Assembly (NCBI GenBank): GCA_016211105.1
Contig: JACQSX010000037.1
Coordinates: forward strand, 1 to 64,000
DNA from: Acidobacteriota bacterium
GTDB taxonomy: Bacteria; Acidobacteriota; UBA6911; JACQSX01
Direction of reading: 5' to 3'
DNA: 64,000 nt
Shown here: in pieces, positions 1-64,000 of the stretch
How the letters are laid out: each line of letters begins with the position of its first letter
Numbering within the stretch: the stretch's first letter is position 1
The notes under the pieces: generated by a model
Told to the model about the DNA's origin: nothing
Databases searched by the model: none
The model's input: the letters and a program-made list of their open reading frames with translations, nothing else
Made by a program: the position numbers and the translations under genes

Positions 1-1
1 C

Positions 2-451
2 ATCTGCAATGCCCTGCTCGATAAGGCCTGCCGCGAGGGCTTCTCGGCGCTGTATGTTGCGGCTTCCAAGTTCTTCCGGCAACTGGTCGTAGCCTATGCC
101 GATGGAAGCTTTGACCGGCTGCTGTCCAAGTTGGCCCGCATCGACGTTTTGGCCATCGACGACTGGGGGTTGGCTCCCTTGTCCGATATGGAGCGGCGTC
201 ACCTGCTGGAGGTTCTCGATGACCGGCACGAGTCTCGCTCCACGGTCCTGACCAGCCAGTTTGAGGTTAAGGTCTGGCATGACCTGATCGGAAACCCTAC
301 GCTGGGCGACGCCATCATGGAACGGATTCTGTCGCATCACCATGAAATCGTCCTCAAAGGTGAAACCATGCGCCCGGTCAAAAAGGAGGCCAGTGGCGAC
401 GGCGCCGACAAGCGACCGTCTCGGCCAGACTCCAAGGAGGTGCAAGCATGA
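2..451 (+). CDS. istB: IstB-like helper ATPase of IS21 element, 5' truncated
   Basis: This is the C-terminal part of an IstB/DnaC-type AAA+ ATPase, which in IS21 elements helps the IstA transposase choose and activate target DNA. The frame is open from base 2, so the gene is cut by the window edge and the Walker A motif lies upstream. Visible family marks are the stretch NALLDKACREGFS, the Walker B-like LAIDDWG, the sensor region TVLTSQF and the IstB-like tail GDAIMERILSHHHEI. The first ATG in frame is at 131, but the homologous sequence starts earlier. Its stop overlaps the next start as ATGA (448-451), so the two genes are translationally coupled. Confidence 0.85.
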   Translation: MCNALLDKACREGFSALYVAASKFFRQLVVAYADGSFDRLLSKLARIDVLAIDDWGLAPLSDMERRHLLEVLDDRHESRSTVLTSQFEVKVWHDLIGNPTLGDAIMERILSHHHEIVLKGETMRPVKKEASGDGADKRPSRPDSKEVQA

Positions 452-1110
452 ACATCTCCGCGCTGATCCTGAAAAACCCACGAGGGGGGTTTGCTGCCGG
501 AGCCGAAGTACAGACAGCCATAGCCCTGCTGTCGGATGGCGCCTTCAAGCTTTTCGTTTATCTCTGCCTAAATGCTCGTCGTGAGAGTGGGGTCCTGCAG
601 GCCAGCCAAGCCGATCTGGCACGAGCCCTGAAGAAAGCGACCGGTACCATCCGGCGTAGTCTCACAGAGATGGAGGCGGCCGGTGTGTTGTGCTACACAC
701 GATTCAGTCACCACCCCTCCGGTCATGGAGTCATCCAGATTGCCGAGGCCTTCTGGCCCTATCAAACCACGCAACAGCAGTTGGCTCCTCAGGAAGGTAG
801 TGACGCTTATGTCTCAGAGATTCGGAAAATGCTCCAGCCCAGGGCTTGTGTGCACACGGCGTTCTCTGTTGCCGATGAGATCCTGGCGCGGCAATGGTTC
901 GCTCGGGGGATTGCCCTGGAGCGGATCGAGCAGGCCATCCTCATGGGGTGTGTTCGAAAATATGTATCCTGGCGCAATAACGTGGCCCAAGCTCCTATCG
1001 CCAGCCTGCATTACTTTGAGCCGGTGCTTGAGGAGGTCGACCGGCAGAAAATTACACCGGAGTACTGGAACTACCTACGCCGCCGGCTGCAGCGTATGGA
1101 AACACTTTGA
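448..1110 (+). CDS. Helix-turn-helix passenger protein coupled to istB
   Basis: A 220-residue protein with a probable winged helix-turn-helix at about residues 25-95 (LSDGAFKLFVYLCL, then SQADLARALKKATGTIRRSL), similar in layout to plasmid replication initiators and MarR-like regulators. It is followed by an unassigned helical C-terminal half with the segment SVADEILARQWFARGI. It starts inside the istB stop (ATGA) and ends before the IS terminal repeats, so it lies within the element. Its role is unknown. A DNA-binding accessory or a regulator of transposition is an inference from position. The C-terminal domain was not recognised. Confidence 0.7.
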   Translation: MNISALILKNPRGGFAAGAEVQTAIALLSDGAFKLFVYLCLNARRESGVLQASQADLARALKKATGTIRRSLTEMEAAGVLCYTRFSHHPSGHGVIQIAEAFWPYQTTQQQLAPQEGSDAYVSEIRKMLQPRACVHTAFSVADEILARQWFARGIALERIEQAILMGCVRKYVSWRNNVAQAPIASLHYFEPVLEEVDRQKITPEYWNYLRRRLQRMETL

Positions 1111-1374
1111 AAAGAGGCTCACACCAACACAGAACCTCCAGCCGGTGAAATCCCGTCTACGGCGAATCCAGGAATTGCCCGCAAAGGCTCTGAGCGTCGT
1201 GCAGAAGGTCACGCACACAGGACTACCGGCAACTCGGTCAAACTTTGACTGAGTCGCCAACTCAAAAAAGAAAGGAGATTGATGTTGATTACCACCACCG
1301 TGCTCTTGTTTCTTGACTGATGTTGTCCAGTTGAGAGAGGATACTAACCACCCAGCGTCGCTTCGCTCCAGGGG

Positions 1375-1416
1375 GTGGACAACTTCCCCGGAATCAGTGG
1401 ACAACTTGCCCGGAAT
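1375..1416 (+). repeat. Tandem terminal repeats of IS21 right end
   Basis: Two 20-base direct repeats, at 1375-1394 and 1397-1416, differ at one position and are spaced 22 bases start to start. Both begin GTGGACAACTT and end CCCGGAAT. An inverted partial copy (GTTGTCCA) lies at 1322-1329. Just inside, 1349-1379 can fold into a hairpin (CCACCC pairing with GGGTGG). Multiple repeated transposase-binding sites at the ends are a known feature of IS21 elements. Confidence 0.7.
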
Positions 1417-1732
1417 ACGCATCGGCGAGCGTGTGAAAAAATTGTCGCCGGCGCCGAACCCATTGACACATACTCACCACAGGGGAGGGGAAAAGGCTGA
1501 GATGCCACTGAAAAAGAAGACTCTGCACAGCATTGGAAGCCTCCATGGTCCCGGCAGGGTAGTAATCTTTTAACACACTCTCAGTCGTCGGTACATGTCC
1601 ACCCACAGCAGGCGTTTCGGCCTTCTCGCGTCTTCCATGCTGACTGGACTGCGTTTCGCCCATTTGGACCAGAAGAATTGCCTGTGACAACGACTTCATA
1701 TATCCTTCCAGTTCTACAAAGGGTGAAGGAAC
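1417..1732. other. Non-coding stretch beyond IS21 end
   Basis: About 316 bases between the IS terminus and the DUF5655 gene. No convincing gene, RNA or terminator was seen. A minus-strand frame (1762 to 1394) stays open through the whole stretch and reads into the IS repeat, which could be chance or the remains of an interrupted gene. It shows no domain that I recognise. Confidence 0.4.
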
Positions 1733-2149
1733 ATGATTAAAAGTGTTTGGCAGTGCCCGCATTGCTCGCGTTCTTTTTCACGGGTTGGACAAATACACTC
1801 ATGTGAAAGAGTTCCCATTGAGCACCATTTTCAGAGCAGCCTGCCTCACGTACGTAAGCTGTTCAAGAACTTGGTGACACAGATTGAAAGATTCGGCCCC
1901 GTGACTGTAAGCTCGGCCAAGAACAGCATTAATCTGCAGCGCCGGAGCCAATTTTGTTCTATCTATGCGCGCAAGCGGCATCTTCTGGTTGAACTTGTCG
2001 GAGATCGAAACCTGACGGATCCAGTTATCCTAAAAGTTACGCAGCCTTCCTCGGACCGTTTCATATACACGTTCCATATTGCCAAAGCCGAGGACTTAAA
2101 CCAAAAAATCCTTGCGTGGCTAAAACGAGCGTATCAGTTGGCAGCCTGA
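1733..2149 (+). CDS. DUF5655 domain protein with N-terminal zinc finger
   Basis: A 138-residue protein with an N-terminal Cys-Cys-His-Cys finger (CPHCSRSF followed by HSC) and then a DUF5655 domain of about 110 residues, recognised from FKNLVTQIERFGPVTV and the downstream YARKRHLLVELV. Proteins of this family are small, widespread and uncharacterised, and are often annotated as transporters without good reason. The ATG at 1733 is preceded by AAGGAAC, a fair ribosome site. It is isolated just outside the IS21 element. No function is assigned. Confidence 0.75.
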   Translation: MIKSVWQCPHCSRSFSRVGQIHSCERVPIEHHFQSSLPHVRKLFKNLVTQIERFGPVTVSSAKNSINLQRRSQFCSIYARKRHLLVELVGDRNLTDPVILKVTQPSSDRFIYTFHIAKAEDLNQKILAWLKRAYQLAA

Positions 2150-2381
2150 ACGATCTGCCCGCCGTGGTTCCCTTTTGGCTCAAAGCTACGAATTGTTTTA
2201 AGATTTATATATGAGCATGGCCCTGATGCCAGAAAGGAAAGGGAGTCTAGAGGAACGCAGCCGCAAAGGACCCAGCCTTGGAGAGAACCCGATCGGTTCG
2301 AGCGCTGCCGAGGGAGACTGGCTTTCTTTGCTTTGGGTTTCTCTACACCCTTTCAGGACAGGCACCTTGGAGAGACGCTGC

Positions 2382-3467
2382 GTGGAGAGCCCCAGACCTC
2401 ACGCTTATCGTTGGGTAACTTCCTTTATTCTCGGAGTACTCATTTTTTCGGTCAGTCTGACGTCTGTGGTCGCGCAGCCTGGAGGCGTCAGTCCTTCAAA
2501 CTTCTCTCTCGTCGGTTTTCGCCGGCAAATCACTTGGCAACCCAAAGCAGGAGACGTGGCGCAGGCAACCGGACTGCAATCGGCGTGGCTAACGTCCTTT
2601 GGCTTAGTATCACTTCAGTCCCTGACCCACAACCGTAACCGTGCCCAGATAACTATTTTGGAAATGATTGATCCCGCCGGCGCCTATGGCCTTTTTACGT
2701 TAGCGGCAGCTCCCCTGCCTTTTTCCTTGCCGATCGGCGGCGGCGCCAAAGCGTCGGAGAACCGTTTGATATTTTGGAAGAGCAATTATTTTTTTCTAAT
2801 GCAGGGGACTGAGACCGCACTTTTGGCTACGTGGGCGGAAGAACTGCAAAAACAGGTTAGTGGTAAAGACGATTTGCCCATCGTCGTGGAGTTACTTCCC
2901 CGCAAGGATCTCAACGTGGCCACGGTTCAGTTTTTCGTCAAAGATTTGATACCAAGTGACGGCAGGCTGGGCGAGATGCGTTCTATGTTAGGGGTAAACA
3001 AGAGCGTCCAGGCAGCGATCGGCCGCTACTTTCCCAGTGAAAAGCGCTTGATCGTGCTGGGATATCCAACATACGCACTGGCCCTGGAAAGTTTCGAAAG
3101 AGTCAAAGGGTATGTGAAGGACAAAAGTCACGGAGTTTACGCCAAGCGTGCCGGCGTAGTGCTGGCACTAACCGAAGAGATGCCAAAGCAACAGGCGCTG
3201 GAGCTACTCGACAAAATTCAGTACACACCATCGGTAAAATGGATTGTCGACAAGCAGGACCCCAGGCCGAAAGGCGGAGGTGTCCCTTTTCTGTTGAATA
3301 CCGTGGTGGGATCTCTTGCATTGAGCTTCCTGTTCTTACTAGCCACAGCCGTGCTAGGAACGGCGCTCGGTGTGTTTCGCTTTTACTTGCGACTCATCTC
3401 ACCTGATAATTTCCTCGACAGGCCCCAACGAGCGGGGATGATCCGACTGAAACTCGTGGATAAGTGA
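2382..3467 (+). CDS. Secreted or membrane-anchored DUF6599 family protein
   Basis: About 361 residues. I favour the GTG at 2382: it has GGAG nine bases upstream and directly precedes a signal peptide (SPRPHAYRW, hydrophobic FILGVLIFSVSL, cleavage near VVAQ). The frame is open from an ATG at 2211, which would put an unlikely 57-residue tail before the signal. The middle matches the DUF6599 family known from acidobacteria (DPAGAYGLFTL, RLIFWKSNYFFLMQG). A membrane segment lies near the C-terminus (NTVVGSLALSFLFLLATAVL). That would leave the main domain outside the membrane and a short basic tail in the cytoplasm. Function unknown. Confidence 0.7.
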   Translation: MESPRPHAYRWVTSFILGVLIFSVSLTSVVAQPGGVSPSNFSLVGFRRQITWQPKAGDVAQATGLQSAWLTSFGLVSLQSLTHNRNRAQITILEMIDPAGAYGLFTLAAAPLPFSLPIGGGAKASENRLIFWKSNYFFLMQGTETALLATWAEELQKQVSGKDDLPIVVELLPRKDLNVATVQFFVKDLIPSDGRLGEMRSMLGVNKSVQAAIGRYFPSEKRLIVLGYPTYALALESFERVKGYVKDKSHGVYAKRAGVVLALTEEMPKQQALELLDKIQYTPSVKWIVDKQDPRPKGGGVPFLLNTVVGSLALSFLFLLATAVLGTALGVFRFYLRLISPDNFLDRPQRAGMIRLKLVDK

Positions 3468-3496
3468 TCGAGACTGGTCTCGTATGAGCTAAGCCC

Positions 3497-4183
3497 GTGA
3501 TTCCTTTCCGCGATAACATCCCATCTCGTTCCTTCCCCTTCGCGACCTTATTCCTCATTGGCGTGAACTGCGCAACTTTTCTCTATGAACTCTCTTTGGG
3601 TCGCCGACTGACTTTATTGATCCTACAATTCGGAGTTATTCCTGCCAGATTCCAGTTGACGCCCTCTCTCCAAATGATTTCAAAGAATGGCGTGGACCTT
3701 TTCACTTCCATGTTCCTGCATGGTGGCTGGATTCACTTGCTCGGCAACATGTGGTTCCTCTGGATTTTCGGCGATAACGTAGAAGACCTCATGGGACACT
3801 TCCGTTTTCTGGTTTTTTACTTGTCTTCCGGGGTTGTCGGAGGTCTGGTTCACATCTTTTTCAATCTTGAGTCGCCCCTTCCCAGTATCGGAGCGAGCGG
3901 AGCCGTGGCGGGTGTCCTGGGCGCCTACTTGGTGAGTTATCCATTTGCGCGTGTGCTGACACTGGTGCCGCTTTTTTTGTTCTGGCCGATCGTTGAATTG
4001 CCGGCCATGCTGGTCTTAGGAAGCTGGTTTCTAATACAGTTGCTCAATGGGACGGTATCCCTTGATCCGACAATGGGTAGCTCGGATCAGGTTGCCTATT
4101 GGGCCCACGTAGGAGGATTTCTCTCTGGCATCACTTTGCTGGGATTTTTGAAACAACGTCGCCGGAAGGTACGAGTCCTTTGA
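3497..4183 (+). CDS. Rhomboid family intramembrane serine protease
   Basis: A 228-residue polytopic membrane protein of the rhomboid family, which cleaves transmembrane helices inside the bilayer. The catalytic serine is in GASGAV (S134). The paired histidine is in AHVGGF (H204). The FLHGGWIHLLGNMWFLWIFG block between residues 73 and 92 holds the conserved HGGWxHLLGNM motif. Start is GTG at 3497. It follows the DUF6599 gene by 29 bases on the same strand and may be co-transcribed. The substrate is not predictable. Confidence 0.9.
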   Translation: MIPFRDNIPSRSFPFATLFLIGVNCATFLYELSLGRRLTLLILQFGVIPARFQLTPSLQMISKNGVDLFTSMFLHGGWIHLLGNMWFLWIFGDNVEDLMGHFRFLVFYLSSGVVGGLVHIFFNLESPLPSIGASGAVAGVLGAYLVSYPFARVLTLVPLFLFWPIVELPAMLVLGSWFLIQLLNGTVSLDPTMGSSDQVAYWAHVGGFLSGITLLGFLKQRRRKVRVL

Positions 4184-4286
4184 AAAAATATGACCAGCCA
4201 TTGTGAACCCAACCGCCCGGACGGCTACAGGAAGTTGATTCACCCACCGGTTGGAAAACACTCGTTAGACTGCCGACGCGAAAAAC

Positions 4287-4550
4287 TCAAATGGACTCGA
4301 CGTAGAGGAAACGCAAGCAGGAAGCGCAATTTATAAAAGCTCCCGCTTTCGCCTCCTGCAGTGGCTTGGCGGCGACGGTTACATTGCATGCAGCGCAGTG
4401 GCCTCCATGGATAGGTGCAAATGCACCATACCTTGTTCTTCCGGTAAATTTCGTCAGCAACCGTTCCAGTAACGCCCTCGATTGTGGCTGCTGACGAAGC
4501 AGGTTTTGCTGCAAGGCTTCTACTTTCGATGCCCCTGTGCTCGTAGTCAT
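4287..4550 (-). CDS. Short C4-type zinc-ribbon protein
   Basis: About 87 residues ending in a four-cysteine zinc ribbon (HCAACNV, then NCASCLRFLYVES), which matches the C-terminal ribbon of CdsZ/C4-type zinc-ribbon proteins. In that family the ribbon normally follows a coiled coil of roughly 150-200 residues; here only a short helical stretch (KVEALQQNLLRQQ) precedes it. I chose the ATG at 4550 because GGAG lies ten bases upstream. The frame is open to 4730, but that part is low-complexity and arginine-rich. It could be a minimal family member or a decayed gene. Confidence 0.55.
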   Translation of the reverse strand: MTTSTGASKVEALQQNLLRQQPQSRALLERLLTKFTGRTRYGAFAPIHGGHCAACNVTVAAKPLQEAKAGAFINCASCLRFLYVESI

Positions 4551-4856
4551 CTTTCGTCTTCTCCTACTGCCCCAGAGCGACTTTCCCTTACTCAGGGGAA
4601 GTCGAAGCGAGGGTCGCGATTTGCTGACAACTCCCCCGCGCTCCGTATTCCTAAGTTTCTTCTGTGTGCGCCTCATTGCACCTGATCTTCCTCTCTGTCT
4701 TTGTCGATTTCGATAAAGCCTAGCCGGCAACAGACAAGTCCAGTAACGCCAGATTGCTCTAGTCCATTACCAAAAAATTCATGGTTCTAGATATCGACCC
4801 ACTTAATGAGAAACTCACGCATTCGGGCCGGGCGCTCACACCATCCGGCCTCTTTT

Positions 4857-5192
4857 TCAGCCAGGACGCTCCAATCGTATCTCTTCAAGCATACTGCGAA
4901 CACCTACCAGCTGATTGTTGAATATTTCCCTGGCAGCGTCCAGCAGCTTAAAAATCGCTTTGTCACTCACCGAGTAGTAGACGTTGGATCCCTCTTTGCG
5001 CGCTACGACGATGTTCTTATTACGCAGGACGGCAAGTTGCTGAGAGGCATTCGCGGGTTCCACTTTGAATCTCTGGCTGATTTCGTTGACCGTGAGTTCC
5101 CCCCCTCGAAGACCATCCAGGATGGAGATCCTCAACGGATGTGCGAGCGCCTTAAAGAATTCCGCCTTAAACATGCTCAATTGCTGTCTCAT
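4857..5192 (-). CDS. ArsR family winged-helix transcriptional repressor
   Basis: A 111-residue ArsR/SmtB-type winged helix regulator: KALAHPLRISILDGL (helix 1-2), LTVNEISQRFKV and ANASQQLAVLRNKNIV (recognition helix), and the wing ARKEGSNVYYSV. The metal-binding CxC signature of arsenic and zinc sensors is absent, so the signal is unlikely to be a thiol-bound metal at that site. The ATG at 5192 has GGAG five bases upstream; a GTG/ATG further up at 5213 is less likely. No obvious partner gene is adjacent, so the target is unknown. Confidence 0.88.
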   Translation of the reverse strand: MRQQLSMFKAEFFKALAHPLRISILDGLRGGELTVNEISQRFKVEPANASQQLAVLRNKNIVVARKEGSNVYYSVSDKAIFKLLDAAREIFNNQLVGVRSMLEEIRLERPG

Positions 5193-5476
5193 TAAGTCTC
5201 CACACACTCGCAAGATTTAATATCCTTGAATTCTTGCATATCTAGGGCTCGACGTCAACAGAAACTGTCTTACGGGACCAAGGTCTTTCTGCGCAGGGCG
5301 ATTCTAGGACGAGGTGGAGCAGCGGCAGATGATTTTTCTGTCGGCTGCCCGGGGCGGTCTTGAAAAATGCAAACAGTTACTGGACAACGACGGGATCTAG
5401 AGGGGTGCCAGGAGCCTATACCGAAATTACCAGCCGTCTTCCGTGCGCAGTGATAATAACGTAGCCGGCATGCTTA

Positions 5477-7717
5477 TTAGAAATCTAACAGATGAGTGTA
5501 CTTAAAAGTCAAGCCTTTATCCACTGCACCTGAAAACGTCACATCCCGTTGCTCGTTGTAGACGATGAAGAAATCGCTCATAGGCCTATGGATAAAATTC
5601 AGCCGGATGTTGGAACTAACCCTCTTTTTCTCACTGCTGTATTGGATGAATGCGTTTAGAAACAACCGAGTGCTAAAGCCATAATTCAGTCTGATGCCCA
5701 ACAGATTCGAGGAAAACGAAGTCCCGGGCAAATCGATAGCATTTCTCTCATACCTGATCGCAGCCGAGAACTTATAGTTGGGTCGAAACGTACCTGCCAG
5801 ATTCAGGGAGGTCTTTTTCCCATGATAAAAGTTACCGTTTGAAAACCTCAGGTCACCCGATACCATCCTGCTCTTATCGGTGTTACCCATCACCAGCACC
5901 TCGGAAAAATCGTAGTCCCCAACTGGGATGACGACATTCGGTCGGAGGCGAAACGGCTCATCCAATCTCTCAAAATTCTTCCTGGCTGTTACCTCAAAGA
6001 CTGCACCGTTATGGAACCAAATCCGAAAAATAGGCCGAAAGAGCTTGGTGACCGGCTTGTTGTGTTGATCGGTCGTATATTCGAGGACGCCTTTAAAAAC
6101 GATAATATCTCTAAAAATGCGATTTTTTTGTGGACGGTAGTGATAGCCCCATTCGAGCTGCGACAGGCGCATGCCGGTTCTGCGCACATATCCGACGTCT
6201 GCCTTGAAGTTCTCCTGGACATCCAAATAAGAAGCATAAAAGTCAATGCGTCGATCTGTCCAATCCACCGCCATTTTCCCCGCCAGATTGTTGCGGGTAA
6301 CTCCGGGGGTTTGGATCCTCGCCACAAAGGAATTTAGCCTCAGGTTTTCAAAGAATCGAAAGTTGCCGTCCACGCCAAAAGCTCGATGCTCGTTGGGAGA
6401 AAAATTGGAATACCGGTTGATGAAAATCGCCCCAATATTGGACCTTGAGAAGATTTGTCTTTTAAGTCTCGCAACCGTAAAGTTATGCGCCGGTGTCTCA
6501 CCCATTTCTTTCGTCTGGATATTGAGCAATCCCAAACCATAATTGCCCACTCTGCCGGTCAACCTGCTCCCTCCCCGAATCGGAACGACTTCTCCATCAT
6601 CGGACAGGCCAATTCTGCGACTAAAAAATAACATGAGTTCCGGGTCTCTAGGGGGCCCTGAGACCTTGGGCACCTCGCCAAATTGAAAGAGCCCGGCGTT
6701 CTCCAGAAAGAACTCCCTCTTTTCCGGGAAAAACAAGGGGAAGCGCGTCAGGTTGATTTGTTGTTCATCCACTTCTACTTGAGAAAAATCGGTGTTGTAC
6801 GTGCCATCTAAAGTTAGTCCCGGAGTGATGCCATATTTCAAATCAATTCCGCCATCGAAGTGTGTTGTCGCAGATCCTTGTTGGTTCAAAGACAATTGAC
6901 TGATCTCGGCCACAGCAAAAGGCTTTATCTTCAAATTACGTCCTTGTTTGATCCCTTCGAGTCCACGTAATTCCCCCGCATAGGACACGTGCTGCAACTG
7001 ATTCCGCAGAGGAATCGGGGCCCAGTAAGCGGTTTCATTCTTACGTCGAACCTTGCGCAGGAAGTTCACCCCCCAAACCGGTGTCCCGGTCTCGCTAAAT
7101 CGAAGCGTTTTGAACGGAATGGCAATCTCAACGGCCCATCCGTAATCGTAAACCTTGGCTCTTACAAACCACACGCCTTCCCAGTTTACGTTTACGTCTC
7201 TCCCGTCATCGATCGCTTGAAACTCCCGTCTGGCTCCCTTTGGATTGGTCAAAAACGCAAATCCATTTCTTTTGTCGCGGAAAGTATCCAAAATAAGCCC
7301 GAATACATCTGTTTCTTCGCCCTCAAAGTCACGCCGTAAATCAAAAACAGTGATCTTATGCGGTTCGCTATCGAAGCAAAAAGCCCCGACATAAAGATTG
7401 TCGGCGTCATACACGACCCGAACTTCGGTTCGTTCCGTAGCAGGTTTCCCTGGATAAGGTTCCGTTTGTACGAAATCTGTGGCTGGGAGGGCATTCTGCC
7501 AAATCCCCTCATTTAACTCCCCATCAACCTCGATTCTTTCTGCTGTGGGAATAGCAATGACTCCCTTATTCGGTACCTGTCTTTGCGGTTGGCCGACAAG
7601 AGAAGTACTTGTTTGTTGCGCATGACTGACGGAAATCACGAAAAGGGGTAAGGAAAATCGGAGAACGCGGGCGGTGAACCAGGGCATAGTCTTACTCATT
7701 GCGTTTGTCGCCGGCAC
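5477..7717 (-). CDS. DUF5916 outer-membrane protein with CBM9-like N-domain
   Basis: A 746-residue exported protein. A signal peptide (RFSLPLFVISVSHAQ) precedes a CBM9-like beta-sandwich (IEVDGELNEGIWQNA, DADNLYVGAFCFD) over roughly residues 55-250. This is followed by a DUF5916 region rich in amphipathic strands and ending in an aromatic-terminal strand (TFKYTHLLDF), as expected of an outer-membrane beta-barrel. The family is common in Bacteroidetes and Acidobacteriota and its role is unproven; sugar binding is suggested only by the CBM9-like fold. GTG at 7717 has GGGA close upstream; ATGs at 7699 and 7687 are alternatives. It follows ftsY by 32 bases. Confidence 0.8.
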   Translation of the reverse strand: MPATNAMSKTMPWFTARVLRFSLPLFVISVSHAQQTSTSLVGQPQRQVPNKGVIAIPTAERIEVDGELNEGIWQNALPATDFVQTEPYPGKPATERTEVRVVYDADNLYVGAFCFDSEPHKITVFDLRRDFEGEETDVFGLILDTFRDKRNGFAFLTNPKGARREFQAIDDGRDVNVNWEGVWFVRAKVYDYGWAVEIAIPFKTLRFSETGTPVWGVNFLRKVRRKNETAYWAPIPLRNQLQHVSYAGELRGLEGIKQGRNLKIKPFAVAEISQLSLNQQGSATTHFDGGIDLKYGITPGLTLDGTYNTDFSQVEVDEQQINLTRFPLFFPEKREFFLENAGLFQFGEVPKVSGPPRDPELMLFFSRRIGLSDDGEVVPIRGGSRLTGRVGNYGLGLLNIQTKEMGETPAHNFTVARLKRQIFSRSNIGAIFINRYSNFSPNEHRAFGVDGNFRFFENLRLNSFVARIQTPGVTRNNLAGKMAVDWTDRRIDFYASYLDVQENFKADVGYVRRTGMRLSQLEWGYHYRPQKNRIFRDIIVFKGVLEYTTDQHNKPVTKLFRPIFRIWFHNGAVFEVTARKNFERLDEPFRLRPNVVIPVGDYDFSEVLVMGNTDKSRMVSGDLRFSNGNFYHGKKTSLNLAGTFRPNYKFSAAIRYERNAIDLPGTSFSSNLLGIRLNYGFSTRLFLNAFIQYSSEKKRVSSNIRLNFIHRPMSDFFIVYNEQRDVTFSGAVDKGLTFKYTHLLDF

Positions 7718-7749
7718 TTCCCAAGAGTTGACCCTTCTTTGTCAACAAC

Positions 7750-8691
7750 TCATTCAAACAACCCGTCAACATAGGCCTCCGGGGAAAAAACCATCAGATC
7801 CTCGATGCTCTCTCCTACACCGATGTAGCGGATCGGGATTTGCAGTTCCTTCGTAATCGCAACCACAATCCCACCTTTTGCGGTGCCGTCCAACTTGGTC
7901 ACGATCAAGCCAGTCACGCCCACGGCTCGAGTGAACTCACGGGCCTGCGTTAGTCCGTTTTGTCCCGTAGTCGCATCGATCACCAGAAAAACATCGTGGG
8001 GAGCGCCCCCGAGTTCACGACCCGAGATGCGTTTCATCTTTTCCAGCTCTTGCATCAGGTTACTCTTCGTGTGCAGGCGGCCCGCAGTGTCGACAATTAA
8101 AATATTCTTGCCCCGTGCCTTGGAGGCTGCAATGGCATCGAATAACACCGCGGAGGGATCTGTCCCCGTCTTCTGTTTGATCAATTCAACTTGATTTCGC
8201 TGAGCCCAGATCTCCAGTTGCTCTACCGCCGCCGCGCGAAAAGTATCCGCGGCACAAATCAAAACGTCCTTGCCCTCTTCTTGCCGATAAAGCCGCGCCA
8301 GTTTGCCAATCGTGGTAGTCTTGCCCACCCCATTGACTCCAATCATCATTACTAAGCGGAGCGGGACATCAGCGCTGCTTTGGCTCGATTCGACGCCCTT
8401 CAAAATATCCAAGAGTTCATCCTTGATCAGCTTCTTGACTTCGCGGATATTTCTAAGTTGCTTGCTGGTGGCCCTCAGACGAATCTTATCAATCAGGTCG
8501 GTCGCAGTTTGGACGCCCAGATCTGTGGAAATCAGGATGCGTTCCAACTCCTCCAAGAACGCTTCGTCAATTTCCTTCTCTCTACCCAAAGCCTCGTCAA
8601 TCTTGGCAACAAACTCTTGCTTGGTAGCCTGAATCGCTTCTTTCAGTCGCGCAAGATAGCCGGGCTGTTCCCTATAATTAAAAATGCTCAC
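7750..8691 (-). CDS. ftsY: Signal recognition particle receptor FtsY
   Basis: A 313-residue SRP-family GTPase that docks ribosome-SRP complexes at the inner membrane. An N-terminal helical N domain is followed by the NG GTPase core: GVNGVGKTTTIGKLA (P-loop), DTFRAAA, DTAGR, TKLDGTAKGG, and the closing GVGESIEDLMVF. The acidic A domain of E. coli FtsY is absent, as in many bacteria. Its partner Ffh is encoded at 55292-56623. It lies downstream of birA on the same strand with 144 bases between them. Confidence 0.96.
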   Translation of the reverse strand: MSIFNYREQPGYLARLKEAIQATKQEFVAKIDEALGREKEIDEAFLEELERILISTDLGVQTATDLIDKIRLRATSKQLRNIREVKKLIKDELLDILKGVESSQSSADVPLRLVMMIGVNGVGKTTTIGKLARLYRQEEGKDVLICAADTFRAAAVEQLEIWAQRNQVELIKQKTGTDPSAVLFDAIAASKARGKNILIVDTAGRLHTKSNLMQELEKMKRISGRELGGAPHDVFLVIDATTGQNGLTQAREFTRAVGVTGLIVTKLDGTAKGGIVVAITKELQIPIRYIGVGESIEDLMVFSPEAYVDGLFE

Positions 8692-8835
8692 GACTCGATT
8701 CTACACGGTAATTCCAAGCACCGCCTTCGCCCACCATTTACGATTGCCGAAATACCAAAGCATCTCGTCTCCTTGCCCTTCCTTCCAATCCTTGCTTTCT
8801 CGGATAGAGGAAAAATCATCCTGATTACTTCGCGG

Positions 8836-9729
8836 CTACGTCCTGTTATCCCTGATCCACTCGACCTCGCCAGATCGGACCTCTCTTAGTTCTCCCGAAG
8901 CTATCCGTACGACCAGACCTGCCGAGGGGCCAAGATCCCAGGTTGTTCCCTCAATAGTCTCCCTCCCAACGCGAAATCGCACTTTCTGTTGCTTCCAGAA
9001 GCCACTTCGAGCCTTCCAATCCTTCACCACGTGTGCCAATACCAAGTTACCGATTCCGGACGCACAAGGGCGACTATGCGGAGTCTCAGTGCTAAGAGGT
9101 TGGAACTCATCAGAGCCGCCACGCTGCCTCGTTCCCGCCCGGCTCCGATTACGTGCTTCCCCGCCAAGATATCGATGCCAATGAACCAAAAAGGCCTCAA
9201 GCAAAAAATCGCGATCCACTGGCTCTCCCAGTGCTATACGTAGCGACGTTGCATTAGGGATATCGGCCGAAAACCGAAGTTGATTGCAGTTTAGCCCAAC
9301 GCCAAGGACTACAAAGGGCATGCCGGTCGAAGAGTGCTCCAGCTCGGCCAGAATTCCAGCAACCTTTCTGCCTTCCAGCAGCAAATCATTAGGCCACTTA
9401 ATATCCAGACCAGGTTTTAAAACATCAAACGCCTCCACGATGCAGTCATACAATACGACTACCGCCGCCAAGGGAATGGCAGTGGCGCGCGCGATATCGA
9501 CAGGAGAGATCAGCAGAGAAAAGTATAGCCCCTCCCCGCGAGCAGATTCCCATTTCCTGCCCAATCTCCCCTTCCCTGCCGTCTGACCATCGGCTACCAC
9601 AACCAATCCATTTTCCGTCAATTGCCGCCCCCAGTCTTTCAGGAATCGGTTGGTGCTATCGATCTCTTCAAATCGAACCAACGAAAAAGGTAGACCTGGG
9701 ATGAGGTGACGGGGTGGAAGATCCGACAT
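8836..9729 (-). CDS. birA: Biotin--[acetyl-CoA-carboxylase] ligase
   Basis: Attaches biotin to the carboxyl carrier protein of biotin enzymes. The ATP/biotin loop GKGRLGRKW (about residues 53-61), the KWPNDLLL motif (112-119) and GVGLNCNQ are all present. There is no N-terminal helix-turn-helix, so this is a monofunctional enzyme rather than a bio-operon repressor. Between the catalytic and C-terminal SH3-like domains (about residues 190-228) lies an arginine- and serine-rich insertion not usual in the family. The ATG at 9729 follows a TTG that begins the open frame. It stands 190 bases after valS. Confidence 0.93.
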   Translation of the reverse strand: MSDLPPRHLIPGLPFSLVRFEEIDSTNRFLKDWGRQLTENGLVVVADGQTAGKGRLGRKWESARGEGLYFSLLISPVDIARATAIPLAAVVVLYDCIVEAFDVLKPGLDIKWPNDLLLEGRKVAGILAELEHSSTGMPFVVLGVGLNCNQLRFSADIPNATSLRIALGEPVDRDFLLEAFLVHWHRYLGGEARNRSRAGTRQRGGSDEFQPLSTETPHSRPCASGIGNLVLAHVVKDWKARSGFWKQQKVRFRVGRETIEGTTWDLGPSAGLVVRIASGELREVRSGEVEWIRDNRT

Positions 9730-9919
9730 CAACGCTCTATCGCTAAGAATTCAAAACGAAGAGGGACGCGGAGGAGGGGCCGTAATCCACGGGGAAAGCA
9801 ATCAACTCCCAGAACGCTGGAACCGCATTCAGGGGCCTTTACGGTCAAAAACTGGAGACTACTTGTTCGTATCCCGTGTAACGCCGCTGTTGCATTCCCA
9901 ATGTTGTGCTGAAGCGGGT

Positions 9920-12586
9920 TCACCGACTCTCCAAGCGGCGCAACTCCGCGGAAGCTTTCTCCAGCCGTTCCAACAATTCCGTCTGCTTCTGTTTGGCCAA
10001 ATCAATCACCATCTGGGGAGCTTTCTGTAAGAACTCTTGATTCAATAACTTCTTGCTCTGTTGCTCCAGCTCTGCGTTAAGCCTAGCCACTTCTTTCCTC
10101 AGCCGCTGTGCTTCTGCGTGCAGGTCCACGGCGGTTTCCGGGATTAACGCGAACTGACCAAGACGCGAAAAACCCTTGAGGTGATTTCCATCTTCTTTAA
10201 AGGCGTTGACGGGGCGAATTTCACTCAGCCTTGCCAGTGCAAGAATCGCAGGCTTATACCGCTCCAGATTTCGCCGTTCTTGCTCACCTGCCACCAGTTG
10301 CAGCACAAGCCGGCGCGACGGATCCAAATTGTTCTCCGAGCGAACGGTTCGGACCGCGGTGACAAACTCCGCGATTTGCGACAAGTCTTCCTCTGCCCTC
10401 GGATCACCAAAAGCTGCATCAGTTTCCGGATAGGTCGCCACACTGATCGCGGTTCCATCGTGCGGTAACCGCTGCCAAAGATCTTCCGTGATAAAAGGCA
10501 TAATTGGGTGGAGAGCGCGCAGTGACATGTCCAGCGTAAAAATCATGGTTTTGACCGTTGGTTCATAGTCGATGCCGGACCTGGCATTGAGAACCGGTTT
10601 ACTCAGTTCTAGGTACCAGTCACACAACTCATGCCAGAAAAAATGATAGAGGGCGTTGCAAGCTTCGTCGAAGCGATATTTCTCCAAATTTTCGTTGACC
10701 TGGCCAACGGTAACATTCAAACGATGCAAGATCCAGCGATTGACCGTGGACAACGATCCATCCGTGATCATGCGCTTTATCTCTTCCTGAGAAACTGGCG
10801 AAGCGCCTTCCGGAAGGTTGAGAAGCAAGAATCGCACAGCATTCCAGATCTTGTTTGCGAAGGCGCGGTAGCCAATCATGCGATCCGTTGAGAAGACAAT
10901 GTCCGATCCGGAGCCAGACATCACGGAGAGAGTAAACCGTACCGCATCCGTGCCATACTGATCGATGATCTCAAGAGGATCCACCGCATTTCCTTTTGAT
11001 TTACTCATCTTCTGCTTTTGCTCGTTGCGCACCAGTCCATTCAGAAATACAGTCCGAAATGGCACATCTTTCATGAAGTGAAGTCCCATCATGATCATGC
11101 GCGCCACCCAGAAAAAAATGATGTCGAATCCCGTCATCATCACCGTATTTGGATAAAACATCTCCAAATCCCTGGTCTTCTCTGGCCATCCCAAAGTGGA
11201 AAAAGGCCACAGCGCCGAGCTGAACCAGGTATCAAGTACATCGGGGTCCTGCTGCAAGGCCGCCGCGCCGCACTGCGCGCAGCGCTCCGGGTCTCTTTTC
11301 GAGACCAGCATGTATCCACACGTTCCGCAATACCATGCCGGAATACGATGGCCCCACCACAGTTGGCGAGAGACGCACCAATCGTGGATGTTACGCATCC
11401 ATTCGAAATAGATCTTTTCGTAGTTGGAAGGAATAAATTGGATTCTTCCGGACTGGACGGCTTCAATGGCGAGCTCCGCAAGCGGCGCAATCTTGACAAA
11501 CCATTGCGTAGAAACCAGCGGTTCGATCAATGTACCGCACCGCTGGCAGCGGGCCACGCTCAGCTCATAGACTTCCTGCTTGACCAGAAATCCCTGCTCC
11601 CGCAAATCATGCAGCACCTTCAAGCGTGCCTGCTCGCGGGACAGGCCGGCATAGGATCCCGCCTCGGCAGTCATAGTTCCTGTTCCATCGATCACCTGAA
11701 CAAACGGCAATTTGTGCCTCAGGCCAACCTGATAGTCGCTAGGATCGTGCGCGGGAGTGACCTTCACCGCACCCGTTCCGAACTCCTTCTGAACAAAACT
11801 GTCGGTAATGACCGGCAACTCGCGATTCATCAGTGGCAAAATTACAACTTTTCCGATGGCTTCCTGATAACGTTTATCCTCCGGATGGACTGCTACGGCC
11901 GTGTCTCCCAACATCGTTTCTGGCCGCGTTGTCGCTACCGTAATGTCACCGCTGGAGTCGCGGAAGGGATAACGCAAGTAGTAAAGAAGTCCTTGTTCAG
12001 GTTCATGTTGGGCTTCCAGGTCTGATATGGCAGTGGTGCAGCGTGGACACCAGTTGACCATGTACTCGCCGCGGTAAATCAAACCCTCCTCATAGAGGCG
12101 CACAAACACCTCACGCACCGCACGAGACATTCTCGGCTCCATTGTGAAAGCAACTCGTGTCCAGTCGCAACTGAAGCCCATCCTCCTGAGTTGAAGGTGG
12201 ATGGTCTTTTCCGCCTTTTCCTTCCACTCCCAAGCAATCTGTTCGAACTTTTCCCGCCCGATGTCCCTGCGGTGAATCCCCTTTTCGACCAATTGGCGTT
12301 CAATCACATTCTGCGTAGCGATGCCCGCATGATCGGTGCCAGGGACCCAAAGAGTGTTACAGCCGTGCATCCGCTTCCAGCGCACGATCACATCCTGCAA
12401 CGTGGTCGTGAGCGCGTGCCCCATGTGTAACGAGCCGGTAATATTGGGCGGCGGCATGACAATGCAAAATGGGGCCTTGGGAGACCGGTTGTCAGCGATG
12501 AAAAACCCATTCTCCTCCCAAAAACGGTACCACCGCTCTTCTGTCGCGCGCGCGTCGTAAGCCTTAGCAATCGGACTGGCAAACAT
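9920..12586 (-). CDS. valS: Valyl-tRNA synthetase
   Basis: An 888-residue class Ia synthetase that charges tRNA-Val. The HIGH-type motif is HMGHALTTTLQD near residue 54; the KMSKSKGNAVDP loop lies in the second half. The editing domain (CP1) with TTRPETMLGDTAV is intact. The C-terminal anticodon-binding domain and the valS-specific coiled coil (AEAQRLRKEVARLNAELEQQ) close the protein. Full length for the family. An ATG start lies at 12586. It sits downstream of a response-regulator gene with a 358-base gap. Confidence 0.97.
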   Translation of the reverse strand: MFASPIAKAYDARATEERWYRFWEENGFFIADNRSPKAPFCIVMPPPNITGSLHMGHALTTTLQDVIVRWKRMHGCNTLWVPGTDHAGIATQNVIERQLVEKGIHRRDIGREKFEQIAWEWKEKAEKTIHLQLRRMGFSCDWTRVAFTMEPRMSRAVREVFVRLYEEGLIYRGEYMVNWCPRCTTAISDLEAQHEPEQGLLYYLRYPFRDSSGDITVATTRPETMLGDTAVAVHPEDKRYQEAIGKVVILPLMNRELPVITDSFVQKEFGTGAVKVTPAHDPSDYQVGLRHKLPFVQVIDGTGTMTAEAGSYAGLSREQARLKVLHDLREQGFLVKQEVYELSVARCQRCGTLIEPLVSTQWFVKIAPLAELAIEAVQSGRIQFIPSNYEKIYFEWMRNIHDWCVSRQLWWGHRIPAWYCGTCGYMLVSKRDPERCAQCGAAALQQDPDVLDTWFSSALWPFSTLGWPEKTRDLEMFYPNTVMMTGFDIIFFWVARMIMMGLHFMKDVPFRTVFLNGLVRNEQKQKMSKSKGNAVDPLEIIDQYGTDAVRFTLSVMSGSGSDIVFSTDRMIGYRAFANKIWNAVRFLLLNLPEGASPVSQEEIKRMITDGSLSTVNRWILHRLNVTVGQVNENLEKYRFDEACNALYHFFWHELCDWYLELSKPVLNARSGIDYEPTVKTMIFTLDMSLRALHPIMPFITEDLWQRLPHDGTAISVATYPETDAAFGDPRAEEDLSQIAEFVTAVRTVRSENNLDPSRRLVLQLVAGEQERRNLERYKPAILALARLSEIRPVNAFKEDGNHLKGFSRLGQFALIPETAVDLHAEAQRLRKEVARLNAELEQQSKKLLNQEFLQKAPQMVIDLAKQKQTELLERLEKASAELRRLESR

Positions 12587-12944
12587 AAAACGTCATTCGT
12601 CCAGGATCATCGTCTCTTCGTCAGGAGAGTCATCACCGTTCAGTGGCACGATACCAACCAACAGTCCGACCTCCCCAGAATCATCGGTAAACGCGTTCCA
12701 AGATCCTTCGCATTATTTATATCTCAGCGATTGCTTATCTTGCAAAAGCGAGATCAAAAGGCTCATCGTAAAATGATCAGATTTATTACGGCTTCTACTG
12801 CGTGGTCGTCACGTTTGATGGCGGGACACAGGATGGCGAGAAAAGAAACTAGGAGGCTCGCAGAAAGAGACCCCAGCTCACACAAAGCAGCAGCGCATCA
12901 CCTACCTGCTACGACTAGCTCTACGGCGTTAGATCGGCCGTGGA
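12587..12944. other. Intergenic stretch upstream of valS
   Basis: A 358-base gap between the response-regulator gene and valS, both on the minus strand. No gene with a credible start was seen. A minus-strand frame of about 40 codons ending at about 12593 is acidic but lacks a start codon after the preceding stop at about 12715. A tRNA or T-box leader was looked for and not recognised. Confidence 0.35.
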
Positions 12945-13625
12945 TCAAGACATTCGCCTTAGCTCTTTCAGTAGGTCTGCGTGAATCGTTTCCATCCAGT
13001 GAGGCAGAAGGCGCTCCATGACTGCCGTCACGTGTGCCTCCAAATTTCGAGAGGCGCCAACAGCCGCAACTGTATCCGCAGCCTCGTGAACAGAAACCCG
13101 GGGTAACGGCGGTTCCGGCTGCGGAACGATTTCGTAATCCCATGGAGTCAAATCAAATTTGTCGATTTGGAGAATGCCGGACATGGCAGCCCTGTATGGT
13201 TCCTCAAACTCCAAGGTATGAACTCTCCCCGCAATTTCCGCCTCTTCTTGTCGCGACTCCTCCGCGTCTCGGTTCACTAATTCTTTTACAAGTTCAATCA
13301 GATACCTCGTATCAAAAGGCTTGGTGAGGTAGGCGTCATAACGGGATTCTTCAGCGCGTCCGAAATCGAACGGCTCAAACATACCCACTAGGAGAACCAC
13401 CGGAATCTTACTTTTGTGCCTCGCGCGCTTGCACAGTTCATAGCCGTCCACGCCCGGTAATAGCACGTCTGCCAGCAGGATGTCAGGACACCAGCCGCTC
13501 AACAACTCTTGAGCACGATCGCCATCTGGCGCAACTCGCACTTCAAACGGTTCATCTGCGAAGCAAAGATGGACCACTTTCTGAATCGTCGCGCTGTCGT
13601 CCGCCAGAAGCAACTTTTTTTTCAT
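12945..13625 (-). CDS. Response regulator with unassigned C-terminal region
   Basis: A 226-residue protein with an N-terminal CheY-like receiver (residues 1-115): acidic pair D9/D10, phospho-acceptor D53 in LLADVLLPG, and lysine K102 in YLTKPFD. The usual Ser/Thr switch after strand 4 is replaced (VVLLVGMFE), so signalling may differ from the CheY scheme. The last 100 residues hold an acidic linker, LTPWDYEIVPQPEPPLP and a terminal amphipathic helix, with no known output domain. The start overlaps the bamD stop as ATGA, so the two are coupled. No sensor kinase is adjacent. Confidence 0.85.
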   Translation of the reverse strand: MKKKLLLADDSATIQKVVHLCFADEPFEVRVAPDGDRAQELLSGWCPDILLADVLLPGVDGYELCKRARHKSKIPVVLLVGMFEPFDFGRAEESRYDAYLTKPFDTRYLIELVKELVNRDAEESRQEEAEIAGRVHTLEFEEPYRAAMSGILQIDKFDLTPWDYEIVPQPEPPLPRVSVHEAADTVAAVGASRNLEAHVTAVMERLLPHWMETIHADLLKELRRMS

Positions 13626-14602
13626 TTGCCGTTGGCCTTCTTTTCTTTGCCGTTTCTCTTGGCCATTTCTTCCTCGGGATACTCCCCAGTGTGGCGTTTC
13701 GCCCGCTCATATGGATCCTCCTTGCTGGAAAATACCGACCAGATCCCACGGAGTGGGTCCCAAATGGAAAAATCCCTCGCCACTCTGTTTCTTTCGTTCT
13801 CCGCTGCCCGTACCGGATCTATCGGAGGTACGGGCTGTTCCAGCAAGATCAGGCGTTTCTTGGCCTCCTCAAACTTGTCGCTAAAAGGATAACCGATGAT
13901 AATTTGCGAATAGTAATAAACAGCCTCGGTGATCCTTCCCTGCTTCTCCTGAGTTTCCGCCAACTTGAAATAGGTCTGGTCTTTGTTTGCATATTGCGGA
14001 AATCGATCGATCACAAGCTTATAGCGGTTCTCAGCAGCCGCGTAATTGTGACGCTGCTGGAGATAAAAATCACCCACAGTTTCCTCCGACCGCGCCAGCA
14101 CCTGCCGCGCTTCCCGCAGCATCTCCTCCGCGGTAGGTATCAGCTCGCTGTTAGGAAAATCTTGGATCATCTTTTTCAATTCCGCTTCCGCCTTTCGACC
14201 GTAGGTTTGATCCAGTCCCGGCCCTTTCATCATTTTATAGTTGAGCGCGGCAATTTTCATCTGCGCGTCCGCGGCATCTTCGTGGTTGGGATAAAAAAGG
14301 ATATAGTCTCGATATTGCGCTTCCGCTTGCAGCCAGTTGGCCGTACCACCTTCCTGATAGTACGAATCACCATTGGCCATCACCGCCTTGGGTGTGTATT
14401 CGCTATCGGGGTAAGTGCTAATGAGCGTTTGAAAGGCAAGACGGGCTTTGATGTACTGACTTTTCTTAAGGTACTGCATCCCGTTTTCGAACAGGACCTT
14501 GTCCGGAGGCACGGTTCCGGTTTGCAAATTGGCGCTTTTTTGACCACAACCTATCGCCAGCATTGCCAGAATCAAGGCCAGAGAGCACAGTCTAAATCTC
14601 AT
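13622..14602 (-). CDS. bamD: Outer membrane assembly lipoprotein BamD
   Basis: About 326 residues. A lipoprotein signal (LILAMLAIGC) is followed by five TPR-like units typical of BamD, the essential lipoprotein of the beta-barrel assembly machine (YLKKSQYIKARLAFQTLI, YPDSEYTPKAVMANGDSYY, FPNSELIPTAEEML). The C-terminus is a lysine-rich tail of about 70 residues beyond the usual family length. I took the ATG at 14602, directly before the basic signal region; a GTG-type start at 14623 is possible. It is coupled to the following response regulator. Confidence 0.88.
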   Translation of the reverse strand: MRFRLCSLALILAMLAIGCGQKSANLQTGTVPPDKVLFENGMQYLKKSQYIKARLAFQTLISTYPDSEYTPKAVMANGDSYYQEGGTANWLQAEAQYRDYILFYPNHEDAADAQMKIAALNYKMMKGPGLDQTYGRKAEAELKKMIQDFPNSELIPTAEEMLREARQVLARSEETVGDFYLQQRHNYAAAENRYKLVIDRFPQYANKDQTYFKLAETQEKQGRITEAVYYYSQIIIGYPFSDKFEEAKKRLILLEQPVPPIDPVRAAENERNRVARDFSIWDPLRGIWSVFSSKEDPYERAKRHTGEYPEEEMAKRNGKEKKANGK

Positions 14603-14753
14603 AGATGGTTTTGGTTCTCCCATCCCACACTAGCGAATGAGGAATAATGCGCGATAGCGGCTGGCGGTGCGAAACAAAAAAATCGAGTTTCACCCTTCGT
14701 CCTCAACCATTCGCCTGCCATGATGTTGGCAATGCTTCTTACAATTGCGCGCC

Positions 14754-15437
14754 CTATCGTTCCGCCTTATTCAACTGCTCAGCTCCGGCTGCGAGTGCCT
14801 GCAATTTCTGCAACGCCTGTGCGGGGTGCTTTTGACTGAAAATTGATGATCCAACCACAATTAAATCCGCACCATATTTTACCACAAGCTCGATATTTTC
14901 CGGCCCGATCCCGCCATCAATCTCCGTCAAGGCTCTGGCACCAGTGGCGAGTTTCAACTGCTTCAGCTTCTGTAGTTTGTCCAGGCTGTCTGCAATAAAA
15001 GTCTGGCCCCCAAACCCCGGATTGACCGACATGATCAGTGCATAATCCACTGCTGGCAAGATCTGTTCCAAAACGGAGACCGGCGTAGCAGGATTGATAA
15101 CGATTCCCGCCCGTGCTTGCGCCTGATGAATTTGTTGCACCACACGGTTTGCGTGAGCAGTAGCCTCATGGTGGAAGCTAACCCAGTCAGCGCCCGCCTC
15201 CACAAAGGTTTCGATATATTTTTCCGGTTCCACAATCATCAAATGGACGTCAATTATCATCCGTGTGATTCTTCGGATGGATTTCAGGACAGGCACTCCG
15301 ACGCTTATGTTGGGGACAAAGCGGCCATCCATCACATCAAAGTGGAGCATCTGCGCTCCGACGGCAGCTACCTCCTCGACCTGGCGCTGCAAATTTGCAA
15401 AATCTGCCGAGAGCAGCGAGGGGAGGATTTGCGCCAT
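14754..15437 (-). CDS. rpe: Ribulose-phosphate 3-epimerase
   Basis: A 227-residue TIM-barrel enzyme of the pentose phosphate pathway, interconverting ribulose 5-phosphate and xylulose 5-phosphate. Family marks are ILPSLLSADFANL at the start, the metal-binding HFDVMDG, DVHLMI, the flexible loop MSVNPGFGGQ, and the final phosphate-binding GADLIVVGSSIF. Its ATG overlaps the stop of the PASTA gene by one base (TAATG), so it is translated from the same message. Confidence 0.96.
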   Translation of the reverse strand: MAQILPSLLSADFANLQRQVEEVAAVGAQMLHFDVMDGRFVPNISVGVPVLKSIRRITRMIIDVHLMIVEPEKYIETFVEAGADWVSFHHEATAHANRVVQQIHQAQARAGIVINPATPVSVLEQILPAVDYALIMSVNPGFGGQTFIADSLDKLQKLKQLKLATGARALTEIDGGIGPENIELVVKYGADLIVVGSSIFSQKHPAQALQKLQALAAGAEQLNKAER

Positions 15438-16159
15438 TATCTGCTAACCTCCAAACGGACCGGTCTCCCGTCACCCAACGGATAACCCGCTTCAGGCACC
15501 TGCTTCACCACTGCCGCCATCGGGACACCCTGATAGAGACCATAAGTAATCTCTGAAACTCTCACTTTGTTTCGCTCCAGGAGCGCCAGGGCTCGATTTA
15601 CGTCCCAACCAATTAGATCAGGCATTACATAAAGATTTGGCTCTCTCACCCTGTTGATCAAAACATCGATTTTGTTGCCCACTAATTCCGTTGTCTTCGG
15701 CGTGGGAAACTGCGTCACGATTTTTTCCGGCTCGGCTTCCTGCAAATGAATCTCGCTCACCGTCCCGAGTTCAAAGCCCTGTTGTGCCAACAACAACTGC
15801 GCTGCCCGAAGCGTGCTTCCTTCCAGGTCAGGAATTGGATTAACTCGATTCCCTAAACTCACAATTACGTTGACGATGTTTCCCTTCTTAATCGGTGTGT
15901 CCGAAATGGGGAACTGCGTGGAAATTTTGCCTCGGGCCACGTTGCGATCATAACGCTCGCCGCGAACTTTCACCTGCAGATCAATGCTGGCCAAAGCATT
16001 ACGAGCTCGTTCCAGCTCTTGTCCGACCAGATTTGGTATCACCACCTCCTGCCCGCTGATCACCCATTTCATGGCAGCAAAAAAACTGATAAACCCGACT
16101 GCCAGAACAATCATGGACAGAAGGAACACTTTGCCGACGCGAAAAAACCACTTCTGCAT
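15437..16159 (-). CDS. Membrane-anchored protein with three PASTA domains
   Basis: A 240-residue protein with a single N-terminal membrane helix (VFLLSMIVLAVGFISFF, residues 11-27) and three consecutive PASTA repeats (about 38-104, 105-172, 173-240), each with the pattern V-P-x-L-x-G. PASTA domains usually bind peptidoglycan fragments and sit on PrkC-type kinases or PBPs. Here no kinase domain is present. Predicted to face the periplasm. The fmt-PASTA-rpe order suggests shared expression rather than shared function. Role unknown; peptidoglycan sensing is inferred from the domain. Confidence 0.85.
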   Translation of the reverse strand: MQKWFFRVGKVFLLSMIVLAVGFISFFAAMKWVISGQEVVIPNLVGQELERARNALASIDLQVKVRGERYDRNVARGKISTQFPISDTPIKKGNIVNVIVSLGNRVNPIPDLEGSTLRAAQLLLAQQGFELGTVSEIHLQEAEPEKIVTQFPTPKTTELVGNKIDVLINRVREPNLYVMPDLIGWDVNRALALLERNKVRVSEITYGLYQGVPMAAVVKQVPEAGYPLGDGRPVRLEVSR

Positions 16160-16222
16160 GAGAAGAGATTAATTTAGCACAAGCCGATGGTATATGCGGA
16201 ATTCGAAGTCTTTGCCTGCGAT

Positions 16223-17170
16223 TCAGCCATTACTGAATCGGAATCCGAGAACAAGCCGAAGGCCGTTGGCAAAGTCTCTTCCCGACACGATCTTCTTCCC
16301 CGCAGCCTGGACTTGGGAAAGCGCAAGCAACCCTGTCCCACACTGAACCAGCATCGCATCCTGGTTCATTCCAACAAATTCGCCTGGAACTCCGGACGGC
16401 TGGCTGTCCACTTGCAAATAGGTCCGGTGCACAAAAAGACGCTGGTCCTGACAGGTGCAAAAGGCAGTCGGCCACGGATTCATGGCGCGCACAAGGTTGT
16501 GGAGGCGGATGTTGGAGTGTTCAAATTGCATTCTACCCTCCTCCTTTTTTAAAAGGGGCGCATAGGTGGCCCGATTCGAATCTTGTGGAACAGCCTTCCT
16601 GTCGCCCCTTAAATACCGTGGTAGTTCCCGTACCAGGAAGTCAGCGCTCAAGGCACTGGCTCGCGCCGCCAATTCTCCCGCAGTCTCATTTTCGTAAATG
16701 AGAAACTCCATCTGGTTGATGACGGGTCCGGTATCCATTCCTTCATCCATCAACATCAACGTGATGCCGGTGGTCTTTTCTCCGTTCAGCAAAGCGTGCT
16801 GCAGCGGTGCGGCACCTCGGTAAAAGGGTAACAGCGAGGCATGGACATTGATGGCTCCAAATTGTGGGAAATCCAAAAACCACTTCGGCAGGATCTGTCC
16901 GTACGCGACCACGATCACCAGGTCGGGAGCGAGGCGCGCCAAAAGTCGCTCGCCCTCCTCGCTCTTAATTTTGGCAGGCTGAAAAACGAGCAACCCATGC
17001 TTGAGAGCGGTTCGCTTCACTGGCGTCTCCCGCATGTGCCTGCCTCTCCCTTGGGGCTTGTCGGGCTGAGAGACAACACCGGCAATCGCGTCCTTGTTCC
17101 AGCCCGCCAGTTGCTCAAGGCTGGGGACCGCAAACTCTGGAGTCCCCATGAAAAGGATGCGCAGACCCAT
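16223..17170 (-). CDS. fmt: Methionyl-tRNA formyltransferase
   Basis: A 315-residue enzyme that formylates initiator Met-tRNA using 10-formyl-THF. The N-terminal formyltransferase domain shows LFMGTPEFAVPSL, the catalytic HASLLPFYRGAAP block (Asn/His/Asp site) and DEGMDTGPV; the C-terminal OB-fold begins after LRGDRKAVPQ. Length agrees with the family. The ATG overlaps the aroC stop by one base (TAATG). In many bacteria fmt lies next to def; no deformylase gene is in this window. Confidence 0.96.
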   Translation of the reverse strand: MGLRILFMGTPEFAVPSLEQLAGWNKDAIAGVVSQPDKPQGRGRHMRETPVKRTALKHGLLVFQPAKIKSEEGERLLARLAPDLVIVVAYGQILPKWFLDFPQFGAINVHASLLPFYRGAAPLQHALLNGEKTTGITLMLMDEGMDTGPVINQMEFLIYENETAGELAARASALSADFLVRELPRYLRGDRKAVPQDSNRATYAPLLKKEEGRMQFEHSNIRLHNLVRAMNPWPTAFCTCQDQRLFVHRTYLQVDSQPSGVPGEFVGMNQDAMLVQCGTGLLALSQVQAAGKKIVSGRDFANGLRLVLGFRFSNG

Positions 17171-18342
17171 TAAAATTTCTCGAGCTGCCCGCAGTAGCCT
17201 TGATAATTACGGGTAATCTCCTCGAGCGAGTCCCCGCCAAATTTTTCCAGAAAAACCGAGGCAATGACCACGGCAGCCATAGCTTCTCCAATTACTCCGG
17301 CAGCCGGAACGACGCAGGTGTCAGATCGCTCGTAGACCGCATCAAATGGCTCTTTTGACTGGATATCGACAGAACGCAGTGGCCGCCTCAAGGTAGGGAT
17401 GGGCTTGATATGAACCCTCAACACAATGTCTTCGCCGTTGCTCATTCCACCTTCAATGCCACCGGCTCGATTTGAGCCATGATGAAAACGACGACGATCG
17501 GCATCGTAGAAGATTTCGTCATGAAAAACTGCGCCAGTTCTCTCAGCGCGATCCGGTACTGACCCAATTTCCACCCCTTTGACAGCATTAATCGAGAGCA
17601 TTGCCTGTGCCAAACGGCCGTCCAGTTTTCTGTCCCAATGCACGAAGGATCCGAGACCCGGTGGAACCCCAGTCACACGTACTTCAAAAGAACCGCCAAC
17701 GGAGTCTCCTTCTTGAATTGCGCGGTCAATCATGGCAATCATCTGCTTCGCCGCATCCGGGTCAAGACAACGTACAGGCGAATTCTCAATCGTTTCTCGG
17801 ACTTGTTCGCCAAAGATAGGAATCTTTTCCAAATCTATCTCGATTTCCTGAATTGACACCGTATGGCTAAAGAAATGAATCCCGAACGACTTCACAAGCA
17901 GTTTGCAAATGGCTCCCACCGCAACCCGTGCGGTTGTTTCCCTGGCGCTGCTGCGTTCCAAAACATTCCGTATATCTCGGAAATTGTACTTTAGGGCACC
18001 GGTCAAATCGGCATGCCCGGGGCGTGGCCGGCTCACCAAGCGTTGTGTGTCAGCAGGAACTGGCTCCAGTGCCGACATCGCTTGCTGCCAATTCTCCCAG
18101 TCCTTGTTCCAAATTAGAAAAGAAATGGGGCTTCCCAGAGTCTTTCCAAATCGGACGCCGGAAATGAGATCGATTCGATCGGTCTCAATTTTCATCCTTT
18201 GGCCGCGCCCATATCCTCCCTGGCGCCGCTTCAGATCATAATGGATAGGCTCAACATCAAAAGGAACACCGGCAGGCATTCCTTCAAGCACTACCGCTAA
18301 CCCTCGTCCGTGAGATTCTCCAGCAGTTAAAAAGCGCAACAT
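17170..18342 (-). CDS. aroC: Chorismate synthase
   Basis: About 390 residues, the final shikimate-pathway enzyme, converting 5-enolpyruvylshikimate 3-phosphate to chorismate with reduced FMN. Signatures present: LTAGESHGRGLAVVLEGMPA at the start, RQGGYGRGQRMKIE, RPRPGHADLTGALKY, SSARETTARVAVGA and GGMSNGEDIVLRV. The ATG at 18342 fits the conserved N-terminus; the frame is open to 18438 but the extra 32 residues are not family-like. It is the first gene of a minus-strand run aroC-fmt-PASTA-rpe and is divergent from mlaE. Confidence 0.96.
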   Translation of the reverse strand: MLRFLTAGESHGRGLAVVLEGMPAGVPFDVEPIHYDLKRRQGGYGRGQRMKIETDRIDLISGVRFGKTLGSPISFLIWNKDWENWQQAMSALEPVPADTQRLVSRPRPGHADLTGALKYNFRDIRNVLERSSARETTARVAVGAICKLLVKSFGIHFFSHTVSIQEIEIDLEKIPIFGEQVRETIENSPVRCLDPDAAKQMIAMIDRAIQEGDSVGGSFEVRVTGVPPGLGSFVHWDRKLDGRLAQAMLSINAVKGVEIGSVPDRAERTGAVFHDEIFYDADRRRFHHGSNRAGGIEGGMSNGEDIVLRVHIKPIPTLRRPLRSVDIQSKEPFDAVYERSDTCVVPAAGVIGEAMAAVVIASVFLEKFGGDSLEEITRNYQGYCGQLEKF

Positions 18343-18502
18343 AAAAGATTTGACTAAAGCAAAAAATTTTACGATAGGGCTCAGGGGACAGCCTGTCAAG
18401 AACATTGTCTTGATTCTCCCATGAGCTTCGCATAACATGAGAAACTCTTCTGAACCTTAGAGTTACCAAAAGTGACTTGAGTGGATTTACATCCTTTGGC
18501 CG

Positions 18503-19261
18503 ATGAATTTCATCTACAGAGCTATCTTCGAGGTTCAGGAGTTCTTCCTTCTCTGTGTCCACGCCATCGCTAATATCTTTAGAAAACCGCGCTACCACCA
18601 GGATATTTTGCTGCAGATGGACGTCATTGGGGTCGGGTCGTTAATTATTATCATCCTAACTGGCTTTTTCACAGGCGCGGTCTTGGCGCTTCAATCGGCG
18701 AAATCTCTAAAGTCCTTTGGCGCCGTGGGATTAACTGGGCAACTGGTGGCCTTGTCGCTCATCAAAGAATTAGGACCCGTATTGACAGCATTGATGGTGG
18801 CCGGCCGGAACGGCTCTGGAATCGCATCAGAACTTGGCTCTATGGTGGTGACGGAGCAGATTAGCGCCATGCGGGCTTTAGGCACGGATCCGACGCGGAA
18901 ACTCGTGACTCCCCGTATGATCGCCGCCACCACCATGGTGCCATTGCTGACAGTCATAGCTGACCTGTGTGGCTTGTTGGGCGGTTGGTTGGTTTCGTTT
19001 TACAAGCTGCGCCTGAGCACCTCACTTTATTGGTCGGCAGCGATGAAAGCGATTGATTACAACAATGTTTTGGAGGGCATAACAAAGCCGTTTGTTTTCG
19101 GATTCATCATCGCAATGATCGGATGCTACTGCGGCTTGCGAACTCATGGTGGCACGCAGGGAGTGGGACGATCTACAACTCAGGCCGTTGTATTTTCATC
19201 GATTTTGGTGATCGCAGCCGACTTTTTCATGAGCAAAATCATTCTCGATTTAAGGTACTGA
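18503..19261 (+). CDS. mlaE: MlaE-type ABC lipid transport permease
   Basis: A 252-residue inner-membrane permease of the MlaE/YrbE family, which with MlaF and MlaD moves phospholipids between the inner and outer membranes. Marked by GFFTGAVLALQSAKSLKSFG, the conserved coupling region SELGSMVVTEQISAMRALGT and the terminal KIILDLRY. Five or six hydrophobic segments are visible. It is followed two bases later by mlaF and then mlaD. MlaB and MlaC genes are not in the window. No clear ribosome site precedes the ATG. Confidence 0.94.
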   Translation: MNFIYRAIFEVQEFFLLCVHAIANIFRKPRYHQDILLQMDVIGVGSLIIIILTGFFTGAVLALQSAKSLKSFGAVGLTGQLVALSLIKELGPVLTALMVAGRNGSGIASELGSMVVTEQISAMRALGTDPTRKLVTPRMIAATTMVPLLTVIADLCGLLGGWLVSFYKLRLSTSLYWSAAMKAIDYNNVLEGITKPFVFGFIIAMIGCYCGLRTHGGTQGVGRSTTQAVVFSSILVIAADFFMSKIILDLRY

Positions 19262-19263
19262 CA

Positions 19264-20076
19264 ATGTCAGCATCCAGCTCAGCAATGATCAAACTGCAGG
19301 ACGTTACTAAGTCCTACCTTGATCAAGAGGTTCTGAAGAGCATCAATCTGGAGGTCGGGAGAGCTGAAACCAAGGTGATCATGGGAGGCAGCGGCGCCGG
19401 CAAGTCAACCATTATCAAATTAATATTGGGCCTGGAAAAGCCAGATTCTGGCCGGATCTTCATCGAGGGAGAAGATATCACTCCGCTCAGCGAACAAGAG
19501 TTGATGCGTGTGCGAAAGAAGATCGGAATGGTCTTCCAGGAAGGGGCCTTATTCGATTCTCTCACGGTCGGAGAAAACGTCGCCTTTAAGCTCCGTGAAG
19601 AGAGCGTCTATGACGAGGACGAGACACAAGTGGTGGTACGACGACTGCTGGGCTTTGTCGGCCTGGAGAACGCCATCGACAAGATGCCTTCAGAACTCTC
19701 AGGAGGGATGCGCAGACGGGTTGGCATCGCTCGGGCTCTAGTCGGGAACCCCAAAATTATGCTGTATGACGAGCCCACCGCGGGACTGGATCCGATGACG
19801 TCCAGAACCATTTCTGAGTTAGTAATCAAATTACGCGACTTGGAAGGAGTCAGTTCCATATTCGTCACCCACGATTTGAGCACCGCCTTCACGCTCGCCA
19901 GCCAATTCGCGGTGGTCAAGAATGGGAGCGAGGTGCAATTTCTGGGAGAAGATGGAAAACTCTGCCTGATTAACACGCGGTTTGTCATGATTTACGATGG
20001 TAAAATTCTTTTTGAAGGAACGGACGAGGAACTGAAATACTTTGATCATGAGTATATCAAGGAATTTCTCGCCTGA
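19264..20076 (+). CDS. mlaF: MlaF-type ABC ATPase
   Basis: A 270-residue ATPase driving the Mla lipid transporter. Walker A is GGSGAGKSTI, the signature is LSGGMRRRVGIARAL, Walker B is IMLYDEPTAGLDP and the switch histidine is in FVTHD. The Q-loop reads GMVFQEGALFDSLTV, as in the Mla/Ttg2 subfamily. It starts at ATG 19264 just after the mlaE stop. The sequence MRRRVG in the signature motif is typical of this subfamily. Confidence 0.95.
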   Translation: MSASSSAMIKLQDVTKSYLDQEVLKSINLEVGRAETKVIMGGSGAGKSTIIKLILGLEKPDSGRIFIEGEDITPLSEQELMRVRKKIGMVFQEGALFDSLTVGENVAFKLREESVYDEDETQVVVRRLLGFVGLENAIDKMPSELSGGMRRRVGIARALVGNPKIMLYDEPTAGLDPMTSRTISELVIKLRDLEGVSSIFVTHDLSTAFTLASQFAVVKNGSEVQFLGEDGKLCLINTRFVMIYDGKILFEGTDEELKYFDHEYIKEFLA

Positions 20077-20088
20077 GGAGACGTCGAA

Positions 20089-21444
20089 ATGGAGAGAAAA
20101 AAACGCTTTGTTTGGGCACAACTAAAGGTAGGTATCTTTGTGATCACTGCTCTAGTCACCGCGGCCGTCGGTATTCTGTCCATTGGGACGGTGAGCGTTT
20201 TCGCGCCGAAAGTGAACGCAAAAACCTATTTAGCGGGAGTATCAGGTCTGAAAGAGGGCGACGTCGTGTTGCTGCAGGGGGTCGAAGTCGGCAACGTCGG
20301 AGAGGTCAGGATCACCAAAGACCCCCCACCCACCGATACCAACCGCCAAGCGATCCAAGCAATCGATGAAAATACGCGCAAGATCGAGGTGTTGCAGACC
20401 CAACTTGTGGAGCGCCGCAATCAACTCAAGGAGATGCGCGACGAATACGGAAAGCTCCTCGCCAAGGACCCCAAGAGCGCGCGCCAATTGGAAAACCAGA
20501 TTGAACGCACACAGAGATTGACCGAAGCAGAATTGCAGGAGCTGGATAATGCAAGAGACGCTTTGGAGAACGCCAAAGCAAGCCTGCAAAATATCGAGGT
20601 CACGATGGTGATCGAAAAAAAATACGAAGACCGGATCAAGCGAGATTCCCATGTCACGTTAGGAAGCGCCGGATTGATGGGTGACAAATATGTGGAGATC
20701 TCCTTGGGACGCACGAACATTCCCCCGGAGCGCGACAAAGATGGGGCCATGGTCATTGCCGGGAGCAGAGTCACAGATTTTCGGGAAATCATGACAGGCG
20801 TGGATGACGTAATAGCCAATTTTGGAGTCCTCTCGCAGAGAATGGAAAATATTATGGCTAAGTTTGACGAAGGCCAGGGCAGTATCGGTAAGTTTATCAA
20901 CGATCCTGCTTTTTATAACAATCTTAATGACACCATTCTCGAAGCAAAACACACGGCAAATACCGCCAGCTCCTTGATCAATAACATCCAGAGCGGTCGC
21001 GGAACGGTTGGGAGGCTTGTGACCGACAGCAAGATTTACGACACACTGGAAGCGACCACCGATAGATTGGAATCGTTGGTCAATCGCATCAATTCCAACC
21101 AAGGCTCAGTAGGCAGATTTATCAACGATCCGACAATCCATGACAAAACGAGTAAGGTGATCTCTGGTGTCGATGAGATTACGCAACGCATCAACAAAGG
21201 AGAAGGGACGCTGGGAAGGTTGTCGAAAGATGAGGCTCTGTACCAGAACGCTCAAGATACGCTTCAGAAGCTGACCGCTCTAGTCGACGACATCCATCAG
21301 GGAAAAGGAACACTGGGAAAGCTGGCTAAGGACCAACAAGTTTACAATAACCTGAACGAGGCATCTTCGGAGATTGCGAAGCTGCTGTATGATTTCCGCA
21401 AAAATCCTAAGAAATACTTGACGATTAATTTTAAAATTTTCTAG
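20089..21444 (+). CDS. mlaD: MlaD-like MCE protein with split MCE domain
   Basis: A 451-residue periplasmic substrate-binding subunit anchored by one N-terminal helix (residues 13-35). The MCE domain is present but split: the first half (about 43-76, GLKEGDVVLLQGVEVGNVGE) and second half (about 167-208, ending GLMGDKYVEISLG) are separated by about 90 residues of charged coiled coil (TRKIEVLQTQLVERRNQLKE onward). After the MCE domain come four or five repeats of about 37 residues (GSIGKFINDP, GTVGRLVTDS, GSVGRFINDP, GTLGRLSKDE, GTLGKLAKDQ). Such helical tails form the needle-like shaft of MCE hexamers in other systems. Confidence 0.9.
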   Translation: MERKKRFVWAQLKVGIFVITALVTAAVGILSIGTVSVFAPKVNAKTYLAGVSGLKEGDVVLLQGVEVGNVGEVRITKDPPPTDTNRQAIQAIDENTRKIEVLQTQLVERRNQLKEMRDEYGKLLAKDPKSARQLENQIERTQRLTEAELQELDNARDALENAKASLQNIEVTMVIEKKYEDRIKRDSHVTLGSAGLMGDKYVEISLGRTNIPPERDKDGAMVIAGSRVTDFREIMTGVDDVIANFGVLSQRMENIMAKFDEGQGSIGKFINDPAFYNNLNDTILEAKHTANTASSLINNIQSGRGTVGRLVTDSKIYDTLEATTDRLESLVNRINSNQGSVGRFINDPTIHDKTSKVISGVDEITQRINKGEGTLGRLSKDEALYQNAQDTLQKLTALVDDIHQGKGTLGKLAKDQQVYNNLNEASSEIAKLLYDFRKNPKKYLTINFKIF

Positions 21445-21447
21445 CAC

Positions 21448-22044
21448 ATGATAACCGCAAAGATCGGGCAGGGGTGTAAGCTGATCATTGACCAGATTGT
21501 CTGGTGCCTCTCTCTGCTGAAGGTCAACCCCAACATTCTTACGGTTTTCGGAGTGGTTGTGAGCGTCTTCACAGCCGTTGCATTGGCCATGGGACGCTTC
21601 GGATATGCTGGCACACTGCTGATCCTTGCAGGCTTGTTCGACATGCTGGATGGCGCGGTGGCTCGCGTCTCCAAGTCCGAAACCAGTTATGGCGCCTTCT
21701 TGGACTCTGTGGTAGACCGCTATTCCGATTTCATTGTCATGCTGGGGCTGATCATTTACTATGGGTGGGCTGAGCGCCTAACATACGTGGTGCTTTCAGG
21801 CGTAGCTCTGATGGGATCCGTGCTCACCAGTTACGCTCGGGCACGCGCGGAATGCCTCATTCCTTCATGCAAAGTGGGATTCTTGGAACGGCCAGAGCGA
21901 GTAGTGATCCTGATTCTGGGAGCGCTGTTTAAGTCCATGGATGCAGCAGTCTGGGTGATCGCTGTACTTTCAAACTGGACCGTGATCCACCGCATTCTTT
22001 ACACACGCAAGTATCTCAAAGAGCGCTCCGCCGGACGGTTCTAG
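21448..22044 (+). CDS. CDP-alcohol phosphatidyltransferase family protein
   Basis: A 198-residue polytopic membrane enzyme with the full family signature: DMLDGAVAR, eight residues, then GAFLDSVVD, which supplies the four catalytic aspartates. It condenses CDP-diacylglycerol with an alcohol. The N-terminal NPNILTVFGVV matches the PgsA/PIS-type branch, and I cannot tell whether the acceptor is glycerol phosphate, inositol phosphate or another. It starts three bases after mlaD, so a phospholipid-synthesis enzyme is coupled to a phospholipid transporter. Confidence 0.9.
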   Translation: MITAKIGQGCKLIIDQIVWCLSLLKVNPNILTVFGVVVSVFTAVALAMGRFGYAGTLLILAGLFDMLDGAVARVSKSETSYGAFLDSVVDRYSDFIVMLGLIIYYGWAERLTYVVLSGVALMGSVLTSYARARAECLIPSCKVGFLERPERVVILILGALFKSMDAAVWVIAVLSNWTVIHRILYTRKYLKERSAGRF

Positions 22045-22071
22045 GGAGGAATCTCTTATTCTCAGCGTCTC

Positions 22072-23181
22072 TCACGGCTTCTTGGCAGGTTCCACGGCCG
22101 TTGCTTTCGGCAATTCCTCATCGATCATCTTGGCAATCTCGTCATAAGGCACTGCTCCCGCAATGAAACGGCCATTAATAAACATCGCGGGCGTTCCATT
22201 GACCCCGGCGCGGGAGCCGTCGCGTACATCCTGCCTGACCCTTTCGGCGTAGCGGCTGGAATCCAAACACTCATTAAAAGAAGTCGTATCCACTCCAATG
22301 GCAGCGGCTTTTGCCTTGATGTCTCCTAACTCCAGGCTTTTCGGTTCCTGAAAAAGTAAATCATGCATTTCCCAAAAATGATCCTGCTCGTTGGCACAAA
22401 GGGATGCTTCGGCCGCCTTTTGGGCATGGGGATGATTGGCGAGAGGGAACTGTCGAAACACCAACCGTACCTTTTCGGCGTAATGCTTCTCCACTTCTTT
22501 CAACGTCTTCACCAGGCGGGTACAATATGGGCACTCAAAGTCAGAAAACTCCACGATGGTCAACGGAGCGCTGGCAGAACCGCGGGCAGGATGGTTGGCC
22601 GTTTCCACGCTTGTGCGCAGGGGCTCCAAGAAGGACTTAACTCCATATTGGGTCTTGAGCCGCCCGATAAAGCTATTATGGAGCTCCTGCCGGCGCGTCT
22701 CTTTGAGATATTGCCGAATCTGAGTGGTTACTTGCTCCTTGGGCATGCCGATTTGACCTTTGTTGGCTTCATAAAAATTATCGACATCATCATCGGAAGG
22801 TTCCTGCACCTTGCTCTGCACCTCCGTGGCAAGCAACTCCGTTCTTGTGATTCCGCGCTGCGCAACCTCGGCGTCCAACAGCTTCTCTTCCACCAGACGA
22901 TTGAGACTTACCTCCACAATCTGGTGCTTATTTCGAGTGAATTCAGCCTGTAGCACCGATTGCTGCATTTCAAGTCTTTCGAGATCCATGCGCGCGGCAT
23001 TTTGCACCTGCTCCTCCGTAACCGCGACGCCATTCACCATCGCCAAGGTCTTGGAACCGGACGGACCACCTCCTTGAGCAAGCAACGGCTGGCACCATAA
23101 GAGCCATGCGCCCTGGATCAGAAGAAGGCTGAAGAAGTTGATCAAAGAGCTACATACTTTCCTTTTCCTACACAGCAACAC
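22072..23181 (-). CDS. Exported DsbA-like thioredoxin with SurA-like N-domain
   Basis: A 369-residue exported protein. A signal peptide (FFSLLLIQGAWLLW, then PLLAQ) leads into a helical SurA/PpiC-type N-domain (MVNGVAVTEEQVQNAA, LNRLVEEKLLDAEVA; about 47-185). The DsbA-type thioredoxin domain (205-355) has a CPYC centre (C217, C220) and the cis-proline loop NGTPAMFING. It is probably a thiol oxidase or isomerase with a built-in client-binding arm. GTG start at 23181 with AAGGAG eight bases upstream. It is the last gene of the run that begins at 28771. Confidence 0.88.
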   Translation of the reverse strand: MLLCRKRKVCSSLINFFSLLLIQGAWLLWCQPLLAQGGGPSGSKTLAMVNGVAVTEEQVQNAARMDLERLEMQQSVLQAEFTRNKHQIVEVSLNRLVEEKLLDAEVAQRGITRTELLATEVQSKVQEPSDDDVDNFYEANKGQIGMPKEQVTTQIRQYLKETRRQELHNSFIGRLKTQYGVKSFLEPLRTSVETANHPARGSASAPLTIVEFSDFECPYCTRLVKTLKEVEKHYAEKVRLVFRQFPLANHPHAQKAAEASLCANEQDHFWEMHDLLFQEPKSLELGDIKAKAAAIGVDTTSFNECLDSSRYAERVRQDVRDGSRAGVNGTPAMFINGRFIAGAVPYDEIAKMIDEELPKATAVEPAKKP

Positions 23182-23200
23182 TTTACTAACTCCTTTTAAT

Positions 23201-24232
23201 TTATGAATGGCTCGGTTCTCCCGCGTGGAATTTCGAAGGCCGGCTGGACGGAGTTTTCGCCACCGTCAGTGGCTTTGTCGGGTCCCGTTGGGCGCCGCGC
23301 CAGGAATCAAACAACGAGATTTGATGCACACACGCCACGGTGCAATAGGGCGCGCACTGCTTTCTGGTGTAATACTCTCGACGAATGTCTGCTTGACTAT
23401 AGTTCTCCAGAGGTACACCCGGATATCCACGCTGTTGAGAGCAGTAGTGAACTACGCCGTCTTCACAGACGTACAGATATCGCGCGCCAGCACGACATCG
23501 CCAATCGTTGGGCTTACCCTGAACCAGATTCTCTTGAAATCGATTAAAGCGGGCATAATGGCGTTTCCCTAAATTCCTTAGGGTGTCAAAAATCTTTCGC
23601 TCTTGCGCTGCCAGCGGCTTTAGGTGTCCGGTACCATCATGAATAATCCCCAGCGTTGCGGTGAAGCCCAGTCCTACCGCTCGTGTTGCAATCACCAGAG
23701 CATCTTCAGGATTCTTAAAGCTCCCTCCCAGAACGGAGTTAATATTTACTTCAAACTTCGCGTGTTCCGCCAGAAGCTGAAGCTTCTTGTCCAAAACCTT
23801 CAGGCTCTTGACCGAGACATCATCCGGCTGGACATTGTCAATGCTGATCTGTAAGTACTCCAAGCCTGCTTCATTCAGAGCACGGATGCGACCCGCCGTC
23901 AACAGGTATCCATTCGTAATCAGCGCGGCAATCATTCCATGTTCGCGGATCCTCACAATTATCTTTTCCAAATCCGGATGCATCAGCGGCTCCCCACCAC
24001 TGATCGTGACGGCCATGACTCCCAACTCTGCCAGGCGATCCATGCGGCGTAACATGTTGTTCAAAGGCACCGGATCTGAATAATTGTCATATTCGTTGCA
24101 GTAAGAACAGGAGAGATTGCACTGGCGCATGGGAATCACGTGCGCCAGCAGTGGTCGATGGCGCAAGATCAAACCGACGGCAATCAGGCGATATTGCCGC
24201 ATCTTGCGATAGAACCTACGTCTCAGCTCCAT
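23201..24232 (-). CDS. Radical SAM protein with cysteine-rich C-terminus
   Basis: A 343-residue radical SAM enzyme. The [4Fe-4S] triad is CNLSCSYC (C38, C42, C45) and the SAM-binding SGGEPL motif is at 78-83. A SPASM-like C-terminal half has further cysteines (WRCRAG, YVCEDGVVHYC, QCAPYCTVAC) that could hold an auxiliary cluster. Relatives are annotated loosely as HpnH-like or peptide-modifying enzymes; the substrate cannot be read from sequence. No RiPP precursor was seen nearby. It is 20 bases after lolA and 19 bases before the DsbA-like gene. Confidence 0.85.
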   Translation of the reverse strand: MELRRRFYRKMRQYRLIAVGLILRHRPLLAHVIPMRQCNLSCSYCNEYDNYSDPVPLNNMLRRMDRLAELGVMAVTISGGEPLMHPDLEKIIVRIREHGMIAALITNGYLLTAGRIRALNEAGLEYLQISIDNVQPDDVSVKSLKVLDKKLQLLAEHAKFEVNINSVLGGSFKNPEDALVIATRAVGLGFTATLGIIHDGTGHLKPLAAQERKIFDTLRNLGKRHYARFNRFQENLVQGKPNDWRCRAGARYLYVCEDGVVHYCSQQRGYPGVPLENYSQADIRREYYTRKQCAPYCTVACVHQISLFDSWRGAQRDPTKPLTVAKTPSSRPSKFHAGEPSHS

Positions 24233-24252
24233 GGTCGCCTTACCGTTGGAAA

Positions 24253-25002
24253 TTACCCCAGTTGAACGTCTTTGGGAAGCGTTAACTTAAACTTGCTCTT
24301 GTCAACACCGGGATTCAATCTCAGGTCGCTAAACGTAATCAACTGGTAATCACCGTTGGGCTCGATCAACTTCTGCTGAATCGGTAGCCAGACCAGCTCG
24401 GCAACCCAGAGTACAATCTGGGAAAAGTATGCAGCGACCTTTTCGGATTTGGGAAGCAATTCTAGCATGTAGGTTCTTTTCCCGTCTATCTTTTCCTCGC
24501 CTAGCAGACGAATATTGTAGGTGTCCGAAAGAGAGCGGCTACTCGAGCCAAAGCCCAGCACCAGGAATTCTGCTTTGTCCTTGTTTTTACCCAACTGATA
24601 TTTTCGCGCCTGCTTGATTCGAGGTTCGTAAAAGATGACCTCTCCATTGCTGATCACCAACACATTGTTTTCTGGATTGGCAATCTCCTTGCGCAGATAA
24701 GCCTGGCCATCCTTGCTTCGAAGGTACCACAGAGTACCGCTTTCCCCTCGATCAAACTCTTGGAGAACAGCGGTCCATTTCTTTTGAGAAATCGTCGCCG
24801 AAAAATTCGTTACTTTCCTACCCGCAGCCTCCATGCTAGCCAGGATTTCTTCCTTCGTGGCTCCAAGGGCGAAAGTACACGAGAGAAACCAAAATGCGGA
24901 GAGCAGAAATCGGCAGGCAGAAGTTCGCAGTCTCGTACAAGCTGGCTTCGCTCCGTGCCCCGTTTGCCTGCCATCCTCTGCTTTCAACACTTCGATTGCC
25001 AT
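24253..25002 (-). CDS. LolA-like outer-membrane lipoprotein carrier
   Basis: A 249-residue exported protein with a LolA-type fold: FSATISQKKWTAVLQEFDRG, then LWYLRSKDGQAYLRKEI, ISNGEVIFYEPRIKQARKY and the closing ITFSDLRLNPGVDKSKFKLT. LolA ferries lipoproteins or other lipids across the periplasm. The signal peptide is FLLSAFWFLSCTFALG at about residues 32-47, so the ATG at 25002 gives an unusually long charged lead; a start nearer the signal is possible. Upstream in the same run are an ABC ATPase, its permease and a lipoprotein, which together resemble a Lol pathway. Confidence 0.82.
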   Translation of the reverse strand: MAIEVLKAEDGRQTGHGAKPACTRLRTSACRFLLSAFWFLSCTFALGATKEEILASMEAAGRKVTNFSATISQKKWTAVLQEFDRGESGTLWYLRSKDGQAYLRKEIANPENNVLVISNGEVIFYEPRIKQARKYQLGKNKDKAEFLVLGFGSSSRSLSDTYNIRLLGEEKIDGKRTYMLELLPKSEKVAAYFSQIVLWVAELVWLPIQQKLIEPNGDYQLITFSDLRLNPGVDKSKFKLTLPKDVQLG

Positions 25003-25059
25003 CTTCTTTTTTGCGCACCCTTTTCCGACAAAACCTCCGAAAACAGAAAAATCCTACCG

Positions 25060-25314
25060 TCACTCTCTCTTGTCGGCTCCGGTAATCTTCCGCTCTTTGT
25101 CTATTTCTGAATCCGGTGGGTTGTTTTGAGGGGGGCTGGCATCTTGGATTGTCGCTACCGCTGAATGCACGCGCGTGAAATCGCCCTGCAAAAAATTTCG
25201 GGGAGTCAAAACGATAAATGCAATGATCAGAGCGCACATCACATCGTACTGCCAAGTCCCACGCGCATAACTCCACATTAAGATATTCAATATCGCTCTG
25301 CCGATCTTGTGCAT
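25060..25314 (-). CDS. Small conserved membrane protein
   Basis: An 84-residue protein with one membrane helix (DVMCALIIAFIVLTP, about residues 24-38) after the motif GRAILNILMWSYARGTWQYD and before a hydrophilic tail. I recall similar small proteins with the pattern ARGTWQYD, a helix and then TPRNFL in acidobacterial genomes, without known function. The hydrophobic segment and position between the ABC ATPase (76 bases before) and lolA (57 bases after) support a real gene. Confidence 0.65.
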   Translation of the reverse strand: MHKIGRAILNILMWSYARGTWQYDVMCALIIAFIVLTPRNFLQGDFTRVHSAVATIQDASPPQNNPPDSEIDKERKITGADKRE

Positions 25315-25389
25315 TGACTTGCGGTTGACGTTAGCCCCAGGACGAAGGCGGGATCTATCCCCAGCCGCTCCCCCGCGACCCGCCTGTGG

Positions 25390-26142
25390 CTAAAAAACCC
25401 CTGACTCCATTGCATAAACCACATTCTGTACCCGGTTTAGAATCCTCCCATCTTTCATTTCCACCACCCGGCTGGCGTAAGAAGCTACTTCCGCGTTGTG
25501 GGTAATCATGATCGTGGTCTGTTTGTACTGCTCATTTAAGTTTTTCAACAGCGTTAGCACCATTTCACTGTTAGTAGAATCCAGATTCCCTGTAGGCTCA
25601 TCCGCCAACAGTATCGTGGGACGATTGATGATGGCACGCGCAATTGCCAGCCGTTGCTGTTCTCCTCCTGACAATTCGAAGGGTTTGTGGCGCAGTTTGC
25701 TTTCCAAACCCACCTGGGCGCAAATTTCCTCGATCTCATGGGACGTTCCGCCGTTCTTACGAATTTCCTGGGCTAACCGAAGATTATCGCGAGTAGTAAG
25801 AGTAGGTAGAAGATTAAAGCGCTGAAAGACAAAACCGATCTTCCGCCGTCGTATCTCGGTTCGCTCACAATCAGCGGCCTTTCCGATTTCCACCCCATCG
25901 ACATAAACTTCTCCATACGTCGGCTGAAGCAGGCCCCCCAGGATATGTAACAACGTCGATTTGCCGCACCCTGATGGCCCCATGATCGCAACGAATTCTC
26001 CCGGCTTGACCACCAGATCCACTCCCTTGAGAGCATGGATTTCTATCTTGGCAACTTTGAAAGTCATGCGCAAATCGCGCACTTCGATAATACTTTTTAC
26101 ATTTCGCACTTCACGCAGCAAGCCATTCCCCAAGCTATTCAT
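25390..26142 (-). CDS. MacB/LolD-type ABC transporter ATPase
   Basis: A 250-residue ATPase of the MacB/LolD subfamily, whose members couple ATP to mechanical work by FtsX-type permeases. Walker A is GPSGCGKSTL, Q-loop FQRFNLLPTLT, signature LSGGEQQRLAIARAI, Walker B ILLADEPTGNLD and switch MITHN. The start at 26142 overlaps the permease stop by eight bases. Substrate is not set by sequence; the LolA gene two positions downstream makes lipoprotein or lipid extraction a fair guess. Confidence 0.93.
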   Translation of the reverse strand: MNSLGNGLLREVRNVKSIIEVRDLRMTFKVAKIEIHALKGVDLVVKPGEFVAIMGPSGCGKSTLLHILGGLLQPTYGEVYVDGVEIGKAADCERTEIRRRKIGFVFQRFNLLPTLTTRDNLRLAQEIRKNGGTSHEIEEICAQVGLESKLRHKPFELSGGEQQRLAIARAIINRPTILLADEPTGNLDSTNSEMVLTLLKNLNEQYKQTTIMITHNAEVASYASRVVEMKDGRILNRVQNVVYAMESGVF

Positions 26143-27226
26143 AACTAAGCGCCTGAACCGGATCTTGTTTGGCCGCTTTCAATGCCGGATAAATCGCCCC
26201 AAGCAATCCTCCAGAAATCCCCAGCGCGGCAGCCAACAAGCGCCATTGAATTGAAATTTCGATGGGGAGCAACGGGAAGGTCACTGCAATCAATTTGTTA
26301 ACCGCAAAGGCTAGCAAAAAGCCAACACCCACGCCAATGGCACAAATGAGTAGCGATTCCTTCAGGATGATATTCACAATATACAGTTTGGATGCACCCA
26401 AAGATTTTAGAATTCCAATCTCGCGAGTACGCTCCGTGATCGTGGTATACATTGCCAACAAGATAATCAGGAAACTGATCATCGTAGCCAACCCTACCAC
26501 AGCATAAATGAAATTCCGGAAAATCGGCAAGTTATCGGTCATTAAACTTTGTAACTGAGACGAAGCAGTGACCTTATAGCCAGGGATCCCCGCACTTAAA
26601 TTCCGAAGGACTGTTGCTTCGGCAAACTTCGACTGACGACGGACAAAAAACAGCGAAACCTTCTCCGGAGTTCCATTTAATTCCTGCAGTGTCTTAAGGG
26701 GAACGATCACTCGAGCACCTACACCACTACGAAAAACCCCACAGACCCTAAAATTACTGTTGAGGAGGTGCAGCATGTCTCCAATGTGAATTTTCTTGCT
26801 TGTCGCGTAGAGCGTATCGATTGCGGCCTCAAATCCCGCGTGAGGCAATCGGCCAGCTCCAAATACCAAGCCTCCGCTCACTCGATTGTAGCTTTCCGCC
26901 TCAACCCCATACACGAGGTTGAATCCAGGAGTGACAAACTTGGCAAGTACTGGCGCAGCCCGCTCCACTCCATCGATTCTCTCAATAACTTGGCTCAGTT
27001 TTTCGGGCATGGTCCCGCTGTTTACTGCAAAGAACAACGATGCATCCGATGGCTGAAGAATAAAGTCCCCACTAACGCGGCGTGTTCGATCCGCGCTTTC
27101 ATTCAGTTGACCGTAGGAAAGACCCACCGAAACCAAAATCAACACAATGCCTAACGCCACGGCCATAATACTCACCAAAGTCCGTGTTGGCCTCTGCAAC
27201 AAGTTAGAGCAAATTAATCGAAACAT
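26135..27226 (-). CDS. FtsX/MacB-type ABC permease
   Basis: A 363-residue permease with the four-helix layout of the MacB/LolCE superfamily. The first helix is LVSIMAVALGIVLILVSVGL. A periplasmic domain spans about 45-240, followed by three helices in the FtsX domain (AVVGLATMISFLIILLAMY, then the coupling sequence TREIGILKSLGASK, and LLICAIGVGVGFLLAF). A single permease implies a homodimer, as in MacB, rather than the LolC/LolE pair. The ATG at 27226 is four bases after the lipoprotein stop. Confidence 0.92.
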   Translation of the reverse strand: MFRLICSNLLQRPTRTLVSIMAVALGIVLILVSVGLSYGQLNESADRTRRVSGDFILQPSDASLFFAVNSGTMPEKLSQVIERIDGVERAAPVLAKFVTPGFNLVYGVEAESYNRVSGGLVFGAGRLPHAGFEAAIDTLYATSKKIHIGDMLHLLNSNFRVCGVFRSGVGARVIVPLKTLQELNGTPEKVSLFFVRRQSKFAEATVLRNLSAGIPGYKVTASSQLQSLMTDNLPIFRNFIYAVVGLATMISFLIILLAMYTTITERTREIGILKSLGASKLYIVNIILKESLLICAIGVGVGFLLAFAVNKLIAVTFPLLPIEISIQWRLLAAALGISGGLLGAIYPALKAAKQDPVQALSYE

Positions 27227-27230
27227 AAAT

Positions 27231-28106
27231 CTACGGTTTCGTTTTAGCTTTTACTTCGACAAGCTCCGCTCCCGGTGGTTTCCTCACAGCAAAGGCGCTC
27301 TCTTCTATAGGTTCATTCACCTTGATGGCGTCCGGCGCGAACGTAAAACGCAGGCGGTAGCGATCTGTGGGTCGAACCAGACTCAACTCGAGAAAAACGC
27401 GCAACCCGTCCATCTCAACTTCGGAAGGATAACCAGCATCGCTGATCAGCTCACCATTCGTTCCGTACCACTGTTGGCGGACAAGTCGCAAGTCTGAGCG
27501 CTCAATCCAAAGGCGGCGCAGCAGGCGCGGTTGGGATGACGTACTTTCAAACTCAGAAATCACATAGTAGGAAAACACCGCGTCCGAATCTTCATTTACA
27601 AAGAACGATCGTTCCCGCGGGTCTTGCAGCGGTTGCACGAAAACAGCTTCTACGACATGCTGGGGGCGAATATTGTAAACAGGATCCTTGCCTTCAAATT
27701 CTACATCTACCGATCCAGTCACATATTTGTTTTCCCTGGGCACAAACACCTGGAAAATCCTCCCATTGGCTGCCATCGCAGCGACAGTGGAGTGAGTCAG
27801 TGGATTGTTGATGTTCATCAGAATCCAATGAGGTCGCTGAACCACCATGTATCCAGAACCCTTGGGATAGCTCTCCTTTTTCTCCGTTTCCAGATAGAAG
27901 CCTTCCATCTGAATTCCTAAGCGTCCATACTTGATCGACCGGACTACGCTATATCGCCGATTGACCAATTCCATCAACTGTTCGCGACTTGCAGTGAGGG
28001 CTTTCCTCTTCGCTGCCGGGGTGGAAACCCTTTCAACTCTCTTGAGACAGGCGCCAGTCAAGGCCAGGATGACCACCAGCCATGCGCCGCGACGACATGT
28101 CCTCAC
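27231..28106 (-). CDS. Lipoprotein, LolB/LolA-like fold suspected
   Basis: A 291-residue lipoprotein: basic N-terminus, hydrophobic core and lipobox LTGAC. The body (YGRLGIQMEGFYLETEKK, then MVVQRPHWILMNINNP, and a C-terminal RLRFTFAPDAIKVNEPIE) has the strand pattern of the LolA/LolB fold, similar to DUF4292-type proteins; I do not recognise it as a named family. A GTG start at 28106 overlaps the stop of the upstream VTT gene (GTGA). With the permease, ATPase and LolA it would complete a Lol-like relay. Confidence 0.72.
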   Translation of the reverse strand: MRTCRRGAWLVVILALTGACLKRVERVSTPAAKRKALTASREQLMELVNRRYSVVRSIKYGRLGIQMEGFYLETEKKESYPKGSGYMVVQRPHWILMNINNPLTHSTVAAMAANGRIFQVFVPRENKYVTGSVDVEFEGKDPVYNIRPQHVVEAVFVQPLQDPRERSFFVNEDSDAVFSYYVISEFESTSSQPRLLRRLWIERSDLRLVRQQWYGTNGELISDAGYPSEVEMDGLRVFLELSLVRPTDRYRLRFTFAPDAIKVNEPIEESAFAVRKPPGAELVEVKAKTKP

Positions 28107-28771
28107 AGCTCTTCGTCTCTAACGACCAAGCGGTTGACTCTGTTCCGAAACAACAAGCAACTCGCCCCTATAACTAAGACGGCAACCAATAGCAAAGTTG
28201 CAGCAACGGTCAAGTTTTGTTCTACGTACTGTTTCACCCGCTCACCGTACACAACCGCCAGAACTCCCCAAGCAAAATAACGAACACTTCGTCCCACAAA
28301 GATCGCAAGTACAAAGCTCACAAATGACACGCGGAAAAAACCGGCCGAAAGCACGAAAATCTTAAACGGCGCGGGCGGTGGAAGCAGGCAAGCCACGATA
28401 ATGGTCCAAACCCCATACTTCCGGTACATCGCTTGCGCGGTCAGTAATCTTCCTTTTGCAATTCTGTGAATGAAAGCGCCCCCTTTTCTACCAAGGCCGT
28501 ACAACAATGTGCACCCTAATACGGAGCCGGCTATGGTCATCAACACCAAATAGCACATCCGCGACCAGCTTTGACCGATCGAAAGAGCCACAATCAGAAC
28601 GTCATTACCTTCAGGAACAGAAAGAAACGACGAATCTGCCATTGCGACAATGAAGAGACCGGGACCTCCCAACATTGTGACAAGCCCGTAAATCTTTGTC
28701 GCCCACGCCTTAAGTACCCATGGTGCTGACACCGCCATGACTCCCAACAATAGGAACGCCAAACAATTCAT
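28103..28771 (-). CDS. VTT (DedA/YqaA-type) membrane protein
   Basis: A 222-residue polytopic membrane protein of the VTT/SNARE-associated superfamily (DedA, YqaA, TMEM41). It carries PEGNDVLIVALSIGQSW, YGLGRKGGAFIHRIAKGRL and the proline-rich PPPAPFKIFVLSAG turn, which matches the conserved reentrant loop. DedA/VTT proteins are thought to act as lipid scramblases or transporters, including for undecaprenyl phosphate. It opens the minus-strand envelope run and its stop overlaps the lipoprotein start. Confidence 0.88.
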   Translation of the reverse strand: MNCLAFLLLGVMAVSAPWVLKAWATKIYGLVTMLGGPGLFIVAMADSSFLSVPEGNDVLIVALSIGQSWSRMCYLVLMTIAGSVLGCTLLYGLGRKGGAFIHRIAKGRLLTAQAMYRKYGVWTIIVACLLPPPAPFKIFVLSAGFFRVSFVSFVLAIFVGRSVRYFAWGVLAVVYGERVKQYVEQNLTVAATLLLVAVLVIGASCLLFRNRVNRLVVRDEEL

Positions 28772-28893
28772 CGTATCACGGCCTGGGTCCGAGCAGAAGG
28801 ATCTACACCCCGCTGCTCCGTGAAACCTTGGATGAAGCCGGAGCGCCGTTGCAGCGCCAACTTCTGGAGGTGAAAGACGACGGGTACGAATCC

Positions 28894-30603
28894 CTAGACC
28901 CAGCTAAAAACCTGCCTCTCTTCTCCTAGATCGCGTGCTGCCGGGGTAATGATGGTTTTTGCGTTTACCGCAATCTTTTCGTTGCGGTCGATAGCCCGAC
29001 GGACATCGTCCTCACACACAAAGGCCACTGGTTTTGGAGGGCTACTTGAGGTACCGCATGACATCTTGACTGGCGAAGGAGGGAGAGGAGCGCTGGTGCT
29101 ATCGGATGTCTTTTTTCTTAGAAACTCCTCTACGATCTCACGAATCACTTCGCGATTGGGAATATTGATCGTAGAAGAAATAACAGCGCCGGGAACAACT
29201 TCGTGTTGGCTGATTAAGGACCGTGTCGAAACTCCCGCGCCGGAAGGATGGATGGGGCGCGTTTCATACGCAAGACGTTTTATGTTGATTAGGTTCAATG
29301 CGGAAATGTTATCAGTAGTGATATTCCCGCCCCACGTTCCACATCCGAGAGTCAACGAAGGAACTAAATTCGTGGTGTAACCAATGGACCCATGGCTTGC
29401 GGGGGTGTTCACAACGATGCGAAAGGCCAGCTTGTGGAGGGCGAATTGATGAACGACATTCGGATCATCCGCATGCACCGCCAGCGTATGGCCGGTCCCA
29501 CCAAATCTCAAAATCTCATTGCAGCGCTCGCACCCTTTCTTCCAGCCATCGACGACGTAGAAAGCCAGGATCGGCGAGAGCTTCTCTATCGAAAGCGGAT
29601 AATCCCTGCCCACGCCCTCTATTTTCCCCACTAAGGCACGCGTATCCGCGGGCACTGAAATGCCTGCCATTTCCGCAATCCGTTTTGCCGATTTCCCAAC
29701 GATGGCGGTATTCAAGGAGCGGTTTTGGATCATCACAATGCGATTTAGCTTTTCGACTTCCTCAGAACTCAAGATGTAAGCACCGCTTCTTTTCAGTTTT
29801 TCGAAGACTTCTTGCGCAACCGGACGATCCGCAACGATCGCCTGTTCCGAGGAACAAAGGGTTCCATAATCAAAGCATTTTCCAGCCAGGATATCCTGGA
29901 TCGCCTTTTGCACGTCGGCCGAACGATCGACATAGGCCGGCACATTGCCGGGTCCCACGCCAAACGCCGGTTTGCCAGAACTATAAGCCGCCTTCACCAA
30001 GCCCATGCCGCCCGTTGCCAGGATTAAGGACGTATACTTGTGCTTCATCAGCTCTGTAGTACCTTCGATTGTGGGGATACGCATGCAGGAGATGCAGCCA
30101 TGGGGAAGTCCAGCCTCATGGGCTGCCTCCTTCATGACTCGTGTTGTTTCCTCAATACAGTGGGCTGCCGCGGGATGTGGACTGAGTACGATACAGTTAC
30201 GCGCTTTGATGCAAATCAGGATCTTATAAATTGCTGTGGACGTGGGATTGGTAGATGGAATGACGGCACAAACAACTCCCGCTGGAGTGGCGATTTCCAC
30301 GATGCCATTTTGGCGATCCTCCTTGATCACGCCCACCGTCTTTACAGGACGGATATAGCGATAAATATTCTCTGCGGCAAACCGATTCTTAATTGTCTTA
30401 TCAGGAATGTTGCCATAACCGGTTTCCTCTACCGCAAGTTTGGCTAAACCTTCGCTTTGGCTTTGCGCTGCGTAAGCCATCTTGTCAACAATGGCATCGA
30501 CCTGTTCCTGGGAAAACTGGGACAGGTGCTGCTGCGCTTCATATGCCTCGTTGACAAGGGTGCGCGCTTCCTGGATGGATTGGAGATCTTTATCGCTGAT
30601 CAC
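28894..30603 (-). CDS. BMC-type acylating aldehyde dehydrogenase with C-terminal tail
   Basis: A 569-residue CoA-acylating aldehyde dehydrogenase of the EutE/PduP class, converting an aldehyde to an acyl-CoA with NAD. Catalytic cysteine is C250 in DYGTLCSSEQ; the NAD site includes IPSTNPTSTAIY and GVGPGNVPAYVD. Beyond the usual catalytic core (ending about residue 496) is a 73-residue extension: a proline/serine linker and then an amphipathic segment EDDVRRAIDRNEKIAV followed by TIITPAARDLGEE. This is how encapsulation peptides look. GTG start, 25 bases after the BMC shell gene. Confidence 0.92.
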   Translation of the reverse strand: MISDKDLQSIQEARTLVNEAYEAQQHLSQFSQEQVDAIVDKMAYAAQSQSEGLAKLAVEETGYGNIPDKTIKNRFAAENIYRYIRPVKTVGVIKEDRQNGIVEIATPAGVVCAVIPSTNPTSTAIYKILICIKARNCIVLSPHPAAAHCIEETTRVMKEAAHEAGLPHGCISCMRIPTIEGTTELMKHKYTSLILATGGMGLVKAAYSSGKPAFGVGPGNVPAYVDRSADVQKAIQDILAGKCFDYGTLCSSEQAIVADRPVAQEVFEKLKRSGAYILSSEEVEKLNRIVMIQNRSLNTAIVGKSAKRIAEMAGISVPADTRALVGKIEGVGRDYPLSIEKLSPILAFYVVDGWKKGCERCNEILRFGGTGHTLAVHADDPNVVHQFALHKLAFRIVVNTPASHGSIGYTTNLVPSLTLGCGTWGGNITTDNISALNLINIKRLAYETRPIHPSGAGVSTRSLISQHEVVPGAVISSTINIPNREVIREIVEEFLRKKTSDSTSAPLPPSPVKMSCGTSSSPPKPVAFVCEDDVRRAIDRNEKIAVNAKTIITPAARDLGEERQVFSWV

Positions 30604-30628
30604 AAACTTTGGAAAGTTGCGTTCTCAG

Positions 30629-30922
30629 TTACTTCTTGACGGGTGCATTACCACCAGGCAAGATTTTTTCCACTTCCGAATGTGGACGTGGTATGACGTG
30701 CACGCTCACTAGTTCCCCCACGCGCCGTGCCGCCGCTGCGCCCGCGTCCGTGGCGGCCTTCACAGCGCCTACATCTCCGCGTACCATTACCGTCACATAG
30801 CCGGCTCCGATGTACTCCTTGCCGATCAAGGTCACATTGGCAGCTTTGACCATGGCATCAGCAGCTTCGACGGCTCCTACAAACCCTTTTGTTTCAATCA
30901 AACCAAGGGCATCCTGTGGCAT
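30629..30922 (-). CDS. Bacterial microcompartment hexameric shell protein (BMC-H)
   Basis: A 97-residue single BMC-domain protein of the PduA/EutM/CcmK type ([56 protein letters not shown]). Such proteins form hexamers that tile the shell, with substrate pores at the centre. The ATG at 30922 has AGGAG five bases upstream; a GTG six bases earlier is also in frame. It is followed directly by the aldehyde dehydrogenase. No pentameric vertex (BMC-P) or trimeric shell gene is in this window. Confidence 0.96.
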
Positions 30923-30968
30923 GTACACTCCTCTCTTCTATGTCGAAAACTGGTAGCAAAACGCTTTC

Positions 30969-30997
30969 AAACTAGCACAGCCCACCAGGTCGGTCAA
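30969..30997 (-). promoter_or_regulatory. Possible sigma-70 promoter of the BMC locus
   Basis: Reading the minus strand, a TTGACC -35 (30992-30997) is followed by 17 bases and a weak TAGTTT -10 (30969-30974), about 45 bases upstream of the shell-protein start. The -35 is good and the -10 poor, so this is a candidate only. Confidence 0.35.
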
Positions 30998-31035
30998 GGA
31001 ATAGACCGTTCTGCAGCTAACCTCTTGAATTTTGT

Positions 31036-31064
31036 TTGACATAGCCTGTGGGAATCTTTAAGAT
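31036..31064 (+). promoter_or_regulatory. Sigma-70 promoter for rodZ
   Basis: TTGACA at 31036-31041, a 17-base spacer and TAAGAT at 31059-31064. The expected start of transcription near 31071 leaves a leader of about 20 bases with AGGA before the rodZ ATG at 31091. Consensus -35 and ideal spacing make this one of the clearest promoters here. Confidence 0.65.
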
Positions 31065-31090
31065 TTTCACTTCGTAAATCAGGAATGGCA

Positions 31091-31825
31091 ATGCAGACGA
31101 TTGGAGCGTGGTTGAAATCTGCCCGCGAAGTGAGAGCTCTCTCTTTGGAGGAGATTTCGCGCGCCACCAAAATAAATCTGTTGTTTTTACGGTTACTAGA
31201 AGAGGACCAGTTTGATCGCTTGCCAGGAGGCATGTTCCCTCGAGCGATGGTGCGATCATACACCCGGACCTTAGGCGCCGGCGAAGAAACGGCGATGGAA
31301 ATTTACGATGTCCAGTTTCCTCCCCCTCCAGCACCTCCGGAACCGCCTCCTAGGAATTGGAAGCCCGTGCTTCGCTTCGTCGTTTTCCTAACCCTGTGTG
31401 TACTTGTAGCTGCGAGCGGATTTTTTTATTTGAAAAACGAGAGCGCGGGCGGAAGCCTTGTCCAGCCTCAGGCGAATGACACCAGGACAACGGCGACAAC
31501 CATTGGCATTTCTGCAGCGAACGTTCCTGTTCCAGTGGAGGCCACAGAGCCCGAACCTGCCGCCGGGCTGAACCTGAAAATTTTGGTGCTGGACGAATGT
31601 TGGCTGTCCTTGTCCGCAGACGGAAACATCATTGACCGGCGCCTCTTGAAAAAGGGAGAAGCCTTCAGTTATCATGCCGAAAATCATTTTGAAGCTCTCG
31701 TAGGTAACGCCGGGGGACTGAAATTCGTAATTAACGGCCAAGTGTGGGAGAACCTCGGCAACCACTACCGCGTAATAAAGATTCGAATCGACAACGAGGA
31801 CGGCAAAGTACGCCTTACGACGTAA
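31091..31825 (+). CDS. RodZ-like cell-shape protein
   Basis: About 244 residues in the RodZ layout: a cytoplasmic HTH_25 domain (TIGAWLKSAREVRALSLEEI, then RATKINLLFLRLLEEDQFDR), a proline-rich linker, one membrane helix (FVVFLTLCVLVAASGFFYL) and a periplasmic DUF4115-type domain (VLDECWLSLSADGN, RLLKKGEAFSYHA, KFVINGQVW). RodZ links MreB to the envelope. I use the ATG at 31091, which has AGGA six bases upstream; an ATG at 31085 is two codons earlier. Its stop overlaps the next start as TAATG. Confidence 0.85.
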   Translation: MQTIGAWLKSAREVRALSLEEISRATKINLLFLRLLEEDQFDRLPGGMFPRAMVRSYTRTLGAGEETAMEIYDVQFPPPPAPPEPPPRNWKPVLRFVVFLTLCVLVAASGFFYLKNESAGGSLVQPQANDTRTTATTIGISAANVPVPVEATEPEPAAGLNLKILVLDECWLSLSADGNIIDRRLLKKGEAFSYHAENHFEALVGNAGGLKFVINGQVWENLGNHYRVIKIRIDNEDGKVRLTT

Positions 31826-32304
31826 TGGCTGACGAGCCCGTTCACATTTCCAGCTTCGAAGATGCCACACCAGACCCACCCACGCAAGGCCTGCCGGCTT
31901 CTATCTATGAGAAATTGGCGCGTCTTGATATTGGTGGTCGAATCAAAGCTGCCCTGCACGGATCACGCCAGGAGCGACAAATACTGATTCACGATCCCAA
32001 TCCCTTAGTTTTTACCGCGGCGCTGCAGAGTCCAAAACTAACCCTCGCCGAGGTCGAAGCGATCACGAACATGAAGAATATAAACCAAGAGATTCTCAGA
32101 ATCATTGGCGAAAATCGCGAGTGGACGCGGCATTATGGGATCATTCTGGCACTGGTTCGCAATCCCAAAACTCCAATCCAGCTCTCCACAAAGATGGTAC
32201 CGCGATTGATGGATCGGGACGTTCGTTCTCTCTGCAGGGACAGAACGATTCCGAACGCCGTTCGCACGACGGTCCTTCGAATTGTCCAGGCGAAGAAGCC
32301 ATGA
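31825..32304 (+). CDS. Conserved helical protein of unknown function
   Basis: A 159-residue all-helical protein without signal peptide or membrane segment. The motifs RQERQILIHDPNPLVFTAAL, SPKLTLAEVEAI, ENREWTRHYGIILALVRNPK and TPIQLSTKMVPRLMDRDV suggest short HEAT/LRV-like repeats. Similar proteins occur in acidobacteria and deltaproteobacteria without an assigned role. It starts in the rodZ stop (TAATG), so the two are co-translated, which hints at a role near cell shape; that is inference. Confidence 0.75.
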   Translation: MADEPVHISSFEDATPDPPTQGLPASIYEKLARLDIGGRIKAALHGSRQERQILIHDPNPLVFTAALQSPKLTLAEVEAITNMKNINQEILRIIGENREWTRHYGIILALVRNPKTPIQLSTKMVPRLMDRDVRSLCRDRTIPNAVRTTVLRIVQAKKP

Positions 32305-32360
32305 GTGCTATAAATCCCAGGCTATCTTAGTCGATCACGGTTGACCTATAACCCCGAAAA

Positions 32361-32762
32361 ATGGAGTCCACGAAGAACCCAAAGTCGACACTCATGACTT
32401 ACCCCGAGAGCATCGTCGAAATCTATCGCCAGCAAGTGCTACCGTTTAAGACCAGGAAGGTTTCGCTGCCGGGAAGAAAATGCAACGCCTACATCATGTA
32501 CACACTGCTCGGCTATGAACTCAAAGCAGGATCTAAAAGGTTGGTCTGCCCTGACCTCATAACGGCCCGCTACCTGAGAATTTTTGCCGAACTGGGAATG
32601 AAGCAGATATTAATTCCCTATGATCCTACACGTACTGGTCGTCTGATTGATCGACTAGAGAACAACTTCTACAAGCTGAAGGCGTCGGCGGAGAGTAGCC
32701 TTCTGCGACACATGTTCGCTCAATTGCGACGTAGCTTGACCAGATGCCACGCAAGATTGTGA
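32361..32762 (+). CDS. Conserved hypothetical protein
   Basis: A 133-residue basic, soluble-looking protein. Conserved-looking pieces include VEIYRQQVLPFKTRKVSLPG, YIMYTLLGYELKAGSKRLVC and GMKQILIPYDPTRTGRLID, ending in a helical tail. I recall similar short proteins in acidobacterial genomes but no domain name. It follows the helical protein by 56 bases on the same strand. The start could be the ATG at 32361 or one at about 32394. Function unknown. Confidence 0.6.
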   Translation: MESTKNPKSTLMTYPESIVEIYRQQVLPFKTRKVSLPGRKCNAYIMYTLLGYELKAGSKRLVCPDLITARYLRIFAELGMKQILIPYDPTRTGRLIDRLENNFYKLKASAESSLLRHMFAQLRRSLTRCHARL

Positions 32763-32864
32763 AGATTCGATTGAGACAACTTTCGTGTGAATTTTCCCAT
32801 TCTGTAATCGGGTGCTTCTTCGTGGGACAATGCAGTTGGGTATCAAAGACCGCGGGTTTTTAAA

Positions 32865-33083
32865 TTACCGGCCAGCTTTGAAGCCGACCTTTTGCCGGAT
32901 CGCCTCGGGTAGGCCGGTCAGGATCTGACTGTGCTGGACGAGAATCTTTTCGATTACATCCAGCTTGTCTTTCATTTCGCGCATCTCCCGAAACGCTTGG
33001 CTCATCTCTGACTGAAATAGCGCTTGATTCTGAATCAAAAGAGCCACCGCCTGCTGAAGATTGTCATTGCCCCTTTTAACCAT
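32865..33083 (-). CDS. Small coiled-coil protein
   Basis: A 72-residue protein made almost wholly of heptad-like sequence (LIQNQALFQSEMSQAFREMR, then MKDKLDVIEKILVQHSQIL) with no signal or membrane segment. The regular a/d hydrophobic pattern supports a real coding sequence. No family is recognised. It is on the minus strand with no close partner. Confidence 0.5.
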   Translation of the reverse strand: MVKRGNDNLQQAVALLIQNQALFQSEMSQAFREMREMKDKLDVIEKILVQHSQILTGLPEAIRQKVGFKAGR

Positions 33084-33146
33084 TTATTCTCTATTTTACA
33101 CCGCTTTGGGCTGGAAAATCACGCTCAATTCCTCACCAGGCACACG

Positions 33147-33278
33147 GTTACTACCGTTGTACCTATCGAGAGTTTCCCGAATTCAAATACCAGTTGGCAA
33201 GTGACTGTGCAGAATCAGGCAGCCAAATCGGCGGGCATCACATTGAACGTTTGGGCGATTTGTGCTTCGGTTCAATAA
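33147..33278 (+). pseudogene. Possible 3' remnant of a secreted-protein gene
   Basis: The frame ending at 33278 reads TTVVPIESFPNSNTSW, then QVTVQNQAAKSAG and NVWAICASVQ. A tail of the form SxPx...W-x-V-x-x-x-N...AICA is common at the C-terminus of secreted proteins of actinobacteria, acidobacteria and others. No signal peptide or upstream family sequence is found in this frame; instead it runs into the divergent small coiled-coil gene. It may therefore be a gene fragment. Low confidence. Confidence 0.3.
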
Positions 33279-33297
33279 TATTACTTACTTGCTTCTA

Positions 33298-33684
33298 TTA
33301 AAGAGGACCGAAGCGGGCGATCTTTGTTGGAGGTGACGGAACCAGCGCGTTCTGCAATTTTTCTCGAAGCACAGCCTCATCGTGTTCCATGTATGACCGC
33401 ACGTAGTTAAACAAGAGGCTAAACTCCCGCTGCAGCGCCTCCATGCGCTTGCGCATGTGTAGAATCACTTCGATACCTGCAAGATTTACGCCCAGACCGC
33501 GCGTCAGGTCTAGAATCACTTGCAGGCGCTGCAGATCCTCCTCTAAGTAAAGTCGCGTATTCCCCTGGCTGCGGGAAGGTTTCAGCAGGCCTTCTCGATC
33601 ATAGAGGCGTAATGTCTGCGGGTGAATATGGAACATCTCTGCCACCGTGCTAATGGTATATCCGACTTTCCTTCCTTTTCTCAT
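33298..33684 (-). CDS. hspR: MerR-family heat-shock repressor HspR
   Basis: A 128-residue MerR-type regulator with an N-terminal helix-turn-helix (YTISTVAEMFHIHPQTLRLY, then DREGLLKPSRSQGNTRLYLE) and a C-terminal dimerisation helix. Lack of metal-binding cysteines and position after dnaJ identify it as HspR. In other bacteria HspR represses dnaK operons through HAIR inverted repeats and uses DnaK as co-repressor. It follows dnaJ by four bases, so it is in the operon it probably controls. Confidence 0.9.
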   Translation of the reverse strand: MRKGRKVGYTISTVAEMFHIHPQTLRLYDREGLLKPSRSQGNTRLYLEEDLQRLQVILDLTRGLGVNLAGIEVILHMRKRMEALQREFSLLFNYVRSYMEHDEAVLREKLQNALVPSPPTKIARFGPL

Positions 33685-33688
33685 CGCT

Positions 33689-35031
<1,343 letters not shown>

Positions 35032-35045
35032 CTCGACCGGAAGGT

Positions 35046-36962
35046 TTACTTTTTCTCGTCTACGTCCACGAATTCGGCGTCAATCACCTCTTCGTCCTTT
35101 TTCTTGCCTTCGGAGTCCGCCTTTCCACCGGTCGAACTCTCCTGAGCTGCGCTCTGAGCCTGAGCAGCAGCCTGATACATAACCTCGGCCAACTTATGCG
35201 AGGCCTGAGTCAGCCTGTCGACTGCCGCGTTTATCTGCTGCGCGTCATCAGACTCCATTGCCTTTTTGGCCGCTTCAACAGCGGCCTCAATGTTCTTGGC
35301 ATCCGCTTCAGAAATCTTGTCCCGATTCTCGCGCAGAATTTTTTCGGTATTGTAAACCAAATTATCAGCGCGGTTGCGAGCCTCAATTGCTTCTCGTCTG
35401 CGACGATCCTCCTCCGTATGTGCCTCCGCTTCCTTCATCATACGATCAATCTCTTCCTTGCCAAGACCGGACGAAGAGGTAATGGTGATCTTCTGTTCCT
35501 TTGAGGTACCGAGATCTTTAGCCGACACGTTGACAATTCCATTGGCGTCAATGTCAAAGGTAACTTCGATTTGGGGCACTCCGCGGGGCGCCGCAGGGAT
35601 CCCAACCAGATGGAACTTACCCAATGTCCGATTATCGCGCGCCAATGGGCGCTCTCCCTGTAGAACATGCACTTCTACAGACGTCTGGCTATCCGCCGCG
35701 GTGGAAAAGGTTTCGCTCTTTCGGGTCGGGATCGTCGTATTGCGCTCAATCAGCTTGGTAAAGACACCACCTAGGGTTTCAATACCGAGTGACAGGGGGG
35801 TGACATCCAGCAGCAACAGATCCTTCACCTCACCGCCAAGTACTCCAGCTTGTACGGCCGCGCCAACAGCCACAACCTCGTCCGGATTAACCCCTTTATG
35901 CGGCTCCTTCTTGAACAGTTCACGCACAATTTGTTGTACGCGTGGGATGCGGGTAGAGCCACCTACCAGCACCACCTCGTCGATTTCCTCCGGCCTTGAA
36001 CTCGCGTCCTTCAATGCTTGTTTGCAGGGAGCAACGCTTCTTTGCAAAATATCCTCGACCAATTGTTCAAACTTGGCGCGACTCAGCTTCAGGGTGAGAT
36101 GCCGTGGACCGCTGGCGTCTGCAGTAATGAAGGGGAGGTTGATCTCAGTTTCCATGGTGCTGGAAAGCTCCATTTTCGCCTTCTCCGCCGCCTCCTTCAG
36201 TCGTTGAAGCGCCATCTTGTCCTTGGACAAATCAATCCCTTGGTCTTTCTTGAACTCGTCGATGATCCAATCAATGAGGCGCTGGTCGATGTTGTCACCA
36301 CCTAAGTGCGTATCCCCGTTTGTAGCTTTAACTTCGACGACCCCTTCGCCGACCTCAAGGATGGAGATATCGAAGGTTCCTCCACCAAAGTCATAAACTG
36401 CGATGGTTTCATCCTTCTTTTTGTCCAACCCATACGCCAGAGCTGCAGCCGTTGGCTCATTGACCAGCCGCAGCACTTCTAGTCCCGCGATTCGACCCGC
36501 ATCCTTAGTAGCCTGACGTTGGCTGTCATTAAAATACGCGGGCACCGTGATCACTGCCTGATTCACTTTCTCACCCAGGTGCTCTTCGGCGGCAGCCTTC
36601 ATCTTCTGGAGGATCATTGCGGAAATTTCTGGGGGTGTGTACACCTTTTCCCCGACTTGCACTCCAGCATCTCCATTGGTCGCCCTAATTACTTTGTAAG
36701 GCACCATTTTCATTTCTTCGGTTACTTCTTCATACTTGCGACCCATGAAACGCTTGATGGAGAAAACTGTATTTTCCGAGTTCGTCACTGCTTGTCGCTT
36801 TGCCACTTGGCCTACAAGGCGCTCGCTACTCTTAGTGAAACCCACAACGGAAGGGGTGGTGCGAGAACCCTCCGGATTCGTTATTACAACTGGTTCTCCC
36901 CCCTCCATCACAGCCACTACCGAGTTCGTAGTTCCAAGGTCAATCCCAATAATCTTGCTCAT
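35046..36962 (-). CDS. dnaK: Chaperone DnaK (Hsp70)
   Basis: About 638 residues, the ATP-driven Hsp70. ATPase signatures: [20 protein letters not shown], the phosphate-2 loop [18 protein letters not shown] and the [16 protein letters not shown] motif. The substrate domain includes [14 protein letters not shown]. The C-terminal lid ends in an acidic tail closing EFVDVDEKK, a lone EEVD-like end. The ATG at 36962 has a perfect GGAGG six bases upstream, so the open frame to 37037 is not used. First gene of the operon dnaK-small ORF-dnaJ-hspR. Confidence 0.98.
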
Positions 36963-37050
36963 TACGAGCCCTCCCTTTTTGTTAAGTGCTTGTAAATAAA
37001 ATGATTGCTCGGCTGTGGGATATGATCCTCCAGCCATCCTGTGCAGCTAA

Positions 37051-37079
37051 AATATAAAATGTGAGTATGTTATTGTCAA
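37051..37079 (-). promoter_or_regulatory. Sigma-70 promoter of the dnaK operon
   Basis: On the minus strand, consensus TTGACA (37074-37079), exactly 17 bases, then TATATT (37051-37056). Transcription would begin near 37044, giving a leader of about 80 bases before the dnaK start. A strong housekeeping-type promoter here implies that heat control is by repression. Confidence 0.75.
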
Positions 37080-37080
37080 A
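37060..37080 (-). promoter_or_regulatory. HAIR-like inverted repeat, candidate HspR operator
   Basis: Minus strand reads TTTGACA, seven bases, ACTCACA. Against the HAIR consensus CTTGAGT-N7-ACTCAAG the half-sites match at 4 and 5 of 7 positions, with the exact 7-base spacer. The site covers the -35 and most of the spacer of the dnaK promoter. It is degenerate, so the call is tentative. Confidence 0.4.
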
Positions 37081-37191
37081 TTTCGCTGAAGCCGAGGAAG
37101 AGGCAGGCTATGGCCGATCCAGACATTCTCCGTCTTCTCTTCGTGGCCCATAGTAAACCTTAGATTTTCCGACCAGACGATATTGGTAAGA

Positions 37192-37200
37192 TGGTATAAT
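37192..37200 (+). promoter_or_regulatory. Extended -10 promoter of the PBP gene
   Basis: TGGTATAAT is a consensus extended -10 element (TGnTATAAT). No good -35 lies 16-18 bases upstream, as is usual for extended -10 promoters. The start of transcription near 37207 leaves about 15 bases before the TTG start at 37222. Confidence 0.5.
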
Positions 37201-37221
37201 CGTGATGGGTTTGTGTAAATT

Positions 37222-39540
37222 TTGAAAAAGAGTTCCGGGCCGTCCTACCTTTATATTTCGAGATTGTCACAAAAGTTTCGTTCCAAGCATTTTTCGCTTC
37301 GGAATATTGCTCGCTGGATTGGTTGGTCTTCCTATGGAGTCGTGATCCTGATTGTTGCCGTCGGCGGAGCCATCGCCGGATTAATCGTTGGATATGGTTT
37401 TAACCTTCCAGCGGTCCAGCAGTTGGAGAACGTAAGGCCAGACGTGATATCTTACGTCTTTGCCGACGATGGAAGACCCTTTGGCCAATTTGCCATTGAA
37501 AGACGCATCCTCATAGGTTACAAGCAGATCCCACTTCGTTTTATACAAGCGATCATCGCGACGGAAGATCAAAATTTTTTCAAACACTCGGGCATTGATT
37601 TCTACCGCCTGGGAAGAGCAGCGCTCGAGGATCTCTTTGCCTGGAAAAAGGCTCAGGGCGCCAGCACGTTGACTCAGCAACTGAGCAAGCTCCGCCTGAC
37701 AAGCTCGGAAAAAACCTTCGAACGCAAAATTAAAGACATGATTTTTGCCCTGCAGATTGAAAAACAATATTCCAAGGAACAAATTCTTACTTTCTATTGC
37801 AATCAGATTTATTTAGGACATGGAAATTATGGAGTGGCAGCGGCGGCCGATTTTTATTTCAGCAAAACTCCTGATCAACTGACACTGGCCGAGTGCGCTC
37901 TGCTGGCGGCTCTGGCACGTTCCGCAGTTTGGTATTCGCCGATCCGGCATCCCGACCGTGCCTTGGCTAGACGCAATCTTGTATTGCAGCGGATGGAAAA
38001 TGAGAAATACATTGACCGCGCACTTGCAGTGAAGACAACAAAAGAGCCGATTGTGTTGAACATCCGCGACAATACGAACTCAATTGCGCCCTACTTTGTC
38101 GAACTAGTGAGGCAAAATTTAGAAGAACATTACAACACCAACGAGATTTGGCGCAGCGGATTGCAAATCTACTCCACAATCAACTACGCCATGCAGGCTG
38201 CAGCGACCGAGACGTTGCGCAAGGGTTTGCGCGCTTTCGACAAACAGAAAGGCTGGCGGAAGCCACCGTTGAATATCCTCGATTCCGGCAACAAGCTAGA
38301 GAGTTACGTGCATCCGGATTGGTCTCAGAATTTGCGTCCCGGAATGGTAGTGAATGCCCTGGTGTTGGACGTTGGCAGCTACTTTGCCGACCTTAAGGTC
38401 GGCGCCCACCGAGCACGGATTGGTCCGAGAGAAATTGCGTGGACAAAGAGAAAATCCCCTACGGAGATTTTAAGGAAGGGTGACATTTGCGCTGTCGAGA
38501 TCCAGAAAGTAGATCCCACCCAGATGAAAATGGAAGTAAGTTTGGATCAAATTCCAGAGGTTCAGGGAGCATTGGTTGCAATCGACAATGCAACCGGTGA
38601 AATTACGGCCATGGTGGGAGGCTATGACTTTGGACAGAGCAAGTTCAACCGCGCCACCCAAGCCCTGCGCCAGACCGGTTCGATCTTCAAGCCGATCGTG
38701 TACGCCAGCGCCCTGGAGAAAGGTTTCAAACCGGACGACATTGTTTTGGATGTTCCAGTAAATTTTGGAGGATATGCTCCGGAAAATTACGATCGCAAGT
38801 ACGAAGGACCGATCCCAATTCGCAAAGCGCTGGCAGAATCCAGGAACGTCCCGGCAATCCGAATTGCGGCACACGTGGGCATCCAAAACATCATTGCCAT
38901 GGCTCATCGTTTTGGCATCACCAGCGAATTTCAACCTTATTTACCAATAGCGCTGGGCGCCAACGAAGTTACGCTGCTGGAAATGTGTTCCGCCTTCTCC
39001 ATCTTCCCCAATAACGGCATCCGAGCGAAGCCTTACTCCCTCCGGAGGGTGGAAGATTACAATGGCATCACTCTACAGTATCATTTGCCAAAAATCGGTG
39101 AAGTGCTCTCGACCGAAGTGGCTTGCAACATGGTTTCCTTACTGCAAGGAGTCGTCGACTTTGGTACTTCCACTCGTGCCCGTGTCCTAGGCCGACCACT
39201 GGGAGGCAAAACCGGCACTACAAACGATTCCACTGACTCTTGGTTCATTGGGTTTACGCCTTCTTTGACCGTCGGAGTATGGGTTGGCTATGACGCTAAA
39301 AAGTCGCTGGGTCCTAAAGTCACGGGAAGTTCGCTCGCACTGCCGATTTGGATTGAATACATGCAACAGATCCTGAAGGGAAAACCAATAGAACAATTTC
39401 CCGAGTGTGGGATGGAAAATACGCATGCGTTGAAGACGAGCACTGCTTCCACCGTCCCGGCAATTACGGTCGGGCCATCAACACATCGTCTACCTGCCAA
39501 CGTCTCAACCCCTACGACTCCGGCAGCGCCGCCGCGATAG
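37222..39540 (+). CDS. Class A penicillin-binding protein (PBP1A type)
   Basis: A 772-residue bifunctional peptidoglycan synthase. After a short cytoplasmic tail and membrane anchor (GVVILIVAVGGAIAGLIVGY) comes the GT51 glycosyltransferase (ATEDQNFFKHSGIDFYRLGR with catalytic Glu, GASTLTQQLSK) and then the transpeptidase with TGSIFKPIVYAS (SxxK), the SRN-like ESRNVPA and the KTGTTND motif. A threonine/proline-rich tail ends the protein. A stop lies two codons upstream, so the TTG at 37222 is the first possible start. Divergent from dnaK. Confidence 0.94.
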   Translation: MKKSSGPSYLYISRLSQKFRSKHFSLRNIARWIGWSSYGVVILIVAVGGAIAGLIVGYGFNLPAVQQLENVRPDVISYVFADDGRPFGQFAIERRILIGYKQIPLRFIQAIIATEDQNFFKHSGIDFYRLGRAALEDLFAWKKAQGASTLTQQLSKLRLTSSEKTFERKIKDMIFALQIEKQYSKEQILTFYCNQIYLGHGNYGVAAAADFYFSKTPDQLTLAECALLAALARSAVWYSPIRHPDRALARRNLVLQRMENEKYIDRALAVKTTKEPIVLNIRDNTNSIAPYFVELVRQNLEEHYNTNEIWRSGLQIYSTINYAMQAAATETLRKGLRAFDKQKGWRKPPLNILDSGNKLESYVHPDWSQNLRPGMVVNALVLDVGSYFADLKVGAHRARIGPREIAWTKRKSPTEILRKGDICAVEIQKVDPTQMKMEVSLDQIPEVQGALVAIDNATGEITAMVGGYDFGQSKFNRATQALRQTGSIFKPIVYASALEKGFKPDDIVLDVPVNFGGYAPENYDRKYEGPIPIRKALAESRNVPAIRIAAHVGIQNIIAMAHRFGITSEFQPYLPIALGANEVTLLEMCSAFSIFPNNGIRAKPYSLRRVEDYNGITLQYHLPKIGEVLSTEVACNMVSLLQGVVDFGTSTRARVLGRPLGGKTGTTNDSTDSWFIGFTPSLTVGVWVGYDAKKSLGPKVTGSSLALPIWIEYMQQILKGKPIEQFPECGMENTHALKTSTASTVPAITVGPSTHRLPANVSTPTTPAAPPR

Positions 39541-39641
39541 AGCGACCGTAGATTGATTGGGAATGTCGCAATCCGAAATCGACAATCGAATCATCCCTGC
39601 AGGTTCCAAAACTGACACAAAATTTTCCGCTCGCAACAAAG

Positions 39642-40655
39642 TTATCTGTCTCGCGAAACGATAAAGTCAGGAATTTGAATCAATGCTTGGCGATAAACCG
39701 AGTCCCTAAAATCTGCAATACTGCGTTTCGCGTCTTCAGCATAAGCAACTGCTTTTTTTGCAGTCCGCTCCAAAGTCCCAAAATTTCGCACCCAACTGAT
39801 GATTTCATCTCGGTCATCATCACTGATGATGGAAGACTTTAAGACGGCATCTAGCTTTCGCGCATGTTTTGGGTTGCCCTGTTCCAGCAGGTAAATGAGA
39901 GGAAGAGTCAGCTTGCCCTCCTTCAAATCATTAATCACCGGTTTTCCCAGCACCGCCTCACTGGAGGTGAAATCAAGCATGTCGTCCACCAATTGGAACG
40001 CCATTCCTACATTGAAACCGTATTCGGCCAGTGCTTCCTCCGCCGCCGGTTGCGCACGAGCGATCATTCCACCCAGCCGTGTACACCCGGCAAAGAGATA
40101 GGCCGTCTTCCTCTGGACCATCTCCAGGTGGTCCCGCTCGGTAATATCAATTCGGCCATTCCGCTCCAACTGCACCAGTTCCCCTTCAACCATTTTCCGT
40201 GTGATATCAATCAATAGGTCCAGGATTCGAAAGCTTCGCTCCTGTAACGCCACCGAAAAAGCCGTCATGTAAAGCCAATCTCCCATCAGCACCGTAATTT
40301 CATTGCCCCACGTGGCATTGACGGATGAACGACCACGACGCATCTGCGCGCCGTCGATGATGTCGTCGTGCACTAGGGTGGCCGTATGGATCAATTCCAT
40401 TACACTTCCCAGGCGAATCGCCTCCTGCCCGTGACAACCGCACATCTTGGCGCACAACAAGAGCAGCACCGGACGGATCCTTTTTCCGCCACTGCTGTGC
40501 AGATAGTGATTGACGTGATCTACCAGTGAAATACTGGATGCTGACAGATGTAACAACTCCAACTCGACTTTTTCCAGTTCTGGCGTGATCAGTCGGAAAA
40601 TATCTTGGGGACCGCTAAGGGAGACTTCTGCAGGCTCGGCTGAAGGATCATTCAC
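39642..40655 (-). CDS. Polyprenyl diphosphate synthase
   Basis: A 337-residue trans-isoprenyl diphosphate synthase, probably making the C40-C50 side chain of quinones. First aspartate-rich motif is HDDIIDGAQMRRGR, second is DDMLDFTSSEAVLGKPV with the conserved KEGKLTLPLIY after it. The GTG at 40655 falls at the expected transcription start of the promoter just upstream, with no Shine-Dalgarno, suggesting a leaderless message. Convergent with the PBP gene. Chain length cannot be set from sequence alone. Confidence 0.93.
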   Translation of the reverse strand: MNDPSAEPAEVSLSGPQDIFRLITPELEKVELELLHLSASSISLVDHVNHYLHSSGGKRIRPVLLLLCAKMCGCHGQEAIRLGSVMELIHTATLVHDDIIDGAQMRRGRSSVNATWGNEITVLMGDWLYMTAFSVALQERSFRILDLLIDITRKMVEGELVQLERNGRIDITERDHLEMVQRKTAYLFAGCTRLGGMIARAQPAAEEALAEYGFNVGMAFQLVDDMLDFTSSEAVLGKPVINDLKEGKLTLPLIYLLEQGNPKHARKLDAVLKSSIISDDDRDEIISWVRNFGTLERTAKKAVAYAEDAKRSIADFRDSVYRQALIQIPDFIVSRDR

Positions 40656-40661
40656 GGGTTA

Positions 40662-40690
40662 TTTATAATGAAAACACAGCCACAATTCAA
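40662..40690 (-). promoter_or_regulatory. Sigma-70 promoter of polyprenyl synthase, leaderless start
   Basis: Minus strand: TTGAAT (40685-40690), 17 bases, TATAAA (40662-40667). The +1 base predicted seven bases past the -10 is the G of the GTG start codon at 40655, so no 5' leader would remain. Confidence 0.55.
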
Positions 40691-40851
40691 AGTATAAACT
40701 GCTATGACAAATCAACAAAATGGGAAACAGAACAAGCAGTACGAGATCGCAAAGGCGGCGGTATTACACGCTCCACTGCATCTTCAGCTTAAAATGCATA
40801 CATTCCTCAATACTCCCAATGTTTCGATTAGCCAGCGCTGCTTCAACTTTT

Positions 40852-41349
40852 TCACTGGCCTCGATAATTCGTAAAATCCATGTGAATTCCAAAATCTTTC
40901 GACCGAAGCAAATGGATCACCTGCTGCAAAATGTCCCTCGACGAACCGGAAATGCGAACATAGTCACCCATGATGGCGGCCTGCACTTTGAACTTTGAGT
41001 CCTTGATCACCTTGACGATCTCCTTCGCTTTTTCCGTCGGAATCCCTTGTTGCAAACTGATTTTTTGGCGGACCTTTCCACCCGCCGCATCTTCTAATCG
41101 CCCGTAGGTTAAGCCATTCAGGGGGACGCCCCTCTTCACCAGTTTTTGCTGCAGGATGTCAATCAGGGCTTTCATCCTATATTCATCGTCTGACACAAGA
41201 ATCATTTCGTTCTTCTCTAGTTCGATGTTGCTTGCGGATCCCTTGAAATCGAAGCGAGTCCTCACTTCCTTGATCGCTTGTTGAATGGCGTTCACAACTT
41301 CCTGGAGGTCAATCTTAGATACGACATCAAAAGAATTCTTGGCAGACAT
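40852..41349 (-). CDS. YajQ family nucleotide-binding protein
   Basis: A 165-residue member of the YajQ/UPF0234 family, some of which bind cyclic di-GMP. Conserved pieces: SFDVVSKIDLQEVVNAIQQA, RFDFKGSASNIEL, QKISLQQGIPTEKAKEIVK and VQAAIMGDYVRISG. The ATG at 41349 fits the family N-terminus (MSAKNSFDVV); the open frame upstream to 41415 is not family-like. About 150 bases separate it from tatD on the same strand. Confidence 0.93.
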   Translation of the reverse strand: MSAKNSFDVVSKIDLQEVVNAIQQAIKEVRTRFDFKGSASNIELEKNEMILVSDDEYRMKALIDILQQKLVKRGVPLNGLTYGRLEDAAGGKVRQKISLQQGIPTEKAKEIVKVIKDSKFKVQAAIMGDYVRISGSSRDILQQVIHLLRSKDFGIHMDFTNYRGQ

Positions 41350-41499
41350 ACAGCCTCTTTGATCTTCAACCCGGGTACCGCTCCTGTTCAACTCAACACC
41401 GCGCGCGGCACCCAAAGTAATGAGCTACTAAAGTGCGCTTCCAGCGCGCGCCGACGTTATCGTCATTATGGGATGCTCCCACATGCCACTTCCCTAGGG

Positions 41500-42309
41500 T
41501 CACGTTTGATGATTACCATGACGCTTGCCGGTCGCGGCGCGCTTGAAAAGGCGAAAATAATTTTCGGCAGTTGCTTCTTCCACACGCTGGCAAGATTCTC
41601 CCCTTAAACCCTCCAGAAAGCGAACGATATATTGAACATGGGCGGGCTCATTTCTCTTCCCGCGAACCGGCATGGGAGAAAGGTAAGGCGCGTCTGTCTC
41701 CACCAGCAAATAATCCAAGGGAACTCTCCGGGCCGCGTCCTGGATTACGGTAGCTTTTCTATAGGTGACGTTCCCGGCAAACGAGATCAAGAATCCAAGA
41801 TCCATACACCCCCGCGCCATGTCCCAACTTCCCCCATAGCAATGCATCACCCCTGCCAGAGGCAACCGGGAGACTTCCCTTAGGAGCTGTAATGTATCCT
41901 GCTCGGCCTCGCGCGAGTGAATGATGACCGGCATCTGCCATTGGTAAGCCAATTCCAGTTGGCGCCGAAAAACTTTCAACTGAGTGTCACGGTCTGCACG
42001 CTGATAATGGTAATCGAGCCCGATTTCTCCCCATCCAACCACCGTGGGATGCCTCGCAACACTCAAAATACATGCTTCCACCCGCTCGTCATAGCACTCA
42101 GCATCGTGAGGATGGATGCCAATGCTGGCGTCAACCAGCTCACATTGCTCCGCCAGTTCGACTGCCTGAGACATCGATCCGCGGGACCAATCTCCGGATC
42201 CGATACACAGAATGCGACCTATACCCGCAGCTTCTGCCCGCTGCAGTACCTCGGAACGATCACTCGCAAATTCAGGCCCTTCAATATGGCAATGCGAGTC
42301 GACGAGCAT
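41500..42309 (-). CDS. TatD family metal-dependent hydrolase
   Basis: A 269-residue TIM-barrel metal hydrolase of the TatD DNase family. The N-terminal metal ligands are in LVDSHCHIEG; others are GEIGLDYHY, VIIHSREAEQDTL, GVMHCYGG and the final LLVETDAPYLSP. TatD proteins act as 3'-5' exonucleases or D-aminoacyl-tRNA deacylase-like enzymes. It starts one base after the metG stop, a pairing (metG-tatD) common in bacteria. Confidence 0.94.
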   Translation of the reverse strand: MLVDSHCHIEGPEFASDRSEVLQRAEAAGIGRILCIGSGDWSRGSMSQAVELAEQCELVDASIGIHPHDAECYDERVEACILSVARHPTVVGWGEIGLDYHYQRADRDTQLKVFRRQLELAYQWQMPVIIHSREAEQDTLQLLREVSRLPLAGVMHCYGGSWDMARGCMDLGFLISFAGNVTYRKATVIQDAARRVPLDYLLVETDAPYLSPMPVRGKRNEPAHVQYIVRFLEGLRGESCQRVEEATAENYFRLFKRAATGKRHGNHQT

Positions 42310-42310
42310 C

Positions 42311-44206
42311 CTATTTCAGCTTCGCTCCCGGCGTAACCTCTTCGTCAAAGGTCGCCAAGATGGGCAGGTCGCTTTCAGTTGCCGCCAGTATCATACCGTT
42401 GGACTCAATCCCCATCAGCCGAGCCGGTTTCAAATTTGCCACCAAAATGACGTTTTTGCCCAAGAGCTGTTCTGGCGAATACTTTTTCCCGATACCCGCA
42501 ACAACTTGACGCTTCTCGGTTCCAATGTCCACGTGCAGCTTCAACAGTTTCTCAGATCGGGGGACCCGATCCGCCAGGACAATTTTCCCAACGCGCAATT
42601 CCACCTTGCCGAAATCCTCGATCGTGATCCTGTCGTCGGTCACCCCCGGCTCCTGCGCCTCGGCTTGCCAAAGTTTTTCCATAAAATCCCCCTTATCAAT
42701 TCTTGGAAAAAGCTGTCTGATAACGCCAATGCGTCCTCCGGGAGGAAGGTCTCCCCACCGAACCTGATTCCATGAAATAAACAGCAGCGACGGATCCATC
42801 CCGAGCGACTCCCATATTTGCCGTGAGGTTTCCGGCAACAACGGGCGCAGCAATAGCGCCAGCAGCCGCAAAACTTCAAGGGAATTAACCATTACACTTT
42901 CCAGTTGTGATCTCTGTACGGGATCCTTCGCGAGCTTCCATGGCTCATGGGTGACAATGTAGCGGTTAGCAGCGGAGATGAACTCCCAAATGCTTTCCAG
43001 CGCCCTATGCAGTTGATAGGACCGGAAATTTCGATGAAACGCTTCGGCGGTCTTCTCAAATTGGGAGCGCAACTGCGGATCTTCTCCTCCACACCCTGGA
43101 ATTCTTCCGTCACAATAGGTCTCCACCATTTTCAGACTGCGACTGACGAGATTGCCCAGATCATTGGCTAAGTCACTGTTGATGCGATGAACCAATGCCT
43201 CGTAGGTAAAGTTCCCGTCGAATCCTACCGGTACTTCGCGCAGCAGAAAATACTTCAGCCCGTCAACCGGAAACAACTTCTGAAAGATAAGCGGATCGAC
43301 GAAGTTGCCACGGGACTTGGACATCTTCTCTCCCTGGGCAAGCCACCAGCCGTGCGAAAGAATTTGATAGGGTACTTCCAGATCGGCAGCCATCAGAAAG
43401 GCAGGCCAATAGACGGCGTGGAATCGCAGTATATCCTTACCGATAATATGCACATGCGCCGGCCAATATCTTTGAAAGCGCGCTGGGTCGGCGCCATACC
43501 CGATTCCAGAGATGTAGGAGGTCAAGGCATCGAACCATACATAGATGACATGCGCCGGATCAAATTCAGCGCGCACGCCCCACTGAAAGGAGGTACGAGT
43601 ATAGCTGATGTCTTTCAGCCCACTGCTCACAAAACTGATGATCTCGTTAAAACGCGCCTGCGGGACGACAAAATCTGGACGTTCTCGATACAGGTTCAAT
43701 AATTTCTCTTGGAACGCTGAAAGCTTAAAGAAATAACTCTCCTCCGACATGAATTCAGTAGATCGGCCACACTCAGGACAGTTCACGTTTTGGTCACCTT
43801 CCCCGGCATACGCCTCGCAACTTACACAGTACCAACCGCTGTATGTGCCCTTGTAAAGGTAGCCGTTGCTGTACACTCGGGAAGAAATTTCGTTCAACGC
43901 ATTGATGTGTCGTGGCTCAGTGGTTCTAATAAACTCGTCATATTGGATGTCCAGCGCCTTCCAAGCATTGCGGAATGCGGCGGAGTTTTGATCTACAAGT
44001 TGCTGAACCGTCAACCCTTCGTTTTCGGCGGTGCGCACCATTTTAAGGCCATGCTCATCCGTTCCGGTCAAAAAGCAAACGTCTCGCCCGTCCAGCCGAT
44101 GATAGCGGGCCAGTGCATCGCCGATTACGGTGCTGTAAGTGTGCCCGAAGTGGGGTTTACCATTGACGTAATAGATGGGAGTAGTCAAATAATAGCTTGT
44201 TGGCAT
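42311..44206 (-). CDS. metG: Methionyl-tRNA synthetase
   Basis: About 631 residues. HIGH-type motif is KPHFGHTYSTV, the zinc knuckle is CVSCEAYAG with NCPECG, and the signature loop is KMSKSRGNFVDP. A C-terminal tRNA-binding domain (Trbp111/EMAP-like: VELRVGKIVLADRVPRSEKL) is fused, so the enzyme is expected to dimerise. The ATG at 44206 (AGGA upstream, then the family sequence PTSYYLTTPIYYVNG) is preferred to an open frame to 44239. Followed by tatD. Confidence 0.97.
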   Translation of the reverse strand: MPTSYYLTTPIYYVNGKPHFGHTYSTVIGDALARYHRLDGRDVCFLTGTDEHGLKMVRTAENEGLTVQQLVDQNSAAFRNAWKALDIQYDEFIRTTEPRHINALNEISSRVYSNGYLYKGTYSGWYCVSCEAYAGEGDQNVNCPECGRSTEFMSEESYFFKLSAFQEKLLNLYRERPDFVVPQARFNEIISFVSSGLKDISYTRTSFQWGVRAEFDPAHVIYVWFDALTSYISGIGYGADPARFQRYWPAHVHIIGKDILRFHAVYWPAFLMAADLEVPYQILSHGWWLAQGEKMSKSRGNFVDPLIFQKLFPVDGLKYFLLREVPVGFDGNFTYEALVHRINSDLANDLGNLVSRSLKMVETYCDGRIPGCGGEDPQLRSQFEKTAEAFHRNFRSYQLHRALESIWEFISAANRYIVTHEPWKLAKDPVQRSQLESVMVNSLEVLRLLALLLRPLLPETSRQIWESLGMDPSLLFISWNQVRWGDLPPGGRIGVIRQLFPRIDKGDFMEKLWQAEAQEPGVTDDRITIEDFGKVELRVGKIVLADRVPRSEKLLKLHVDIGTEKRQVVAGIGKKYSPEQLLGKNVILVANLKPARLMGIESNGMILAATESDLPILATFDEEVTPGAKLK

Positions 44207-44414
44207 TGAATTTCCTGGCAATGTAATTTTAATGGCCAATCCCTACCCTGCCCATACCCTATCACCGTCAGTTATTTGCATCCCTCAAGCATTCGGCCTA
44301 CAAGAGATCCGTAATCGGACATCTCTCATCTTCGGGAGACACCTTGCGTGAAGAGATCTGTATCCCATACCTCAACCCAAAACCAATGGCGACCGGGAAC
44401 CACGATCATGGGAG

Positions 44415-45599
44415 TTAGCTGGTTTCTTTATGTCTTGTGTTCCAATATGCCGCCATGGCCGCGCTGTAAACTTCCTTCACCGGGATTCCGGCGGACTCTG
44501 CCAGCCGTTGGCAGTCCTCAAATTCAGGGGCGTAATTGAAAACATCCTTCCCGGACCCAGCGACCTTAATTCGAACTGAACCGTAGGGGGTCTCCACCGA
44601 CACAAAACTGCGGTCCAAGATTTCGCGCTGTTTTAACTGGTAGCGCACTCCCAAGGTCGTGGTCTCGCGAAACAGGATGCTGATGAGCTTCTCTCTGCGC
44701 GGCGACTCGCACAATACCGTCAACAAGACTCCCGGGCGCCCTTGTTTCATTGTAACCGGATGAAAGAAGACCTCAAGCGCTCCGGAAGCCAAAAGCCTCT
44801 GAAGCAGCAACCCGTAGAGCTGCGGATTCATGTCATCAATGTTGGCTTGCAATTCGATAACTTCTCTCTCTCCTGGCAGAGACGCGGTCTCAGGGGCGAG
44901 AAAAATCCGTAACACGTTTGGGGTTTCCGAAAAATCACGAGCTCCCGCACCGTAACCGATCATTTCCTTCCGGACAGGCAAAGAGGGGGGAACCGGTTTT
45001 GCAAGCGTCGCCACAATTGCCGCTCCCGTCGGGGTCGTCATTTCGCTCTGGACGGTCCCCGAAAAAGTTTCAAACGTCCTCAATAACAGGGCGGTAGCGG
45101 GCGGAGGGACCGGCAAAACGCCGTGCTCGCAGCTTACGGTTCCATGTCCCACATTAATAGGGCTGGTGAAAAACCGATCAACCTTGAAATACTCAAAACC
45201 GACCGCAGCCCCGACAATGTCTGCAATGGAATCGACTGCGCCCACTTCATGAAAGTGCACCTTTTCAACAGGGGTTCCGTGTACCTCCGCCTCCGCTTCC
45301 GCTAATCTCCCGAAGATCGACTGAGTCAACTCCTTAGCTCGTTGGCTCAAGCTGCTGGATTCAATCATTTTGCGGATCTGAGAGAAGTGCCGGTGTCCTC
45401 TTTGCTCGCCGACATGAATGCAGAACTGGGTGGCGCGGATACCGCTTCGGACGACCGGTTCAGCGCTCACAGCCAGGTTCTTCAGTTCGAGAACCCGGTA
45501 CGCTTCTTGCAAATTACTTAGCGGCAGACCGGCGTCCAACAACGCGCCTACCGTCATGTCTCCACTGATACCGCTGAATGGATCAAAGATAAGAATCAC
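44415..45599 (-). CDS. larC: LarC-type nickel insertion protein
   Basis: A 394-residue LarC/DUF111 family protein. LarC is the CTP-dependent enzyme that inserts nickel into the pincer cofactor of lactate racemase and related enzymes. Family pieces: LIFDPFSGISGDMTVGALLD, EKVHFHEVGAVDSIADIVG, EMTTPTGAAIVATL and NIDDMNPQLYG. In some lactobacilli the gene is split by a frameshift; here it is one intact frame. LarA, LarB and LarE genes are not in the window. GTG start, 23 bases after the sirtuin. Confidence 0.93.
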   Translation of the reverse strand: MILIFDPFSGISGDMTVGALLDAGLPLSNLQEAYRVLELKNLAVSAEPVVRSGIRATQFCIHVGEQRGHRHFSQIRKMIESSSLSQRAKELTQSIFGRLAEAEAEVHGTPVEKVHFHEVGAVDSIADIVGAAVGFEYFKVDRFFTSPINVGHGTVSCEHGVLPVPPPATALLLRTFETFSGTVQSEMTTPTGAAIVATLAKPVPPSLPVRKEMIGYGAGARDFSETPNVLRIFLAPETASLPGEREVIELQANIDDMNPQLYGLLLQRLLASGALEVFFHPVTMKQGRPGVLLTVLCESPRREKLISILFRETTTLGVRYQLKQREILDRSFVSVETPYGSVRIKVAGSGKDVFNYAPEFEDCQRLAESAGIPVKEVYSAAMAAYWNTRHKETS

Positions 45600-45622
45600 A
45601 GGTGTTTACCTTCTGCGTCTCC

Positions 45623-46351
45623 TCACAGCGCGCCAAGCAGCTCACCCGCTCTCCCCCGAAGGAACAAATCGGTCCGTGCAGTGAATTCCGTCGGTTCCAG
45701 ATTAATCTCCACTACAAAGCAACCACGCGCCTTCGCCAAAGAAGGAAGCCCTGCCGCTGGATAGACTACAGCCGAGGTTCCTATCACAAACATCAACTCG
45801 GCGCCAGCGCAGACCTGTTCAGCTTGCCGCCATACGTCCTGCGGAAGAGGTTCTCCGAACCATACCACCCCGGGCCGTTGTATTCCGCCGCAGCGACACC
45901 GAGGTGGGATCTCACGCAGCGGCGTCTGCAAATTGCGCTCGCTCTGGCCGCAAGCAGTGCACTGTGTCACCCAAATATCACCATGCAGACAATGCACTTT
46001 TTGGCTTCCAGCACGTTGGTGTAGACCATCCACATTTTGCGTCACGACGTGGACGCTTTGAAAGCATCGCTCCCACTCGGCAATGCGCAGATGCGCTGGG
46101 TTCGGCTTTTTTGTCGACAGCAAGGAGCGGCGAAAATCATACCATTCCCAAACAAGCTTTGGATTTCTAGCAAACGCTTCTTGTGTTGCCAGATCCTCCG
46201 GCCGATACTTTTTCCAGTATCCGTCCTCTCCGCGGAAAGTAGGAACACCGCTTTCCGCGGAAACTCCCGCTCCCGTGAATACCACGATGCAGCGTGACCT
46301 TTGCAATCGTTCGTGAACTTCTTGTTTCCAGTCCGCAATTCCAGGGGACAC
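45623..46351 (-). CDS. Sirtuin (NAD-dependent protein deacylase)
   Basis: A 242-residue SIR2-family enzyme removing acyl groups from lysines with NAD. Marks: TGAGVSAESGVPTFRG near residue 26, TQNVDGLHQRAGS, catalytic histidine in LHGDIW, zinc cysteines CTAC and CRCG, and VWFGEPLP. GTG start. It is divergent from argS (130 bases) and upstream of larC. Deacetylase or desuccinylase activity cannot be distinguished with confidence. Confidence 0.93.
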   Translation of the reverse strand: MSPGIADWKQEVHERLQRSRCIVVFTGAGVSAESGVPTFRGEDGYWKKYRPEDLATQEAFARNPKLVWEWYDFRRSLLSTKKPNPAHLRIAEWERCFQSVHVVTQNVDGLHQRAGSQKVHCLHGDIWVTQCTACGQSERNLQTPLREIPPRCRCGGIQRPGVVWFGEPLPQDVWRQAEQVCAGAELMFVIGTSAVVYPAAGLPSLAKARGCFVVEINLEPTEFTARTDLFLRGRAGELLGAL

Positions 46352-46480
46352 ACTCGGAGTCTAAGAAGCCGCTTTCACAGTTGTCAAGTCAACCTGTGCT
46401 CCCCGCATTTTCCGGGAGACGCCACCGCCTTCCGCCTATTCTGCCCCTTCTACAGGCAGTCGTGATATAAGTTCCGATGG

Positions 46481-48430
46481 ATGCTGAAATTAATTGAAAG
46501 TCTTCAGGCTGCGTTTCGCGCGCACGTAAAGAGTCAATACGACGTAAAGTTGGACCCAATCGTCGCCGAATATCCACCCCGGCTCGAATTCGGTGAGTTG
46601 GCTTTTCCGCTGGCGTTTGAACTGGCTAAGAAGCTCAAACGGAAGCCACGGCAAATCGCACAAGAAATCGCGGAAAGAATCCCCCCTATCGAGGGACTGG
46701 TAAGACTAGAACCGGCTGGAGCCGGCTACTTAAACGTTTTTCTTGACCGATGGTGGTTCTTACACCGTGAGGTGAAAGCCCAGCCAATCTCTCCAGAGAC
46801 TGGAAAAGTGATCGTGGAGCATACCAATATCAATCCCAACAAGGCAGCCCACATTGGGCACCTAAGAAACGCTGTAATAGGAGATAGCTTCGTGCGACAG
46901 TTGCGTTTTTTGGGATACCCTGTGGAGGTACAAAATTACATCGACAATACCGGAGTGCAGGTGGCCGATGTTGTCACCGGTTTCATCTATCTCCGAAAAC
47001 TGGCGTTGCGGAACATTGAGCAGATCTCTGAAAAATTTGATTATTACTGCTGGGATCTTTATGCGGAAGTCTCACAGTGGTATCAATCAGACACAAGCCG
47101 ATTGGAGTTCCGCCAACGAGTGCTGCACGAGATTGAAAACGGGCACGAACCAACCGCTTCTATCGCCGAATATGTTTCCACCAAGATCGTAAAGGCTCAC
47201 CTTCTCACTATGAACCGCATCGGGGTACAGTACGACCTACTTCCGCGCGAAAGCGAAATCTTACATCTCAAATTTTGGGAGCAGGCTTTCAACTTGCTCA
47301 AAGAACGGCAAGCGATTCAATTGGAAGTCCAAGGGCCTAACCGGGGGTGCTGGGTGATGAAGTTTGGCTCTTTAGAGACCGCCTTGCCCGAGTCAAAGAT
47401 TATTGTGCGATCCAACGGCACTGTCACCTATGTCGGAAAAGACATTGCCTATCAGATGTGGAAGTTCGGCTTGCTGGCAAAGGACTTTGGTTATCAGCCT
47501 TTCTACACGTATGCCAACGGCCATCAGGTATGGATGACCACGATAAAACCAACCCCGCAGTCTCCCAGGTTTGGAAGTGGATCACGAGTGTACAATGTAA
47601 TTGACGCACGGCAATCTTATTTGCAGAAAATCGTAGTGGAGGGCTTGCGTGCACTCGGTTTCAACCAGCAAGCCGAAAACTCTGTTCACTTTTCGTATGA
47701 GATGGTGGCACTATCACCGCGCTGCTGCGCAGAACTGGGTATCGAACTAACAGCGGAGGATGCTGCCAAGCCATATGTGGAGGTCTCGGGACGAAAAGGC
47801 CTGGGAGTAAAGGCGGACGATCTACTAGACCGCCTCCTGGCCAAGTCGCGTGAAGAGGTGGATCGCCGTGGAAATTTCGGCGATCCGGCGGAAGCATCCA
47901 GAAACGCCTCACAGATCGCCGTCGGTGCCTTGCGCTATTTCCTGGCCAGGTTTTCTCGCAACTCGGTAATCGCGTTTGATTTTCAGGAGGCGTTAAATTT
48001 TGAAGGAGAGACGGGACCGTACGTTCAGTATTCAGCGGTGCGGGCCAACAACATTTTCCGGAAACTGGAAGAACAAGATCCCAATTGGGAAAGAGACGTG
48101 GAAGAATTGTTGGGCTTACGACGCGCCGAAGATTTGAGCGGCCCTGCGCAAGCACTGCTGCAGGATGACACCCTCTGGGAATTAATCCTCCTGGCCGCTC
48201 GCGTATCCCTAATGGTGCGGCAGGCCGTAGAAACTTTAGAGATATCCACCTTGGCAAAACACGCCTTCACTACCGCTCAAAAGTTTAATGTTTTTTATCA
48301 TAAACACCACATTCTGTCCGAACAGGACCGGCGTGCAAAGTGCCTACTCTTGTGCGTCGCCCGCAAAACCCGCGATTCGCTAGTGCAAATGCTGGATTTG
48401 CTGGGAATCGAAGTTCCAGAGAAAATGTAA
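46481..48430 (+). CDS. argS: Arginyl-tRNA synthetase
   Basis: A 649-residue class I synthetase. The Add-1 N-domain is followed by HTNINPNKAAHIGHLRNAVI (HIGH motif), an SGRKGLGVKADDLL loop in place of KMSKS and the DALR anticodon domain (TGPYVQYSAVRANNI, then HAFTTAQKFNVFYHKHHIL). Length fits the family. No Shine-Dalgarno precedes the ATG, and a TATAAG lies only ten bases upstream, so the leader may be very short. It is followed by two secreted helical proteins. Confidence 0.95.
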   Translation: MLKLIESLQAAFRAHVKSQYDVKLDPIVAEYPPRLEFGELAFPLAFELAKKLKRKPRQIAQEIAERIPPIEGLVRLEPAGAGYLNVFLDRWWFLHREVKAQPISPETGKVIVEHTNINPNKAAHIGHLRNAVIGDSFVRQLRFLGYPVEVQNYIDNTGVQVADVVTGFIYLRKLALRNIEQISEKFDYYCWDLYAEVSQWYQSDTSRLEFRQRVLHEIENGHEPTASIAEYVSTKIVKAHLLTMNRIGVQYDLLPRESEILHLKFWEQAFNLLKERQAIQLEVQGPNRGCWVMKFGSLETALPESKIIVRSNGTVTYVGKDIAYQMWKFGLLAKDFGYQPFYTYANGHQVWMTTIKPTPQSPRFGSGSRVYNVIDARQSYLQKIVVEGLRALGFNQQAENSVHFSYEMVALSPRCCAELGIELTAEDAAKPYVEVSGRKGLGVKADDLLDRLLAKSREEVDRRGNFGDPAEASRNASQIAVGALRYFLARFSRNSVIAFDFQEALNFEGETGPYVQYSAVRANNIFRKLEEQDPNWERDVEELLGLRRAEDLSGPAQALLQDDTLWELILLAARVSLMVRQAVETLEISTLAKHAFTTAQKFNVFYHKHHILSEQDRRAKCLLLCVARKTRDSLVQMLDLLGIEVPEKM

Positions 48431-48433
48431 ACT

Positions 48434-48895
48434 ATGCTGTCATTGGTTCTGAGCATTTTGATCTGGCAGGCGACTCCTCTCGCCGGATCCCTCTTCACCG
48501 AAAAAGAGCGGGCGCAGTATAACGAGAAAAGCAATTTGGGGGATCGCATGCAGCTTTTCGGAGCCGTTGTGGAACGGTATCGCAAGGATTTCGAAGCTCA
48601 CAACCGTCGTACAGATGCCGAGACCTTCATGAAATCACTCAACAATTACAGCGAGCTACTACAGTTGATCGAAACCGATGTAAAACAGTTCCCGGAAGAA
48701 AAGAAGCGCAGATCAAAACCACTCCGAAAACTAGAGATCGAGTTGCGCAAGGCGCGGGAAGACCTCCAGAATTTCAAGCAAAATATATCTGTAGACCAGC
48801 AAGCTGTCTTCGAGCGACGCATCGAACAGACGGAATCGGTGCGGACCACGATTCTTCAATTCATTTTCGGAAAGGATCTCTTAAAGACAAAATGA
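48434..48895 (+). CDS. Exported coiled-coil protein A
   Basis: A 153-residue protein with an N-terminal signal peptide (LSLVLSILIWQATPLAG) and a fully helical mature part (FTEKERAQYNEKSN, LQLIETDVKQFPEEKK, LEIELRKAREDLQNFKQNIS). It starts three bases after argS, so it is co-transcribed. No family is recognised. Its layout echoes the next gene, so the two may be divergent copies. Confidence 0.65.
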   Translation: MLSLVLSILIWQATPLAGSLFTEKERAQYNEKSNLGDRMQLFGAVVERYRKDFEAHNRRTDAETFMKSLNNYSELLQLIETDVKQFPEEKKRRSKPLRKLEIELRKAREDLQNFKQNISVDQQAVFERRIEQTESVRTTILQFIFGKDLLKTK

Positions 48896-48983
48896 GGTTC
48901 TCCAGACGACGACCCTTGGCTCAGTGTGGCGTGCGGATTTCGGAACGCTCGGTCACTACAGTACCAGCAGGTGGAGAAGTTGA

Positions 48984-49631
48984 ATGGCTATGCGCGCAGT
49001 AGCCAAAAGTGGCGGCGCCGCTTTCAGTCGAAGCGCCTGCTTAAAACTGGGACTGGCAATCTGCTTGACGTTGCCCCCTCCCATTAAGGCAAGTCAGGGG
49101 GATTACCTTACCGAGGACGAAGCAGCCCGCATCCGTGATATCCAGGCACTCATTCCCAGAACGCAAGAATATCTCGCTGTGGCAGAGGCGCGAGTAACAG
49201 AGATCGGTCGCCGGATGGGAAAGGTTTACGATATCAAGGCGCCTGGGAGAAAGGAGAAGAAACCAAAGAAGGAGAAGGGGAGAGACGCTTCAAGGGCGGA
49301 ACCAGAAAATCCACTGATCTTTTACTCGCTTTCCGACCTTGTCAACGCCATTTCTCAATCTCTTCGCGCCACCATGACCAACATCGACGAACGATTCCAG
49401 TACAGGCGAGCAGAACCAAAGGACCTTGAGAGTTCTTTGAAATCGCTGGATGAATTCACAACCCAGGATTTTTCCCTCTTGGACGACCTCGAGGAAAAAG
49501 CGCGCAACGACCAGGATGTAGTCCTTTGGGGCACGGTAAGAAATCTACGGCAGGAACTCGAGCGGGCTCGCGATGGAACCAAAGAGGGATTGCGCATCCT
49601 AGAAGGGTCTCAAAAAGAGATAAAACGGTAA
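48984..49631 (+). CDS. Exported coiled-coil protein B
   Basis: A 215-residue protein with a signal-like N-terminus (ACLKLGLAICLTLPPPIKAS) and helices thereafter. The early mature sequence YLTEDEAARIRDIQAL lines up with FTEKERAQYNEKSN in the preceding protein, and both end in LRQELERARDGTKE-like helices. A lysine-rich linker lies in the middle (GRKEKKPKKEKGRD). The ATG at 48984 has GGAG seven bases upstream. Function unknown. Confidence 0.65.
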   Translation: MAMRAVAKSGGAAFSRSACLKLGLAICLTLPPPIKASQGDYLTEDEAARIRDIQALIPRTQEYLAVAEARVTEIGRRMGKVYDIKAPGRKEKKPKKEKGRDASRAEPENPLIFYSLSDLVNAISQSLRATMTNIDERFQYRRAEPKDLESSLKSLDEFTTQDFSLLDDLEEKARNDQDVVLWGTVRNLRQELERARDGTKEGLRILEGSQKEIKR

Positions 49632-49665
49632 GAGGTGCGCATTTTCAGCTCACAATCCAATCGAA

Positions 49666-50286
49666 TCACCCGGCGCTCTGGCGGAATCGCTCCACAATTT
49701 TCTTCAGCCCTGTCGCGTCTGCAAAAAGCGATATCCCCGCAACACCAGCAGCCCCGGCATCCAAAACTTGTGTAAAACACTCCGGGGTCACCCCCCCCAG
49801 GGCAATAACCGGCGTTGTAACGCGGGAACATACCTGCCGCAAACCTTCCAATCCCAGAGGCGCTCTGGTTAACGCTTTTGAGATCGGACAAAACACCGGC
49901 GCGAGCAGGAGATAATCAGCACCGCCTTCATCAGCCTGCAGCGCTTCTTCCAAAGAGTGGACGCTTACGCCAGCGAGTTTTCCAGCCAGTTCTGCCCGCG
50001 CTGTCTCAATCGAAACACTCCCCGCCGGAAGGTGCACACCATCCGCATCAATCGCTCGAGCTAAACTGATCGTCTCATTAACCAACAACCGGGTAACCCA
50101 ACGCGGTACCTTGACAACAGACGCAGCAGCTTGCCAACGCTCGTTTTCCGAAAGATACTTGTGTCGAAACTGAAAAAACTCAATGCAATTGGAATCCGCG
50201 GCGCGCAGTAATTCGATCGGATCGCCATTGCCCTGGTCTGAGATGCAGTAAAGGACGGGTCGCGAAAACAGGTACCTTAGAGTCAC
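49666..50286 (-). CDS. thiE: Thiamine phosphate synthase (ThiE/TenI type)
   Basis: A 206-residue TIM barrel joining the thiazole and pyrimidine halves of thiamine. It shows DADGVHLPAG, GVSVHSLEEALQADEGGADY, LLAPVFCPISKA and VIALGGVTPECF. The canonical ThiE catalytic lysine and TKT motifs are weaker than usual, so a TenI-like aminotransferase-linked tautomerase is an alternative. GTG start. No other thi gene is adjacent. Confidence 0.82.
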   Translation of the reverse strand: MTLRYLFSRPVLYCISDQGNGDPIELLRAADSNCIEFFQFRHKYLSENERWQAAASVVKVPRWVTRLLVNETISLARAIDADGVHLPAGSVSIETARAELAGKLAGVSVHSLEEALQADEGGADYLLLAPVFCPISKALTRAPLGLEGLRQVCSRVTTPVIALGGVTPECFTQVLDAGAAGVAGISLFADATGLKKIVERFRQSAG

Positions 50287-50320
50287 TTAGTACCTCGATT
50301 CATTGTCCGTTGTCCGCCGT

Positions 50321-50560
50321 TTATTTCAAATCCCGCTTTCGACCGAGATTCATCACTTCAATACTGCCAATGACCACGTTGACAATTCCCAGACCGGAAA
50401 CTGCTCCACGAAAAAAATTGTTCATCATCAGTGGGCGAACCACAGGATATTGGACCAGTAAAGTGTGAGATTCCCAAAGCCGGAGCCATGGAAACACCAG
50501 CAGGAAAATCCCACCCTGGAGACAAAAAAGGATGTAGAGGACCCGTATCAGCTTATTCAT
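50321..50560 (-). CDS. Small two-helix membrane protein
   Basis: A 79-residue protein with two hydrophobic segments (VLYILFCLQGGIFLLVFPW and FFRGAVSGLGIVNVVIGSIE). I recall similar short proteins in acidobacterial genomes with LWESHTLLxxYPxVRP between the helices. The ATG at 50560 is preferred to a TTG one codon earlier. It is between the TPR gene and thiE, on the same strand as both. No function is known. Confidence 0.6.
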   Translation of the reverse strand: MNKLIRVLYILFCLQGGIFLLVFPWLRLWESHTLLVQYPVVRPLMMNNFFRGAVSGLGIVNVVIGSIEVMNLGRKRDLK

Positions 50561-50699
50561 CAAAGACTAAAGCGCCAATCCGCCGAGCCATGGATGGAAA
50601 AGTAGAAAGGTGCAGGCAGAAAAAGATTGTGAAGACAGCTGGAGCGCCATTTCGACCATTGGATCTGGCGACAAAAGGTGTCCATGCAGTTGCAACACT

Positions 50700-52940
50700 T
50701 CAATTTCTCAATCGCGCCACCCGCTCGGCCGTGTCGCGGAAGTCGGGAGTAACTTCATAGACCTTACTATAGAACCGCAAGGCCTCTTGGTTGTTGCCCT
50801 GCGCCTCCAAGGCGCGGCCCAAATCGTAGAGCAAGGCTCTTTTTTCGTAATTCTTGGTTTCAGGCAATTCCAGTCCTTTCCGTGCCCAGTAGATCGCCTT
50901 TTCGGGTTCGTTCAGTTCCAGGTGACAATCGGCCAGCAACGTATAGCAAAGAGTCGTGTCGTCGCTCTGGACCCCATTTTCAATCCAGCCGCTCGCCTGT
51001 TGGAATTCCTGAATTGCGTCCTGCAAAAGGCCCATATCTCGGTATGCAGCTCCGAGGTCGAGGTGAATCTGAAAGTCCTGAGACCGGGATGGATTGCAAA
51101 CAACGTTCTGTGCAAGCCCTTCCTTGTATTCCACGGCCCCTTCTGCTGTCGCAACGCTGTTATTGAAGTCAAACTCGAAAAGCGAATCGATCGCGTCGTC
51201 AATTTGCAGTGAGAGATCTTTCTGTTCCTGCTCCGAGATCGGGATTGAATCGACGGCGCTACAGGACAACGCATCCGACTCCGTGGAACGTTCCACTTCA
51301 CGCCAGCGCTTTTGCACACGTTCATCGTCCGGATAGCGCTCCCGTAATCGTTCCAACAGGCGGCGCGCCTCATTCCGAAAACCCATTTTCAAATAGAAGT
51401 CCACCTCTTGCACTGACTCAGGAACATTCTCCGCCGATGATGGCACGATGTCGAAGACATCAGGGATCCCTTCACGACCGTCATTCCTGCTTCTCTCAGC
51501 TTCCACGTCAGACACCTCCTGCAACGTTTGGCTGGAAGCGAAGTCAGGAGGAGGCGTCTCCCAACCCCCCGGCAGAATCTCTGGTGAAAGATCCTCGGGC
51601 GTAATCTTAAAAATCGAAACCCCTTGTACTTCTGGAGACGTGTCTTTAAACTCCGCACTGGAACCTGCTAATTGGATTTGTTCCAAATCCGTCAACGAAA
51701 TTTCGTCCAGCTCGGAGCCCTGGATTTCCCCAGGTTGAGACACCGGTTCCTCATACGCCTTGCCTGGGTATACTTTCTCAAACAAGGCACGATGTTGGCG
51801 TCGAAATTCTGCATTCGACGGCTCCCACTGCACCAACTGGTCGACCGCTACAAATGCTTTGCGCAAGTCCCCTCTTAAGACGTAATGTGAGATCAGCTCC
51901 GATTGCACCACCGCGGCAGCGGCCAGGTCATTCCGACTCACATGAAGCCGACAAAGTGTTTGCTGCAGTGAAGTATTCTCCGGCATCTGAGCTGTGGCAC
52001 GCTGTAGCATCTCACCCAGCCTACGCGAATCCTCCGGCGAAGTCAGTCGCTCTACGAGTTCTTCAGCGAGCCTGTGAAATCCTTCCGGATCCCGCCGTTC
52101 AAGGTAACAGCTCAGCAACTCTAACAACGCGCCGGCTTGTCCACCCAGGCGTTGCAGATCCAGCAGTAACGCTTCCGCTTCTCGCAGTTGCCCTAAGTAG
52201 AGCAAACTCCGCGCCCGGAGTTCTCGCAAATGAACATCCTGAGGATGGAGTGCCAACAAGTTGTCTAAAACGCCCTTAGCTACAGGATCCTGGCCGGTGG
52301 CGTGAGCTGCAGTGACAATCAAGCCTACCAGTTCTACGTCTCTTGGATTTAGATCCATCGCCCGCATTAACAACGACAACGCCTGTTCCCCCTTATGTTG
52401 CTTCAAGGAGGCTGCGCCCGCCAGTTTCATATAATTAGCGGCAGCCTGTTTATCTCCACGACCGGCTTCCAGATCACCCAAACGCTCCAGCACTTCGATA
52501 TTACTTTTTTCGAACTCGACTATTTTCCGAAAGATTTCCCCCGCTTCGTGTTCTTTTCCACCCTGAAGCAGCCTCTCGCCAATCACCTTGTAGTACAAGC
52601 AAGCATCGTGGTAGAACCCCTGTCTGTAATAGAGATTTGCCAGCAATTCCTGGACTCGAGAATTGTCGGGAGTCAACTTCAGAATCTTCTTCAGAGTGGC
52701 CATCGCTTTCAGAGTGAACCCTTGGTTTAGATAAAGATCGGCCACTCGATTAAAGTAGTTGACTGCTTCGGGATGCTTGTTCAGCCGAACAAGCAAATCA
52801 CCCACCGTATTCAGGAGAATGACATCGTCCGGGCCGGACTTTACGAGCTTGAGGTACTCAGCGACCGCGCTGGCGAACTTGCCACGCAGTACAAGTCTTT
52901 CTGCGGTTTTCAGGATACGATCTTTGTCGGCTGAGCCCAT
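50700..52940 (-). CDS. Large tetratricopeptide-repeat protein
   Basis: About 746 residues built of TPR units (LKLVKSGPDDVILLNTVGDL, KHPEAVNYFNRVADLYLNQG, ATLKKILKLTPDNSRVQELL and many more), with an acidic low-complexity segment in the middle (about residues 420-510) and another TPR block at the end. No signal peptide, so it is probably cytoplasmic and scaffolding. It is the last gene of the ffh-rplS group with 66 bases after rplS, which places it under ribosomal-gene expression. The ATG at 52940 is preceded by GGAAG. Confidence 0.82.
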   Translation of the reverse strand: MGSADKDRILKTAERLVLRGKFASAVAEYLKLVKSGPDDVILLNTVGDLLVRLNKHPEAVNYFNRVADLYLNQGFTLKAMATLKKILKLTPDNSRVQELLANLYYRQGFYHDACLYYKVIGERLLQGGKEHEAGEIFRKIVEFEKSNIEVLERLGDLEAGRGDKQAAANYMKLAGAASLKQHKGEQALSLLMRAMDLNPRDVELVGLIVTAAHATGQDPVAKGVLDNLLALHPQDVHLRELRARSLLYLGQLREAEALLLDLQRLGGQAGALLELLSCYLERRDPEGFHRLAEELVERLTSPEDSRRLGEMLQRATAQMPENTSLQQTLCRLHVSRNDLAAAAVVQSELISHYVLRGDLRKAFVAVDQLVQWEPSNAEFRRQHRALFEKVYPGKAYEEPVSQPGEIQGSELDEISLTDLEQIQLAGSSAEFKDTSPEVQGVSIFKITPEDLSPEILPGGWETPPPDFASSQTLQEVSDVEAERSRNDGREGIPDVFDIVPSSAENVPESVQEVDFYLKMGFRNEARRLLERLRERYPDDERVQKRWREVERSTESDALSCSAVDSIPISEQEQKDLSLQIDDAIDSLFEFDFNNSVATAEGAVEYKEGLAQNVVCNPSRSQDFQIHLDLGAAYRDMGLLQDAIQEFQQASGWIENGVQSDDTTLCYTLLADCHLELNEPEKAIYWARKGLELPETKNYEKRALLYDLGRALEAQGNNQEALRFYSKVYEVTPDFRDTAERVARLRN

Positions 52941-53006
52941 ATACACTTCCACAAGCCGAACAGAAATCGCCAGAACCCGTTTGAGTTAGGGAGGAAAGGG
53001 ACGATG

Positions 53007-53357
53007 CTATTCGGCTTTTTTCGTTTCGCGAAGCCTTGCTGCTTTCCCTTTTCGTCCTCGCAGGTAATAAAGCTTGGCCCTACGTACGCGGCCTTTCTTC
53101 ACTACTTCAATGCTGTCGATCACCAGTGAATGCAAGGGAAAGATGCGCTCCACTCCATAACCAAATGAAATCTTTCGCACCGTGAACGACTCGCGGGCAC
53201 GACTTCCCCTACGCGAAATCACTACTCCCTCGAAGGCCTGAATACGAAATCTGTCGCCTTCCTTGATTTTCACGTTGACCCGTACCGTATCGCCGGGTCG
53301 AAAGTCTGGGATGCCAGCCTTCAGCCCCCAACTTTCCACGACTTCCACTAAGTCCAT
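53007..53357 (-). CDS. rplS: 50S ribosomal protein L19
   Basis: A 116-residue large-subunit protein at the 30S-50S interface. Family sequence: [52 protein letters not shown] and [20 protein letters not shown]. The ATG at 53357 has AGGAG six bases upstream. It ends the classical operon rpsP-khpA-rimM-trmD-rplS, with 135 bases between trmD and rplS. Confidence 0.97.
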
Positions 53358-53492
53358 GTCCAGCTCCTGACAATTTCAGCCCTTCCCGAAGCAAAACCTG
53401 TAATTCCCCTCACATGCTTGGAAAAACTGCAGCGCAAGATTGCAAATGCGTTGATTCAAACGGCGGGATTTTCCCGTCCTCGACCGTTCACT

Positions 53493-54179
53493 TCATTCGT
53501 CACTGGTCACCAAATCGGGTCGATTTCGCCCCGTCCTCCTGCGAGCCTGCTGTCGACGCCAGTTTTCGATCTCGGCATGATTACCAGACATCAATACTTC
53601 TGGCGCCGGCCACCCTCGAAAACTCGCCGGCCGGGTATAGTGAGGATAATCGAGCAACCCCCGGCTAAAACTCTCGTTTATCACTGAAGCGGGATTTCCA
53701 GTTGCTCCTGGCAACAATCGAACAACAGCATCGACCAACAACATCGCCGGAATTTCTCCTCCGGAGACAACGAAGTCACCAAGCGAGATTTCCTCGTCGG
53801 CCAAATAATCCACGACCCGCTGGTCCACTCCTTCATAGCGGCCGCAGACCACGACCACTGCCTTCTCAGTAGCCAGTCGTTGCGCATCCTGCTGGCAAAA
53901 AGGAACTCCCTGTGGCGTCAGCAAGATGCGCCACGCCCTCTGGTCCCAGCGTTGCTCAACGGCTTCCACGGCCTCAAAGATTGGCTCAGGCTTCAACACC
54001 ATCCCTTCCCCACCGCCATAGGGTCTGTCATCGACGGTACGATGGCGATCGTGGGTAAAATCTCGAATGTCTATGATCTCTAAGTCGACGATTCCACGCT
54101 CACGAGAAACGCGAATGATACCAAAATCAAAAATCCCTGTAAACATTCGGGGAAAGATCGTAACAATTGCTATCTTCAT
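53493..54179 (-). CDS. trmD: tRNA (guanine-37-N1)-methyltransferase
   Basis: A 228-residue SPOUT methyltransferase that makes m1G37 in tRNAs. Marks: IVTIFPRMFTGIFDFGIIRV, DDRPYGGGEGMVLKPEPI, VVVVCGRYEGVDQRVVDYL with the SAM-binding trefoil knot, and SLGDFVVSGGEIPAM. Its ATG is four bases after the rimM stop. Confidence 0.97.
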   Translation of the reverse strand: MKIAIVTIFPRMFTGIFDFGIIRVSRERGIVDLEIIDIRDFTHDRHRTVDDRPYGGGEGMVLKPEPIFEAVEAVEQRWDQRAWRILLTPQGVPFCQQDAQRLATEKAVVVVCGRYEGVDQRVVDYLADEEISLGDFVVSGGEIPAMLLVDAVVRLLPGATGNPASVINESFSRGLLDYPHYTRPASFRGWPAPEVLMSGNHAEIENWRRQQARRRTGRNRPDLVTSDE

Positions 54180-54183
54180 CAGA

Positions 54184-54714
54184 TCAAAGATTCACCTTCA
54201 ACAAACCCTCGGGGGGATTGACGAAAATAACCCGAGCATCGGCATCAATGCGCACGATCCCTTCAACCATCGGAATAAGCACCTCCCGTCGGGAACTCTT
54301 CACTTGCAGCAGCGCTCCACCAGACGTTTCCAGCACGTTGGTGACGGTTCCTATTTCCGACCCCGAGATGTTTAGAACCTGACAGCCGATCAAATCGAAG
54401 ATGTAATAGTTGTTGGGTGGAAGCTTTTTCAGGGCCCGTTTTGGGATCAGCAGCTCCCTGCGCCGAAACCGTTCGGCTTCCGTTCGGGTTGTAATCCTTT
54501 CCAGCCTTACAATCCAGAAGTGCTTGTACCTGCGGGACGCCTCGAGGCGCATCGGGATGGGCTCGCCTCCAGGATTCTCAAGATATAACGTATTACCTGG
54601 AGAAAAACGCTGGGGGAAATCAGTAAGAACCTCTACTGCTAATTCGCCGCGGACACCGTGAGGAGCGCGAATGCGTCCGACGATAATCCAAACGTCATTA
54701 TTCGAGGATCTCAA
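54184..54714 (-). CDS. rimM: Ribosome maturation factor RimM
   Basis: A 176-residue 30S assembly factor with an N-terminal RimM domain ([20 protein letters not shown]) and a C-terminal PRC-barrel ([20 protein letters not shown], then [20 protein letters not shown]). The only plausible start is TTG at 54714, which overlaps the end of khpA by 17 bases. Start choice is the uncertain part. Confidence 0.93.
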
Positions 54715-54934
54715 GCACGAATCTTTTGCGCAACTTCATTCCGGACGCGCCCAGCAAAGTTCGGATTGCGCGCGCTGTACGTCCCTGTTTTCCGATAACC
54801 TTTCCTAAATCGGACTGGGCAACGCGCAATTCCAGCACCGTTGTCTGCTCACCCTCCACTTCCGTGACGGTCACCTGTTCGGGATCATCAACCAGCGCCT
54901 TCGCGATCTCTTCGATAAGCTCTTTCATCGGCAT
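54698..54934 (-). CDS. khpA: KH-domain RNA-binding protein KhpA
   Basis: A 78-residue single KH-domain protein ([60 protein letters not shown]). The GxxG loop is GKQG. In other bacteria KhpA pairs with KhpB/Jag in RNA binding and cell elongation. AGGAGG precedes the ATG at 54934. It lies between rpsP and rimM, the normal place. Confidence 0.95.
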
Positions 54935-54997
54935 ACGGCCTCCTATTCATGCACCGGATTTTTCGAACGAGTGATTCTGAAAAAGCGAGCCTGAACT

Positions 54998-55243
54998 TTA
55001 TCCCTCTTGCTGTTTCGCCTTGGCAATCAAGCTTCTTACCGTATCTGAAGGTTGTGCTCCAGACTTGATCCACTGGTCCACCCGCTCCATTTTCAGTTCA
55101 ATGGCGGGCGGATGCTTGCATGGATCATAATGCCCTAAAATTTCTAGAAATCGTCCATCCCGAGGATAAGACTTCTCCGTCACTACCACACGATAAAAAG
55201 GTTTCTTTTTTGCCCCGCGACGGGACAACCGAATTCGTAACAA
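54998..55243 (-). CDS. rpsP: 30S ribosomal protein S16
   Basis: An 81-residue small-subunit protein. Sequence LLRIRLSRRGAKKKPFYRVV, RDGRFLEILGHYDPCKHPPA and SGAQPSDTVRSLI is typical. I take the TTG at 55243, since GGGAGGA lies six bases upstream and the family N-terminus begins there (MLRIRLSRRG). The frame is open to 55270, but that part is not family-like. Confidence 0.95.
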   Translation of the reverse strand: MLRIRLSRRGAKKKPFYRVVVTEKSYPRDGRFLEILGHYDPCKHPPAIELKMERVDQWIKSGAQPSDTVRSLIAKAKQQEG

Positions 55244-55291
55244 TTGATTTCCTCCCGCTGACTTAAACAACTGATTTTAACAGATTAAAGC

Positions 55292-56623
55292 TCAAAACGG
55301 AAAACCGAATTTTCCCAACCTTTTCCCTTTCACCCCGGTGCCCATTTGCCGCATCATTTTACGCGCCTGATCGTACTGCCGAAGCAACTGGTTGACTTGC
55401 TGGACCGTACAGCCACACCCCTCGGAAATGCGCTTCCGCCGTGAGCCATTAATGATCTTATAGTGATCCCGCTCGCGTGGGGTCATAGAGTTTATGATCG
55501 CCTCGATATGGGCCAACCCCTTTTCGTCGACCTGCATTCCGCTGATTCCTTTCAGCGGACCGACGTTGGGGAATAGCTTGAAGAGCTGATCCAACGGTCC
55601 CAATTTTCGTATCTGTCGTAGCTGATCTCGGAAGTCCTCGAGCGTAAAAGAGTCCTTCCGGATCTTTTCCACCATCCGCAACGCATTCTCTTTATCAACC
55701 GCCTCTTCCGCTTTTTCAATCAGAGAAAGCACGTCGCCCATGCCCAAAATTCGGCTTGCGATGCGGTCCGGGTGGAACGGCTCCAGGCTGTCGTATTTCT
55801 CGCCCACGCCGATGAATTTGATCGGTCGGCCAGTCACCGATTGGATCGAAAGGGCGGCGCCACCACGAGTATCCCCGTCCATCTTGGCCAGGATCACACC
55901 CGTCACACCGACCTGTTCGTGAAAATCTCGAGCGCTGTTGACCGCATCCTGGCCAGTCATCGCATCGGCAACTAGCAATGTCTCCAACGGCTGTAGCCGA
56001 CGCTTGACCTCCCGCAATTCGTCCATCAACTCCTGATCGATATGAAGACGCCCTGCGGTATCCACCAACAATACGTCATATCCCACGTTTTTGGCTTGAG
56101 TAAGCGCCTGCTGGCAAATCTCAAAGGGATTATTCGATACAGTCTCAAACACCGGAATTTTGATTTCTCGGCCGATGATCGCGAGCTGATCACGAGCAGC
56201 CGGACGATAGACGTCAACTGAAACCATCAGGGGACGTCGTCCGCTCCTTTGCAGCAAGCGCGCCAGCTTTCCGGCGCTGGTCGTCTTTCCTGACCCCTGT
56301 AAACCAGCCAGCAAGATCACCGTGGGGGGTGTTTTGGAAAAAATCAGACCCTGGTTAACTGTTCCCAGCAGTTCCGTCAATTCATCCCGTACAATCTTGA
56401 GGACTTGCTGTCCGGGCGTAAGACTGGCCAGCACTTCCTGACCCAACGCCTTTCCTTTAACGCAAGCCACAAATTCCTTTACGACCTTGAAGTTGACATC
56501 GGCTTCCAGAAGCGCAATGCGTATTTCCCGCATGGCTGCATCCACATGAGCTTCTGTCAGCCGTCCTTCCCCTCTTAAATCCTTCAAAACTCGCTGCAGC
56601 TTCGCAGATAAATCGTCGAGCAT
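55292..56623 (-). CDS. ffh: Signal recognition particle protein Ffh
   Basis: About 443 residues, the SRP GTPase that binds signal peptides and 4.5S RNA. N-domain FDDLSAKLQRVL-like start, P-loop LAGLQGSGKTTSAGKLA, DVYRPAARDQL, DTAGRLH and TGVILAKMDGDTRGGAAL. The methionine-rich M domain shows GMQVDEKGLAHIEAIINSMT and GSRRKRISEGCGCTVQQVN. The ATG at 56623 fits the family start (MLDDLSAKLQ). It pairs with FtsY at 7750-8691. 130 bases separate it from the divergent selB. Confidence 0.97.
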   Translation of the reverse strand: MLDDLSAKLQRVLKDLRGEGRLTEAHVDAAMREIRIALLEADVNFKVVKEFVACVKGKALGQEVLASLTPGQQVLKIVRDELTELLGTVNQGLIFSKTPPTVILLAGLQGSGKTTSAGKLARLLQRSGRRPLMVSVDVYRPAARDQLAIIGREIKIPVFETVSNNPFEICQQALTQAKNVGYDVLLVDTAGRLHIDQELMDELREVKRRLQPLETLLVADAMTGQDAVNSARDFHEQVGVTGVILAKMDGDTRGGAALSIQSVTGRPIKFIGVGEKYDSLEPFHPDRIASRILGMGDVLSLIEKAEEAVDKENALRMVEKIRKDSFTLEDFRDQLRQIRKLGPLDQLFKLFPNVGPLKGISGMQVDEKGLAHIEAIINSMTPRERDHYKIINGSRRKRISEGCGCTVQQVNQLLRQYDQARKMMRQMGTGVKGKRLGKFGFPF

Positions 56624-56753
56624 AAGAATCGACCGCTCTCCAACGGCGAAAACCTCTTGTCGCGATGACGCAAAGATGCAGATTGCCACCGCCGTCCAAG
56701 GTGAAAGTTTCTATGTTAGACTTCAATCTTCATTTTAGCAAAGCGCTGAAAAA

Positions 56754-58640
56754 ATGAAGTCTCTCATTGTTGGAACTGCGGGACACATCGATCACGGTAA
56801 GTCCTCGCTCATACGAGCTCTCACTGGCACGGATCCAGATCGGCTGAAAGAGGAAAAGGAGCGTGGAATCACGATCGATCTCGGATTCGCCCACATGCAA
56901 TTAGAGGACACTCAGATTGGTTTTGTCGATGTTCCAGGACATGAGCGCTTTGTGCGAAACATGTTGGCCGGGGCAGGAGGCATCGACGCTGTCCTGTTCG
57001 TGGTCGCTGCTGATGAGTCGGTGATGCCTCAGACGCGGGAACATTTGGATATCTGCCACCTCTTGGGGATCAACCGCGGAATTTTCGTCGTAACCAAGAT
57101 TGACATGGTCGATCCCAACCTGCTTCCGTTGGTCGCAGACGAAATCAAAGAAACTGCTTGCCGTTCCACATTGGAAAATTTCCCTGTGGTGTTTGTGAGC
57201 AATGCTACTGGAGAGGGAATGGAAACTTTACGGGACTCTCTCCGCGATCTGGCGCGGCAAGCCATGCCACGCGCCACTCAGCGAGTTGCCCGCCTCCCGA
57301 TTGACCGTGTCTTCAGCCTGCGTGGGTTTGGAACGGTAGTAACCGGCACTCTTTACAGTGGCCGGTTATACCGGGAACAAGCGGTGGAAATTCTTCCCGC
57401 AGGAATGCTCTCAAGAATCCGTGGTCTGCAAACCTACGGCTGTGACTCAGAAGCCGCCACGGAGGGCCAGCGCACCGCTGTAAACCTGCAAGGCGTAGAC
57501 AAGAACCAGCTATCCCGCGGGATGACTCTTACATTGCCCGGAGCGATGCGTGCCACACGATGCATTGACGCGAACCTATTTTTAGTGCGCAACGCCGGAA
57601 AACCGCTGCGCAGGGGAGAAGTGGTAAAGATCCACATCGGGACACAGGAAACCCTGGCACGAGCGACGCCGCTTGAGGGCGAATCACTGGAGCCTGAGAG
57701 CTGGGGCGCGGTCCAATTCAGGACACAACATCCTCTCTGCGCTTGGGTGGGAGACCGTTTCATCATCCGGCGTGTCTCGCCCGCATCCACCATCGGAGGG
57801 GGAGAAATTCTTAACCCTGCTGCTCGTAAAAGGAGAAGGCGCGATCTTGGCGACCTTTCGACTGTGGTGCGGCTGTCCCAGTCCCAAGGCACAGCTCGGC
57901 TGGCTGAATGGATTTTGGCAAAAGGATACAGCAGCGAAAGAGTTTTGACCGCTCTGTCGGGTTACCCCGCAGAGTATTTAGCCGCGCATTTCTCCGAGCG
58001 ATCGGATCTCATTGTGTTGGGAAATAGACCATGTTTTTACTGCGCTTGCAACTTCTTGCAGAATCTGTCGCAATATCTGTTCCAGTTGGTGGATGATTTC
58101 CAGAAAGCGAATCCGCTCGTGCCCGGAATGAAAAAGGAAGAGCTACGCAGCAAAACATCTTCCATCCCGTCCGAGGTTTTCCAGCATGTTCTGGACAGAC
58201 TGCGGCAAGAAGGACGAATGGCTTCAAACGGAGAATTTCTTTCACTAGCAGGAAAAGGCCTTTCCCTGGCGCCTGACGACCAACGGCTGATTGACCACCT
58301 GGAACGATTACTGGAAGAGAGCGGAGTGCAACCTCCTTCGATCAAGGAACTGCTCCGGAGTACCGACGTTGACGAGAAACGGGGACGCAATATTCTATTT
58401 TTCCTCCAGCAAGGTAACATTGCAATAAAGATTAGTGAAGACTTTTTCATTCACCGTTCTCACCTGGAACAAATTCAACTCCGGCTACGCCAGCATTTTC
58501 CACCGGGCTCTCGGTTTAACGTGGGTCAATTCAAAGACTTGTTGGGGATCAGCCGGAAGCACGCCATTCCGTTTCTGGAATATTTTGATCGGCAGCGCAT
58601 GACCAAGCGGGTGGGAGATTTACGCGAAGTGCTTCAGTAG
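56754..58640 (+). CDS. selB: Selenocysteine-specific elongation factor SelB
   Basis: A 628-residue EF-Tu-like factor that delivers Sec-tRNA to UGA codons marked by a SECIS hairpin. GTPase motifs: [40 protein letters not shown] and TKIDMVD. Two OB-like beta domains follow. The last 250 residues form the winged-helix array that binds SECIS RNA ([40 protein letters not shown]). This implies that the organism makes selenoproteins; selA, selD and tRNA-Sec are not in the window. Confidence 0.95.
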
Positions 58641-58700
58641 CCAGCAACCGGGTGGTATCCGTGTGTTGCTTAGGACGCTATCCAGCAACCGCATTCATTT

Positions 58701-58729
58701 GACTTAACTCCTAAGAAAACGTACCATCG
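58701..58729 (+). promoter_or_regulatory. Sigma-70 promoter of tatA
   Basis: TTGACT at 58701-58706, 17 bases, TACCAT at 58724-58729. The start of transcription near 58736 leaves about 15 bases with GGAG before the tatA ATG. Confidence 0.5.
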
Positions 58730-58750
58730 GTATGGAGAGGAGTAACAATT

Positions 58751-58915
58751 ATGCCTTCTGTTGGGTTTCCCGAATTGATTATCATTCTGGTAATCGTCAT
58801 CGTAATTTTCGGCGCATCACGATTGCCACAACTAGGCAAGGGTTTGGGTGAAGGTATTCGAAACTTCAAAGATTCGCTCAAAGGGACTGACGAAAAGAAA
58901 ATCGACAAGACTTAG
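58751..58915 (+). CDS. tatA: Twin-arginine translocase subunit TatA
   Basis: A 54-residue protein. One membrane helix ([20 protein letters not shown]) is followed by the hinge [21 protein letters not shown] and a short charged tail, the standard TatA/TatE layout. In the Tat system TatA oligomers form the transport path. The ATG at 58751 has GGAG ten bases upstream. TatC is not in this window. The phenylalanine-glycine FG at the hinge is present. Confidence 0.93.
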
Positions 58916-58974
58916 TTGCTCATTTTTGGGTTTTTGCTGCCCTCAACTGTAGATGCCCATCCTGAGCCAAGCAG

Positions 58975-59751
58975 TCATTCCATCCGACACACCCGCTGAA
59001 TGCTGCGGGCATACCCAGTGATTTCGTCAACGTCCACCACAAGCGCGCTCAGTCTCGGCCGTGCTTGAGCAGGCTCAAACTTGCGCGGAATTTGCAACAG
59101 GAAGCGCTCAATGGATGCGGTTTTCTCCATTCCAATGATTGAGTCGGAGGATCCGGTCATGCCGGAATCTGTGATGTATGCGGTTCCCCCAGCCTGCACG
59201 GTTTCGTCAGCCGTAGTCACATGGGTATGTGTGCCAATGACCGCACTCGCTCGACCATCCACATAGCTGCCAAAAGCCAATTTTTCAGACGTTGCTTCCG
59301 CATGAAAATCGACAAGCAGGACCTTTGCTTCGGCCAGTTCGTTCTGGCGCAACGCATCAAAGGTCCGAAACGGACAATCGATGCATGGCATAAAGACGCG
59401 GCCCTGCAAATTGAGCACCGCTACCGGTATTCCCAGAACTACGCCATTCCAAAAACCGCATCCAGGAACCCCTGGAGGATAGTTGGCCGGGCGCAGTATG
59501 CGCCTCTCCCTGCAAAGAAAATCATAGGACTCTTTCCGATCCCAGATATGGTTGCCAGAGGTGAGAACATCTGCGCCAGCACGGAAGAGTTCTTCGCCAA
59601 TCTGAACCGTAATCCCAAACCCGCCCGCGGCGTTCTCGCAGTTCACGATCGTAAGGTCAATCTGGAAGTCCGCCCTCAACAACGGAAGATGCGTCACCGT
59701 GATCTTGCGTCCCGCCTTTCCAACAACATCACCAACGAAAAGTATTCTCAT
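58975..59751 (-). CDS. YmdB-family metallophosphoesterase
   Basis: A 258-residue calcineurin-like phosphoesterase of the YmdB/TIGR00282 family. Metal ligands lie in FVGDVVGKAGRK, VNCENAAGGFG, TSGNHIWDRKE and the C-terminal GTHTHVTTAD. In Bacillus YmdB hydrolyses cyclic nucleotides and affects biofilm genes. It is just downstream of rny, the same neighbourhood as in firmicutes, which supports the assignment. Confidence 0.93.
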   Translation of the reverse strand: MRILFVGDVVGKAGRKITVTHLPLLRADFQIDLTIVNCENAAGGFGITVQIGEELFRAGADVLTSGNHIWDRKESYDFLCRERRILRPANYPPGVPGCGFWNGVVLGIPVAVLNLQGRVFMPCIDCPFRTFDALRQNELAEAKVLLVDFHAEATSEKLAFGSYVDGRASAVIGTHTHVTTADETVQAGGTAYITDSGMTGSSDSIIGMEKTASIERFLLQIPRKFEPAQARPRLSALVVDVDEITGYARSIQRVCRME

Positions 59752-59851
59752 TATTTCCGAAGATATGCCCCCTCTGGCTTCCTTGCCGAAGGGCGCTGAA
59801 GCCTTGTGGGAGAGTCAAGAATCGCAGGTTAGAAAGGCCGGAGCTGTAATT

Positions 59852-61414
59852 TCACCGCGCGTAGTCGACCACGCGCATCTCGCGAATTACGGTAACTTTT
59901 ATTTGTCCCGGATATTGTAATTCGCTCTCAATTTTCTTGGTGATGTCTTTCGTCAGCCAGAGCGCCTGCTCATCGGATACCTTACTGCTTTCAACAATGA
60001 TCCGAATTTCACGTCCGGCCTGTAGCGCAAAGGCTTTTGCTACTCCACTAAACGATTCCGCCAGGGATTCCAGCTTTTCCAACCGCTTGACGTAGCTCTC
60101 TAAGATTTCACGACGAGCGCCCGGCCGCGCAGCGGACACCGCGTCAGCCGCCTGTACCAGCACCGCTTCCAGAGAACGGAATTCCACGTCGAAGTGGTGG
60201 CACTCCATGGCATGAATCACCTCCGGCGATTCCCCGAACCTGCGCAACATTTCCACTCCCAACTGGATGTGAGTTCCCTCAATGTCTCGATCAACCGCCT
60301 TTCCGATGTCATGTAACAACCCGGCACGCCTGGCGATGATTGAATTAGCGCGACACTCTGCGGCCATAATACCTGCCAGATAAGCGACTTCAATAGAGTG
60401 ATCCAGCACATTTTGGCCGTAACTGGTACGGTATTTTAGCCGCCCCAACATCTTGATGATTCCGGGATGAAGATCACGCACACCCACTTCAAACGCAGCC
60501 GCCTCCCCTTCCTGGATCATGCGGCTTTCCAGTCCAGCGCGAGCCTTTTCCACCACCTCTTCAATCCTCGCTGGATGAATGCGCCCGTCGTTGAGGAGTT
60601 CTTCGATGGCCATGCGGGCCACTTCTCGCCGCAGCGGATCAAACCCTGAGAGAATAATTGCCCCTGGAGTATCATCAACGATCAGATCGACACCAGTCGT
60701 CTGTTCCAGCGCTCTGATGTTTCTCCCTTCGCGGCCGATGATGCGTCCCTTCATCTCTTCATTCGGAAGATCTACCACCGACACGGTCGACTCCACTGCA
60801 TGTTCGGCAGCGCAACGCTGGATCGCTTGGACAATGATCTTGCGTGCCTCTCGTTGCGCCACCGCGTGTGCTTCCTCCTCGATCCGCTTGACCATCATCG
60901 TGCCATCGCGCATCGCCTCCACTTCGAGATTCCTAAGCAACTGCTTCTTGGCTTCTTCCACTGTCATTCCAGAAACTCGTTCCAAGCTGCGCAGTTCGTT
61001 CTCAATCAGCACCTCGCATTTCTGCTGCAAGAGTTCCGCGTTCTTTTCGCATCCGGCGATGGCCCCGGAACGTTGCTCCAATTCTTTTTCTTTTTCAAGA
61101 ATGGCGCTTTCGCGTTTATTCAGATTCTCTTCCTTTTGCGAAAGACGCCGTTCCGTCGCGCCCAATTCTCTTTTCCCTTCGCGCACCTGACTATCAAATT
61201 CCGACCTTAGTGCATAGATTTCTTCTTTCGCCTCTAGGACCTTCTCTTTCCTTAGTTTCTCCGTGTCCACCTGTGCGTCTTGCAGCACTCTTCGCGCCTG
61301 GGCTTCTGCTTGCGCAAGTTTACGATTAATAAGTCTCGTTCTAGTTAAATAGAAAGCGGTGATTCCAGCAGCCAGGAGGACGGCGATCGAGATTAATAGG
61401 CCTGCCGTGAACAT
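59852..61414 (-). CDS. rny: Ribonuclease Y
   Basis: About 520 residues, a membrane-bound endoribonuclease for mRNA decay. Order: N-terminal membrane helix (LLISIAVLLAAGITAFYLT), long coiled coil (to about residue 190), KH domain (GRIIGREGRNIRALEQTTGV) and HD domain (VLDHSIEVAYLAGIM, then AGLLHDIGKAVD with the HD pair). The ATG at 61414 has GGAG six bases upstream; a TTG four codons earlier opens the frame. It follows the 6S RNA gene. Confidence 0.96.
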   Translation of the reverse strand: MFTAGLLISIAVLLAAGITAFYLTRTRLINRKLAQAEAQARRVLQDAQVDTEKLRKEKVLEAKEEIYALRSEFDSQVREGKRELGATERRLSQKEENLNKRESAILEKEKELEQRSGAIAGCEKNAELLQQKCEVLIENELRSLERVSGMTVEEAKKQLLRNLEVEAMRDGTMMVKRIEEEAHAVAQREARKIIVQAIQRCAAEHAVESTVSVVDLPNEEMKGRIIGREGRNIRALEQTTGVDLIVDDTPGAIILSGFDPLRREVARMAIEELLNDGRIHPARIEEVVEKARAGLESRMIQEGEAAAFEVGVRDLHPGIIKMLGRLKYRTSYGQNVLDHSIEVAYLAGIMAAECRANSIIARRAGLLHDIGKAVDRDIEGTHIQLGVEMLRRFGESPEVIHAMECHHFDVEFRSLEAVLVQAADAVSAARPGARREILESYVKRLEKLESLAESFSGVAKAFALQAGREIRIIVESSKVSDEQALWLTKDITKKIESELQYPGQIKVTVIREMRVVDYAR

Positions 61415-61439
61415 AACAGACTCCAAACAGGAAAGATTC

Positions 61440-61648
61440 GAGAAAGTTGGCGGGAACTTGCCGGAAAGGGAAGAATGCCCCGCTTCGCCGTGTGGCCGCC
61501 TTTATTTGAATCCTGGTTACCAGGTGGGTGTCCCGCTTCGCGCTTTAGGGAATCTCATGGAGATTCACACACCGCGCAGAGACCTGGACTCCCTTTCAAA
61601 TAAGGAAAGACTCAAATAAACTTCGCCATCACCAACGTCGCAGGGTAC
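61440..61648 (-). ncRNA. ssrS: 6S RNA (SsrS)
   Basis: Between zapA and rny, the minus strand can fold as a long bulged hairpin. The ends pair (GTTGG with CCAAC), the closing stem pairs AAAGGGAG with CTTCCCTTT, and GCGCGGTGTG faces CACACGGCG around a central bubble. The apex is an exact CCTGG-TAA-CCAGG hairpin. Length of about 200 bases, a strong own promoter and the position next to zapA (as in E. coli) all fit 6S RNA, the decoy that binds sigma-70 polymerase. Ends are approximate. Confidence 0.72.
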
Positions 61649-61654
61649 ACATCG

Positions 61655-61682
61655 ATTATACGGAATTTTTCGACGGGGTCAA
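61655..61682 (-). promoter_or_regulatory. Strong sigma-70 promoter of the 6S RNA gene
   Basis: Minus strand TTGACC (61677-61682), 16 bases, consensus TATAAT (61655-61660). Transcription would begin near 61648, just before the predicted 5' strand of the 6S RNA stem. rny may also be read from here. Confidence 0.7.
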
Positions 61683-61696
61683 GACAGCGCGGTCAT

Positions 61697-61987
61697 TCAA
61701 CACAGCTCATCTAACAATAGGTCGCACTCGCGCAGTTTCTGCCAGAACCAATCCTCGTTCTCTGTATGCGCTTTTCTTGCTTCAAACAGTTCATCGGCAA
61801 TATGAAGCGCTGTCAGAAGGGCAACTTTCAGAGTGTCCGCTGAAGGAGTAGTCCCAGCAACCTGCTTCAGCTTCCGATCCACGTAATCCGCGACTTTCCG
61901 TATGTACGCCGGATCACCATCACTACGTATGTGGTAGAACTGATTCAAAATCTTGACTTTAGTCAAACCCGCGTCAGAACATTCCAT
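61697..61987 (-). CDS. zapA: Cell division protein ZapA
   Basis: A 96-residue ZapA, which cross-links FtsZ filaments. It shows VKILNQFYHIRSDGDPAYIR, KVADYVDRKLKQVAG and the helical VALLTALHIADELFEARKA. The ATG at 61987 starts three bases after the upstream helical gene. Its stop lies 15 bases before the 6S RNA promoter. Confidence 0.9.
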   Translation of the reverse strand: MECSDAGLTKVKILNQFYHIRSDGDPAYIRKVADYVDRKLKQVAGTTPSADTLKVALLTALHIADELFEARKAHTENEDWFWQKLRECDLLLDELC

Positions 61988-61990
61988 TCT

Positions 61991-62263
61991 CTATCCCGAC
62001 GTTCCAGACCGAAGAAGAGAAAGAGTCTTCAAAACCTTCTCCACCTTGTCCCGAACTGATTTCCTTTCTTCTAAAAGTTTAGCAACCTCGTCCTCAGCTC
62101 GCGACTGGGTCAAAGCAAGCACCCTCAATCGGGCTTCCAATTCGCCGATCTGAGTACGGAGGTGCGAGTTTTCGTTTTTTAAAGAGTGAAAAAGCTCGAC
62201 CGATTGCTGTAGTCGCCGTTGCAGAGCCACAAAGGATTCTCGGATCGAATCTTTTTCCGACAC
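61991..62263 (-). CDS. ZapB-like coiled-coil protein
   Basis: About 90 residues, nearly all coiled coil (FVALQRRLQQSVELFHSLKN, then ENSHLRTQIGELEARLRVLA). Position directly upstream of zapA points to a ZapB-like division partner, but the sequence match alone is weak. I take the GTG at 62263 because a TATAAT -10 lies at 62283-62288, downstream of the alternative TTG start at 62329. No Shine-Dalgarno is visible, so the start is uncertain. Confidence 0.6.
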   Translation of the reverse strand: MSEKDSIRESFVALQRRLQQSVELFHSLKNENSHLRTQIGELEARLRVLALTQSRAEDEVAKLLEERKSVRDKVEKVLKTLSLLRSGTSG

Positions 62264-62282
62264 GTCACAATAATCGACGCGT

Positions 62283-62311
62283 ATTATATAGGATTTAGGC
62301 CAGGTTGTGCC
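62283..62311 (-). promoter_or_regulatory. Promoter of the ZapB-like gene and zapA
   Basis: Minus strand consensus TATAAT (62283-62288) with a poor -35, GGCACA (62306-62311), at 17 bases. Transcription would begin near 62276, about 13 bases before the GTG start. Confidence 0.4.
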
Positions 62312-62463
62312 AGAGGTTATATCAGTCAACAGTTACGTGGGATGTCGCACTCCAGAACCCGACGTCAAAGTCCACCAGAAATCGCGGTTTACGAAGTCAG
62401 GTCAGAAGGTTGGCATTGGGCAACCCCTTGAGGGCATCCTCGACCACCAGCCGCGCTACGGTA

Positions 62464-64000
62464 TTACCGAGGAATCAGTCCAAATTTTCCTCTCAGCCCC
62501 TTCACCATTTGCTCATGCGCCTGCTGAATTTCCGCATCGGTCAAAGTGCGTTCCGAACTTTCAAAGAAGAACCGGATTGTGAGGCTGACCTTGCCAGACG
62601 GGAGCTGCTCACTGTCATAAAAATCGATAAGCTCCGCGTACCTGAAGTGTGGCACGCGGTGCTCAAAGAGATATTTCAGGAGCGAGCCGAACGGAATCTC
62701 GCGGTCCACCAGAGAGGAGAAGTCCCGAAATACTCCGGGATACCGGCTGATTGGCTGATAGCCAACCGAAGCTGAAGCAACTGCACCCAGTTTTGACAAA
62801 TCAAATTCCCCCAGAAATAGGGGTTCCTTAAGCTTCAACTGCTCTTGCAGATCCGGATGTAGACAACCCAGGTAGCCAACCGGTTCACCGTTTCTGTGCA
62901 TCTCGGCAGACTGCGCAGGATTCAAAAAGGAGATTTGAGCAGCGCGCAAGTCTGGTACGCTCAGGGGGGCTCTACGCGCCAATGCTTCAAGTACCCCCTT
63001 CATGTAGAAATAGTTCAACGGATCGTCGTGCTGGCTCCAGAACTTTCTTTGCTCCGCGCCCATAGCGACCCAGGCAACGCTTTCCCGCTCCAGCACTTTG
63101 CCCGACCGCCGTATAAAGGTTTTTCCAATTTCGAATAGCCGAATGGTCTCCTGACCGTGGTTTTGGTTGTACCGCGCTACCAGAGCCAAATTCGGAACCA
63201 AGTGGGTGCGCAGTTGAGACGCCCCCGAGGACAGCGGGTTTTTCAGCGTCACCGGCAATTCCGAGTAGCCGAACGCGGATTCCAAGTCTGGATCCGTGAA
63301 TGTCCAGTTTAGAGTTTCAGAATACCCTAGAGCACGAAATAGCTCCCCAAGACGAGAGCGCCGCTCAGTCTCCGGCAAAAAACTCCCCTTCTCTTTCCAG
63401 GGTGGAAGTGAGCTTGGAATTTTGTCATAGCCATAATGGCGCAGCACATCCTCGATCAAATCCTCTTCCAGACAGATATCAACCCGGTGGCCGGGCACCG
63501 TCACCATCCACCCTTGGACATCCTCTTGCAGCCTAAATCCAAGCCGCTCCAGAGTACAGCGCACGAAATTGTCAGGGATCTCGATCACCGAATATGACTT
63601 CATTCTCTCTCTTCGCAGTGGCACACAGAGCGCAGACCCTGGACTTGGTAGGATGTCAATGACTGGCGTTGCCACACCGCCGCCGGCCAATTTCAGGATT
63701 AACTCCACGCAGCGCTGCAGCGCCGGCACGGTAGCCCCCGGATCCGCTCCTCTTTCAAACCGGTGGGAAGCCTCCGTTCGCATTTGCAAATCTCTCGCCG
63801 AACGTCCGATACTGGCCGGATCAAAATATGCGCTTTCGATCAGCAAATTCGTAGTGCTGGAGGATATCTCGGTCCACTCCCCCCCTATGATCCCAGCAAG
63901 CGCGACCGGTCGACGAGCATCCGCAATCACCAGCTTTTCCGGATCCAGATCGCGTTCCACTCCGTCTAATGTACGCAGCTTCTCCCCCGGGCGAGCGCGC
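62464..64000 (-). CDS. pheT: Phenylalanyl-tRNA synthetase beta subunit, 5' partial
   Basis: The frame is open to the window end, and the sequence beyond the first in-frame start (63960) is still family-like (RPGEKLRTLDGVERDLDPEK), so the gene is truncated at its 5' end by the window. B3/B4 editing region (DARRPVALAGIIGGEWTEIS, then RTEASHRFERGADPG), the B5 fold and the catalytic-like core follow. The C-terminus is the FDX-ACB anticodon domain (YPGVFRDFSSLVDREIPFGS, ending KGLRGKFGLIPR). PheT pairs with PheS, whose gene is expected beyond the edge. Confidence 0.96.
   Translation of the reverse strand, partial: RARPGEKLRTLDGVERDLDPEKLVIADARRPVALAGIIGGEWTEISSSTTNLLIESAYFDPASIGRSARDLQMRTEASHRFERGADPGATVPALQRCVELILKLAGGGVATPVIDILPSPGSALCVPLRRERMKSYSVIEIPDNFVRCTLERLGFRLQEDVQGWMVTVPGHRVDICLEEDLIEDVLRHYGYDKIPSSLPPWKEKGSFLPETERRSRLGELFRALGYSETLNWTFTDPDLESAFGYSELPVTLKNPLSSGASQLRTHLVPNLALVARYNQNHGQETIRLFEIGKTFIRRSGKVLERESVAWVAMGAEQRKFWSQHDDPLNYFYMKGVLEALARRAPLSVPDLRAAQISFLNPAQSAEMHRNGEPVGYLGCLHPDLQEQLKLKEPLFLGEFDLSKLGAVASASVGYQPISRYPGVFRDFSSLVDREIPFGSLLKYLFEHRVPHFRYAELIDFYDSEQLPSGKVSLTIRFFFESSERTLTDAEIQQAHEQMVKGLRGKFGLIPR

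Follow-up and report, generated by a model that had tools for sequence, protein, structure and literature searches.

In PqiB, Mce1 and MpcD, an MCE ring is combined with a helical needle located C-terminal to the MCE domain, as described in the part of the source available to us (PMC12436622). A long helical C-terminal region is likewise described for MlaD of Veillonella parvula and other diderms, in which MlaEFD occurs without MlaA and MlaC, and for two long MlaD forms lacking the barrel, a terminal mini-barrel of six strands was predicted (PMC10665443, available sections). Helices can also be inserted into the MCE domain itself. Indeed, MlaD of Acinetobacter baumannii carries a helical insert of 45-47 residues within this domain, reported between strands 4 and 5 (PMC6365058, PMC7677376) and modelled as two helices (PMC8241846). 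According to the extracts available, this insert was called unique to that orthologue, with an unknown role (PMC6365058), and its function was called unclear (PMC7677376). The view of an earlier note on the present DNA, that helical elements extending from within an MCE domain were not known, is thus corrected by these reports. Searches judged by titles and abstract starts returned no openly licensed paper on an insert in acidobacterial MlaD.

The window analysed here is a stretch of 64,000 nucleotides from an Acidobacteriota bacterium (GCA_016211105.1, contig JACQSX010000037.1), whose draft genome of 3.5 Mb in 52 contigs is 93.6% complete. On its forward strand, mlaE (18503-19261) encodes a permease of 252 aa (PF02405, E 4.4e-77; TIGR00056 above cut-off) and mlaF (19264-20076) an ABC ATPase (PF00005, E 2.5e-36). 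The listed open reading frame of mlaF begins at 19123, and the ATG at 19264, just past mlaE, was taken as its start from the sequence. Directly 3' of these two genes lies mlaD (20089-21444, +), a frame of 451 aa with GAGGAG 5' of its ATG. Its product matches Pfam MlaD (PF02470) at 48.1 bits, for a curated cut-off of 25.1, in two stretches, and is the sole MCE protein found by profile search in this assembly. No match of this protein to the plasmid collection was obtained at E 1e-5. A CDP-alcohol phosphatidyltransferase gene (PF01066; 21448-22044, +) starts 3 nt after mlaD. Other genes of the window include, all on the reverse strand, one for a protein that combines a SurA-like domain at its N-terminus with a DsbA/thioredoxin domain (22072-23181), a possible lipoprotein-sorting set (24253-27226) in which a gene of the LolA family neighbours those of an ABC ATPase and a permease resembling FtsX/MacB, and a free-standing PASTA-domain protein (15437-16159) in which the Pfam kinase domain was not found at E 1e-5.

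A model of MlaD was obtained with AlphaFold2 from 52 aligned sequences, namely the window MlaD and 51 of 77 relatives with a full reading frame. After an N-terminal membrane helix (residues 7-37; 20107-20199, +), seen in the model and hydrophobic in sequence, the seven-stranded MCE barrel fold is present in two halves. The first (residues 41-75; 20209-20313, +) contains strands 1-3, modelled at 41-48, 59-62 and 65-75. The second (residues 169-225; 20593-20763, +) contains strands 4-7, at 169-176, 188-193, 200-204 and 221-225, strands 5 and 6 being joined by the loop 194-199. In the genome search, the two PF02470 stretches, 20221-20325 and 20584-20703, correspond to profile positions 6-40 and 40-79. 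Hence, a single break interrupts the 81-position profile, at position 40. Residues 39-228 of the model superpose on E. coli MlaD (5uw8_B, which also supports the limits of the second half) with a Z of 15.6 and an rmsd of 2.0 Å over 98/98 residues, and the intervening segment was therefore added to an intact MCE fold. It occupies the β3-β4 hairpin, before strand 4, where E. coli has the loop DPKTYLP; model and alignment agree on this place.

The insert itself comprises 93 aa (residues 76-168; 20314-20592, +) and is predicted, with pLDDT block means of 91-98, as an antiparallel hairpin of two helices, 83-126 (20335-20466) and 128-164 (20470-20580), linked by a one-residue turn. That it sits at the β3-β4 site and is predicted as a hairpin is near certain. 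Its residues 81-167 contain 37% of D/E/K/R and show a hydrophobic period of 3.52 residues (power 10.7 versus a shuffled mean of 2.2), the power near period 3.5 being reached in 0/2000 shuffles. The earlier reading of two MCE halves split by about 90 charged, heptad-like residues is therefore borne out, as is a coiled coil inside the domain, which the AlphaFold2 model shows; the single helix is replaced in this model by a two-helix hairpin. Taken arm by arm, the heptad periodicity is supported for arm 2 (p 0.0005) and is not significant for arm 1 (p 0.09). Across 15 long inserts, ILMVFYW residues fill 71% and 68% of the a/d positions versus 9% and 8% of the others, with a register picked on the same 15 sequences as were scored, and the hydrophobic face of the hairpin is restricted to a/d. 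From the helix rise of 1.5 Å per residue (textbook value), helices of 44 and 37 residues give an arm of 55-66 Å.

Conserved single residues occur at the base of the hairpin. In the same 15 long inserts, P80 is found in 15/15, T82 in 13/15 and N85 in 14/15 on the first side, and L166 in 11/15, Q167 in 14/15 and N168 in 12/15 on the second. Entropy averages 1.6 bits at the second base (159-168) and 2.0 bits at the first (76-90), where conservation is limited to single residues, versus 2.2-2.5 bits in the arms and 2.28 bits at the tip, which is about as variable as the arms, neither more so nor better conserved. A relative with a short insert (L055) is also predicted to form a hairpin (83-101 and 109-124; pLDDT block means 89-96). 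Structural matches of the hairpin, with Z values of 10.7-11.6, include CHMP4B, seryl-tRNA synthetase, moesin and LSD1; being generic hairpins under the caution level for helical matches, they were rejected as specific relatives. Similarly, the helical parts gave Pfam and NCBIfam matches (T4SS, Rad50, SMC and others) that all fall under their cut-offs and are taken as coiled-coil likeness.

The distribution of the insert was surveyed in the best 80 of 127 relatives, from records named Acidobacteriota. Of 78 loci, 14 have a segment of 88-98 residues at the insert site, 14 one of 53-56 and 50 one of 9-16, one of the latter (L102) being masked upstream; the remaining two (L059 and L106) are cut by contig ends. 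The 9-16 residues of relatives devoid of the insert argue against its being a normal MCE loop. They also lead to the rejection of a phylum-wide insert, which the earlier note had suggested checking by alignment of acidobacterial proteins. In a phylum sample, the MCE domain was found in 187/198 genomes, and the matches listed, which do not by themselves count inserts, are all contiguous (207-273 nt). Within the window's class, whose genomes overlap with the 80-locus survey, MlaD was found in 34/38 genomes and the insert in 34/34 of these (16 long and 18 short; 30 genomes read in sequence and 4 by match length, with G013 cut by a contig end). Drafts of lower completeness or higher contamination account for the 4/38 genomes without an MlaD match, and the tally is 21/21 when the class is restricted to completeness of 90% or more and contamination of 5% or less. 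Outside the class, a long insert was detected in four genomes, three of family f25 (G051, G064 and G075) and one of family f41 (G085), with 82-90 residues in the three included in the tree; a further genome of family f25 (G095) gave no MlaD match.

The tree was built from 46 MlaD proteins, i.e., the window MlaD, 42 hand-chosen from the 80 loci and three from outside the class, after removal of the insert columns. On this tree the presence of the insert requires one change, on a branch supported at 99/99, while the three length classes require three. The long forms from outside the class stand beside the long forms of the class, a weak placement (support 85/68). A single gain is the simplest reading, change counts not separating gain from loss. 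The 98-residue and 56-residue forms differ by 42 residues, or six heptads. No claim of length change by heptad steps is made, because the place of the deletion is ambiguous and lengths of 53, 88, 92, 93 and 97 do not fit. Besides, six neighbour genes of the window were sought beside the mlaD loci of relatives. The CDP-alcohol phosphatidyltransferase gene was found downstream of mlaD at 12/14 long-insert, 14/15 short-insert (one of the 15 is cut) and 7/50 insert-free loci; this association may follow the clade, and no link to the insert is made.

Downstream of the barrel, a C-terminal helical region (residues about 231-438; 20779-21402, +) contains five G(S/T)xG(K/R) repeats starting at residues 264, 305, 339, 373 and 407. 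Four or five repeats of about 37 residues had been expected; the number five stands and the spacing is revised to steps of 41, 34, 34 and 34. The mean pairwise identity of the repeats is 27% versus 6.5% after shuffling (maximum of 1000 shuffles, 12%), and they are visible in the protein only, no DNA repeat of 20 bases being found in this region. Helices are modelled between 231 and 444 at low confidence (from residue 231 on, the block means of pLDDT lie at 35-68). The five repeats match the known long-MlaD needle type. The protein ends with an amphipathic strand-like segment, KKYLTINFKIF (residues 441-451; 21409-21441, +), and a similar ending is present in 73/77 relatives, from which the search pattern was itself derived. 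Since residues 445-451 have pLDDT values under 50 and form no strand in the monomer model, the terminal strand is considered here as putative.

MlaA was found in 0/40 genomes, MlaC in 2/40 and the PqiC family above its cut-off in 1/40, with MlaA and MlaC both found in the E. coli and Caulobacter controls. None of the three was found in the window genome, where these absences are provisional because the draft is 93.6% complete. The locus therefore departs from the E. coli-type Mla pathway (MlaA-MlaC-MlaFEDB), for which neither the MlaC shuttle nor MlaA was found in this genome. One of the two genomes with MlaC (G028) combines a long insert with its MlaC-family gene, and two others (G006 and G017) encode a second MCE protein without insert, with a PqiC-like gene nearby. 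Hence, the insert is not strictly tied to shuttle-free transport. These second MCE loci are L126/L135 (G006:C148) and L130/L134 (G017:C94), each with a PqiC-family (PF03886) match close by on the same contig, that of G006 being below the curated cut-off.

Based on these data, the window MlaD would be the MCE subunit of a long-type MlaFED system, an ABC transporter of lipids that works without shuttle proteins. At the inner membrane it would assemble into a ring of six, whose C-terminal repeats would build a needle that crosses the periplasm and, on reaching the outer membrane, closes with a small barrel of six strands. Each protomer would also bear its antiparallel coiled-coil arm, of helices of 44 and 37 residues, in the β3-β4 hairpin. 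With its base fixed to the ring, this arm would most likely act as a rigid spacer or brace, keeping ring and needle a fixed distance away from the needle wall, the peptidoglycan or neighbouring rings, and its length would have been altered in evolution while the barrel was left unchanged. We infer the hexamer, the needle, the direction of the arms and their spacing role from the computed features; the conserved base residues and the retention of the arm throughout the class point to a rigid spacer or brace. We give this reading, a ring with a needle and six spacing arms, a probability of roughly 45%.

Helical hairpins projecting from the beta domain of a periplasmic ring are a feature of the HlyD, MacA and AcrA adaptors, which belong to a different family from the window MlaD. 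By analogy with these adaptor hexamers, the arms could reach a periplasmic or outer-membrane partner. The architecture, a hexameric inner-membrane ring with hairpins leaving a beta domain, would be similar in principle, and a docking arm could have its place in a genome where none of the bridging families known, MlaA, MlaC and PqiC, was detected. However, the tip is conserved in neither sequence nor length, which argues against a specific tip-to-tip contact, and neither Pfam nor NCBIfam matched a HlyD-family domain in the window MlaD with E values up to 0.1. As for a partner encoded nearby, among the six neighbour genes sought, the one more common beside insert-bearing mlaD genes, the CDP-alcohol phosphatidyltransferase, also follows seven insert-free ones. 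Docking of this kind is therefore considered unlikely, though it may occur through the side or the base of the arm.

The variation of the tip and of the length is also what would be expected from a neutral, lineage-specific expansion of a loop with no function of its own, and related acidobacterial groups do without the insert. Arguing against such an expansion are the presence of the insert in 34/34 of the class genomes that have MlaD, its retention over deep branches of the tree, its conserved base residues and its a/d pattern, and we regard the expansion as rather improbable. Finally, the arms could surround the C-terminal needle and form a further helical shell outside it, which is geometrically possible with six hairpins of 55-66 Å per ring, if hexameric, and with heptads on both arms across the family, but the faces outside a/d are polar (8-9% ILMVFYW) and leave little hydrophobic surface for packing between hairpins, so that such a sheath is quite doubtful.

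The same polar surface makes a separate coiled-coil arm likelier than a second six-fold bundle. The proposal of the earlier note that the hexamer would hold a second helical bundle formed by the insert is accordingly not retained, a free two-stranded coiled coil fitting the composition better than a 12-helix bundle. A double-walled MCE machine, with six arms surrounding the needle as an outer cage or collar, appears improbable. If true, it would represent a second way to build a periplasmic helical shell, gained once in Acidobacteriota, with arms lengthened or shortened to suit the envelope; together with the A. baumannii insert, it would mean that helical arms were grown independently from adjacent loops of the MCE barrel. 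The occurrence of an arm in every MlaD found in a class shows that an MCE ring can accommodate such arms and retain them. Forms of the same protein with a long arm, a short one or none occur naturally and provide a means to test the role of the arm.

The closest known counterpart of the insert remains that of A. baumannii MlaD (PDB 6z5u, 7d06), since both proteins are MCE barrels interrupted by a two-helix insert. The identity of the two inserts was considered and rejected. The alignment of the E. coli and A. baumannii proteins is gapless from E. coli residue 36 to 86, through strand 4, within a phmmer stretch covering 1-89 on both sides, and the A. baumannii insert comes next, one loop further on than that of the window. 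MAFFT overlaid the two inserts; this overlay is held to be an artefact because of the gapless alignment through strand 4. Pairwise alignments also scatter a few residues of the shorter protein inside the inserts (e.g., DPKTYLP of E. coli in the middle of the window insert), which are taken as chance matches. Judging from these alignments, the two inserts look independent and lodged in neighbouring loops, after strand 4 in A. baumannii and between strands 3 and 4 here. The acidobacterial arm is thus differently placed and much longer, the A. baumannii insert being about half its length, and the 226 aa of A. baumannii MlaD leave no room for a repeat region. The window MlaD resembles the Veillonella-type long MlaD in its long helical C-terminal region and in a genome where MlaA and MlaC were not found, but the Veillonella protein has a C-terminal beta-barrel of its own, unlike the window MlaD, and the available part of the report on long MlaD forms does not mention an insert within the MCE domain (PMC10665443). 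Among MCE rings with a helical needle, Foldseek matches of the window MlaD include 8fed/8fef. In PqiB, Mce1 and MpcD, as far as the part of the report available to us goes (PMC12436622), the needle follows the MCE domain, whereas in the window MlaD a second helical element arises from within it. C-terminal MCE needles were already known, and so were helices inserted into an MCE domain; the long coiled-coil arm in the β3-β4 hairpin of MlaD, the subject of none of the openly licensed papers listed in the searches, is taken as new.
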